Notes under the pieces: generated by a model
The model's database searches: none
What the model was told of the DNA's origin: nothing
The model's input: the letters and a program-made list of their open reading frames with translations, nothing else
Translations under genes and position numbers: made by a program
Source: a virus
Length of the DNA stretch: 30,763 bases
Strand: one strand, 5' to 3'
Virus record (IMG/VR): IMGVR_UViG_3300035114_000006
Coordinates: 1-30,763 of that record
Shown: piece after piece, positions 1 through 30,763 of the stretch
Numbering within the stretch: the stretch's first letter is position 1
How the letters are laid out: every line of letters begins with the position of its first letter

Positions 1-129
1 GGCCTGAACTTCTGACCGTCGTCGTGTTGATCATGGTCCGCACTATTTAGAAACCATACACGCTCGGTGTCTGCAAACAAAATCGACATCGGCCCCGCGC
101 GCGTTCTTGGCCATCGGACTTAAGTCATC
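1..129. other. left edge, no gene recognised
   Basis: No convincing coding frame, RNA gene or repeat is seen here. The segment lies downstream of the integrase. In many prophages the attachment site lies at this end, so the phage-host junction could be here, but no second att copy is in the window to compare. Confidence 0.4.
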
Positions 130-161
130 GCGCCGCCGAGGGAAACGGCGGCGCCTTTTTT
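130..161 (+). terminator. rho-independent terminator
   Basis: A perfect 9-bp stem (GCGCCGCCG at 130-138 with CGGCGGCGC at 146-154, loop of 7) is followed by a run of six T at 156-161 on the plus strand. It would stop rightward transcription just before the 3' end of the leftward integrase gene. On the minus strand the hairpin lies right after the integrase stop but has no U-tract, so it is weaker in that direction. Confidence 0.75.
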
Positions 162-1044
162 ACGCGAACGGTGACGACAGAGCGATCGCCTTCGGTGTCC
201 AGCGCATGTAGTGGCGGCGGATGATGTCGCTCGTCATCGGGTCGCCCTTGTGACCAAGCCAGTGCGCGACCCACTCTGCCAGGCGCTTCATGTCCATGTT
301 CTTCGCGGCCCCGAGCTCGAACTGGTACGAGACGCACGACCGGCGAAGTCCGAGCTGCGTGATTCGCGGCAATCCCGCGCGCAGGCACACGCGCGCCATC
401 GGCTTGATCGGCGACACCCACCAATCCGGAGCCACCCGCTGCGCATCGGCGACGATGCCGCCGGTTACGAACCAGTCCTCGAGGATGCGCGCGAACTCCG
501 CCGGCAGCGGCAGCCACGCCGGGTCCGCCTTGGACTTCGTGTTGTACCGCAGCCACTCGCCCTTGGTCAGGTTCACGTCGGAGCGTCTCCACCGCTTCAC
601 GTCGGACGTGTGCATGCCCGTCCAGAACAGAACGTCGATTCCGATCCGCTGCTCCGGCTCGAACGCCAGCCGACCCTGGCGCCACTGGTCGTAGGTCCAC
701 AGGTCTTGCCCCGGCTTCGAGTCGCTGGCGATGTCCGGCCACCAATCCACGGTGCGCGGCAACAGGCCGCGACGGTAGCAGTCCTCAAGCGCCATGCGCA
801 ATGTGACGAGGCGCTTCTTGACCGTCGCCACCATGATCCCGCGCGCCTTCTCGCTCTCGATGTACTCCAGCACACACGGGAACGTCACCTTGGAAACGTG
901 GCAGTCGCCGAACCAATCAACTAGCCACCGACGGTGATCGCGATGCTGGGACTTCGTTGCATCCGCGCAGTCTCGGTGTTCGATGGTCCAGGTTATTGCT
1001 TCGTACAGCGTGCCTTCCGTGTAGATCGCTAACTCCAGCTGCAT
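160..1044 (-). CDS. int: tyrosine-type integrase with altered catalytic residues
   Basis: This 294-residue protein has the layout of a phage tyrosine recombinase: an N-terminal SAM-like core-binding domain (about residues 10-100) and a C-terminal catalytic domain. It would integrate and excise phage DNA at att sites. Visible catalytic landmarks are the hairpin lysine near K170/K172, R234 in the LGLRRS box, H265 in WLGH and the nucleophile Y279 in RRHYMR. Two positions depart from the usual R-K-H-R-H-Y set: the first Arg is His145 (GMHTSDV where GxRxSEL is usual), and the His of the HxxR box is Leu231. The ATG at 1044 has a good GGGGAGA ribosome site. It is the last gene of the leftward early operon, after the annealing and SSB-like genes. 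Family assignment is firm; normal activity is not, given the substitutions. Confidence 0.85.
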   Translation of the reverse strand: MQLELAIYTEGTLYEAITWTIEHRDCADATKSQHRDHRRWLVDWFGDCHVSKVTFPCVLEYIESEKARGIMVATVKKRLVTLRMALEDCYRRGLLPRTVDWWPDIASDSKPGQDLWTYDQWRQGRLAFEPEQRIGIDVLFWTGMHTSDVKRWRRSDVNLTKGEWLRYNTKSKADPAWLPLPAEFARILEDWFVTGGIVADAQRVAPDWWVSPIKPMARVCLRAGLPRITQLGLRRSCVSYQFELGAAKNMDMKRLAEWVAHWLGHKGDPMTSDIIRRHYMRWTPKAIALSSPFA

Positions 1045-1300
1045 GGAATTCTCCCCACCAATGCCGCACGTGACGTCTCAGTTACGAATCACGCGCGGCG
1101 AGAATTATGCCGACGTAAACACATCGTCAACGGTCGTTTTCGTCCTGACATTGACCGTCTAAGTCATCGACAAAGCGAGGCTATTTCATTCCCGGTCGGC
1201 GCGGCTACGCCAATGGGTTGAATTCAGGACCGTAAGGACCGTTGCGTGTAGGAGCTTTGAAACCGTGGGGCGGTTTCGGTTTTACTGGACCGGTGTGCAG
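1045..1300. other. 256-base noncoding gap upstream of integrase, with stem-loop
   Basis: No coding frame with good features is seen. The sequence is less GC-rich than its neighbours. A hairpin at 1259-1277 (GAAACCG, loop TGGGG, CGGTTTC) is followed on the plus strand by GGTTTTA and could be a weak rightward terminator. The position just upstream of int makes this a candidate for attP, integrase arm sites or an int promoter, but no matching att copy can be seen within the window. Confidence 0.4.
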
Positions 1301-1546
1301 CTATTTTCTTGCGTATCGACGGGCGACCAAGCGGCTCATTCTGGCGATCGCTCGTTCTGCGCGAGTGATCCCGCGCGAGTGATTTTTGCCAAGGAGCTGG
1401 AGAAGCCTGAGCCTATCCTTCTGGTCACGCAGAACCGCGGAGGTCTCGGACGTCACGTACTGTAGGTCAGCGATCTCTCTGTCGTGGCGCCTCACCTTTT
1501 TGTCGAGCGCTGTCAGCTCGCGCATCCAGTTCCTGGCCATCGGCAT
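1301..1546 (-). CDS. small basic coiled-coil protein, unknown
   Basis: An 81-residue, very basic protein of unrecognised family. Residues about 10-50 are rich in charged heptads and look helical; the C-terminus is Arg-rich and could bind nucleic acid. The start at 1546 (ATG CCG ATG) has no strong ribosome site, and a second ATG at 1540 is equally possible. It lies between the SSB-like gene and the integrase, where an excisionase or directionality factor is often encoded, but no winged-helix Xis signature is visible, so that role is only positional inference. Confidence 0.5.
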   Translation of the reverse strand: MPMARNWMRELTALDKKVRRHDREIADLQYVTSETSAVLRDQKDRLRLLQLLGKNHSRGITRAERAIARMSRLVARRYARK

Positions 1547-1568
1547 TCCATTTTAGCGAAGGTTCGCG

Positions 1569-1611
1569 CCGGGCGCCCACGACGCGGACCATTCCGCGAA
1601 GGGACGCCCGG
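1569..1611. other. strong two-part stem-loop
   Basis: An interrupted inverted repeat: CCGGGCG (1569-1575) pairs with CGCCCGG (1605-1611), and CGCGGA (1583-1588) pairs with TCCGCG (1593-1598) around a 4-base loop. It lies between two minus-strand genes. No T-run follows on either strand, so it is not an obvious terminator; RNA processing or stability is possible. It overlaps a degenerate copy of the late-region leader element at 1601-1620. Confidence 0.5.
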
Positions 1612-1629
1612 CACCGAGTCGGGTGGGGC

Positions 1630-2112
1630 TCAGAAAGCGACGTCGTCGGACGGGTCGGGACCGATGGTGTCGTCGGGCTCGACGAACTGAGCGAGCCTGG
1701 CCTTCACATCTGCGGCAGCGGCGCGAATCTCGTCGCGGGCCATGAACCGGCGCGGCTTGTTCACCCACTGAACCTTGGACTGCGGCTTGCCCTTGTACTC
1801 CTCGTTCTCGACGGTCAACTCGACCTCGCGCAGTGTCATCGGGTCCTGGTCGTTGAACGTGTCGATGTCGTCTCCGACGAAGCCGATCGCGCGCCATGCC
1901 TTGACGGTGTTGGCCAGGGCACCGTCCGACATCCAGCCAGTCCAGTAGGCCGTCTGTCCCTTGTTTGGGCCGTCGGTGAACTCGAACTTGACGGTACCGC
2001 CCAGCGTCCCCTTGTTCGCGGACTTGTCGAACAGGATGTTCAGCATGTCGCCTCCCGATCCGGGCTGCTGGACCGGAGTCGCGAGCCATCTTCCTTCTGT
2101 GAGCAGAGCCAT
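1630..2112 (-). CDS. single-stranded-DNA-binding-like protein with acidic tip
   Basis: A 160-residue protein directly downstream of the Rad52-type annealing protein (14-base gap) with a strong AGGAGA ribosome site. The first ~110 residues look like a beta-rich OB-type domain, with runs such as GTVKFEFTDGP and VELTVENEEYKGK. The protein ends in DPSDDVAF, the acidic-hydrophobic tip typical of SSB proteins (compare DDIPF), which recruits partner enzymes. Phage annealing proteins are commonly paired with such an SSB or with a DUF669-like protein. Role inferred: coating single-stranded DNA for annealing or replication. The fold is inferred from pattern only. Confidence 0.6.
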   Translation of the reverse strand: MALLTEGRWLATPVQQPGSGGDMLNILFDKSANKGTLGGTVKFEFTDGPNKGQTAYWTGWMSDGALANTVKAWRAIGFVGDDIDTFNDQDPMTLREVELTVENEEYKGKPQSKVQWVNKPRRFMARDEIRAAAADVKARLAQFVEPDDTIGPDPSDDVAF

Positions 2113-2126
2113 GGAATCTCCTTTGG

Positions 2127-3212
2127 TTAGAACGGAACCTTGTCGCCCCTGTCTTTCAGCTTCTTCATGCGTTCGATCGCGTTCGACGCCTGCGTCTTCG
2201 TCAAGAGCTTCGACGTGTTGACGTGATAGAGCTTCTCCAGCGTCGCGCGGTACTCGACGTCGCCGAGCTGCAGCTCCTGCTTGAGGATGTGGATCGAAGC
2301 GAGCTGTTCGTTACTGGCCTTGGGTTCGATCGTGACCTCGCCCGTCGAGTGATCGGTGACTTCGATGCGCCCGGCATCGGTCAGCTTCTGCGTGACCGTC
2401 TTCGGCAGCGCCTTGTCGAGATGGCGCGCGATGTCGCTGGCGGTCGCCGCGCGTTCTCCCTTGTGGACCTTGACCGACTCGTCGACCGGAATCGGACCGC
2501 CCACCATGGCCGCCAGCGTCTCCGCGTTCGCTCGGTCGGCGGCCACGACCGCCGACGGTAGATCGGGCTGGGGCCACGCGCCCTCTTTCGCCGCGGTCAC
2601 CTTCGGCATGTTCCCGCCGCGCTTCGGCACGTCGATCTTCTTGATCCACTTACCCCCGTAGCAGATGGTGTTCTCTTCCTTGTACCTCTTGGTCCAGGAC
2701 CGATCCCAAATCTGCCAGGCGATGCCCAGGTCCTTGCAGCAGCGGACGAGCGCGTTGGACTTTGCGATCTCCAATGCCGTCCCGTAATCGCTCTTGGGGT
2801 TGGACGTGATCCATCGCCCTTCGCCCATCGCCTCGGCGATGAAGCGGCCCCCGACGTAGAGCAGCCCCGTGTAGAACACCGTCGGAGATGCCTCGCCCTT
2901 CGTCGTCGTGGTCGTGCGATCGACCACGGGCGCGCCGTTGCTTCGGATGGCCCAGCCGCCCATTCCGAAAGCGCGCACGAGACGCTGGCGATAGTGGACC
3001 TGCGGCATGTAGAGCTCGCCATCGTCGGGCTTCACCTGGATCTCGTTTTCGTCCAGCGGCGCGGCCAAGATCGCCTGCTGCTCGGGCGTGAACGGCGACG
3101 ACGCAATCCCGACGTAGGCGTTTTCGGCCGGGTCATGCACCGTGAGACCGCGTTCCTGATCGGTGTCCATCGCGCGTAGCGCAACGTCGGTAACTTCTGC
3201 CGTGGCGGTCAT
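2127..3212 (-). CDS. Rad52-type single-strand annealing protein
   Basis: A 361-residue protein whose core (about residues 55-172) matches the Rad52-like phage recombinase pattern. It has a YMPQVHYRQRLVRAFG stretch, a YTGLLYVGGRF strand pair, then GEGRW, SDYGTALEIAKSNAL and LGIAWQIWD, the conserved helix lining the DNA groove. The C-terminal third is Lys-rich with a helical segment (NEQLASIHILKQEL) like those used to contact SSB. It would anneal complementary strands in phage recombination or replication. The ATG overlaps the preceding stop (ATGA). The next gene encodes an SSB-like protein, supporting the role. No partner exonuclease is next to it; the VRR-NUC protein at 6141 is the only nuclease nearby. 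Confidence 0.75.
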   Translation of the reverse strand: MTATAEVTDVALRAMDTDQERGLTVHDPAENAYVGIASSPFTPEQQAILAAPLDENEIQVKPDDGELYMPQVHYRQRLVRAFGMGGWAIRSNGAPVVDRTTTTTKGEASPTVFYTGLLYVGGRFIAEAMGEGRWITSNPKSDYGTALEIAKSNALVRCCKDLGIAWQIWDRSWTKRYKEENTICYGGKWIKKIDVPKRGGNMPKVTAAKEGAWPQPDLPSAVVAADRANAETLAAMVGGPIPVDESVKVHKGERAATASDIARHLDKALPKTVTQKLTDAGRIEVTDHSTGEVTIEPKASNEQLASIHILKQELQLGDVEYRATLEKLYHVNTSKLLTKTQASNAIERMKKLKDRGDKVPF

Positions 3213-3775
3213 TCGTCACCTTCGGGCGGGTCAACCTGCTTGATCCAGTTCCGCGGGATGTCGTCGAGCGCGAACGCCTTGACCAACGCGACCGGGTAGT
3301 AGCCGCGATCCTCGCCCAGACCGGCGTAACGACCGTTGGTGTGCGGAGCATTCTGAAAGCCTCGATAGACCTCGAACGAAAAGTCGTCGAGATTGACGAC
3401 GTACGCCCATTCGCAGAACAGCGAGTCCTTCAGGAAGGCGTGACCGTCTGGGATCACCCCGTATTTCAGGTATCCGCCGAGATCACCCTGTAGCTTTCTC
3501 GTCAGGCAATACCAATCATCGGTTGATTGCTTGCTAACGCCCAGATCGGTTACGGGCGCGAGCTTCGCTTTCTGCTCGGCCGTCGGCGGAATCTTCTCGT
3601 CTATGAGAATCAATGCGCGCCCGGCGTCCCGCATCTTCTCGCGCCCGTCAGCAAGCCACTTCCGGATGAACTTGACGGCGTCCTTGCCGAGCCCGTCGGG
3701 GTAGCTGTCGAAGTGGCTGTAGGCGATCTTGTCCTGTCCATCGATCCTGATGCCGATCGCTCCTCTAGTTCCCAT
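3209..3775 (-). CDS. conserved phage protein of the MGTRG...DSYP type, unknown function
   Basis: A 188-residue protein beginning MGTRGAIGIRIDG with YSHFDSYPDGLG at about 19-30. This N-terminal pattern recurs in a family of small proteins of unknown function in phages and bacteria. No catalytic motif, signal peptide or membrane segment is seen. A strong ribosome site (GAGGAGGA) precedes the ATG. Its stop overlaps the start of the Rad52-type gene, so it is coupled to the recombination genes. Confidence 0.75.
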   Translation of the reverse strand: MGTRGAIGIRIDGQDKIAYSHFDSYPDGLGKDAVKFIRKWLADGREKMRDAGRALILIDEKIPPTAEQKAKLAPVTDLGVSKQSTDDWYCLTRKLQGDLGGYLKYGVIPDGHAFLKDSLFCEWAYVVNLDDFSFEVYRGFQNAPHTNGRYAGLGEDRGYYPVALVKAFALDDIPRNWIKQVDPPEGDE

Positions 3776-3905
3776 CGTCGTCCTCCTCGTCTCTCGGTTG
3801 CGGATTCAGCGCCATCTCGATGGCCCACATCTGCGCATACCAGCGCGCAATCTCGATGCTCGGCATCGTCGGAGTCTCGGTCGTCGGCTCGTCGTCGTCG
3901 GTCAC
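3765..3905 (-). CDS. 46-residue acidic protein
   Basis: A short gene filling the gap between two neighbours: GTG at 3905-3903 overlaps the upstream stop (GTGA), and its TAG at 3767-3765 lies just inside the next gene. The protein is acidic at both ends (MTDDDE..., ...DEEDDDGN) with a central amphipathic helix containing two Trp (IEIARWYAQMWAIEMA). The overlaps at both ends argue that it is real. Small acidic early proteins are sometimes DNA mimics or host-takeover factors, but nothing specific supports that here. Confidence 0.55.
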   Translation of the reverse strand: MTDDDEPTTETPTMPSIEIARWYAQMWAIEMALNPQPRDEEDDDGN

Positions 3906-4177
3906 TTGGACACCCGTGGGCCGAACTCCAGCCACGTCACGCGCACGCGATCGCGGATGCGCTCTGGCAACAGAGCGATGACCTCGTCGGCCTCGGCGCG
4001 GTTGAAGCAGGCGATCTCAATGGCGGAGTGAAATCCGCCGCCGAGAGCCTCCTCGGCCCTTCGCACAAGACCGCGCGGGAATCCTGCGCACCGTGGACAT
4101 TTTTCTTCGTGCTCGAAGACGACCACCTGTGAGATTGCGTCTGGGAATTCAGTACCGCACTCTGCGTGGAGGTTCAT
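3902..4177 (-). CDS. 91-residue unknown protein with a CxxC pair
   Basis: Start ATG at 4177 overlaps the upstream stop (ATGA). Cys27 and Cys30 (KCPRC) plus Cys7 could hold a metal ion. The C-terminal half reads as an alpha/beta segment (IEIACFNRAEADEVIALLPERIRDRVRVTW). Family not recognised. Part of the coupled early operon. Confidence 0.6.
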   Translation of the reverse strand: MNLHAECGTEFPDAISQVVVFEHEEKCPRCAGFPRGLVRRAEEALGGGFHSAIEIACFNRAEADEVIALLPERIRDRVRVTWLEFGPRVSK

Positions 4178-4389
4178 CGGCCAGCCCCCAGCCAGCCGCC
4201 GAAACGCAGTCCACCGACGATGGCGGCAGCGACGGAGGCGGTCAGCAGCAGCCCCACGCCCCACGTGTTCATCCACTGCGCGAATCGGAGCCGCCGCCCC
4301 TGGCGCTCGAAGTGGCACTGCAAACACTCGACGCGCCCTCGCGACCGATACGACCATGAGAAGCGCAGGACGTGAGGACAACGGCTCAT
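4174..4389 (-). CDS. 71-residue single-pass membrane protein
   Basis: Coupled to the upstream gene by ATGA. The N-terminal half is basic with Cys4, Cys22 and Cys25; residues about 43-60 (WGVGLLLTASVAAAIVGG) form one transmembrane helix near the C-terminus. Function unknown; a small early inner-membrane protein could affect host or superinfection, but this is a guess. Confidence 0.6.
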   Translation of the reverse strand: MSRCPHVLRFSWSYRSRGRVECLQCHFERQGRRLRFAQWMNTWGVGLLLTASVAAAIVGGLRFGGWLGAGR

Positions 4390-4637
4390 GATTCCCCCTC
4401 TCTGTTCGGCCCCTGCGTCGGAATGGGCGTGTCAGCCTCCCGCGCGTCCAACTCGGCGCAGAAGGCGCGAATCTCGCGGTGCAACGCCGCGACCGACGGC
4501 GCGCTGAAGAGCATCCGGAATCGCGGCTGGGCGGTGTGGACGCTCGCGCACCACGTGCACAGCGTCTTGCCGTCGACGGCCGTCGAGTGGCAGCCCGATG
4601 GGTGGGTTGCGCGGTCGCTGCAAATGCAGGTGGCCAC
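4386..4637 (-). CDS. 83-residue putative zinc-binding protein
   Basis: Start chosen at GTG 4637 because GGGAGGG lies at good spacing upstream and this begins just after the previous gene's stop. Cysteines at 4, 6, 16, 27 and 30 and His12/His17 (CIC...GCH...CTWC) suggest a small zinc-binding module. The C-terminal helix (VAALHREIRAFCAELDARE) is followed by a Pro-rich tail. Family not recognised. Confidence 0.55.
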   Translation of the reverse strand: MATCICSDRATHPSGCHSTAVDGKTLCTWCASVHTAQPRFRMLFSAPSVAALHREIRAFCAELDAREADTPIPTQGPNREGES

Positions 4638-4639
4638 GG

Positions 4640-4825
4640 CTACGACCCTCCCTTCTTGGTCGTATCGTTGTGCCTGTGACAGCGACACGCGCAGGGCGCA
4701 TACGTGCCGCGACTGTTGCATCTCCAGCGGCCCTCGTCGGAGCAGTTGCAGTTCAGTTCCCGTTTCCACCGCAACCATTCCGCGCGCAGCATGTTCTCGA
4801 ACGTGGTCACCACAATCGTGCTCAC
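4640..4825 (-). CDS. 61-residue Cys-rich protein
   Basis: GTG start at 4825 overlaps the upstream stop (GTGA). Residues 26-52 hold six Cys (26, 28, 36, 45, 47, 49) and two His, ending in CACRCHRH. This could bind one or two zinc ions. The N-terminal helix contains two Trp (MLRAEWLRWKREL). Unknown function. Confidence 0.5.
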   Translation of the reverse strand: MSTIVVTTFENMLRAEWLRWKRELNCNCSDEGRWRCNSRGTYAPCACRCHRHNDTTKKGGS

Positions 4826-5079
4826 TTCCCACCTCCAGCCTTCTCGGGCGCAGCGGCGGGGGCGATGGCGTCCGCTGCCTCGATCAGCGCGGCGGCTATT
4901 GCGCGCGCCTTGTCGGGCGTGACGTAGACAGAGAAGTGCAGACCGATCGAGTTGACGGTGATCGAAACGTCGTCCGTAGCCATTACCGTGACGTCGCGAA
5001 ACCTGTCCTCGTTATGGTCGTCGCCAATCTCGATGCGGCGGTGGAAAGGTTCTTTCTCCGTCGTCTCCTTGGTCGCCAT
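4822..5079 (-). CDS. 85-residue unknown protein
   Basis: ATG at 5079 overlaps the upstream stop (TGATG); a GTG one codon earlier is an alternative. The sequence mixes beta-like segments (FRDVTVMATDDVSITVNSIGLHFSVYVT) with a C-terminal Ala-rich helix starting PDKARAIAAALIEAADAI. No motif recognised. Coupled on both sides. Confidence 0.6.
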   Translation of the reverse strand: MATKETTEKEPFHRRIEIGDDHNEDRFRDVTVMATDDVSITVNSIGLHFSVYVTPDKARAIAAALIEAADAIAPAAAPEKAGGGK

Positions 5080-5339
5080 CACGCACCCCCTTTCACGGTT
5101 GCCTTGCGCCGCCGCTCGGGCAGCGCGACCAGCGCGAACGTGCCGCGCCCCTGCCGGAGCGCCTCAGTCACGGTGGCGCGGAGCTTAGTGGCGGCCTTGC
5201 CGCGCACCTTGGCGTCCTTGCAGAGAGCATCGAGCATGTGTTCCACGCCGCCGCTCGTCCAAAGCCAGCGGCGGCCGATGGTCGTGGTGTAGCCGCCGAG
5301 GCCGCCGGGGGACTTCTGGATCATGGCGAAGGTGCTCAC
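5079..5339 (-). CDS. 86-residue unknown basic protein
   Basis: GTG at 5339 overlaps the upstream stop (GTGA); an internal ATG six codons in is an alternative. A Gly-rich turn with GGLGGYTTTIGRRWLWTSGG is followed by an amphipathic helix and a basic tail (PERRRKATVKGG). No family recognised. Confidence 0.55.
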   Translation of the reverse strand: MSTFAMIQKSPGGLGGYTTTIGRRWLWTSGGVEHMLDALCKDAKVRGKAATKLRATVTEALRQGRGTFALVALPERRRKATVKGGA

Positions 5340-5566
5340 CTGCCACCCCGGGGATGCCCGCACGCGCGGGGCAGGCTGCCGCAGTGGCAGAACGGCGATG
5401 GGCGCACGGCGGCGGCTTCCGCGACGTCGTCCAGCACGTTCGCATCGCCCAGCTCGCGCGCCCAGTCCAGGATGTAGCCGCTGATCACGCCGCGCCGAAG
5501 GTCCGCGCGCGCCTCGGTGCGGTCGATGTCCATCGCGTCGTCCTCGCCCCAGTTCGTGTTGTCCAT
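5336..5566 (-). CDS. first gene of the early operon, 76 residues, unknown
   Basis: The ATG at 5566 lies only about eight bases from the putative -10 of the early promoter and has no ribosome site, so the message may be leaderless. The N-terminal half is acidic (MDNTNWGEDDAMDIDRTEA), followed by helices (ISGYILDWARELGDANVLDDVAEAA). The last 20 residues are rich in Cys, His and Pro. Its control by the operator array suggests an early role, perhaps Cro-like or antirepressor-like, but no helix-turn-helix is evident. Confidence 0.6.
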   Translation of the reverse strand: MDNTNWGEDDAMDIDRTEARADLRRGVISGYILDWARELGDANVLDDVAEAAAVRPSPFCHCGSLPRACGHPRGGR

Positions 5567-5629
5567 GTTGAACAGTCTGGCGAGTGTTCAACCGACTGTC
5601 AAGTGGCTTCACAAAAAAAGTTCAACACC
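5564..5629 (-). promoter_or_regulatory. early leftward promoter with operators
   Basis: On the minus strand a perfect -35 TTGACA (5602-5597) is followed after 17 bases by a weak -10 CAGACT (5579-5574), placing transcription start near the ATG at 5566. Between and beside them is an exact inverted repeat TTGAACA (5568-5574), 10 bases, TGTTCAA (5585-5591). A third half-site, GTTCAACACC, is at 5620-5629. This is a classic repressor-operated promoter layout, with the neighbouring helix-turn-helix protein as likely ligand. Confidence 0.65.
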
Positions 5630-5640
5630 GTCGGTGACGG

Positions 5641-6123
5641 CTAAGAAAGAATGCCGGCGGGCCAGTGCTTGCCGTCGGCGGGCCAGCCGGTCAGCGCCTT
5701 GATCTTCTCGGCGCGCGCCTTCGGAACTCCGTGGGTCCGCCGGTTCATCGAGAGCATCGAGGCCGAGACGTTCAGCGCCTTCGCCAGGGAGCGCAGTGTG
5801 TAGCCCTTTTCGCGGATGTGCGTCAGGAAGGCGTCTTTGCCGCCGCGGCCAGCGCTGATGTTCAACCGGTGGTTGTCCGTGAGAGCTTCCATCTTGCGCT
5901 TGACTGTGCTACGTTGTTCAACCGAATGCAAGACGCCTGTTTCCTTGAACAGCTGCGCCGCCGCTTCAAGCGCCACGATTCGCGCCTCGGCCCGGAGCGT
6001 CGCTTCGATCTGCGCCTTCTCGGCGCGCTCGAGCGCTTCGCGGGCTTCGGCGACGGCAGCGTGCGCGGCGTCGATCCGGGCTTTCTCGTCGGCGATTGCC
6101 TGTTCGATGTCGCGCAGGTTCAA
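5641..6123 (-). CDS. coiled-coil plus helix-turn-helix regulator, probable repressor
   Basis: A 160-residue protein. Residues 1-65 form a long charged coiled coil; residues about 107-129 (TLRSLAKALNVSASMLSMNRR) are a Cro/C1-type helix-turn-helix. It probably binds the TGTTCAACCG-type sites around it to control the leftward early operon and the divergent plus-strand operon. The long form starts at TTG 6123 and has no good ribosome site. An internal ATG at 5892 would give an 83-residue form with only the DNA-binding part, and a promoter-like sequence with an operator lies just before it (5931-5903). No LexA-type autoprotease residues are visible, so induction by RecA cleavage is not suggested. 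Confidence 0.7.
   Translation of the reverse strand: MNLRDIEQAIADEKARIDAAHAAVAEAREALERAEKAQIEATLRAEARIVALEAAAQLFKETGVLHSVEQRSTVKRKMEALTDNHRLNISAGRGGKDAFLTHIREKGYTLRSLAKALNVSASMLSMNRRTHGVPKARAEKIKALTGWPADGKHWPAGILS
5859..5931 (-). promoter_or_regulatory. two internal operators and possible internal promoter
   Basis: Two further exact copies of TGTTCAACCG (plus strand 5859-5868 and 5915-5924) lie inside the regulator gene, identical to the copy at 5585-5594. Around the second, the minus strand reads TTGCAT (5931-5926), 17 bases, CACAGT (5908-5903), resembling the early promoter and leading to the internal ATG at 5892. This may drive an autoregulated short regulator. Confidence 0.5.
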
Positions 6124-6126
6124 AAC
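6096..6126 (+). promoter_or_regulatory. possible promoter and operator of the rightward operon
   Basis: Plus strand TTGCCT (6096-6101), 17 bases, TTCAAA (6119-6124) is a weak promoter candidate. Its -10 overlaps GGTTCAAAAC, a degenerate version of the operator. It lies inside the 5' end of the divergent regulator gene, about 17 bases before the next ATG, so one protein could repress both directions. Confidence 0.35.
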
Positions 6127-6140
6127 ACGCGGAAGGTAGC

Positions 6141-6458
6141 ATGAGACGCGCCGCCAAAGTCGACACCAACCAAGCAGCCGTTGTCGATGCCCTTCGGCGC
6201 GCCGGTTGTTCCGTGCAATGCCTGCACGCGGTCGGCGGCGGCGTGCCCGATCTGCTCGTGGGCCGCGAAGTCCCCACGGGCGGCCCGTTCGGTCGCGAGC
6301 GTCGGACGTTCCTGATCGAGGTTAAGGACGGCGCGCGGCCGCCGTCGGAACGCAAGCTCACGCCGGATCAGGTTCTATGGCATCGCGAGTGGCGCGGACA
6401 TGTGGCGGTCGCGGAGAGTGTCGAGGACGCGCTAAGAGCCGTCGGATTGCTGCCATGA
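6141..6458 (+). CDS. VRR-NUC family nuclease
   Basis: A 105-residue protein with the VRR-NUC version of the PD-(D/E)xK fold: N-terminal helix with Gln11, then GGGVPDLLVG (Asp37) and FLIEVKDG (Glu60, Lys62), then a helix with LTPDQVLWH. Stand-alone VRR-NUC proteins are common in phages and act as structure-specific nucleases, for example on Holliday or flap DNA. The start is set by GGAAGG upstream of ATG 6141. It heads a four-gene plus-strand operon divergent from the regulator. It may supply the nuclease missing beside the annealing protein. Confidence 0.8.
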   Translation: MRRAAKVDTNQAAVVDALRRAGCSVQCLHAVGGGVPDLLVGREVPTGGPFGRERRTFLIEVKDGARPPSERKLTPDQVLWHREWRGHVAVAESVEDALRAVGLLP

Positions 6459-6682
6459 GCGATGACCTCATCCCGATGATCGACCCTGGCCCCGACAGTG
6501 ACTTGCGGGCATTCATCGAACAATTGGAGGCGCGCGCCTTCGCGATGGCTGGCATCAGTGAACCAAGCATAGACTGGGCGCGCACTGGGGGCCTAAGCTC
6601 GGCAGCCGCGCTGCGTGAGTGGGTCGAGATCGTCGAGGGCCGATTGCTGGCCAGGTTCGTTGCTAACATGAGGGGACGATGA
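6455..6682 (+). CDS. 75-residue unknown protein
   Basis: Coupled to the nuclease by ATGA at 6455. Acidic N-terminus with a helical region (LRAFIEQLEARAFAMAG) and a C-terminal helix. No motif recognised; the tight overlaps at both ends support it being real. Confidence 0.6.
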   Translation: MSDDLIPMIDPGPDSDLRAFIEQLEARAFAMAGISEPSIDWARTGGLSSAAALREWVEIVEGRLLARFVANMRGR

Positions 6683-7218
6683 ACGACGAGAAGGCAAAGG
6701 CGGAACAGAAGCTGATCGACGAGGCGGCGCGCATCGCTCGCGAAGTCGGGGCGACGCCGGAGATGGTGGACGCGGCCATCGCGGCTGATCGGAGGGTGCA
6801 GAGCGACGAAAAGCCGAGTCCGGGGTCGCAATATCTGGGCGATTCGTGGATCAAGAGCGACGGGACGCAAATGCAAGGGCGCGAACCTGCGGCCATGCCA
6901 CGCGACGAGAGGCCGCGCCCGAGTCCCGGCCCGTGGCGATGGAGAAAGCACCGCGACGAGGTCGACGGCATGCTCGAAGACGCCACGGGACGCGGCATCA
7001 TCGCCCCGAGCATCTACGACGGCGTGATCATCGAGCCGGCCGATGCCGCCCTGATTGCCGACGCCTGGCAGCTGCCGCAGCTTCGCGAGCTGCTGGACGA
7101 ACTGGCGAGCATCGCCGAACAGGCCGCGCAAATGCTCAACGTCGTCGGTATCACAGAAGCGGATGGTCCGGTCGGGCGGGCGCGCGCCCTGCTCGACGAG
7201 AAGAAGGGAACACCATGA
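6679..7218 (+). CDS. SPGPW-type phage protein, 179 residues
   Basis: Coupled by ATGA. The first ~55 residues are a helical domain. Residues about 80-125 carry a PSPGPWRWR motif leading to IIEPADAALIADAWQLPQLRELLDEL, the pattern of a common phage family that pairs an SPGPW beta-unit with an ALIADAP-type helix; function unknown. The next gene carries a second copy of the same unit, and the phrase DEKPSPG occurs in both, so the two probably arose by duplication. Confidence 0.7.
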   Translation: MNDEKAKAEQKLIDEAARIAREVGATPEMVDAAIAADRRVQSDEKPSPGSQYLGDSWIKSDGTQMQGREPAAMPRDERPRPSPGPWRWRKHRDEVDGMLEDATGRGIIAPSIYDGVIIEPADAALIADAWQLPQLRELLDELASIAEQAAQMLNVVGITEADGPVGRARALLDEKKGTP

Positions 7219-7520
7219 GCGACGAGAAGCCGAGTCCCGGCCCGTGGGTGACGCGAGAGTGGCCGAATGAAGCCGCAGGATGGTTTGTATACCGCGAGAG
7301 CGGCGGCACCCTGATCGCCGAAAATGTCTACAAGGCTCCCGACGCTGCCCTGATCGCCGACGCGCCGGCCATGCTGGAGTTGCTACGAAAACTGGAGCGT
7401 TCGCACACGTGCATGGCGCCCGGCACCCGCGTAGGAGACTGCCCAGAATGCGGGCAATATTGCGGGCACGAATGGGACTGTCAGCTCGGCGCCCTGCTCG
7501 ATAAGCACGGGAGGGGCTGA
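7215..7520 (+). CDS. SPGPW-type phage protein with C-terminal Cys cluster
   Basis: Coupled by ATGA. The 101-residue protein starts with EKPSPGPWVTREW, followed by DAALIADAPAMLELLRKL, the same unit as its upstream neighbour. The C-terminus adds CMAPG, then GDCPECGQYCGHEWDC, a probable zinc-binding addition. Last gene of the plus-strand operon; it converges on the next minus-strand gene with a one-base gap. Confidence 0.7.
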   Translation: MSDEKPSPGPWVTREWPNEAAGWFVYRESGGTLIAENVYKAPDAALIADAPAMLELLRKLERSHTCMAPGTRVGDCPECGQYCGHEWDCQLGALLDKHGRG

Positions 7521-7521
7521 T

Positions 7522-7854
7522 CTACTTCCAGACCTTCGCGAGCACGATGCCGGCTATCGACACGGCCAACGCCGCCAGCGCGAGCAGCAGGCTCAACATC
7601 CATTTCATCGAGCTGATTCTGACGGCCAGCGACGCTATCGTTTTCTCGACGCCGGAGATCGCGACCTTCAGCGCTCCGATCGCCTCCGCGTCCTCGACCC
7701 GGTGATCGGCCAGCTCCTTTCGCAGTCCCGCCTGGCTGTCCTGGCGATCTTTATCGGCCTCTTCCAAGTCCTTCACCCTCCCGTCGATTGATTCGACCTT
7801 TTGGGAGAGTACGGCCAGGTCTGTGGATTCTTCCCGGGCTTTTCGGGGGCTCAT
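7522..7854 (-). CDS. coiled-coil protein with C-terminal membrane anchor
   Basis: A 110-residue protein: an acidic/basic coiled coil over residues 10-75, then one transmembrane helix (about 84-106, MLSLLLALAALAVSIAGIVL) and a short basic tail. This resembles XhlA-type and other holin-associated phage proteins. It lies at the end of the leftward late region after two other small membrane proteins, so a lysis role is plausible. No ribosome site is obvious before ATG 7854. Confidence 0.6.
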   Translation of the reverse strand: MSPRKAREESTDLAVLSQKVESIDGRVKDLEEADKDRQDSQAGLRKELADHRVEDAEAIGALKVAISGVEKTIASLAVRISSMKWMLSLLLALAALAVSIAGIVLAKVWK

Positions 7855-7892
7855 GGTCGAAATCGTCCGATGTAATGTATCGTCACGTCACT

Positions 7893-8159
7893 TCACGGTG
7901 ACCACGCCGGCGGGCGCGCGATCGGCAAGCACGACATGAACGGCGGGCACGTGCGCAGCGCCTTCACGATCGGGATCAGATCGGCCGCCTCCGCCGTGTG
8001 CAGCAACAGCGTGCGCTCGAGCGCTTCGACCTTGCCGGCCAGGATCGGAACCTGCGCGCACGTCGTCGCGGCCTCGCTATATCGCGATCCGGCCCAGAAG
8101 ACCGCGCCGGCGAGCGAGCCGAGAAGGCCGAGCAGGGGGGCAACGCGCCACAGGTTCAC
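7893..8159 (-). CDS. 88-residue membrane protein, possible spanin-like
   Basis: The GTG at 8159 overlaps the stop of the 37-residue gene upstream (GTGA). An N-terminal transmembrane helix (about 6-24, VAPLLGLLGSLAGAVFWAG) is followed by a helical region (LAGKVEALERTLLLHTAEAADL) and a Cys-containing tail (CPPFMSC). N-terminal anchor plus periplasmic coil is the layout of an inner-membrane spanin, but the coil is short and no lipoprotein partner overlaps it. Confidence 0.55.
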   Translation of the reverse strand: MNLWRVAPLLGLLGSLAGAVFWAGSRYSEAATTCAQVPILAGKVEALERTLLLHTAEAADLIPIVKALRTCPPFMSCLPIARPPAWSP

Positions 8160-8269
8160 TGGAACTCCGCGATCACTTCCTTGAGGCCATCGATACACAT
8201 GTGCGAGAGACCGCACAGGGCAGGGACGACCAGCGCGACGACGATACATGCCCCGCGGATCGTCGTCAC
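8156..8269 (-). CDS. 37-residue membrane microprotein
   Basis: A short frame with GTGA overlaps at both ends: GTG 8269-8267 overlaps the esterase stop, and its TGA at 8158-8156 overlaps the next GTG. It encodes one hydrophobic segment (ACIVVALVVPALCGLSHM) with a short charged tail. The precise coupling on both sides argues it is translated. It could be a small holin-like or holin-modulating protein. Confidence 0.5.
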   Translation of the reverse strand: MTTIRGACIVVALVVPALCGLSHMCIDGLKEVIAEFQ

Positions 8270-8994
8270 GCGAATGCTATCTTCGAGAACGCGACCGCAC
8301 TGAGCCACAGTTTGCCGTTGTCGTTCGGGTGAATCCCATCCGACGTCAAGATCGATGGCCCGGACGCAACGTTGCTCAGATTGTTAGCCTGTTCCCACTG
8401 CCACAGTGTGGCGCGAGGGTTCGCAAAGCACACGCTGAGCGTATCGCACGTCGTCTGCAGCGCCGCTGTCTTCGAGTCGATGAGCGCGTCATCCGCGTTG
8501 TTTCCGACAGGGCCTGTCGTCCAGAGCTCGCCATGCGTAAGGGCGGCGACGAAAAGCAGCCGCACGCTCGGTATCGCCGCGCGCGTCTGGGTAATGATGG
8601 TCGTGAGGTCGGTCTGGCTCTGCAGGTCCGTGCGAAACCCGTTGATGACGTCGTTGATCTCGCAGGCGATGATCACGACGGTCGGGTTGTACTGCGTGAT
8701 CCTGCCCGGCACGTCAGCGGCGATGTTGAAGAGCCGATTGCCGCTTACCCCAGAGTTGACCCATGTCACCGGGCTTGCCGGAGGTCCAGGCGGCGATACA
8801 TATGGAGGCGCCACCCGAACGGCGGCCTGCCCGGCTAATACCGTCGCATAACCAGGGTAGTTCGGCGCGGGAACCGCGAAGGCTCGCGTTACCGAGTCCT
8901 GCAGCGGCACGTACGACCCGATCTCAACCAGCGAATCGCCGACGATCACGATCGTATCGCCGCGCCGTATCGTGACCGTGGATGGCGACGGCAT
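8266..8994 (-). CDS. SGNH/GDSL-family hydrolase, probable tail esterase
   Basis: A 242-residue protein with SGNH-hydrolase blocks in order. Block I has GDSL with nucleophile Ser21, block II has Gly in NSGVSGN, block III is CEIND (Asn and Asp kept, but the usual Gly is Glu), and block V is DGIHPND with Asp219 and His222. Such enzymes in phages usually deacetylate surface polysaccharide during adsorption. It lies after the lectin-like and appendage genes, fitting a virion-associated esterase. No signal peptide is seen. Confidence 0.8.
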   Translation of the reverse strand: MPSPSTVTIRRGDTIVIVGDSLVEIGSYVPLQDSVTRAFAVPAPNYPGYATVLAGQAAVRVAPPYVSPPGPPASPVTWVNSGVSGNRLFNIAADVPGRITQYNPTVVIIACEINDVINGFRTDLQSQTDLTTIITQTRAAIPSVRLLFVAALTHGELWTTGPVGNNADDALIDSKTAALQTTCDTLSVCFANPRATLWQWEQANNLSNVASGPSILTSDGIHPNDNGKLWLSAVAFSKIAFA

Positions 8995-9000
8995 GGCCTG

Positions 9001-9855
9001 TTACGCGGCGATGCCCCACTTGCTCGACAGGTACGCGCGCGCGGCTGCAACAACGGCGGTGGATTGGATCGTGTCGTACCAGAGACACTCACCGATGAAC
9101 GACTGGTGCTGGAATCCGATCGATACGCCAGCGGAGCCCGTCTCGGCGCCAATGCCGCCGGTGCCGTTATTCTGCGTCACTACGCCCGGGACGCCGTTGC
9201 GCGTGAACGTGGGGAGATGGGCGGTCACTCCGTCAAAGCCAAACTCGACCAGGACGTTCCCCGCGGTCCAGTCGGGAAGTGATTGCACGCTGTTCGTGCC
9301 GTTCAGGTTGTAAACGACCGTAGTAGGGGAAATCCCTACCCCGGCAGTGACTGCATAGCCCTCGCTGAACGTACTCCCTGAGTACAGGATGAACCCGGAC
9401 GAGATCGAGGCGCCCACGGTCATCACGAGGAAGATGTGACGGGGGGCCGAAATCGCCACGGGGCGCAGGGGGCCGCTATAGATCTTGTTGGCGGCGAACA
9501 GCAACGCCGGCCGGCCGTTGATGCCGCCCGTAGAGAACAGCGCCTGAAGGTTGCCCGTGGCCTGTGTGACGTCGTTGCCAGCCGCTTGCGATCCCTTGTT
9601 CTTCCAGGTCTGGACCGCCTGCCCGCCCGTCAGAGTCGTGTTGCCATGGAGATCGATGTCGAATCCGTCGAGCCAGAACGGCAGGTGCGCCAGATTGGGC
9701 GGCGTCGTGGAAACAAGGGCACTTGCGAAGACATCGAACGGGCGCCCATCGCTGGATACTTGCAGTTGCCCGGAGACACGGGCCAATCGCGTCCCCGACG
9801 CCGGCCCTACCTCCGGAGGCGATCCATTGTCTACAAGGTCTACGAAGTTGCTCAT
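9001..9855 (-). CDS. LamG/concanavalin-like appendage protein
   Basis: A 284-residue protein coupled by ATGA to the gene upstream. After a ~55-residue N-terminal part, the segment from about 58 onward is beta-rich and lectin-like (LPFWLDGFDIDLHGNTTLTGG, VQTWKNKGS, RPALLFAANKIYSG, IFLVMTVGA, GECLWYDTIQS). This is the pattern of LamG-like jelly-roll domains on phage fibres that bind glycans. It lies between a small appendage protein and the esterase. Receptor binding is an inference from fold pattern and position. Confidence 0.65.
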   Translation of the reverse strand: MSNFVDLVDNGSPPEVGPASGTRLARVSGQLQVSSDGRPFDVFASALVSTTPPNLAHLPFWLDGFDIDLHGNTTLTGGQAVQTWKNKGSQAAGNDVTQATGNLQALFSTGGINGRPALLFAANKIYSGPLRPVAISAPRHIFLVMTVGASISSGFILYSGSTFSEGYAVTAGVGISPTTVVYNLNGTNSVQSLPDWTAGNVLVEFGFDGVTAHLPTFTRNGVPGVVTQNNGTGGIGAETGSAGVSIGFQHQSFIGECLWYDTIQSTAVVAAARAYLSSKWGIAA

Positions 9856-10286
9856 GAGCCGATCGCCTTTCCGTTCACGTAGACTTCGAGCTGTCCTGAT
9901 CCGCTCGTGTTCGTGTACCTGAAGCGCAGATACGTGCAGCTCATGGCGAGCTTGGTCGGGTTGAAGCCGAAGAGGCAGTTGCTGGCGGACCCGGCCGGGT
10001 TCGTGATCGTGCCATCGACCGCCGACGTGACCGATTGCCACGTCCCGACTCGGATCGGCGTGCCGTTCATGTTGGTCGTGTTCGGCAGGAAGCTATTGCT
10101 CACCTCAACGGTGAACGTCCCGGTCGGAGTACCGGTCCACGCGCAGTCAAACGAGATGTTGTCGATCTCGTCGATGTCGATGATCCGGGAGATGACCCCG
10201 GTTCCGGTCATGTTGTTGGTCCCGAAGGCGCCGATCAGGTGCCCCGCTTCGTTGCCTCCCAATGCGCCGATCTTGGACTTGGCCAT
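9852..10286 (-). CDS. 144-residue beta-rich appendage protein
   Basis: Starts MAKSKIGALGG and consists mostly of beta segments (DNISFDCAWTGTPTGTFTVEVSNS, TWQSVTSAVDGTI, YLRFRYTNTSGSGQLEVYVNGKA). Proteins of this kind are often found among tail-appendage genes. It opens a new cassette behind the leader element at 10301-10320, and ATG 10286 is preceded by GGGTAGAGGG as ribosome site. Exact role unknown. Confidence 0.65.
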   Translation of the reverse strand: MAKSKIGALGGNEAGHLIGAFGTNNMTGTGVISRIIDIDEIDNISFDCAWTGTPTGTFTVEVSNSFLPNTTNMNGTPIRVGTWQSVTSAVDGTITNPAGSASNCLFGFNPTKLAMSCTYLRFRYTNTSGSGQLEVYVNGKAIGS

Positions 10287-10300
10287 GCGCCCTCTACCCA

Positions 10301-10320
10301 GGCGCGACCGGCACCGAAAC
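10301..10320 (-). promoter_or_regulatory. late leader element, copy 1
   Basis: Minus strand begins GTTTCGGTGCCG and ends GCGCC. It starts directly after the upstream stop codon and ends 14 bases before the ATG at 10286. GGTGC and GCGCC can pair around the 5-base loop CGGTC. Confidence 0.75.
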
Positions 10321-11097
10321 CTACTTGTCGGCCCGTGCGGACGGCGGCGAGAGCATATTCGCCATCCGACTCTCCTGAGGCTGCTGGGCCCGCGCCTGCT
10401 GAGCGGCCTGCTGCTTGTAGGCCGATGCCGCGGCCAGCCCGCGCGTCACGGTCGGGTCGATGTGGGGCGAGCCCGAGAGCGTGGACAGGGCCAGGGAGAA
10501 AGGCGGTTCGTAGCTCGGCGCCCGGGCCTGCTCGGCGGCGATCCGGTCACCGATCGCGTCCACGATGGCCGCGTGCAGCGTCGGGTAGCAGGACGCCAGC
10601 GCGCGCGCCTGGGGCGCCAGCAGCGCGCCGGAGTCGACCAGGCCGAAGACGCCCAGCGGCTTGTCCACGATCAGAAGCTCGAACTCGAACTGGGTGAGCG
10701 CCATCTCGGACGGCGGCCGCTGGACCGACCCCAGTAGCTGCCGCTCGGGCGCCACCGGGTAGCGGCCCTGGAGGTAGGCCCAGGACCGGCCAGCGCATGC
10801 CAGGTAGGCCCCGGCGTCGTCGTGGTCGGCCGGGGGGAAGTTACCGATCACGGCCGCCAGCTGGTCCTCGTCGGGGGGCATCGTGAAGGCGTCCAGGAAG
10901 CCGTCATAGTCCACGGCGTCGTCCGGCATGGCATCGGCATCGAGCGTGCCCAGGACGAGCTTGGACGCGAGCAGGCGCAGCTTGGCGGGCACGTCGTCGG
11001 CCTGGTTCAGTTGGCCGGTCGTTACCTTACCCGGGGGGCGCGTCAGGAACGGCCGGACGCCGGTCACGGCCATGATGCATTCGCCGCGGTCGATCAT
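10321..11097 (-). CDS. putative virion protein, 258 residues
   Basis: Coupled by ATGA to the ejection-type gene upstream. The central part is helical and acidic (LDADAMPDDAVDYDGFLDAF; ALTQFEFELLIVD); the C-terminal 40 residues are rich in Gln and Ala. No family recognised. The block of Ala/Gln-rich genes between tail hub and appendages is typical of internal or ejection proteins in podoviruses, so that is the working guess. Confidence 0.6.
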   Translation of the reverse strand: MIDRGECIMAVTGVRPFLTRPPGKVTTGQLNQADDVPAKLRLLASKLVLGTLDADAMPDDAVDYDGFLDAFTMPPDEDQLAAVIGNFPPADHDDAGAYLACAGRSWAYLQGRYPVAPERQLLGSVQRPPSEMALTQFEFELLIVDKPLGVFGLVDSGALLAPQARALASCYPTLHAAIVDAIGDRIAAEQARAPSYEPPFSLALSTLSGSPHIDPTVTRGLAAASAYKQQAAQQARAQQPQESRMANMLSPPSARADK

Positions 11098-12602
11098 GGG
11101 GCCGCCGGCGCCATGACGGGGACGGTCATAGGAGGCGCCGCCGGTGCCGCGCCGCGCGCCTTGCGCAGGGACGCGATAGCGGAGATGGACGCCGGCGCCA
11201 CGCCCGCGCTGAGCGCCTCGCTGACGAGGTCCGGCGTCACCACTGGGGCGGCGTAGAGGCGCGCGAGCGCCCGATCGACGGTCGCCGCCGCCGCTGCGGG
11301 CGCGCGCACGAACGGCGTGATCGCGACCCTGGCGGCCGACCGCACGGGGTGCGCCATGGCGTCCGTGAAGCGCTGCGCCGCGCTGGGCGCGAAGCGTTGG
11401 GCGATCGCCTGGGCTTTCGTGATCGGCTCGAGGGTCTTCAAGATGCGAAAGTCCTTCGTCGCCGCCGCCAGCGTCTTGGACGCCTCCCCGGCGGCCGGGT
11501 TGGCCTTCGCGGCGGCGGCGATCCGGTCGTCCAGTAGGTCGTCCAGCGCGCCGGCCGTGCGCCGCGCGAGCAGCTTGCCCGCCGCCGGGGACAGCTCCAC
11601 GGAGTTTCCCGCGAAGCCGACGGCCTGGAGGTCGGACACCTTGCCGTGCAGCGCCTTGGCGGTCAGCGGCGCCGATGCCTTGCCGCCGTTCACGCTCCAG
11701 AAGCTGCGCATGTACCTGAACAGCTGGTCGGCCATCGGCCGCGTGGTTTCGTTGCCGGCGAGTTCCTTGCGGAGCCCCTCCAGCTTCGCCATGGCCTCGC
11801 CCAGCGTCGCGCTGCCCTCGGGCGCCGCGCTGATCACGTCGAGCGCGTTGCCCATCTTGGCGCCGGCCTGGGCGATCGCGGCCTGATTCGCCGCGCGCGC
11901 CGCGGCGCCGTCCTTCAGGTCGGGAATGTTGTAGCGCTTGATCACGTCGGCCGTGTCGTTGGCGCCGATGCCCTCGAGCTTGGCCAGCGTCTTCTGCTTG
12001 CCCGCACCATTCGCCGCCTGCGCGAATTCCTGGAACGTGCGCTCGGACACGCGCTTCGCCGCGCCCTGGAGGGTCGGCGGTAGCGCCGCTAGCCCGCCGC
12101 CGAGTGCGGCGCCGATGGCGATGTCCTTTGCCGATCCGCCCTGCATCGCGGTCTGGGTGCCGCCGGCGACGGCGCCGGTTGTTCCGGCAGTGACGACCGG
12201 CCCAGCGCCAAGCGCGGCGGCGCCAGCCCCGGCCAGCGCGCCCGCGCCGGCGCCGACGACGCCGGTCGCGATCATGTTGGCCAGCGGATCGCCGGCAAAC
12301 GGGTTGTTCTCGGTCATCCGCCGTTCGCGCTCGACGTCGCGGAGATCCACCGAGTCGGGCTCGAGGAACGCGGGTGCGCCCGGCTCGGGCGGCTTGCCGG
12401 CAGCAGCGCGGCGTGCGTTCGGCCCCATGTTTTGGGGCGGCGCTACGGCGTCCACGTCGAAGTCCTCGGCGGGGATGGTCTTGCCCGGAGCCGTCTCCGG
12501 CGCGGCGATACGCTTCGTGGGCGTCTTGCCGCGAACGAAGGGGCCGGCCGGGGCGGCGCCGTGTTCGGCGTTGAAGGCGTCGATGTCGAAATCGTCGGCC
12601 AT
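11094..12602 (-). CDS. ejection-type protein with glycine-zipper membrane region
   Basis: A 502-residue protein; ATG 12602 overlaps the upstream stop (TGATG), with GTG 12605 as alternative. Residues about 110-176 are a long Gly/Ala stretch (VGAGAGALAGAGAAALGAG and GAALGGGLAAL), a glycine-zipper pattern able to insert into membrane. The rest is helical. DFDIDAF near the N-terminus is repeated as DFDVDAV at about 47. Podovirus ejection proteins form a conduit across the envelope for the genome; the composition and position between tail hub and appendages fit. Confidence 0.65.
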   Translation of the reverse strand: MADDFDIDAFNAEHGAAPAGPFVRGKTPTKRIAAPETAPGKTIPAEDFDVDAVAPPQNMGPNARRAAAGKPPEPGAPAFLEPDSVDLRDVERERRMTENNPFAGDPLANMIATGVVGAGAGALAGAGAAALGAGPVVTAGTTGAVAGGTQTAMQGGSAKDIAIGAALGGGLAALPPTLQGAAKRVSERTFQEFAQAANGAGKQKTLAKLEGIGANDTADVIKRYNIPDLKDGAAARAANQAAIAQAGAKMGNALDVISAAPEGSATLGEAMAKLEGLRKELAGNETTRPMADQLFRYMRSFWSVNGGKASAPLTAKALHGKVSDLQAVGFAGNSVELSPAAGKLLARRTAGALDDLLDDRIAAAAKANPAAGEASKTLAAATKDFRILKTLEPITKAQAIAQRFAPSAAQRFTDAMAHPVRSAARVAITPFVRAPAAAAATVDRALARLYAAPVVTPDLVSEALSAGVAPASISAIASLRKARGAAPAAPPMTVPVMAPAAP

Positions 12603-14050
12603 CACTGGGCCCCGAGTTGCAGGTTTATGTTCGCAATCGCGCGGCGGGCGGCCGGTATGCGGGGATCGCCGGGATGCTGCTCGATCCAGGCCGCCGCGCG
12701 TACGATCTTCGCCTTCAGGGCCTGCTTATCGGCAGGCGCGGCGGCAGGCGTGCCAGCGGCGCGCGGCGCGCGCTCGACGAACTTGCCCCAGGAGTCTACG
12801 TCCTGGAGGATGTTCTTGGAGCGCATGGCACGATCTCCAGGCGCGTCCGACACCTTCGGCTTGAACTTGTTGCGGAAGTCGACGGCCTCTCCCTTGCCGA
12901 TCGCGGCGCCGGACTCGAGACGTCCGATCGCCTGATCTGCCCGGTGCAGGTTGTCGATGTACTCCTTGGCCAGCGGACTGACGCCAGTCTCGGAGTCGAT
13001 CCCGGCCTTGGCCAGGATCGCCGTCCACGCCGGGCTTTCCTTCATCCAGTCTTCGCTCGACGTCGCGACCGAGATCGCCTTGACGTCGGCGTCGCTCAGT
13101 TCTGGCATCTTCTCGGCCAGCCACTTACCGTGCTGCTTCAGGATGTCGAACTGCGCCGCGTTCTTCTCGGCCTCGACTCCCGCGCCGGCGCCCGCCTTGG
13201 CGCTGGTGACTTGCGTCTCCGCGTGGCGCTGCTGCTGGGCGGTCTTCTGCTCGTCCTGGTGAAACTGCTGCTCGTAGCGCTGCTTCGCGGCCAGGTCCTT
13301 CTCGGTGGCCTTCTGAAGTAGGCCCTGCGTCACCACGTTGTTCTGCGCCTGCGCCAGCGGCACGCCCGCGCGGGTCGCCTCGGCCTGGGCCTTCGCCGCG
13401 ACGGCCTTGTAAGCGGCGGCGTGCTTCACCTCGAGCGCGGCCAGGTCGTGTTGCAGGGCGCCGTACAGGTCCTGCACGCCAGAACGCTTCATGCTCGCGA
13501 TCTTCTCGCGGCTAGCAAGCTGCATCTTCTGCATCTCGAAATCGCGATCGATGTCGCGCTGGATCTTCTGCAACGCCATGTTCGGGCCGCCGAGCATGCC
13601 GGCGGCGAAGGCGCCAAACGCCATCTGGATCTTGGCGCCGATCTTGTGACCCGTTGACATCGAGCCCCAGTAGTCGTGGAACTGGAAATCCTTGATCTTC
13701 TGCTCTTCGGTTGCGGCGGCGGCGTCCGCCCTGGCGATCCGGGCCAGGTACGCATCGCGCACGCGAGACGACTCTTCGGCGGCGGCGGCTTGCTGAACCG
13801 CCTCGGCGTCAGCGGCGGCGGCCTTCGCGTTGGCCTCAGTCGCCAGCGCATCGCCGACGGCGGCCTGCGCGTTGGCCGTGGCCTGCGTCTGCGCGACGTC
13901 GGCCTTTGCCGCTTGGTCGGCCGCCAGCGACGGCAGAATGCCGCTGGTCCCCTCGCCCTTCGTGTTCCCCGTGGTCGTACCGGTGCCCTGCGTCTCCGTC
14001 GTGACCGGAGGCATCTGGGCGGTGGGCGTCAGGTTGATATCGACGGCCAC
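12602..14050 (-). CDS. Ala/Gln-rich internal virion (ejection) protein
   Basis: A 482-residue, mostly helical protein. A Thr/Pro-rich N-terminal stretch is followed by long Ala-rich coiled coils (residues ~45-125 and ~200-320) around a less charged region (KIGAKIQMAFGAFAAGMLGG, ~138-157) that could associate with membrane. The C-terminal domain contains WIEQHPGDPRIPAARRAIANI. GTG 14050 follows the preceding stop by four bases; no ribosome site is evident, suggesting coupled translation. The composition is typical of ejection proteins; no enzymatic motif is seen. Confidence 0.65.
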   Translation of the reverse strand: MAVDINLTPTAQMPPVTTETQGTGTTTGNTKGEGTSGILPSLAADQAAKADVAQTQATANAQAAVGDALATEANAKAAAADAEAVQQAAAAEESSRVRDAYLARIARADAAAATEEQKIKDFQFHDYWGSMSTGHKIGAKIQMAFGAFAAGMLGGPNMALQKIQRDIDRDFEMQKMQLASREKIASMKRSGVQDLYGALQHDLAALEVKHAAAYKAVAAKAQAEATRAGVPLAQAQNNVVTQGLLQKATEKDLAAKQRYEQQFHQDEQKTAQQQRHAETQVTSAKAGAGAGVEAEKNAAQFDILKQHGKWLAEKMPELSDADVKAISVATSSEDWMKESPAWTAILAKAGIDSETGVSPLAKEYIDNLHRADQAIGRLESGAAIGKGEAVDFRNKFKPKVSDAPGDRAMRSKNILQDVDSWGKFVERAPRAAGTPAAAPADKQALKAKIVRAAAWIEQHPGDPRIPAARRAIANINLQLGAQ

Positions 14051-14054
14051 GGCG

Positions 14055-14774
14055 TCACGCGAAGGCGGAGATCAGGGAGGCGCCGAGCTGGGTGTTCTTC
14101 TTCTGGTTCGCCTGGTCGGTCGACTGGTTAAGGCCCTGCTGGCCCATCTGCCCCGTGTTGGCGAGCCCCGCCAGGCCGCCGGCCACGGTTGCGTCAGTGC
14201 CGGCCATACCGCCTAGGAGGGCTGACAGGGAGTCCCGGGCGTGAGCCTGTTCCGCGACCCGTGCCATGGCGCCAGCGTTGGTCGCGCCGATCTGGGCGGT
14301 GCCGGTGTTCCGCATCGCCAGCAGGTGCGCCAGGGGCGAGGCGGCGCCGCTGACCCCCGCGGCCTGGGACATCTGATCGCGCGCGATCTGGTCCAGCGCG
14401 TTGCTGGTCTGCATGCCCGCCAGGGACGGCCCGTGGCCGCCGATCACCTGCTGGAGGTTGGTCGCCAGCCCCTGCTGTTGGCCCTGCACCTGACCGAGCT
14501 GGTTCAGGAACGACGTTGAGCGGTTGAAGTTCGCCGCCACCTGCTGGGCGACGTTCGGATCGGTGACCGGCTGCAGGCCGTCCGCGTCGGCGTAGCTGGT
14601 CCCGCTCTGCGGGTCGTAGAACATGCCCGTGGTCGGGTCGCGCACCAGGCGGTGGTTGTCCTGGTTGATTCCGCCCACGCCGGGCTGCTGGGGCGTGTTC
14701 TTGAAGAACCCGCCCGGGTCAAGCAGGTTCCCCAGGGTCTGCCGGTTGAAGCCGACGTTGTCGAAGTCGCCCAC
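14055..14774 (-). CDS. Gln/Gly/Ala-rich virion protein, 239 residues
   Basis: First gene of the ejection cassette, behind the leader element at 14780-14799, with GTG start at 14774. The N-terminal 70 residues are polar and contain RDPTTGMFYDPQSGTSYAD. The remainder is a helical Gln/Ala-rich region and ends with a hydrophobic segment (LGASLISAFA). Probably an ejection or internal head protein of the P22 gp7/gp16/gp20 kind by position and composition; no direct sequence signature. Confidence 0.6.
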   Translation of the reverse strand: MGDFDNVGFNRQTLGNLLDPGGFFKNTPQQPGVGGINQDNHRLVRDPTTGMFYDPQSGTSYADADGLQPVTDPNVAQQVAANFNRSTSFLNQLGQVQGQQQGLATNLQQVIGGHGPSLAGMQTSNALDQIARDQMSQAAGVSGAASPLAHLLAMRNTGTAQIGATNAGAMARVAEQAHARDSLSALLGGMAGTDATVAGGLAGLANTGQMGQQGLNQSTDQANQKKNTQLGASLISAFA

Positions 14775-14779
14775 GTACT

Positions 14780-14799
14780 GGCGCCCCCGGCACCGAAAC
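14780..14799 (-). promoter_or_regulatory. late leader element, copy 2
   Basis: Begins GTTTCGGTGCCG and ends GCGCC; GGTGC and GCGCC can pair around CGGGG. It starts 5 bases after the tail-hub stop codon and ends 5 bases before the GTG start at 14774, leaving no separate ribosome site. Confidence 0.75.
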
Positions 14800-14804
14800 C
14801 CGGC

Positions 14805-17800
14805 TCAGAGGGGCGGGAAGCGGCTGGAGGCGGGGAGACGCCCCAGTCCGCGCTCGATCCCGAGGTAGAAGCCGAAGAGCTCGTAGGCGAAGCCCTGGTT
14901 CGGGCCCCGCGGAAACGAGTCCTGGATGGTGTAGCTGAGCGATTCGACCAGCTCGCGCTTTAGCGGCAGCTCGGCGACCAGCTTGGTCACCGCCGGTGGC
15001 GTGAACAGGAACGTTTCGACGACCGTGTTGGCGTCGTAGTCGGAGCGCACCTGCACGGAAATGTCGGCGTCGCCGAGGCGCTCACCCTGAAGCTGCACGC
15101 CCCACACGCGCTTGTATCCTCGCACCGAGCCGAAGCTGATGAACGCCGTGGTCAGAGTCGTTGTGACGGACCCGCCCCAGTCGGTGTAGAAGCCGAGTAC
15201 TTGGCGCGCGATGATCGACGGCACCGAGGTCAGGAGCGCGAACCGGCCCTTGTGCGTGACCACCGGGGCCACACCCAGGCCATCGACGTCGAACGTGCTC
15301 GAGATCCACGTCGACCAGACGCCCGTCACCTGGTCGTAGACGCACTGTGTACCGTCGTTCGCGTTCACGAACATCACCCGCTGCTTGTCGTCGCTCGCCG
15401 AGCCAACGATCCCGGATGCCGTCTCGTCCTCGACGGGCGCGCCGATGTACACGTTGCGCAGATCGCGCGTGATCATCCAGATTCCGCCCTGCGTCGCCGC
15501 GTACATGATGCCGTCGCTGGTCGATTCGGCGTGGCCGCCGGGGCATCCGTTCGTGAACGGCAGCAGGACCGGGCTCGGGATCGAGCCGGCGCCGGTGGCG
15601 TCGGGGAACGGACCCGAAGCGATGGAGAACACGTCGGAGCCCGAGCAGAGGACCAACAGGAAGTTGTCCATCTGTCGGATCGCCGTGATCCGCTCGGTGG
15701 TCGGCAGCACGATCCGCTGGGCCGGCGAGAACCAGTAGGCGTCGCCCTCGGTCTTCTCGCCGCTGAACCAGATCGCGTTGTCGTACCCGACGACGAAAGC
15801 CCGGTTGAACGCCTTGCACCCAGACGAAAACGGCGGGGCCGGATGGCGATCCAGTAGCCCAGAGTCAGTGTACAGCGGCTCGTTTATCGCCGCCGCGGCG
15901 TCCGACATCGTATCCACGAACGTCCACGTGTTACTAGAGTCGTCGTTGTAGACCACGGGACCCCCGAAGGTCCCGCCGACCAGGCTCCCGGTCACCTTGC
16001 GGAAGGTGGCCGACTGCACGCCGTTCGTGGAGTCCCAGATCGTACGGTAGGCCGCGACCATCAGGAACTGCTTGTTCGAGACGTGGATGTTGTATCCGAC
16101 GAACGTCAGCTTCGTGTTGCCCGCCGACATGGTGAACGTAATCGGCGGGCCGACGGGGCCGCGCACGCGCTCTCCGGCGTTGTTCGTCCACTCTCCGACG
16201 AAGACGTAGGAGTAGGTCCCCGTGGCGTTGAGCGATCCGCCGCCGCCCTGGGTTGGCAGCGCCGAGACCTCGTACATCAGCGGAATGCCGTCCTCGGCGA
16301 ACTCGGTCCCCGAGTAGCTGACCGCCTGCGGGCCTGGCATCAAAATCGAGCCGTCGATATCCAGCGCGCGCCCGAAGTCCGGGCCGAAGCTGAAATCCTT
16401 GATTCCCACGACGTCGACGGTGTGCTTGACCGGCGTAAAGACGTCGCCGACGAACGAGAGCGCGACGCCAGAGCTCGCCCGGTACGGCAACGTAACGTGC
16501 ACCCCGCCGCCGCTGGCCACCGTCGGAGACGACAGGGCCATGTAGTAGGTCGTCGTGCCCGTATCGGCCCAGTCGGCGTAAGCCGTGCCCCACTCCCAGC
16601 GTCCACACACCGTCCAGGGCGCCGACAGGGAGACGAGGAAGAACGTCGACTGAGCTATCGCGGTGAACGAGGCCGGGTCAGACCGGTAGTACGCGACGGC
16701 GTAGTAGTTCCCCTGCATCACGAAGGGCCGCGAGACCATGGTCAGCGAGCGCTGCGTGCGCGCCAGCGCCGTTACGCCCGCGAACGTCACCGTTCGGAGG
16801 TCGGTGGAATTGAGCTGCGGGTGCGGCGTCGCATCCAGGAAGGACAGCGCCACCGTGATGTCCGCGTTTCCCGTCGGCGCGGTGTAGCCGGTGAACTGGA
16901 ATGCCGCCTTCACCGAGGCCAGTGACACGTTGTACTGGTGACCGTTGGCTGGGGTTCCGGCTGGCGTGTTGATCTGCCAGACGTAGTGGTCGAAGGGACC
17001 AACACCGTCGATGGTGCCCAGGTACAGCTTGCCGTCGCCGCGGTCGTTGCGCAGGAACCCCACGCGGCCGGTGGCGCACAGGGCGAAGCCCATCGCGGCC
17101 GTGCTGTTCGTAACCGCGGCACCGTTCCACTGGTAGCGGGTCAGGTTGGTGCCCGCGACCGGGTTCTTCCACGCCACGAACACCCCGTTCGATAACTGAG
17201 ACGTGTCCACGGCGACGTCGAAGTACGCCGCGGCGCCGATTCCTACTGCGGTATTGAATGTCGTCAGCCCCACGCCATTGGCATCGAAGCTGGAGACATA
17301 GAGCGCCGTGGCGCCGATGTTCGCGATAATGAGCCAGAACCGCACACCGTCGCTGGCGAGCTTTGCGGGCATCGGGTTGATCGACGAGGCCGCGATGGTG
17401 GGTGACAGCACCACGGTCCCGTCGTCGTCCACGATCGTCACCCAGATAACATTCCCGGTCCCGAGCCAGCAGAACGCCGTTCGCGAGCCGACACGCGCCT
17501 GGTCGCAGGTGAACACGACATCGTTGCGGCCGCCGATCATGCGCTGGCGCAGCACCTGCGACGGCGTGATGACCGTGGGTGACTCCCACGAGAACGCCGA
17601 CTCCGACATCACGAACGGCTGCGCGTTCCAGACGCCCATGAGGCGATTGCCCCACGTCGTGAACAGACCCGGGTTGACAAACGTCTTGCTCGAGACGGCG
17701 CCGAGGTTCGATGGGTCGTGAACGTCGGTGGACAGAGCTTCGAAGCCGTCGCGCTTCTCGATGCGGATGCCGGGCTGGCCGTCGCGCGTGATCTTCTTGA

Positions 17801-17909
17801 CCACGCCGTTGATCAGCTTCTTGATCCGCCCCATCGGACCGCCCGTGACCGTGGCCTGCTGATTCAGAGGCTGGAACAGGACGTCAACCGTTTGACCCTG
17901 GAGCGCCAT
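14805..17909 (-). CDS. tail hub/stabilisation protein, 1,034 residues
   Basis: A very large beta-rich protein. The N-terminus contains VDVLFQPLNQQATVTG and a basic LINGVVKKITRDGQPGIRIEKRDGF segment. Blocks such as AFNRAFVVGYDNAIWFSG, ERITAIRQMDNFLLVLCSGS, SDGIMYAATQGGIWMITRDL and VYDQVTGVWSTW follow the pattern of propeller-like podovirus tail hub proteins (P22 gp10 or T7 gp12 type). It would plug the portal-adaptor tube and carry the appendages. ATG 17909 is used because GGAG lies upstream and the frame before it runs into the divergent lipoprotein gene. Confident as tail hub; the exact subfamily is less sure. Confidence 0.75.
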   Translation of the reverse strand: MALQGQTVDVLFQPLNQQATVTGGPMGRIKKLINGVVKKITRDGQPGIRIEKRDGFEALSTDVHDPSNLGAVSSKTFVNPGLFTTWGNRLMGVWNAQPFVMSESAFSWESPTVITPSQVLRQRMIGGRNDVVFTCDQARVGSRTAFCWLGTGNVIWVTIVDDDGTVVLSPTIAASSINPMPAKLASDGVRFWLIIANIGATALYVSSFDANGVGLTTFNTAVGIGAAAYFDVAVDTSQLSNGVFVAWKNPVAGTNLTRYQWNGAAVTNSTAAMGFALCATGRVGFLRNDRGDGKLYLGTIDGVGPFDHYVWQINTPAGTPANGHQYNVSLASVKAAFQFTGYTAPTGNADITVALSFLDATPHPQLNSTDLRTVTFAGVTALARTQRSLTMVSRPFVMQGNYYAVAYYRSDPASFTAIAQSTFFLVSLSAPWTVCGRWEWGTAYADWADTGTTTYYMALSSPTVASGGGVHVTLPYRASSGVALSFVGDVFTPVKHTVDVVGIKDFSFGPDFGRALDIDGSILMPGPQAVSYSGTEFAEDGIPLMYEVSALPTQGGGGSLNATGTYSYVFVGEWTNNAGERVRGPVGPPITFTMSAGNTKLTFVGYNIHVSNKQFLMVAAYRTIWDSTNGVQSATFRKVTGSLVGGTFGGPVVYNDDSSNTWTFVDTMSDAAAAINEPLYTDSGLLDRHPAPPFSSGCKAFNRAFVVGYDNAIWFSGEKTEGDAYWFSPAQRIVLPTTERITAIRQMDNFLLVLCSGSDVFSIASGPFPDATGAGSIPSPVLLPFTNGCPGGHAESTSDGIMYAATQGGIWMITRDLRNVYIGAPVEDETASGIVGSASDDKQRVMFVNANDGTQCVYDQVTGVWSTWISSTFDVDGLGVAPVVTHKGRFALLTSVPSIIARQVLGFYTDWGGSVTTTLTTAFISFGSVRGYKRVWGVQLQGERLGDADISVQVRSDYDANTVVETFLFTPPAVTKLVAELPLKRELVESLSYTIQDSFPRGPNQGFAYELFGFYLGIERGLGRLPASSRFPPL

Positions 17910-17928
17910 TGGGCTAGGCTCCGACCCC

Positions 17929-18231
17929 ATGCGTCGATGGCTGGTGCTGCTGGCGGTCCTGTCGGGGTGCGCGGAGGCGACCACCGATCCGGTGCAGATG
18001 TCGCTGGACGCCGATGCGGGCGTGGACACAGGAGCGGCGGCGCCGGATGCGCGGCCGCTCGTCTGCCCACCGGGCGACCGTGGCGAGAACTGCATCAGTC
18101 CGGCCGGCAAGCGTACGTTCAAGGGCGACTACGCCTGTGCGCTGCCGAACGGTCGCCTGGAGATCGGGTGCACCTACGCCGACGACCCGAACGTGACGTT
18201 GATCGTCGCGTCCTGCGCCGAGTGTCAGTAG
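17929..18231 (+). CDS. lipoprotein with acidic Asp/Ala-rich linker
   Basis: A 100-residue protein with a clear type II signal peptide (MRRWLVLLAVLSGC, lipid attachment at Cys14). An acidic linker rich in Asp and Ala (SLDADAGVDTGAAAPDARP) precedes a small Cys-containing domain with six Cys between about 46 and 99, likely disulphide-bonded. The linker is typical of myxobacterial surface lipoproteins. The gene is on the strand opposite to the late operon and starts 19 bases from the divergent tail-hub start. Probably a moron expressed from the prophage, altering the host surface; an outer-membrane spanin is an alternative but it lies far from any inner partner. Confidence 0.7.
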   Translation: MRRWLVLLAVLSGCAEATTDPVQMSLDADAGVDTGAAAPDARPLVCPPGDRGENCISPAGKRTFKGDYACALPNGRLEIGCTYADDPNVTLIVASCAECQ

Positions 18232-18234
18232 GAG

Positions 18235-18591
18235 ATGCGCGCGCTCCTGCTGGCGGCGCTGCTGGCGGCGGCCTGTGCGAGCGCCGGCGAGACACGCCTT
18301 AGCTCGCACACGTTCCAGATCGTCTACAAGACGCGCCACAACCGATCGCCGCAAGAGGCTCTCTCGGCGGCGCTGCGCCGGGCCGCCGAGATCACGCTGC
18401 GCGAAGGCTTCGAGTATTTCGCCGTGGTCGATCGCGACGCCAGCGAGTCCTACCGGGCATACGACGACATGGCCGGAAAGCGGCAACTGACGTCGCGCTC
18501 CACAGCTACGCTCACGTTCCGCGTCATCCCCGCCAACGACGGCGAGGGCCGCGTAAACGCCTACAGCGCGCGCATGATCCTGCGCCGCTGA
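18235..18591 (+). CDS. lipoprotein resembling the CC0125/CC1285 family
   Basis: A 118-residue protein with signal peptide and lipobox (LLAALLAAAC, Cys14). The mature part has FQIVYKTRHNRSPQEALSAALRRAAEITLREGFEYFAVVD, matching the pattern of CC0125/CC1285-type lipoproteins (a beta strand, then a helix with RAAELT and GYDYF). ATG 18235 follows the previous stop by three bases, with GGAG touching the start codon. These family members are usually chromosomal envelope proteins, so this looks like host-derived cargo. It converges with the minus-strand gene ending at 18594. Confidence 0.7.
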   Translation: MRALLLAALLAAACASAGETRLSSHTFQIVYKTRHNRSPQEALSAALRRAAEITLREGFEYFAVVDRDASESYRAYDDMAGKRQLTSRSTATLTFRVIPANDGEGRVNAYSARMILRR

Positions 18592-18593
18592 GG

Positions 18594-18968
18594 TCACACC
18601 CGCCTCCAGCGCCCGGGAGACACGCCGCTGACCGCGATGATCGTCGTGCCGTTGTCGGCGGTCGTGAACGCAGGGTCCCAGACGTAGGTGGCCTGTCCGC
18701 CGTCGAACGGAATCGTGGTCCCCGACAGGATGATCGAGCGCGGCCCGTTCACGCCGTCGGCGTCGCCGCGCAGCCGGCGCAGCTGGTCGCGCGTCTTGAC
18801 CCCGATCGTCTGCCAGGTGGCTTGCTTCGTCGACAGGCCCATGGCGTCGATGGCCTTCTGGACGTTTTCGGCCAGCACGTTCAGCGCCTGCTTGACCGCG
18901 TTCTGCACGCGGTTCAGGTTCGTGTCCGTCGCCGGTGTCGGCTCGAAGCCGTGCGAGGGGTTGGGCAT
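18594..18968 (-). CDS. 124-residue putative head-tail or tail protein
   Basis: ATG 18968 overlaps the adaptor stop (ATGA). An N-terminal helical region (TDTNLNRVQNAVKQALNVLAENVQKAIDAMG) is followed by a beta-rich part (SIILSGTTIPFDGGQATYVWDP, GTTIIAVSGVSPGRWRRV). The C-terminal pattern occurs in small phage structural proteins. It follows the adaptor gene, so a tail or neck role is likely. Confidence 0.6.
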   Translation of the reverse strand: MPNPSHGFEPTPATDTNLNRVQNAVKQALNVLAENVQKAIDAMGLSTKQATWQTIGVKTRDQLRRLRGDADGVNGPRSIILSGTTIPFDGGQATYVWDPAFTTADNGTTIIAVSGVSPGRWRRV

Positions 18969-20038
18969 CACCAGGTCTCGTCGTAGTCGTCGTAGGGCGA
19001 GTAGCGGCGGCGCCCGCGCCACATGATCGGCGCCTGCTCGGGCTCTGCCGTCCGGCCCATGGCCATGCCCTTGACGCGGTTCTCGGCGGCGGCGAAGAGC
19101 CCCGGCACCAGGCCCGGATCCATCTGGCGCTTGGCGAAGATGGCGAGCGCGGCCTTGTTCGTCACGTACTCGTCGAAGTTGTCGAGCGTGACGTCTAGCT
19201 GCGTAAGCGGCAGCGTCGACGTGGTGGCAAGGATGGACAGAAAATCGACGTCTATCGTCGACAGCGACGACCAGGGGCTGATTCCGCTCAATGTCTGGAT
19301 AGCGGTCGCCTGCTTCGTCCCGGCCAGCGTGCTGCCAGACGTGATGCTGAACAGGTCGCCAGCCTGGATATCCGTCGAATCATCGTAAGACGGCAGCCGC
19401 TGAAGGACCCACGGGTTTTGACCCAGCCTGACGTACAGGCCCGTGTCCCTGAGGCTGCTCACGCCGGCGTTGTTCACCAGAACGACGTGGAAGGCATTGA
19501 CCGTAACGCCGTCGACGACTGCGTCTGAGGTATTCCCGATCAGCTGCTTTGTCGGACCGGCTCCGACGGCCGTGTACGTTCCCAGGGTGCCTGCGGTGCA
19601 CAGGTCAACGGTGAACGTGCGGAACTGCGGTGCCTTGGGCGTGTAGACCACGCGCCACGGGCCATCGCCAGCGATCGACCAGGGAACGATCGTGATGCGG
19701 TCGCCGTCGAGCGTGTAGCCGATCTTGCCCATCCTCCGCTCGGCCATCGGCACCAGGAAGGTGGGGTACTCGCGCGTGGTTTCCGGGTAGCGCAGGACAG
19801 CGCGCAGCTTGTAGATGTCGCCCGGTAGCGCCGCGACGGCGCCCGTCGGCGAGCTCGCCAGCGTGTAGTCTCGGGTCCGCTCGTAGTAGGACGAGTCGAC
19901 CGCGATCACGAGGTCGAACAGCGCGCGGAGACCCTCGTTCAGGTACGAGACGATCTCGGCGTCAGTGACAACCTGACTGTTCTCGACGCTGCACTTCTGG
20001 CGGACCAGCGTGACGAGGTCGGAGGCCGACTTGCCCAT
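18968..20038 (-). CDS. head-to-tail adaptor protein
   Basis: A 356-residue protein beginning MGKSASDLVTLVRQKCS with VTDAEIVSYLNEGLRALFDLVI, the N-terminal helical pattern of podovirus adaptor (P22 gp4, T7 gp11-like) proteins that dock under the portal. It continues with PGDIYKLRAVLRYP and YTPKAPQF segments often seen in that family. A beta-rich middle portion (about 145-250) looks like an insertion compared with short adaptors. It lies between the capsid genes and the tail hub, as expected. Confidence 0.7.
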   Translation of the reverse strand: MGKSASDLVTLVRQKCSVENSQVVTDAEIVSYLNEGLRALFDLVIAVDSSYYERTRDYTLASSPTGAVAALPGDIYKLRAVLRYPETTREYPTFLVPMAERRMGKIGYTLDGDRITIVPWSIAGDGPWRVVYTPKAPQFRTFTVDLCTAGTLGTYTAVGAGPTKQLIGNTSDAVVDGVTVNAFHVVLVNNAGVSSLRDTGLYVRLGQNPWVLQRLPSYDDSTDIQAGDLFSITSGSTLAGTKQATAIQTLSGISPWSSLSTIDVDFLSILATTSTLPLTQLDVTLDNFDEYVTNKAALAIFAKRQMDPGLVPGLFAAAENRVKGMAMGRTAEPEQAPIMWRGRRRYSPYDDYDETW

Positions 20039-20041
20039 TGG

Positions 20042-20299
20042 TCACTCCGGGCCGAGCAGAACGTCGGGGTCGATTTCCTCGGACGGCGATGGCGCCAGTT
20101 CGGGCTCGTAGTCGTCGGCGTCCGGCGGCTCGAGCATCGAACGCACGGCGGCCAGGAACGCCACGCGGTCGCCCCGGTTGACGGCCTCGATCGCGGCGCC
20201 GGAGAACTCCAGCGCCGGATCTTCCGCCGTGGCCTCGGGCCCATCGGAGCCGGCATACCGACTCGCGACGTCCCGAGCGATGTCGTCGACCAGCGCCAT
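20042..20299 (-). CDS. 85-residue acidic protein in the head block
   Basis: ATG 20299 overlaps the preceding stop (TGATG). A helical N-terminal half (MALVDDIARDVASRYAG; IEAVNRGDRVAFLAAVRSML) is followed by a very acidic tail (PPDADDYEPELAPSPSEEID). Small acidic proteins in this position are often head-completion factors or chaperones; no family match is recognised. Confidence 0.6.
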   Translation of the reverse strand: MALVDDIARDVASRYAGSDGPEATAEDPALEFSGAAIEAVNRGDRVAFLAAVRSMLEPPDADDYEPELAPSPSEEIDPDVLLGPE

Positions 20300-20706
20300 C
20301 AATCGGGCTTCAGGTTCTTCAGGAAGAGGGTGATCACGGCGATGTCGCCCTGGCGCGGGTCGGCCGCGACGCCGGTGTCCGGCCGGAGGAACGTGACCGT
20401 CACCTTCGGCGTGGCCGCCGTGCTGTTCTCGGTCGTGACCTTGCCGAAGGTTCCGGCGGTGGAATCGAGCGTTCCGAACGTCTCGGCGCGCGAGCCGAGG
20501 CACGCCAGCCACCCGGCCTTCAGGAAGACGTCGTAGACGCCGGTACCGGTCCGCACCACCGGGGTGGCGGTGCGGAACTCCTTGGCGCGCTTTCCGCTGC
20601 CCTGGATGGCACCCACGGCGCCGGTCGCACCGACGGCGAACTGAATCACCACCGGCACGGTCCCCGCCTCGGGGGCCTTCATCAGGTACTTGATCGGGCT
20701 TGCCAT
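20299..20706 (-). CDS. 135-residue putative capsid decoration protein
   Basis: Lies immediately after the coat gene with a GGAGACC ribosome site before ATG 20706. It is Ala/Gly/Val/Thr-rich and mostly beta (VPVVIQFAVGATGAVGAI, GVYDVFLKAGWLACLG, TPKVTVTFLRPDTGVAADPRQGDIAVITLFLKNLK). Position and composition fit a small beta-sandwich decoration or head protein. No specific family is recognised. Confidence 0.6.
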   Translation of the reverse strand: MASPIKYLMKAPEAGTVPVVIQFAVGATGAVGAIQGSGKRAKEFRTATPVVRTGTGVYDVFLKAGWLACLGSRAETFGTLDSTAGTFGKVTTENSTAATPKVTVTFLRPDTGVAADPRQGDIAVITLFLKNLKPD

Positions 20707-20733
20707 CGTGGTCTCCTGTTGGGCGTCAGCCGC

Positions 20734-22101
20734 TTACGCAATCTGAGCGACGCCGTTCGCGCCCGGGAACGAGCACGAGAGGTTCGCGAGGTACTTCCAG
20801 CGGAGCTGGACGCCGTCGGCCGTCGCCAGGTCGATCAGCTGATCCTTTCCGGCGCGGCCGGCCATCTTGATCGGCTTGTTCCGCGGGCTGCGCAGGAACC
20901 ACGTGCGCATGTCGAGCGCGTAGAAGCGGTCCGAATCGCAGCCGGGCGCCGCGTACAGCGTGCACGGGCCCTTGGGGCCGATGTGGCGGATGCCCTCGTA
21001 GTAGGCGACCGCGGCCTCGCCGGTGCCGGAGTTGCGCACGTAGACCGCCTGGTTCTGGAGGCTGTCCTCGTACGCCTGGTAGAACTCCGGGTTGCACATC
21101 AGGACCCGCGGGTCGGCCTGGCGGTTGATCGAGATGCGGGTCAGCAGCGCGTTGACCGCCTGCTTGGGATCCAGGTTGCGCGCGTCGATGCGGACGCCGG
21201 CGAGCTTGTTCGGATCCACGCTCCGGTCGATGCCGGTGGCGTCGGAGCCCGAAGGCGCCGTGATCGGGATCCAGAGCTTGAGACCGAGCACCTTCAGCGC
21301 CGTGGTCAGCGAGCCCGAGATCTTGTCGGCCGTGTAGAACAGGAAGTGCGTGTCATTGGAGCCGCCGGCCCAGCCGCCGTTCGCCGTGACGGTGATGGTG
21401 CCCGCGTCGGTGTCCACCGCCGTGACGGTGAAGGACCCGGTATCCAGGGAGCCGCCGTTGACGGTCGCGCAGCTCACGCCGACGTCGCCCACCTGCCACT
21501 TGATCGTGTCGGTGCGCTGGCTGAGCGTCAGGACGAAGGGACCGCCGCCGGTGTGCGATCCGATCACGCCGCGCGAGCCGAAGCCGTCGCCGAACATGTC
21601 GTACTCGAGGTCTTCGGAGACCTTCCTCATGCAGCCTTCGCCGGCGTCGCCGAGGAGTTCCACGATCGCGCCGTCGTCGCTGTCCGAGACGTCGATTTCG
21701 GTGTTGTCGACGTTCTCCACCGCGTAGCTCTTGCCCCACGGCGTGATGAACTTCTTGCGCGACTCGCTGGACTGGTTCGTGATCGCGCTCGCGATGTCGG
21801 CGCCGTGGCCGGCGGTGCGGCCGATCTTGATCGCCTGGATGATCTGCTGGCCGTAGCCTTCGATCTTGTTCACCAAGCCGAAGAACACGTTGTCTCGGTA
21901 CGCTGCGTCCTCGTACGCGGCGCTGTACCAGTCCTTCAGGCCGGCGGCGGCGTTGTCGCTGATGTTCAGGATGGACAGCGCCAGCGGGACGATGCGCGTC
22001 CATCCCTTGAGGCGCGCGAACGCGACGAGCGCGACGGCGACCAGGACCAGCGGGGCGGCGTAGTGGGCCAGGGCGGCGAGAATCGTGTGGGCGATGGACA
22101 T
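20734..22101 (-). CDS. major capsid protein with N-terminal hydrophobic helix
   Basis: A 455-residue protein lying after the scaffold gene, with typical HK97-fold coat features: an N-arm (SDNAAAGLKDWYSAAYEDAAYRDN), a helix and strands in the middle, an inserted beta-domain around residues 180-260, and a C-terminal core (RVLMCNPEFYQAYEDSL; FYALDMRTWFLRSPRNKPIKM). It would form the icosahedral shell. Unusually, residues about 6-28 (HTILAALAHYAAPLVLVAVALVAFA) are a strong transmembrane-like helix followed by Arg/Lys (RLKGWTR). The start is firm: GAGGAAAAG precedes ATG 22101, and no ATG, GTG or TTG lies between this helix and the coat N-arm. By the positive-inside rule the coat domain would face the cytoplasm. 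See findings for the possible link to the CPBP protease. Confidence 0.8.
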   Translation of the reverse strand: MSIAHTILAALAHYAAPLVLVAVALVAFARLKGWTRIVPLALSILNISDNAAAGLKDWYSAAYEDAAYRDNVFFGLVNKIEGYGQQIIQAIKIGRTAGHGADIASAITNQSSESRKKFITPWGKSYAVENVDNTEIDVSDSDDGAIVELLGDAGEGCMRKVSEDLEYDMFGDGFGSRGVIGSHTGGGPFVLTLSQRTDTIKWQVGDVGVSCATVNGGSLDTGSFTVTAVDTDAGTITVTANGGWAGGSNDTHFLFYTADKISGSLTTALKVLGLKLWIPITAPSGSDATGIDRSVDPNKLAGVRIDARNLDPKQAVNALLTRISINRQADPRVLMCNPEFYQAYEDSLQNQAVYVRNSGTGEAAVAYYEGIRHIGPKGPCTLYAAPGCDSDRFYALDMRTWFLRSPRNKPIKMAGRAGKDQLIDLATADGVQLRWKYLANLSCSFPGANGVAQIA

Positions 22102-22117
22102 GGTCTTTTCCTCAGGG

Positions 22118-23131
22118 TCAGGGTTGACGGGCGGCGAGACGGGTGCGCTTCAAGATCTCGGCCTTCTTAGAAGCGAGGTCCTTGGAAGCGGGAGATGGTT
22201 CGGTTGATGCGCGGGCCGCGACGGACGGCTGCGACACGGCCGGTATGGTCTTGCGCGCGGGCGGGGGATCGGCGCCCTTCGGGGCCGGGGCGATGTCGGG
22301 CGTGCCGTAGCGCGCGGCGCGCGCGGCGAAATCCTTCTCGATGCGGTCGAGGCAATCGCGGACGAGCGCGGTCGCTTCCTCCTGGGTCGGCAGCCACTTC
22401 TCGCCCTTCGTCTTGCGCAACTCGGCCACGACCTTGCGGCCGGCGTCGATGGCGAGCCCGATGCCCTCGGATAGGTTCTCGTCGGAGCGCGACAGGCGCG
22501 GCCAACGGCCCTTCTCGGCGTCGATGACATCCTTGACGCCCGCGCGCCCCGCCTGCTCGGCGGCTTCGGCCTGCGTCTTGGTGGCGCGCTCCTGGTCGGC
22601 CTTCTCGCGGTCGTCCAGGCGCTTCTGGAGCTCGGCGATCTTGCGATCGTGGTCGGTCAGCTCCTTGTGCGCCGGGTTGTCCGTGCGCCGGAGATAGGCC
22701 GCCGACAGCTTCTCGATGTCGACGTCGGGGAACTCGTCGAAAAAGGTCCCCGGGTCGGCCTTCATGCGCTCGACCAGCGCCGCGTACTTGTCCTCGGTCG
22801 CGACCGGCGCGGCCTCGGGCTTCGGCGGGGCGGTGAGCTTCGTTGACAGCTCGGCGATCTGCGCCTTCAGCGCGGCGATCTCGCTCGTCGTGTCGGAGGC
22901 GACCGGCGCGGGCGTGGTCGGCGCGGCGGCATCGGTCGCAGGGGCCGGAGTCGAACCGGCGGGGGCGGGGTTATGGGCCCCGCTCGAGCCCAGCTCTCCC
23001 TGCTCTGTGCGTGCCGGATCACCGGCGCGGGCGCGCGCCAAGATCTCGGCCTTGCGGGACTCCAGCGACGCCGGGGGCGTCTCGGTGCCCGCTTCCGTTC
23101 CTTCCTGTCCCTCGCCCGACTGTGTGGCCAT
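22118..23131 (-). CDS. scaffolding protein
   Basis: A 337-residue, low-complexity, mostly helical protein directly upstream of the coat gene: Ala/Pro-rich N-terminal part, coiled coils (EIAALKAQIAELSTKL; DHDRKIAELQKRLDDREKADQ) and a basic C-terminus, the usual layout of podovirus scaffolds whose C-terminal helix binds coat. A short motif is repeated near both ends: SRKAEILARARAG at about 25-37 and SKKAEILKRTRLA close to the C-terminus. ATG 23131 is preceded by GGGTGA and the leader element. The CPBP gene's open frame runs into this gene's first ~113 bases. Confidence 0.75.
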   Translation of the reverse strand: MATQSGEGQEGTEAGTETPPASLESRKAEILARARAGDPARTEQGELGSSGAHNPAPAGSTPAPATDAAAPTTPAPVASDTTSEIAALKAQIAELSTKLTAPPKPEAAPVATEDKYAALVERMKADPGTFFDEFPDVDIEKLSAAYLRRTDNPAHKELTDHDRKIAELQKRLDDREKADQERATKTQAEAAEQAGRAGVKDVIDAEKGRWPRLSRSDENLSEGIGLAIDAGRKVVAELRKTKGEKWLPTQEEATALVRDCLDRIEKDFAARAARYGTPDIAPAPKGADPPPARKTIPAVSQPSVAARASTEPSPASKDLASKKAEILKRTRLAARQP

Positions 23132-23528
23132 TCACCCGGGCGCGCGCGGCACCGAAACTAACCGCGAGGTTGGCGATCAGGTGGGCGGCGACCGCGGCGG
23201 CCAGATCGCCGGTCAGCATCGTGATGCCGCCCAGCGCCAGACCGCACAGGAGCGCGAACGCAGCCCAGGCGAGATGCCGCGAGCGCGGGCCGGCGTGGCA
23301 GAGCGCGAAGGCCGCGCTGGAGACGATCAGGCCATCGGCCTGTAACAGCAGCCCGCGAAACACGATCTCCTCGCCCGCGGCCGCCGCCAGCGCCAGCACC
23401 ATCGGGATACGCAGGCCGTACGCCTCATTTCGCAGCGCGCGCGCCCACGCGAACCACGCGACCGCCAGCCGCACGGCACCGGCCATCGCCAGTCCAGCGG
23501 CGACGCCGGCGGCCGCGTGCCAGATCAC
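23019..23528 (-). CDS. CPBP-family (CAAX-type) intramembrane protease
   Basis: From GTG 23528 (overlapping the upstream stop as GTGA) the frame encodes 169 residues with several hydrophobic helices. All three catalytic boxes of the CPBP/Abi family are present and in order: EExxxR (Glu53, Glu54, Arg58 in GEEIVFRG), FxxxH (Phe74, His78) and HxxxN (His116, Asn120). These glutamic-type intramembrane proteases cleave within or next to membrane helices. The gene lies between portal and scaffold genes, where phages usually encode the prohead protease. After residue ~123 the frame passes through the leader element and into the scaffold gene, giving a basic, low-complexity tail of ~46 residues that the family does not need; a TAG in another frame at 23160-23158 would be the natural end. 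A host-derived moron is the alternative. Confidence 0.75.
   Translation of the reverse strand: MIWHAAAGVAAGLAMAGAVRLAVAWFAWARALRNEAYGLRIPMVLALAAAAGEEIVFRGLLLQADGLIVSSAAFALCHAGPRSRHLAWAAFALLCGLALGGITMLTGDLAAAVAAHLIANLAVSFGAARARVNGHTVGRGTGRNGSGHRDAPGVAGVPQGRDLGARPRR
23139..23158 (-). promoter_or_regulatory. late leader element, copy 3
   Basis: Begins GTTTCGGTGCCG and ends GCGCC; GGTGC and GCGCC can pair around CGCGC. It ends 7 bases before the scaffold ATG at 23131, and a GGGTGA ribosome site fills that gap. It overlaps the 3' part of the CPBP reading frame. Confidence 0.75.
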
Positions 23529-23683
23529 GACGGGAGGGCGTCGACGAGATCGCGCAGGAAGGCGCGCAGCTCGTCCGGGTCCCACACGAGCGCTTCGGCT
23601 CGCGCGCGCAGGCCCTCGAGCTGGGCCTTCCTGTCGTCAGCGGCGTCCGCTGCGTCGTTGGTCTCGGTCTTTGGCTTCGGCAT
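23525..23683 (-). CDS. 52-residue small head-block protein
   Basis: ATG 23683 has a strong AGGAGA ribosome site and begins 13 bases after the portal stop. Lys/Asp-rich N-terminus (MPKPKTETNDAADAADDRK), then one long amphipathic helix (LEGLRARAEALVWDPDELRAFLRDLVDAL). Its stop overlaps the CPBP start (GTGA), coupling the two. It could be a small portal- or scaffold-associated peptide; no family recognised. Confidence 0.6.
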   Translation of the reverse strand: MPKPKTETNDAADAADDRKAQLEGLRARAEALVWDPDELRAFLRDLVDALPS

Positions 23684-23696
23684 GGCGGTCTCCTGG

Positions 23697-25571
23697 TCAG
23701 GCCGCCATCGGCGGCGCGGTGCTTGGGGTTGCTTGGACGGGGGGCGCGGCGGGGGCGCCGGCGGGGGAAGCGGTTGGGGATGGCGGCGCCAGGAACTGCT
23801 GGCCGCTTTCGATCTGCGTCGACACCGCCGCCATGAACGCCACGAGCTGGCGCAGGACCTTGCGGTCCGTGCCGAGGCGCTTCTCGAGCGCCCAGCGGTC
23901 ACGGGCGGTCGCCAGGGCGCGCGGGAGGTCGTTGTACGGCTCTGGCGGGCAGAACTTCCCGGTCTTTACGATCTCGTTCAGCGTCGTCTCGATCAGGTCG
24001 TCTTCGGCGGTCGCCAGCATCGCGTACGCCTTCAGGTCGGGCATCTGCTGAAGCTTGAAGCGGATTCGCTTATCGATGACCCCGTCAGCGTACCACTCGG
24101 CGATCTGCTGCTGCCGGCCGGCCGGGTCGTTCGGAAGCGACGAGACCGGGAACACGGCGACCTTGCGCTGGTCCTTCGCCAGCTTCAGATCGCCCCACGC
24201 GATGCGTCCGCCGCGCACGCCCGGCACGTTCACACTGAGGTTGATCTCCTCGGCGGCCTCCACGGCGAGCTCGGCGATGTCCTTCACCAGCTGCTCGAGC
24301 GCAACCTGCAGCGCCTGGTTCCGGGCGTCCTCGATCTGGACCATGGTGCGCAGCGCGGCGCCCGACGTGATCCCGGGCTGCTTGAGGCCGGCGGTCTGCT
24401 GCTGGGACAGGCCCACGCGCTGGAAGGCGCGGTTTATCCAGCGCTCCAGCTCCTGGTAGGCGTCGGGCGCATTGGACGTGACCACGATCGGCTCCACTTG
24501 CCCGCCCCCGACCTTGCGGATGATCCGCCCGGGGCGACCGCCCAGCGCCTCGGCCTTGATCTGGGTGTTCTGGTCCACGATCCAGCCGGAGAACGCCATG
24601 CGGTCGCCGTTGGCGTCGATGCGCTCCTCCCATTTGTTGATCTTGATCTGGTACGGCAGCATGGCGTGGGCCGCGGACCCGCCGCGCCAGCCGAGCGACC
24701 GTCGCGTCCACAGGAACCGCGCGAAGGGGAAGTGATCGCGCGTCCAATCGTCATCGTCGAGAAGGTAGTTCGGCAGCGCCAGGCATCGGCGCCCGGGCTT
24801 GCCATCAGCGCCGGGGCGCTTCCAGCCTTCGAGCAGAGCGATCTGCTGGATGGGAGCCGCCGAGCCCCAGAAGGCCGCGCCGAACGCCGACGGCGCCGAG
24901 CGCACGGCCGCCGCGATCTTGTCGCGCTCTTTCGCCGGCGCGATGTCAGCGTACGCCATGGCGTCGTCGCGCATCATGTAGCGGCGCTGGATGAGCGAGC
25001 CGGGCGCGCCGGTCAGCGTCTCCGATTCGTCGTACAAAATCTCGTCGTCCAGCGTGCGGCCGATCTCGAGACACTTCCGGTCAAACGACGGCTGGACCTT
25101 CACCCATCCGGTGCCCCACGTACCACCGTCGCGGAAGGTCAGTCCTGTGGTGTCGTAGAGGCGGCACTCGTCGAAGAGCGCGTCGACGAAGTGCTCGGCC
25201 TGCTCGCACGCGAGCCGCGTGTCGATGTCGCCGCCCTTCGGCAGCACCTGCACGAACGGGCGCAGCGTGCCGATCCTGTTCTCGAAGACCTCCAGCGCGC
25301 TCGCCACGACGTTGATCGCCGGCTCCTGGTAGTTCCCCAGGCCGAGCCCAGTGACCGCGTTCGCGGGTCGCGACGACATCCAATACGAGAACAGCGCCGG
25401 GGCCTCGTCGCCGGTCACGAGCCGGTAGAGCAGGGCCTGCCGGTAGCGCCGCTGCCGGTTGATCAGTTCGAGCGCGCCGGCCTGGCCATACATCGCGCGT
25501 GCGCAATCCTCGTCCTGCTTGGACTTGTCGAACCAGGCCGCGGCCGGGAGATTGGGGTTCTGGGGCGTCAT
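23697..25571 (-). CDS. portal protein
   Basis: A 624-residue protein with podovirus portal character: an N-terminal helical part (GALELINRQRRYRQALLYRLVTG), YQEPAINVVASALEVFENRIGTLRPFVQVLP, a DESETLTGAPGSLIQRRYM wing segment, SLGWRGGSAAHAMLPYQIKINKWEERID, a stem/crown region with the long helix (SGAALRTMVQIEDARNQALQVALEQLVKDIAELAV) and a Pro/Ala-rich C-terminus. It forms the dodecameric channel for DNA packaging and exit. ATG 25571 overlaps the preceding stop (ATGA). Confidence 0.8.
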   Translation of the reverse strand: MTPQNPNLPAAAWFDKSKQDEDCARAMYGQAGALELINRQRRYRQALLYRLVTGDEAPALFSYWMSSRPANAVTGLGLGNYQEPAINVVASALEVFENRIGTLRPFVQVLPKGGDIDTRLACEQAEHFVDALFDECRLYDTTGLTFRDGGTWGTGWVKVQPSFDRKCLEIGRTLDDEILYDESETLTGAPGSLIQRRYMMRDDAMAYADIAPAKERDKIAAAVRSAPSAFGAAFWGSAAPIQQIALLEGWKRPGADGKPGRRCLALPNYLLDDDDWTRDHFPFARFLWTRRSLGWRGGSAAHAMLPYQIKINKWEERIDANGDRMAFSGWIVDQNTQIKAEALGGRPGRIIRKVGGGQVEPIVVTSNAPDAYQELERWINRAFQRVGLSQQQTAGLKQPGITSGAALRTMVQIEDARNQALQVALEQLVKDIAELAVEAAEEINLSVNVPGVRGGRIAWGDLKLAKDQRKVAVFPVSSLPNDPAGRQQQIAEWYADGVIDKRIRFKLQQMPDLKAYAMLATAEDDLIETTLNEIVKTGKFCPPEPYNDLPRALATARDRWALEKRLGTDRKVLRQLVAFMAAVSTQIESGQQFLAPPSPTASPAGAPAAPPVQATPSTAPPMAA

Positions 25572-25795
25572 GGGCTGCGCTCCACCTGCACCTGCAGGCC
25601 GCCGCTCTTGCGCCGCATACGCCCCGCGAAGCGCTCCCGGAAGCGGTCAGCCGCGCAGCCACACACCCGCATGGGGTTGTCGAGCGCGCCGCGTCCGTCG
25701 CACGCCTGGCACGCCGGGTCAGCGCACGAGGCAACGACCTCGTTCGTGGCGAGCCTCCACTTCCGGGACCGGCGAATCCGGGCCTGCTTGCCCAT
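25568..25795 (-). CDS. 75-residue zinc-finger-like protein
   Basis: Very basic N-terminus (MGKQARIRRSRKWRL), then Cys24, Cys29, Cys32, Cys45 and Cys47 in a pattern (CADPACQACDGRG...CGC) reminiscent of a DnaJ-type Cys-rich knuckle. ATG 25795 overlaps the upstream stop (TGATG). It lies between terminase and portal. Role unknown. Confidence 0.6.
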   Translation of the reverse strand: MGKQARIRRSRKWRLATNEVVASCADPACQACDGRGALDNPMRVCGCAADRFRERFAGRMRRKSGGLQVQVERSP

Positions 25796-26052
25796 CAGTT
25801 CGCCTCGACCTCGGAGTCTTCGCCGAGGGGGAACGGGTCATCGGACAGTGCCGCACGGAGCGGGTCCTTCGGCGGCTCCGGCGGTCGCATGTCGCGCCGG
25901 GTCTCTGGGTCGAGCGCGTCCTCGGCGTCGACGCCGGGCTGCGCGCCGGGCGCGAAGAACTCCAACTCGGTACGCCCGCGCTCGTTCACGTAGCGGCTGA
26001 CTCCGGCGTCCTTCAGGGTCGCGAGAAGCGCTTTCAGGCCGATTCGGGGCAT
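25795..26052 (-). CDS. 85-residue acidic protein
   Basis: First gene of the portal cassette. ATG 26052 is preceded by GGGGTGA and the leader element at 26061-26080. A basic, helical N-terminal third (MPRIGLKALLATLKDAG) is followed by an acidic, Pro-rich tail (DPETRRDMRPPEPPKDP; GEDSEVEAN). No family recognised. Confidence 0.6.
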   Translation of the reverse strand: MPRIGLKALLATLKDAGVSRYVNERGRTELEFFAPGAQPGVDAEDALDPETRRDMRPPEPPKDPLRAALSDDPFPLGEDSEVEAN

Positions 26053-26060
26053 TCACCCCA

Positions 26061-26080
26061 GGGGCGACCGGCACCGAAAC
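26061..26080 (-). promoter_or_regulatory. late leader element, copy 4
   Basis: Begins GTTTCGGTGCCG and ends GCCCC. It starts two bases after the terminase stop and ends 8 bases before ATG 26052. The GGTGC/GCCCC pairing has one central mismatch. Confidence 0.75.
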
Positions 26081-26082
26081 CG

Positions 26083-27627
26083 TCAGTGCCAGCCGACGGC
26101 GACAGACAGAGCGTCGGGGCGCCCCTCGCCATCGCCCATGACCTCGGCCATGTCCTCGGCGGCGATGGCGGCCAGCTCGCGCTCTGCCTCGGTGCGCTTG
26201 TCGGGCGCCTCGTAGGCGTCGAAGTAGGGGCCGAGCGTGTAGCGCATCGCCTCGGACGGGTCTGGGTGCCAGGCGCTGGCCCAGCGCCACAGGCCCTTCG
26301 CGCGTGCGTCAGGGTCCCACCGAGCCTTCGTGTAGTCCTCGGCCAGCGCCGAGCCGTTCATCACCAGCAACCTACCCTCGGTCAGCAGGCCGTTGTTCCG
26401 CCGCACCTGGCCTGGCATGTCGGATTTCTCGGCGGCCTTGATGACGGGTATGCCGTGGTCGCGCTGGAACACGTCCAGTTCGTTCTTGCTGCTGCCGGCG
26501 TCGTAGCGCCACCAGCCGGGCCGCAGATGCCGCTGGACGATGCCGCAGACCATGCCCATCTGGCCCCAGGAGACGTTCGCCTTGCGCGGCGTGGCCCACT
26601 CGAACACCTGCTGCACCTTCGGCGATCGCCGACCCCAGCCGCACACCTCAAGCGCGGCGCGGTCAACGGATCCAGGGTCCAGCGCGGCGCTGAAGTACTC
26701 GATGCCCTCAAGCGGGACGGCGGCAAGCATGGACGCGATCGGGACGCCGGCCGCCTCGAGCTCGGCGCGCGCGCTCTCCAGCCACGCGGGCGGCATGGCG
26801 TCGTAGCCGTTCAGCAGCGGCGAGTAGCGGTACGCCGTCGCGTTCAAGTCAAACGCGAACTTGCCGAACCACTCTCGTTGTACTTCCGGGCTGTCCTGGG
26901 TCAGCCCAGGGTTTGCCGTCAGGTACGCCGCCAGCGCGGCGGGCTGATTGCGCAGGTGCGGGTTTTCGAAGCGCGACCAGTTATGCCTCGACCACGCCCC
27001 CTCGTTCCACACCTCCATGAACCGGCCTGCGTTGACCTCGGGGATCGTGCCGGCCATGACGAGCTTGCCGGGCCGGTCCATGTCGTCGAGCAGCGCGTTC
27101 GGCAGAATGCGCGTGGTCAGCGGGACCAGGATGCTGTCCGTCTGGCTCTGCGACTCGTCGACGATGGCCAGGTCCAGCCGGTTTCCCAGGAACGAATCGA
27201 TGTGCCGGATGTCGTCGGTGCCCGACACGTACATGACCGATCCGTTGGGAAACGTGGTCGTCATCTCGTCCTCGAGGCGCTTGTGCTGGATCTTCAGGCC
27301 GTCCAGCAGCGGACACCAGACCTCGTTCCACAAGAATTTGCGCGCGTGCGGCTTGCTCAAGCCCACGTAGAGGATGTTCCGCCGCGGTGTCGCGAGCGCG
27401 GTCAGCAGCGCCAGGGCGGCGAGCCCATACGTCTTGCCGGCGCGGCGCGAGCAGAGCACGACCATGTACGGCGCGGGGTCGCGGATCATGGCCAGCTGGC
27501 GCAGGTGGTCTTTGGCCAGGGTCTCGGCGGTAACGCGGGCCAGCAGCTCGGTCTGACCTGTGCGAGCGCGGCGTTCCGCTTCCTTCTCGGCCGCGCGCTG
27601 GAACCGCCGCGCGAGCTTCGCGTTCAT
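26083..27627 (-). CDS. terL: terminase large subunit
   Basis: A 514-residue packaging motor. The ATPase domain has a Walker A variant CSRRAGKT (59-66) and Walker B LDLAIVDE (Asp157, Glu158), followed by a coupling-type segment (GKLVMAGTIP). The C-terminal nuclease domain shows the acidic positions expected of the RNase H-like fold: AALDPGS, WWRYDAGSSKNELD and GRPDALSVAVGW near the end. ATG 27627 overlaps the stop of the gene upstream (ATGA); the open frame before it is out of phase with that gene and is not used. Confidence 0.9.
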   Translation of the reverse strand: MNAKLARRFQRAAEKEAERRARTGQTELLARVTAETLAKDHLRQLAMIRDPAPYMVVLCSRRAGKTYGLAALALLTALATPRRNILYVGLSKPHARKFLWNEVWCPLLDGLKIQHKRLEDEMTTTFPNGSVMYVSGTDDIRHIDSFLGNRLDLAIVDESQSQTDSILVPLTTRILPNALLDDMDRPGKLVMAGTIPEVNAGRFMEVWNEGAWSRHNWSRFENPHLRNQPAALAAYLTANPGLTQDSPEVQREWFGKFAFDLNATAYRYSPLLNGYDAMPPAWLESARAELEAAGVPIASMLAAVPLEGIEYFSAALDPGSVDRAALEVCGWGRRSPKVQQVFEWATPRKANVSWGQMGMVCGIVQRHLRPGWWRYDAGSSKNELDVFQRDHGIPVIKAAEKSDMPGQVRRNNGLLTEGRLLVMNGSALAEDYTKARWDPDARAKGLWRWASAWHPDPSEAMRYTLGPYFDAYEAPDKRTEAERELAAIAAEDMAEVMGDGEGRPDALSVAVGWH

Positions 27628-28019
27628 GACGGCGTCTGCTGCCGGATCGCCTGCCACCAGGACAGCACAGGATCGGGCGCGCCCTTGAGCATCTCCTCGA
27701 TCTCGTCGTCCGACGCGATCTCGCGCACAGGCCCGATCACGCGGTTCAGGTAGAGAGTCATCCACGTGGCGTCGTACTCGATCTCGGTGGCTACCCGTAC
27801 GCCCCTGTGGTACACGCCCCGCTCGACGCCCATCGCAACGCGCCTAACCATGGCGAAGATCTCGCGCAGGTTGGCGACGGTGCGGTGCTCCTCGTCCAGC
27901 ATCTCTTCGATGTCCTGGATCTTGCGCCGGCGCCCACCCGGGTTGCCGCTCTGACCAGGCTGGAACGGACGCCCAGGACCACGGCGCCGCTTTGGCTGAT
28001 AGTCACTGCTTTCTGCCAC
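27624..28019 (-). CDS. DUF5681-type protein, probable terminase small subunit
   Basis: A 131-residue protein beginning with a Lys/Arg-rich segment and GRPFQPGQSGNPGGRRRK, the signature of DUF5681, which commonly precedes phage large terminase genes. The remainder is helical (IEEMLDEEHRTVANLREIFAMVRRVAMG). It probably recognises the packaging site. GTG 28019 is chosen over an out-of-frame ATG three bases upstream, because only this frame gives the DUF5681 motif. The leader element precedes it. Confidence 0.75.
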   Translation of the reverse strand: MAESSDYQPKRRRGPGRPFQPGQSGNPGGRRRKIQDIEEMLDEEHRTVANLREIFAMVRRVAMGVERGVYHRGVRVATEIEYDATWMTLYLNRVIGPVREIASDDEIEEMLKGAPDPVLSWWQAIRQQTPS

Positions 28020-28024
28020 ATACC

Positions 28025-28044
28025 TGCGCTTACGGCACCAAAAC
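28025..28044 (-). promoter_or_regulatory. late leader element, copy 5
   Basis: Reads GTTTTGGTGCCG (one change from the other copies) and ends GCGCA, 5 bases before the GTG start at 28019. The pairing is GGTGC with GCGCA, four of five. This is the most upstream copy in the late region. Confidence 0.7.
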
Positions 28045-28211
28045 CAGCCCCGAAACGCACCTGTGGCCGTCTCTGGATACCAGAGTCACTCCCTGATCCG
28101 TTTTCCCGGCAGTCGGCTATCAGAGCGATTGCAGCAACGGGGCACAGTCCCTGCTCGGCCACCTAGCGGTCGCCGCTCCCCGTGTCACAGCTCGTCGGCT
28201 GGGTACGCTCG
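28045..28211. other. noncoding region upstream of terminase, with palindrome
   Basis: About 170 bases with no convincing gene separate the early-type block from the terminase genes. It holds an exact inverted repeat CTCTGG-ATA-CCAGAG at 28071-28085 and a second partial leader-like string (GTTTCGGGGCTG, minus strand 28058-28047). It probably contains a main late promoter and may hold the packaging site, which often lies at or just before the small terminase gene. Confidence 0.4.
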
Positions 28212-28583
28212 TCAACCCGTCGGTGCATCTCCATGTTCGGTCATCAAAGGCGGCTGCTTACCGAGGCAGAAGACCATCCTCCCGTGCTGTTTTGTCACGG
28301 CGGCGGCGATCATCCTGGCCCGCTCGGTCGCAGCGTCTGAGCCGGCGCCCAGCGCCACCTCAATCTCGCGTTCGATCGGACCACTGCACACCGCGCACAG
28401 AGAAACGTGCGGCACCAGCTCGTCCATGAACCCGATGTAACCGCAGATGTAGCACGGTCGCACCTCGAAGAACGTCCGGCGCCGGCAGAAGATGCCGGCG
28501 CGCCTGCGGTAGGCGACGACGAGTCGCGGGACTAGCTTGCAGGCCACCAGGACAGCAGCAGCCAGGCCAACCCAGGCGGTCAC
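28212..28583 (-). CDS. membrane-anchored zinc-ribbon-like protein
   Basis: GTG 28583 overlaps the upstream stop (GTGA). Residues 3-25 (AWVGLAAAVLVACKLVPRLVV) form one transmembrane helix followed by Arg residues, then Cys44/Cys47 and Cys63/Cys66 (CYIC...CAVC) form a likely zinc ribbon, and a helical C-terminus follows (ATERARMIAAAVTKQHG). 123 residues. Function unknown; it would hold a zinc module at the cytoplasmic face. Confidence 0.6.
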   Translation of the reverse strand: MTAWVGLAAAVLVACKLVPRLVVAYRRRAGIFCRRRTFFEVRPCYICGYIGFMDELVPHVSLCAVCSGPIEREIEVALGAGSDAATERARMIAAAVTKQHGRMVFCLGKQPPLMTEHGDAPTG

Positions 28584-28732
28584 TTCGGCGCTCCGCTCTT
28601 CGTGTACTCCGGCCCGTAGTGGCGCTTGAGCATATCCTCGATCGTGGTGTTGAATGCCCACCGCTTCACGATGCGCCGCACCCGCCAGCGCGCGAGCCAG
28701 TAGAACGGCGAGAGGCGATACCAGCGCGTCAC
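28580..28732 (-). CDS. 50-residue basic aromatic protein
   Basis: GTG 28732 overlaps the upstream stop and its own stop overlaps the next GTG. Rich in Trp, Tyr and Arg (MTRWYRLSPFYWLARWRVRR), probably an amphipathic, membrane- or nucleic-acid-binding helix. Supported mainly by the double overlap. Confidence 0.5.
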   Translation of the reverse strand: MTRWYRLSPFYWLARWRVRRIVKRWAFNTTIEDMLKRHYGPEYTKSGAPK

Positions 28733-29007
28733 GGCTTCGCCCAGCGCTTCTCGTTCAGGCGGGCCACAGCGCGCCGTATCCGCCAATCCTCGGCGCGCTG
28801 ATATTCGGCGGCGCCTTGCTGCTCGGCGAGTCGCCAGCGCCGCTGCGCCTCGTCTAGTTCGATGCGAAGTCGCGCGTTGTCGGCCTCGAGGTCGGCAATG
28901 ATGCTCGCCATGTTCCGCTCGACCGGCGTGGCCGCGCATGCTTCGCAAGGCGCGATCGGAGCGTCGCCGCGCGTGTGGTTGTACGTCGGGCGCTCACTCG
29001 GCGTCAT
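28729..29007 (-). CDS. 92-residue coiled-coil protein
   Basis: ATG 29007 lies 14 bases inside the preceding gene. A CEAC pair (Cys21, Cys24) near the N-terminus is followed by a continuous coiled coil (IIADLEADNARLRIELDEAQRRWRLAEQQ). No family recognised. Confidence 0.6.
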   Translation of the reverse strand: MTPSERPTYNHTRGDAPIAPCEACAATPVERNMASIIADLEADNARLRIELDEAQRRWRLAEQQGAAEYQRAEDWRIRRAVARLNEKRWAKP

Positions 29008-29377
29008 CCGGATCCTTCCAGCGCCTCACACGGGCGCGCAGCTCGTCAACGGTCCGATTGGACGTGTGCACCTTCACCGCGATGACCGCGCGCGGCACGC
29101 CGGCGGCCAACAGCCGGACGATCCGCCGTTGCTTCCAGACCGGCACGGTAGGCCTCCCGCCGCGCGGCCCGGGGCGTTTCTGGGACAGCGGCAGCCGGTA
29201 GACCGCGGCGCCTAGCTTGTCGTGCTCGCTCGAGACGGGCGTCCCGCCGGACATTTCGACGAGACGGCAGCCGCCGCGGCCGGCGAAATCGGTGCGAAGG
29301 TTGCCATCGGCGTCTTCGATGTTGCCGGGCACGCGGCGGTACCACCGGGCGAGCATGGTTGGATCCGGCGCGCTCAC
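28994..29377 (-). CDS. 127-residue helix-turn-helix protein
   Basis: GTG 29377 overlaps the upstream stop (GTGA). Residues about 83-115 (WKQRRIVRLLAAGVPRAVIAVKVHTSNRTVDELRARV) look like a recombinase/transposase-type helix-turn-helix, with a basic, Gly/Pro-rich linker before it (SQKRPGPRGGRP). The N-terminal part is mixed and contains WYRRVPGNIEDADGN. Possibly a DNA-binding regulator, for example of the late region it lies next to. Confidence 0.6.
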   Translation of the reverse strand: MSAPDPTMLARWYRRVPGNIEDADGNLRTDFAGRGGCRLVEMSGGTPVSSEHDKLGAAVYRLPLSQKRPGPRGGRPTVPVWKQRRIVRLLAAGVPRAVIAVKVHTSNRTVDELRARVRRWKDPDDAE

Positions 29378-29631
29378 CAACGCTTCCTTTTGGCCTCGGC
29401 GGCTAGCTCTTCCCGGGCGACCTCCAGCGCGCAACTCCATACCTCGATGTCCACGCCGGCGGGAGGCGATGGGCAGAAGTCCGGGTCAGGGTCGTCAGAA
29501 TCGACGACGCGCATGGCCTCGAGCGCGGCAACGCGCGTACTCCCACTCACCGCGTACCAGAACCCCTCGCGCCATGCGGCCCTGCGCTCCTCGCCCGGAT
29601 CGCTGAACAGGAAGTGCAGATCGGATCCCAT
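29374..29631 (-). CDS. 85-residue unknown protein
   Basis: ATG 29631 with GGAGG about ten bases upstream. Acidic middle (VVDSDDPDPDFCPSPP) between helical ends (ERRAAWREGFWYAV; LEVAREELAAEAKRKRW). It heads the coupled set running down to 28212, behind a promoter-like region. Confidence 0.55.
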   Translation of the reverse strand: MGSDLHFLFSDPGEERRAAWREGFWYAVSGSTRVAALEAMRVVDSDDPDPDFCPSPPAGVDIEVWSCALEVAREELAAEAKRKRW

Positions 29632-29748
29632 CGCTACGCGACCTCCCGAGTCGTTCCGTTTACGTACTCAACCATCCGGAACCTCTATCGTTGATGTCCT
29701 AGCTTATTGCCATTGTCAAGTATCGTATGCGCGAACACGTCGGACGGC
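29632..29748 (-). promoter_or_regulatory. intergenic region with possible promoter
   Basis: An AT-richer gap of 117 bases. The minus strand has a perfect TTGACA at 29719-29714; the best -10 at normal spacing (CATCAA, 29696-29691) is poor. It lies about 60-85 bases before ATG 29631 and may start the 29631-to-28212 unit. Confidence 0.35.
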
Positions 29749-30021
29749 TCACCGCTTCTTCGCCCGCCTTCTGCGTCGGCCAACGATTCGCGTCGGCTCT
29801 GGCTTGCGGACCCAGAACCAGTGCTTGTATCCGGTGGCCGAGTCGACCCAGCAACTACGGTCGTAATAGAACGCCTCGAACCGCGCTCTTGAGGCCCGCA
29901 TTCCACCGTCCACAAGCATGACCAGACCAACACCCAGCGATGTGTCAGAGCACAGCGGATCGGCGCACGGCATGAGCTCGCCAAAGTGCCACTGCCGCGG
30001 CGGATGTCGACAGGCGCTCAT
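29749..30021 (-). CDS. 90-residue unknown protein
   Basis: ATG 30021 overlaps the stop of the 23-residue frame upstream (ATGA). The N-terminus has Cys4, His7, His14 and Cys21/Cys26 in a possible metal site; the C-terminal part has YYDRSCWVDSATGYKHWFWVRKPEP and an Arg/Lys-rich tail. Family not recognised. Confidence 0.55.
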   Translation of the reverse strand: MSACRHPPRQWHFGELMPCADPLCSDTSLGVGLVMLVDGGMRASRARFEAFYYDRSCWVDSATGYKHWFWVRKPEPTRIVGRRRRRAKKR

Positions 30022-30089
30022 GTCCACACCGCCATCGCAACCATCGCCACGAGCGCGGCAATTCCGACGACCAGGGCGATGCGAATCAC
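30018..30089 (-). CDS. 23-residue membrane microprotein
   Basis: GTG 30089-30087 overlaps the preceding stop (GTGA), and its TGA overlaps the next ATG (ATGA). A strong purine-rich ribosome site (GGGGGAGGGG) lies before it. The product is nearly all one hydrophobic helix (IRIALVVGIAALVAMVAMAV). The ribosome site plus exact coupling at both ends argue for translation despite its size. Confidence 0.45.
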   Translation of the reverse strand: MIRIALVVGIAALVAMVAMAVWT

Positions 30090-30304
30090 GTCCCCTCCCC
30101 CGTCCCCGCATCCCCTGCCGAATCCAGCGCGGCGGCCATTCCGACAACGGCAGGCTCGCAGATGTTGCCGGGCCTCATCCCCATCAGTTGACAGCGCTTG
30201 CCATCATGGCTCTTGCACTCCTCGGTGCAGAACGGGACGTCATGATCCCAGTCTGGCTCTGCATCGGCCGGGACCACGGTCGCACTCCAGCGCGGCGCCT
30301 TCAT
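30086..30304 (-). CDS. 72-residue Cys-containing protein
   Basis: ATG 30304 overlaps the upstream stop (ATGA). Cys26, Cys30, Cys38 and Cys49 with His33 (FCTEECKSHDGKRC...ICEP) suggest a small zinc-binding or disulphide unit. The tail is Ala/Gly/Asp-rich. No family recognised. Confidence 0.55.
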   Translation of the reverse strand: MKAPRWSATVVPADAEPDWDHDVPFCTEECKSHDGKRCQLMGMRPGNICEPAVVGMAAALDSAGDAGTGEGT

Positions 30305-30763
30305 GGCTTGGCCTCCAGCGCGGCGAGGTCACGGAGCCAGGAGCCGTCGCGGAGTTGGACGCTCGCCGAAAGCAGGGCCCCCGATGCATACGCCGCGCGC
30401 TCCTGTCTCTCGTCTCCTGCTGACGCCAATTCTGACGCGATGGAGTCCATCCGTTTCGACTGAAGAGCCAGCCACCTCGCCACGTCCTCCCGTCTCACCA
30501 TCTCCCCGGCGGGGGCTGCACGGAGAGCGGCGAGGGCGCGGGAGGCGATGACCGTGAGACATGCGTTGAGGTGGCAAAACTCGCCCCGCTTGATCGCTTC
30601 GCCGTACTGGACGTCACATGCCTCGCACCACCAGAGCGGCAGCTTGGGGTCCAACTTTTTCAGCCGCCCATGCTCCCGTATCTCCTCCAGCGCCCGCACC
30701 GCCACCTCCCGGTCACTTTCGGCCGCGCGTGCGCGCTTCAGCATGCGGCCGTAGGCGCCGCTC
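30301..30763 (-). CDS. unknown Cys-rich helical protein, probably cut by the window edge
   Basis: From the first ATG at 30744 the protein has 147 residues, but the frame stays open to the edge (reading GAYGR before that Met) and no ribosome site is seen, so the true start may lie outside the window. It has an N-terminal helix, Cys40/Cys43 (WWCEAC) with Cys57/His58 and Cys62 as a likely zinc site, and long helices afterwards (GEMVRREDVARWLALQSKRM). Unknown function. Confidence 0.55.
   Translation of the reverse strand, partial: SGAYGRMLKRARAAESDREVAVRALEEIREHGRLKKLDPKLPLWWCEACDVQYGEAIKRGEFCHLNACLTVIASRALAALRAAPAGEMVRREDVARWLALQSKRMDSIASELASAGDERQERAAYASGALLSASVQLRDGSWLRDLAALEAKP

Follow-up and report, generated by a model that had tools for sequence, protein, structure and literature searches.

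A CPBP-type intramembrane protease gene and a hydrophobic coat-protein extension in the head operon of a tailed phage

Can the coat protein of a tailed phage be made as a membrane-anchored precursor and then be released by an intramembrane protease of the phage itself? The question is raised by the head genes of an IMG/VR viral record of 30,763 bases, the whole of which is called the window here. An initial annotation had paired a complete CPBP protease gene with a coat protein that starts with a transmembrane-like helix, with the proposal that the former cuts the anchor of the latter. Terminase, portal, and coat were identified by Pfam, PHROGs, and NCBIfam matches. The head genes all lie on the minus strand, in the order terminase large subunit, two small genes, portal, 52-aa protein, CPBP, scaffold-like gene, coat, and 135-aa gene. 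The two frames in question, CPBP from GTG 23528 and coat at 22101-20734, lie exactly where they had been annotated. The features are as follows.

26083..27765, minus strand: terminase large subunit (phrog_2, E 1e-23; PF03237)
23697..25571, minus strand: portal protein (phrog_156 portal, E 1e-4; phrog_332, E 7e-6)
23525..23683, minus strand: 52-aa protein, found in the L002 group and L006, absent from L007, L012, and L015
23019..23528, minus strand: CPBP (Rce1-like) intramembrane protease gene, GTG start (PF02517, 39.9 bits)
23355..23372, minus strand: CPBP motif 1, EEIVFR, residues 53-58, read from the sequence and kept in the relative
23295..23309, minus strand: CPBP motif 2, FALCH, residues 74-78, read from the sequence and kept in the relative
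23169..23183, minus strand: CPBP motif 3, HLIAN, residues 116-120 (HLAAN in the relative, H and N kept)
22118..23131, minus strand: scaffold-like gene, 337 aa, between CPBP and coat, assigned by position and similarity to the relatives' gene
20734..22101, minus strand: major capsid (coat) protein, 455 aa (NF033394, E 5e-22; phrog_9953, E 3e-8)
21985..22101, minus strand: residues 1-39 of the coat, an N-terminal extension that lies outside the family model and is lacking in three relatives
22015..22083, minus strand: residues 7-29 of the coat, the hydrophobic segment within the extension, with R30, K32, and R36 after it (Kyte-Doolittle 2.24, low hydrophobic moment)
20299..20706, minus strand: 135-aa gene after the coat

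The phage and its relatives

The gene content points to a phage that is probably temperate, with an integrase (160-1044, minus strand; phrog_1 match) and an Mgm101-type annealing protein (2127-3212, minus strand; PF06420, 130 bits). A GDSL lipase/acylhydrolase (8266-8994, minus strand; PF13472, 48 bits) lies downstream of the tail genes and is possibly a tail-associated esterase. Opposite the tail genes, two small plus-strand frames (17929-18231 and 18235-18591) have lipoprotein-like N-termini (LLAVLSGC and LLAALLAAAC) and no Pfam match; they are possible lysogenic-conversion genes. Among GenBank phages, tblastn gave no match for the coat, portal, or CPBP, nor for the coats of L007 and L015, and the terminase matched only a Leptospira phage, weakly. 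Portal and terminase profiles found no relatives among GTDB genomes.

Three related contigs, L002, L003, and L010, are 99.98-100% identical and are counted as one virus. Both the CPBP gene and the coat extension are present in the window and in this virus, and both are absent from L007 (coat 39% identical), L012 (38%), and L015 (25%). In these three divergent relatives the portal, scaffold-like gene, and coat adjoin, with no gene between portal and scaffold, and the coats begin MAINTSIN or MAPTPLN at about residue 38-40 of the window coat. A PF02517 search found no CPBP anywhere in their records, which may be fragments. The contig of L006 (UViG_3300046724_000501), which is more closely related (portal 72%), ends inside the 52-aa gene, just short of the expected CPBP position. 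When viral contigs were scanned with a DNA pattern for CPBP motif 1, the matches were the window's group plus 11 contigs that had no PF02517 match, and a scan for a coat C-terminal pattern returned no new relatives. The terminase of L010 (1851-3479) is mosaic, being mostly about 46% identical to that of the window and near-identical in its last ~40 residues, which suggests recombination upstream of the portal.

Relatives in which CPBP and extension come apart, which the initial annotation had taken as a sign against the link, were not seen: two genomes have both and three have neither. As the pair is confined to two distinct genomes, its co-occurrence amounts to one event, which one gain or one loss could explain. 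At the level of sequence the gene arrangement is real and unusual, and it has passed one comparative test of low power.

The relatives also bear on what the CPBP gene has displaced. It had been described as sitting where a prohead protease normally lies, which is misleading, as in the divergent relatives the portal gene is directly followed by the scaffold-like one. The accompanying remark that a soluble prohead protease is missing holds for the S78, S49, and S14 models, which had no match in the window or its relatives, but relatives lacking CPBP lack these enzymes too. The S77 model gave no match either, but its control was silent. A replacement of such an enzyme by CPBP is not borne out, since none is recognised in the divergent relatives, which are without CPBP; judged by these models, the lack is a family trait and not a gap filled by CPBP. 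Besides CPBP, these relatives lack the coat extension, and their scaffold-like gene is of the same kind as in the window. The window's scaffold-like protein is 29.6% identical to a gene of L020, which is the L007 contig (E 3e-9), and has no Pfam or NCBIfam match.

Inside the scaffold-like reading frame, ARAGORN calls a tRNA-Met(CAT) at 22934-23004 (minus strand). The call recurs in L002, L003, and L010, with changes at 3 of 71 positions, and its T-arm (GCCGG TTCGACT CCGGC) is well formed; in Rfam it matches only tRNA-Sec, below threshold (21.1 bits, E 0.09). It could be a chance product of a Pro/Ala linker, a stretch with two uses, or the remnant of an attachment site.

The CPBP gene and its possible targets

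The claim of a complete CPBP protease gene is borne out by its Pfam match, its catalytic motifs, and purifying selection. The protein matches PF02517 over profile positions 9-92 of 93 (E 5e-10, 39.9 bits against a cut-off of 22.4), and its counterpart in the L002 group reaches 44.1 bits. The EExxxR, FxxxH, and HxxxN motifs are all present in both. Over the core of 132 codons, the window and the 89%-identical relative L002 differ 8, 9, and 34 times at codon positions 1, 2, and 3, with a dN/dS of 0.16, which marks CPBP as a translated and selected protein. A chance open frame is ruled out by the selection, the motifs, and the Pfam match. The last 37 codons, which overlap the scaffold-like gene, carry nonsynonymous changes only and are unconstrained in the CPBP frame, and thus the functional enzyme would comprise about 132 residues (23528-23133). 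Four hydrophobic segments exceed a Kyte-Doolittle value of 1.6, and FALCH lies in a weaker one. The predicted structure (mean pLDDT 50) is too poor for a fold search, and the NCBIfam models for myxosortase, MrtJ, and MrtS score 17.8-23.6 bits, below their cut-offs of 75-130. By its sequence, the gene product is a CPBP/Rce1-like intramembrane glutamic protease of predicted activity.

The gene is packed into the head operon and overlaps a neighbour on either side. Its GTG start overlaps the stop of the 52-aa gene by 4 nt (GTGA), and its end overlaps the scaffold-like gene by 113 nt. Neither a consensus promoter nor a minus-strand terminator-like site was found in 20500-28100. The 52-aa protein directly upstream (23525-23683, minus strand) has a conserved C-terminal half (LRARAEALVWDPDELRAFLRDLVDA) and is a possible partner of CPBP.

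The target of the enzyme may lie elsewhere than in the coat, for instance in a host membrane protein or in another phage membrane protein (e.g. 7522-7854), or the enzyme may work in the exclusion of other phages. CPBP would then have entered the late operon by insertion with the 52-aa gene, in the lineage that carries the coat extension by coincidence. The roles of CPBP enzymes are varied, the phage encodes further hydrophobic proteins, the relatives build heads without CPBP, and relative to L007 and L012 the gene did arrive within a two-gene insertion. Set against these points, CPBP overlaps both neighbours and lacks a separate signal resembling a promoter or terminator, none of the PADLOC defence models matches it (nor do the PHROGs models), and the coat extension is found in CPBP-carrying genomes only. 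A target outside the coat is considered rather doubtful.

The hydrophobic extension of the coat

Residues 50-454 of the coat align with positions 4-309 of the 311 in the NCBIfam model NF033394, capsid_maj_Podo, with a score of 78.4 bits that falls just below the cut-off of 80. The protein is treated as a divergent capsid_maj_Podo homologue and not as an equivalog; phrog_9953, "major head protein", agrees. As regards an HK97 fold, SU10 capsid chains recur in weak Foldseek matches to the structure model (mean pLDDT 42), none of them significant (best 0.17), and searching solved structures by sequence yielded nothing of use.

The transmembrane-like start of the coat, followed by positive residues, was confirmed, as a moderate rather than an ideal segment. 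The best 19-mer, residues 7-25, has a mean Kyte-Doolittle value of 2.24, and the next best within the coat has 1.17. Of the 3122 stretches of 50 aa without a stop in the six frames, just 6 (0.2%) are as hydrophobic. No Lys, Arg, Asp, or Glu precedes the segment, and its hydrophobic moment of about 0.1 means that it is not amphipathic. H13, Y14, and P17 fall inside it, hence its grading as moderate for a transmembrane helix, and its summed insertion cost is slightly positive on a Hessa scale. By the positive-inside rule, such a segment would be oriented N-out, which would place the body of the coat on the cytoplasmic side.

Between the window and its relative, the 39 extension codons show 2 synonymous and 2 nonsynonymous differences, and the substitutions F28L and K32R preserve hydrophobicity and charge. 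The dS is 0.06 in the extension vs 0.22-0.25 in the remaining coat; with so few differences of any kind, selection on the protein sequence of the extension is not measurable from the window/L002 pair.

A mis-called start might in principle create such an extension. As the main reading this was rejected, for ATG 22101, which follows the scaffold-like gene at 17 nt, is preceded by a good ribosome site (GAGG 8 nt ahead), and no other in-frame ATG, GTG, or TTG occurs before residue 76, which lies well within the conserved coat body. A narrower version holds that translation begins at a non-standard CTG near residue 40 (MALSILNISDN), the upstream reading being a leader and no part of the working coat. 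That CTG does coincide with the start point of the relatives' coats. However, the GAGG stands ahead of the ATG, the sole purine-rich site ahead of the CTG, AAGGGA, lies at a distance of about 18 nt, which is not the usual spacing, residues 1-75 offer no alternative standard start, and the extension of the relative is likewise an open and hydrophobic frame. A CTG start is therefore regarded as very improbable.

Another possibility is that the extension stays on the mature coat, either as an inner N-arm that binds the scaffold or neighbouring subunits or as an uncut membrane tether for assembling heads. The N-arms of the JBD30 coat are procapsid helices that move on maturation (PMC11445458), and this coat family needs no protease. 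Yet the segment is uniformly hydrophobic and not amphipathic, and the relatives' coats have no such arm, so that a retained extension is judged unlikely.

Proposed release of the coat and known systems

The release of a membrane-anchored coat precursor through cutting by CPBP is, on the sequence evidence, the best single explanation; it is held tentatively, at less than even confidence, and is hardly ahead of two rivals, a retained anchor or arm and another CPBP target. A tailed phage with a capsid_maj_Podo-type coat would have gained the extension and a compact CPBP together in its head operon. The coat, translated from ATG 22101, would insert N-out/C-in through its uncharged N-tail and hydrophobic helix, favoured by R30, K32, and R36 after the helix, and its body would stay cytoplasmic at the inner membrane. 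There, the portal and the scaffold-like protein would co-assemble the procapsid. CPBP would cut the helix at its cytoplasmic end or close to it, at about residues 30-40, freeing the shell, and the trimmed coat would start where the relatives' coats start. As these begin at about residue 38-40, trimming there would restore a normal coat.

Several features argue for a link between CPBP and the coat: the protease gene is complete, under purifying selection, and packed into the operon; the extension is additional to the family model and to three relatives; and its segment is hydrophobic, not amphipathic, and conservatively substituted (F28L, K32R). Against it weigh the single co-occurrence event, a family that manages without a recognised prohead protease, the slightly positive insertion cost and, by analogy, an extension without the cysteine that MYXO-CTERM substrates carry. 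Moreover, hydrophobic segments also occur in other proteins of the phage (7522-7854, 28212-28661, and 4174-4389), which are possible substrates. The structure models of coat and CPBP (pLDDT 42 and 50) are too low to use and lend the mechanism no support.

Even if read more weakly, as a coat that acquired a hydrophobic helix at its N-terminus in step with the arrival of a membrane protease gene, the arrangement is unusual. The full proposal, a tailed-phage shell built from single-span membrane coat subunits whose procapsid is released by the phage's own intramembrane protease and not by an internal prohead protease, is doubtful. If true, it would tie CPBP to virion maturation, with a membrane-anchored coat freed by intramembrane proteolysis, and would offer a clean genetic system for asking why certain phage heads begin at the membrane. 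A search of the open-access literature found no paper on a phage CPBP acting on coat.

Among known systems, the prohead proteases of the HK97/T4 type (S78, S49, S14, S77) are soluble enzymes enclosed in the prohead, as is the T4 maturation protease gp21. They likewise take off an N-terminal part of the coat at maturation; unlike those systems, the window has no S78, S49, or S14 match. In the P22 type, head assembly is scaffold-dependent and protease-free. It shares with the window's family a separate scaffold-like gene directly ahead of the coat and the lack of a recognised prohead protease, and differs from the window in having neither CPBP nor a hydrophobic coat extension.

The CPBP enzyme myxosortase (MrtX) removes a hydrophobic-plus-arginine tag (PMC11980579). 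Like the window's enzyme it has EExxxR and HxxxN, and its tag is a hydrophobic helix with basic residues. The MYXO-CTERM tag, in contrast, is C-terminal, has an invariant cysteine, and serves surface sorting, whereas the coat segment is N-terminal and has no cysteine; against the myxosortase core model the window and L002 proteins score weakly (18.9 and 21.2 bits, cut-off 100). A parallel in place is T4, in which head assembly is initiated at the inner membrane by the portal (gp20) together with YidC and gp40 (PMC4493910). Head assembly at the cytoplasmic membrane would thus be common to T4 and the present proposal, but in T4 it is the portal that is membrane-associated, whereas the coat of the window carries a hydrophobic helix of its own.

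Follow-up and report, generated by a model that had tools for sequence, protein, structure and literature searches.

An anchor-like hydrophobic helix at the N-terminus of an HK97-fold coat protein, apparently specific to one clade of uncultured tailed phages

The locus described here poses the question of why a major coat protein of the HK97 fold should begin with a segment that resembles a transmembrane helix, and whether that segment is made at all. The coat gene (20,734..22,101, minus strand, stop included) encodes 455 residues, about 44–455 of which form the core, and lies in a 30,763-nt stretch of viral DNA (positions 1 to 30,763 of IMG/VR record IMGVR_UViG_3300035114_000006), referred to here as the window. 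A sequence-only reading had placed the feature at 21,990–22,101 and described residues ~6–28 as almost entirely hydrophobic and followed by RLKGWTR. Those coordinates are correct, covering coat residues 1–38 on the minus strand, and both the translation, which begins MSIAHTILAALAHYAAPLVLVAVALVAFARLKGWTRIVPLALS, and its hydropathy agree with the description: residues 1–29 are without Asp, Glu, Lys or Arg, and RLKGWTR follows (residues 30–36; 21,994..22,014, minus strand).

The identification of the gene product as a coat protein with the HK97 fold was borne out by profile, model and fold comparisons. The PHROG 9953 profile (major head protein, Mx8 family) matched it with E=3e-8, the best stretch being residues 264–451, and the protein is homologous to members of that family at ~16–23% identity. 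An AlphaFold2 model built from a 71-sequence alignment reached a pLDDT of 82, as against a useless pLDDT of 30 from a 3-sequence input. This model aligned with the coat of A-1(L) (7f38; Z 19.6, rmsd 7.5 over 302 aligned residues, model 31–455) and with that of HK97 (1ohg; Z 16.8, rmsd 3.5 over 236 residues, model 57–455), and the fold matches found by Foldseek and VIA-align span mainly residues 41–455, that is, the core rather than the extension. As modelled, the window coat is thus an HK97-fold major capsid protein, and its gene has the position of a capsid gene, after the portal and scaffold-position genes. Searches by tblastn of a cultured-phage collection gave nothing direct for the coat, a weak match leading to Rhizobium phage RHph_I3_18, and sequence searches among solved structures also gave nothing direct. 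Among genome contigs there were no close relatives of the coat, and one distant relative, in a Rhodobacteraceae MAG, lacks the extension. Compared with Mx8-type coats, the core carries a strand-rich insert (residues ~184–262; window about 21,552–21,316, minus strand) that is common to a large uncultured family and has diverged faster between window and sister than any other part of the core (dN 0.13–0.23).

Directly upstream of the coat gene is a gene for a 337-residue protein (22,118..23,131, minus strand) whose identity as the scaffold was inferred from its position, which is that of Mx8 p47 and its counterpart in RHph_I3_18, as profile searches with the protein found no family match. A basic motif recurs in similar form towards each end of the protein, as SRKAEILARAR.. 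and as SKKAEILKRTR.., with corresponding motifs, RAKKDAIIKSVRA.. and DQRKREILARVRAG, in L046 (4010–4987), a contig whose coat is 68% identical to that of the window. The paired motifs are perhaps two coat-binding ends.

The start of the coat gene is well defined. Its ATG at 22,101 is preceded by the ribosome-binding site GAGGAAAAG (22,105..22,113, minus strand), in which GAGG lies 8 nt upstream of the start codon, and the same GAGG occurs at the same spacing in L046 and in L045, which represents a 94% identical sister (L002/L045). The in-frame stretch upstream of the ATG consists of 16 open codons that include no ATG, GTG or TTG, while the next in-frame start downstream is a GTG at codon 72, well within the conserved core. 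No Shine-Dalgarno-like sequence precedes the ATC and CTG codons at residues 44–45. Initiation at an internal site was ruled out on these grounds, there being no ATG, GTG or TTG ahead of codon 72 (window) or codon 59 (L046), and no Shine-Dalgarno sequence before the core. The earlier argument that the ribosome site and the lack of an alternative start require the helix to be translated therefore holds, and, as far as the sequence can tell, the coat cannot be made without translation of the extension.

The extension comprises residues 1–43 (21,973..22,101, minus strand). Its best 19-residue Kyte-Doolittle mean (KD19) is 2.24 and its uncharged run is 29 residues long; a KD19 of at least 2.2 was reached by at most 2 of 20,000 random open 43-mers of similar GC. 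In the AlphaFold2 model, residues 3–31 (22,009..22,095, minus strand), which also stand out by hydropathy, are predicted to form one continuous, isolated helix (pLDDT about 70), followed by a disordered linker (low confidence at 33–47), an N-arm helix at 50–68 and then the full coat domain. The presence of the hydrophobic, predicted helical segment was confirmed by the sole usable start, the uncharged residues 1–29 and a KD19 that is rare in random 43-mers. The L046 extension, which begins MHGLINFLGTHWAALAVLSCALYALVRSLRFGASIGVALASILN..., has a KD19 of 1.66 and an uncharged run of 26 residues. Both extensions thus have the uncharged hydrophobic stretch of ~19 or more residues that is looked for in an anchor and are free of Asp and Glu, and in both the positive residues stand on the C-terminal side of the helix only (R30, K32 and R36 in the window; R27 and R30 in L046). 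The hydrophobic moment is low (0.14 in the window and 0.09 in L046), that is, the helix is not amphipathic. By a crude estimate, the insertion energy is borderline (+0.4 and +1.0), whereas an unambiguous anchor encoded in this genome gave −1.6.

Such a helix was said not to be normal for HK97-fold coats, and this is true of the family to which the window coat belongs. We surveyed 115 distinct family coats with a visible gene start, among the matches listed, and 90 of them begin 0–4 residues from the core. A KD19 above 1.6 was found, among these same listed matches, in the window, its sister and L046 only; L181 is borderline (KD19 1.55, a 22-residue segment with positive residues before it and acidic residues after it), and all the others have values of 1.21 or less. 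Alignments and survey together indicate that the extension is maintained in the sister and in L046 and absent from nearly all other relatives, and the hydrophobic extension therefore appears, on sequence evidence, to be specific to one clade of uncultured tailed phages represented by three distinct sequences. A further relative, L130, was detected at 72% in a portal scan, on a contig that ends before the coat. A tblastn match to L118 from residue 15 was dismissed as a read-through of a stop, the L118 gene starting normally. Other kinds of N-terminal additions occur in the same coat family: a sub-group including L087, L088 and L107 carries a different Pro/Gly/Ser-rich leader of 16–29 residues (MAWPGAGTPPTPALNQ..), and the single sequence L181 has, around 2899–3000 and after a good Shine-Dalgarno sequence, a hydrophobic signal-peptide-like start, MKLKSMLVAFFCASATFLLDEKG, joined to the core, with a charge order opposite to that of the window. 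Open papers yielded no case of a transmembrane helix at the N-terminus of an HK97-fold coat, which is weak evidence of absence.

It had been proposed that relatives whose coat genes begin at the core behind a ribosome site of their own would point to a recent or nonfunctional extension. Nearly all of the wider family do start in that way, but the consequence drawn from it did not follow. Of the differences between sister and window in codons 1–43, two are synonymous and two conservative. In L046 most residues of the extension have changed, and the uncharged hydrophobic helix and its positive C-terminal flank are kept; dN/dS against L046 is about 1.2 in the extension and 0.45 in the core. We simulated unconstrained drift from the window DNA to the distance of L046, with the simplification that L046 was treated as a descendant of the window, and the hydropathy, the uncharged run and the lack of acidic residues were all kept in 0.2–0.4% of the sequences that stayed open. 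Because a 68% identical relative retains the hydrophobic character despite heavy sequence change, the extension does not look like a recent nonfunctional accident, and it is apparently maintained in the clade. Sequencing error was likewise ruled out as its source, since the sister and L046 both retain it with start sites of their own. A composition that is kept while the sequence is free to change is the pattern expected of a membrane anchor, and less that of a packing surface.

The reading that we tentatively favour, while giving it slightly less than an even chance, is that the extension is a fast-evolving N-out/C-in membrane anchor that tethers the coat, or the early procapsid, to the cytoplasmic face of the inner membrane. 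Under the positive-inside rule, a helix with positive charges at its C-terminal end is oriented N-out/C-in, which places the coat domain in the cytoplasm. A reverse-signal-anchor helix of this kind would insert in the inner membrane, leaving its short N-terminus on the outer side and the arginines and lysine after it in the cytoplasm, so that the HK97-fold domain would hang by the flexible linker (~33–48) on the cytoplasmic face. Tethering could then concentrate coat subunits at the site where portal and scaffold start the procapsid. The insertion, topology, assembly role and release of the helix are all features that we infer. In its favour are the single Shine-Dalgarno start in two diverged lineages, the hydropathy, the charge order, the drift result, the low moment and the modelled isolated helix.

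Assembly in association with the membrane has a precedent among tailed phages in SPP1, whose procapsid precursors come together on the inner membrane (PMC13212656). The SPP1 attachment depends on the portal, its molecular basis being stated to be unknown (PMC13212656), and this dependence counts against a coat-borne anchor, as do the borderline insertion energy and the small number of distinct sequences, three, that have the feature. In addition, the N-terminal scaffold domains of HK97 face the procapsid interior (PMC10275583), which would make a closed shell of membrane-inserted N-termini topologically awkward. Since HK97-type N-termini face the shell interior, the tether would later need to be withdrawn or cut.

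The inward direction of HK97 N-termini is also the starting point of the strongest alternative, which had been raised earlier as a coat-inner scaffold segment. The helix would stay cytoplasmic and form hydrophobic bundles under the capsomers or against the scaffold in the procapsid lumen, as an assembly segment of the delta type that is later buried or removed. In HK97 the N-terminal extension serves as a scaffold domain on the inside and also contacts the portal (PMC10275583), the modelled position of the N-arm in the window coat agrees with that of HK97-fold N-arms, and a borderline insertion energy would permit a soluble bundle. However, a separate scaffold-position gene exists, and the extension is only ~42 residues long, with an uncharged helix that is not amphipathic. 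Unlike a contact surface, the extension changes more rapidly than the core, and its positive charges cluster on the C-side only in both lineages. An internal segment consequently fits less well, and we consider it unlikely, though worth keeping in mind.

A second alternative, which we hold to be improbable, is that the ancestral coat start moved upstream into the scaffold–coat spacer, giving a hydrophobic leader that is dispensable and is tolerated, trimmed or ignored. Many relatives have a spacer of 120–165 nt between scaffold and coat, so the gain of an upstream start codon there is a possible origin for the extension, and the distance from the scaffold stop to the core start in the window is 145 nt. 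Protein-level constraint is relaxed, as is evident from the dN/dS of about 1.2 to L046, and several relatives carry leaders of other kinds (14–29 residues). Yet neutral drift rarely retains all three of the features measured, and neither lineage has acquired a charged helix residue, an internal start or a stop.

The release step that a membrane anchor would need directs attention to a candidate partner in the head-gene module, a CAAX-type (CPBP/Rce1-like) membrane protease ORF (23,019..23,528, minus strand; Pfam PF02517, E=7e-10). It has the motifs EEIVFR, FALCH and HLIAN (boxes EExxxR, FxxxH and HxxxN), its GTG start overlaps the stop of an upstream 52-residue gene (TCGTGATC) between portal and scaffold, and its overlap with the scaffold-position start, in the window and in L045, is an unusual position for such a gene. 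Among the window proteins scanned, a subset of the ORFs, it was the only protease found and no prohead protease was detected. An intramembrane protease of this type, encoded where a prohead protease is commonly found, might release membrane-anchored coat, and the gene, with all three boxes, is present just upstream of the scaffold in both window and sister. No PF02517 match was found in the 36-kb L046 contig, which may be incomplete, and the portal-to-scaffold-position gap there (2997–4010) holds opposite-strand frames (148 and 124 residues, and others). A host enzyme could conceivably substitute. An obligate link between extension and protease was rejected, as far as this contig shows, so the protease is at most an optional partner, and release by it is very improbable. 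Equally far-fetched is the fullest version of the idea, that every coat subunit is born membrane-anchored and that the inner membrane is where the shell itself, and not the portal alone, is put together (in the extreme, around a lipid core) until freed by a phage CAAX-type protease that replaces the prohead protease.

A cleavable export signal peptide is hardly credible: the segment is N-terminal and hydrophobic, has an AFA motif at residues 27–29, and has a signal-peptide-like parallel in the start of L181 (MKLKSMLVAFFCASA), but there is no positive n-region (no Lys or Arg before residue 30) and no conserved cleavage site (the AFA is not kept in L046), the positive residues after the helix oppose export, and a coat that had been exported would be lost to packaging. 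The suggestion of a fused former membrane protein gene was discarded, as the scaffold–coat gaps of 106 relatives contain no convincing hydrophobic mini-gene, the exceptions being a TTG frame of 24 codons in L039, which is doubtful, and, at a poorly delimited locus, a borderline one continuing into the start of the coat.

An anchor built into the coat, if real, would offer a directly testable mechanism by which procapsid precursors attach, and one of few instances in which a conserved shell fold has gained a role at the membrane. Should the helix lie inside, it would be unusual among scaffold segments for its lack of charge. The window coat thus belongs to a known family and departs from it by this feature, for which a membrane function is plausible.

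Comparison with known systems places the window coat among, and apart from, several of these. Mx8-type phages (PHROG 9953; Myxococcus phage Mx8 and RHph_I3_18) share with it a homologous coat core and the order portal, small gene(s), scaffold position and coat; unlike the window coat, their coats start at the core without a hydrophobic extension and lack the insert at ~184–262. The large uncultured IMG/VR family, including L016 (~400 residues), is ~22–31% identical over the whole core, insert included, whereas nearly all of its members begin MSLDLT.. or MALNMT.. at the core and, among the matches listed, KD19 never exceeds 1.6 outside the window clade. The delta domain of HK97 gp5 is similarly an extra N-terminal segment before the N-arm of an HK97-fold coat, but it is an interior-facing coiled coil of 103 residues that replaces a separate scaffold (PMC10275583); the window extension, an uncharged helix within ~42 residues beside a separate scaffold-position gene, is not of that ~100-residue coiled-coil type. 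The proposed case would resemble SPP1 in having procapsid precursors on the inner membrane face. In SPP1, however, attachment is portal-dependent (PMC13212656), whereas in the window the candidate anchor is on the coat itself, which would achieve attachment in another way.

Follow-up and report, generated by a model that had tools for sequence, protein, structure and literature searches.

The window analysed here spans an IMG/VR virus record from end to end (30,763 bases). Its minus strand carries a head module in the order TerL, two small ORFs, portal, 52-aa ORF, CPBP (Rce1-like) protease, scaffold-like protein and major capsid protein (MCP), with an integrase elsewhere in the record (Table 1). 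Escherichia phage SU10 (Kuravirus) has the same order of TerL, portal, one small ORF, scaffold and MCP, but unlike the window it has neither a CPBP gene between portal and scaffold nor a hydrophobic MCP start. The window MCP matches SU10_MCP weakly, below the Pfam cut-off, and the scaffold-like protein, placed as in SU10, is 30% identical to the corresponding gene of a relative (L008; tblastn, E 2e-9).

Table 1 Features of the head module and associated elements in the window
Feature	Position	Strand	Basis
Integrase	160-1044		PHROG 1, 5e-20
Major capsid protein (MCP)	20734..22101	-	PHROG 9953 major head protein, 3e-8
Extra N-terminal MCP segment, residues about 1-41	21979..22101	-	Alignment; absent from more distant relatives
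Predicted membrane-spanning helix of MCP, residues 7-25	22027..22083	-	Mean Kyte-Doolittle 2.24
Scaffold-like protein	22118..23131	-	Named by position and similarity to the L008 gene between portal and MCP
CPBP (Rce1-like) glutamic intramembrane protease gene (predicted), 169 aa, GTG start	23019..23528	-	PF02517; dN/dS codons 1-132
CPBP 3' end over scaffold-like gene, read-through tail, residues 133-169	23019..23131	-	14/14 changes non-synonymous
CPBP motif 3, H116 xxx N120	23169..23183	-	Sequence; invariant in sibling copy
CPBP motif 2, F74 xxx H78	23295..23309	-	Sequence; invariant in sibling copy
CPBP motif 1, E53 E54 xxx R58	23355..23372	-	Sequence; invariant in sibling copy
52-aa ORF between portal and CPBP	23525..23683	-	Homologue in L007; same place as SU10_07 in phage SU10
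Portal protein	23697..25571	-	PHROG 332 (6.7e-6), PHROG 156 (1.3e-4)
TerL	26083-27765	-	PHROG 2, 1e-23

The GTG start of the CPBP gene overlaps the TGA of the 52-aa ORF as GTGA, and at its other end the gene overlaps the scaffold-like gene by 113 bp. In a further contig, L007, a homologue of the 52-aa ORF adjoins a portal 72% identical to that of the window. A preliminary description had placed the CPBP gene inside the head operon and coupled it by GTGA to the gene after the portal; both statements hold, the gene lying between the portal and 52-aa ORF on one side and the scaffold-like and MCP genes on the other. Its further points, that the enzyme should work and that it is co-produced with the head proteins, are inferences.

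Several other features of the record deserve mention. TerL is a mosaic, nearly identical at its C-terminal end to that of L003 (L009) and matching at 46% over residues 79-560, and it adjoins a portal at 98%. A GDSL-type lipase/acylhydrolase (PF13472, 2e-12) is encoded at 8266-8994(-) among the tail-end genes, and an Mgm101-type recombination protein (PF06420, 6e-38) at 2127-3212(-). Two small lipoprotein-like ORFs (17929-18231 and 18235-18591) lie on the plus strand, against the direction of the tail genes; rich in Asp, Ala and Gly after the lipobox cysteine, they resemble Myxococcota lipoproteins in style, a possible hint at the host. The 110-aa product of 7522-7854(-), a charged coil followed by a C-terminal membrane helix with a basic tail, has no Pfam match and is presumably holin- or XhlA-like, judging by its look.

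The CPBP gene and its coding constraint

The product of 23019-23528(-) scored 39.9 bits against Pfam PF02517 (E 5.3e-10, residues 43-121, cut-off 22.4), the only Pfam family above cut-off, and a six-frame search of the whole record with PF02517 gave 41.3 bits. Known prohead protease families were not matched, and the Pfam matches of 28 further window proteins included no other peptidase family. The protein shares with the CPBP/type II CAAX family (Rce1, MmRce1) the EExxxR, FxxxH and HxxxN motifs, several hydrophobic segments and the above-cut-off profile score; it differs in being short (132-aa core), phage-encoded and part of a head operon. Each motif falls within a hydrophobic segment; the four segments (residues 44-62, 59-77, 86-104 and 109-127) are defined by hydropathy only. 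All seven motif residues, listed beforehand as a complete set, are indeed present and are retained in a sibling copy whose core is 89% identical.

Among NCBIfam profiles ABC_perm_CPBP came top, followed by the myxosortase group (MrtX/MrtJ; NF033192, NF040914), all far below their cut-offs: MrtJ and Mrt_core gave 20.4 bits (cut-off 75) and 18.9 bits (cut-off 100). Myxosortases belong to the CPBP enzymes and cut at a membrane anchor; no MYXO-CTERM-like substrate was recognised for the window protein. AlphaFold models were poor (pLDDT 52 and 42), that of the CPBP protein, at 52, having five helices, and a sequence search of solved structures gave nothing meaningful. An alanine-rich membrane protein could in principle produce a false family call, and the alanine-rich sequence, the poor model and the low NCBIfam scores would fit such an error. 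The Pfam score, however, lies 17 bits above the cut-off, and the three motifs stand in the correct order within hydrophobic segments, so that we regard a false call as very improbable and membership of the CPBP family, as judged from sequence, as near certain, in agreement with the preliminary assignment.

The CPBP protein is encoded at 85% identity in three sibling contigs (L002, L003 and L004), whose copies are identical over all 510 bases and were counted as one further copy; as their IMG sample numbers are close together, the three may stem from one project. Between window and sibling, 34 of 51 changes in codons 1-132 fall at third positions (P=1.2e-6), and dN/dS is 0.163, compared with values of 1.8-1.9 for the two remaining sense frames. 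Over the same core, antisense reading in register with the third positions gave 0.277, sense coding being the best, though not the sole, low value. Comparison with the portal (0.045), scaffold-like (0.214) and MCP (0.204) genes places the CPBP core close to the latter two.

The part of the frame over the scaffold-like gene, codons 133-169, behaves differently: each of its 14 changes alters the encoded CPBP residue and no third position is affected, which marks these residues as a by-product of the overlap, a read-through tail with no domain. ARAGORN also called a tRNA-Met(CAT) at 22934-23004(-), wholly within the scaffold-like ORF and kept in L002, L003 and L004; its 3' half resembles initiator tRNA. 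The call is probably due to chance, given that 10 of 2000 synonymous shuffles of the ORF also yielded one and that the best Rfam match, at 21 bits, is below cut-off.

Purifying selection on the CPBP gene has been maintained over a dS of about 0.38 between the two carriers, and the GC3 of its core (0.879) falls within the 0.859-0.950 spanned by 11 other genes that were examined. A passenger of no benefit to the phage, to which presence in one lineage only would lend some support, is disfavoured by this selection, by the third-position bias and by the GC3 value, and we consider it distinctly improbable. The preliminary description had named close similarity to host chromosomal CPBP genes, combined with absence from sister phages, as the mark of a recent passenger; the gene is indeed missing from the more distant ones (see below), but the part of the argument concerning recent arrival falls, because selection has acted over that divergence and the gene has the phage's own GC3. 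Together, the sequence data indicate that one lineage of uncultivated tailed phages has long retained, under selection, an apparently intact gene for a CPBP protease within its head operon.

Distribution among related phages

Searches of viral contigs with the portal, TerL and MCP yielded seven records: the three siblings, L007 (portal 72% identical), L008 (portal 38%), L030 (MCP 38%, portal 39%) and L012 (portal 26%). PF02517 was matched in the three siblings and in none of the other four. L007 was excluded from the absence count, since the contig breaks off within the 52-aa ORF and does not reach the CPBP slot. In all three distant relatives (portal 26-39%) CPBP is absent and the portal and scaffold-like genes abut, the distance from portal stop to scaffold-like start being 31 bases in L008 and 1 base in L030, with the two genes overlapping in L012.

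Wider searches detected no close cellular or other phage copy, and the searches were weak. The protein has no PHROG match and no match in 50,697 phage records, which fits the earlier view that its context is unusual for a phage, although low-complexity masking weakens the second search. INPHARED tblastn searches for close phage relatives with CPBP, portal, TerL and three MCPs found none. Plasmids gave nothing for TerL or the CPBP core; the blanks for CPBP are weak, as its alanine-rich query may be masked. Two genome-contig scans for cellular relatives gave nothing either, the second being anchored on poor peptides. A survey of viral records with the DNA pattern for G-E-E-(ILV)-x-F-R-G returned 10 stretches, three of them the known siblings; the other seven records have no PF02517 match, the pattern being uncalibrated on cellular CPBPs. 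The open-access papers and abstracts consulted contain no description of a phage-encoded CPBP protease; among them, a host CPBP gene serves as a phage integration site (PMC8637289), and PMC12680318 concerns a host mutation.

This distribution bears on the possibility that CPBP is a lineage-specific host-interaction gene (a moron) that cleaves or shields a host membrane protein, in superinfection exclusion, bacteriocin-like immunity or counter-defence, the head operon being merely where it was acquired. Most CPBP proteins are host enzymes. The more distant relatives lack the gene, the abutting portal and scaffold-like genes in all three of them indicate a slot that accepts inserts, and the integrase makes a prophage stage possible. 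However, the protein has no PADLOC match, the GTGA overlap links the gene to the late structural genes and not to a promoter active in lysogeny, and such a role leaves the MCP helix described below unexplained. We judge this role possible, though less likely than not.

A hydrophobic extension of the capsid protein and its possible release by CPBP

The MCP of the window starts with MSIAHTILAALAHYAAPLVLVAVALVAFARLKGWTR and aligns with the MCPs of non-carriers only from about residue 42. The preliminary description had missed this hydrophobic extension. Its predicted helix stands out from seven control MCPs (L008, L030, L012, lambda E, T7 10A, HK97 gp5 and SU10), which reach Kyte-Doolittle maxima of 0.87-1.48, and at most 1.23 in their first 60 residues. 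TGAGGAAAAGACC precedes the MCP start codon in the window and in L005. Since none of codons 2 to 71 is an ATG, GTG or TTG, and since the residues common to all five aligned MCPs begin at 55, the extension must be translated. The sibling start was read in L003 (via L005) and L002 (via L006), L004 ending before it; over codons 1-46 it differs from the window at five nucleotides, three of them synonymous, the two amino-acid changes being F28L and K32R. What is new here, then, is that the MCP of the carriers has a translated N-terminal extension of ~41 residues with a hydrophobic helix.

Both CPBP and the MCP helix occur in two distinct carrier types, and both are absent from all three non-carriers (L008, L030 and L012). 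Read together, the two traits are most simply explained by a protease that removes the tether, and the MCP is a plausible and directly testable CPBP partner in the same operon. The MCP helix would insert so that the short N-terminus faces outward and the capsid domain stays cytoplasmic, an orientation favoured because R30, K32 and R36 follow the helix; under the positive-inside rule, positive charges mark the cytoplasmic side. MCP would thus be anchored, as it is made, on the cytoplasmic side of the membrane, and the CPBP protein, whose synthesis would come directly before that of scaffold and MCP, would cut in or beside the helix, freeing an MCP of about 410-425 residues for capsid assembly. 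Loss of about 30-45 residues would bring the MCP near the 421-residue length of the L008 and L030 proteins. We tentatively propose that CPBP frees a membrane-tethered MCP precursor in this way, and put the probability at about 0.35.

Such a protein would act as a head-maturation protease, yet one that works within the membrane and has a membrane tether as its target. The prohead proteases HK97 gp4 and lambda C occupy the same slot, between portal and scaffold or capsid genes, and the proposed trimming of the MCP N-terminus would resemble theirs; in contrast to them, the window protein belongs to an unrelated family, is predicted to be membrane-embedded, and sits in a slot that is closed in non-carrier relatives. 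We hold it possible, though unlikely, that this is a tailed phage whose MCP is a membrane-tethered precursor served by the phage's own glutamic intramembrane protease, an intramembrane prohead protease.

Several observations count against release of the MCP. The co-occurrence of the two traits is confined to a single branch, that is, to one evolutionary origin, so chance or linkage may explain it, and relatives with the same head genes do without both CPBP and the MCP helix. Rce1 substrates are prenylated tails, and known CPBP substrates are mostly C-terminal signals or such tails, not N-terminal anchors; myxosortase, a CPBP enzyme that cuts at a membrane anchor, acts on a C-terminal signal (PMC11980579). 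It is also conceivable that the MCP helix just packs within the shell, and other proteins with membrane helices, encoded at 7522-7854 and 28212-28661, could be the CPBP substrates instead; these are unmatched in non-carriers and matched at most as a fragment in the siblings, which is uninformative as the sibling records are incomplete.

The same helix would also be a natural membrane partner for a non-proteolytic assembly factor. Its CPBP fold would keep capsid parts or the portal membrane-bound, or serve in the modification of lipids or lipoproteins, as a CPBP-type protein does in the lipoprotein N-acylation system of Staphylococcus aureus. Membership of a CPBP protein in a two-component acyl transferase system (PMC7387801) favours such a factor. 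Retention of all seven motif residues, which a pure anchor would not need, speaks against it, although weakly at 89% identity, and overall we find this role improbable.

In tailed phages, head maturation relies on soluble proteases that act inside the prohead. If release of a membrane-tethered MCP by CPBP is true, capsid assembly in this lineage would start on the membrane and be licensed by membrane proteolysis, and the poorly understood prokaryotic CPBP family would gain a defined substrate, testable by co-expressing the two genes.
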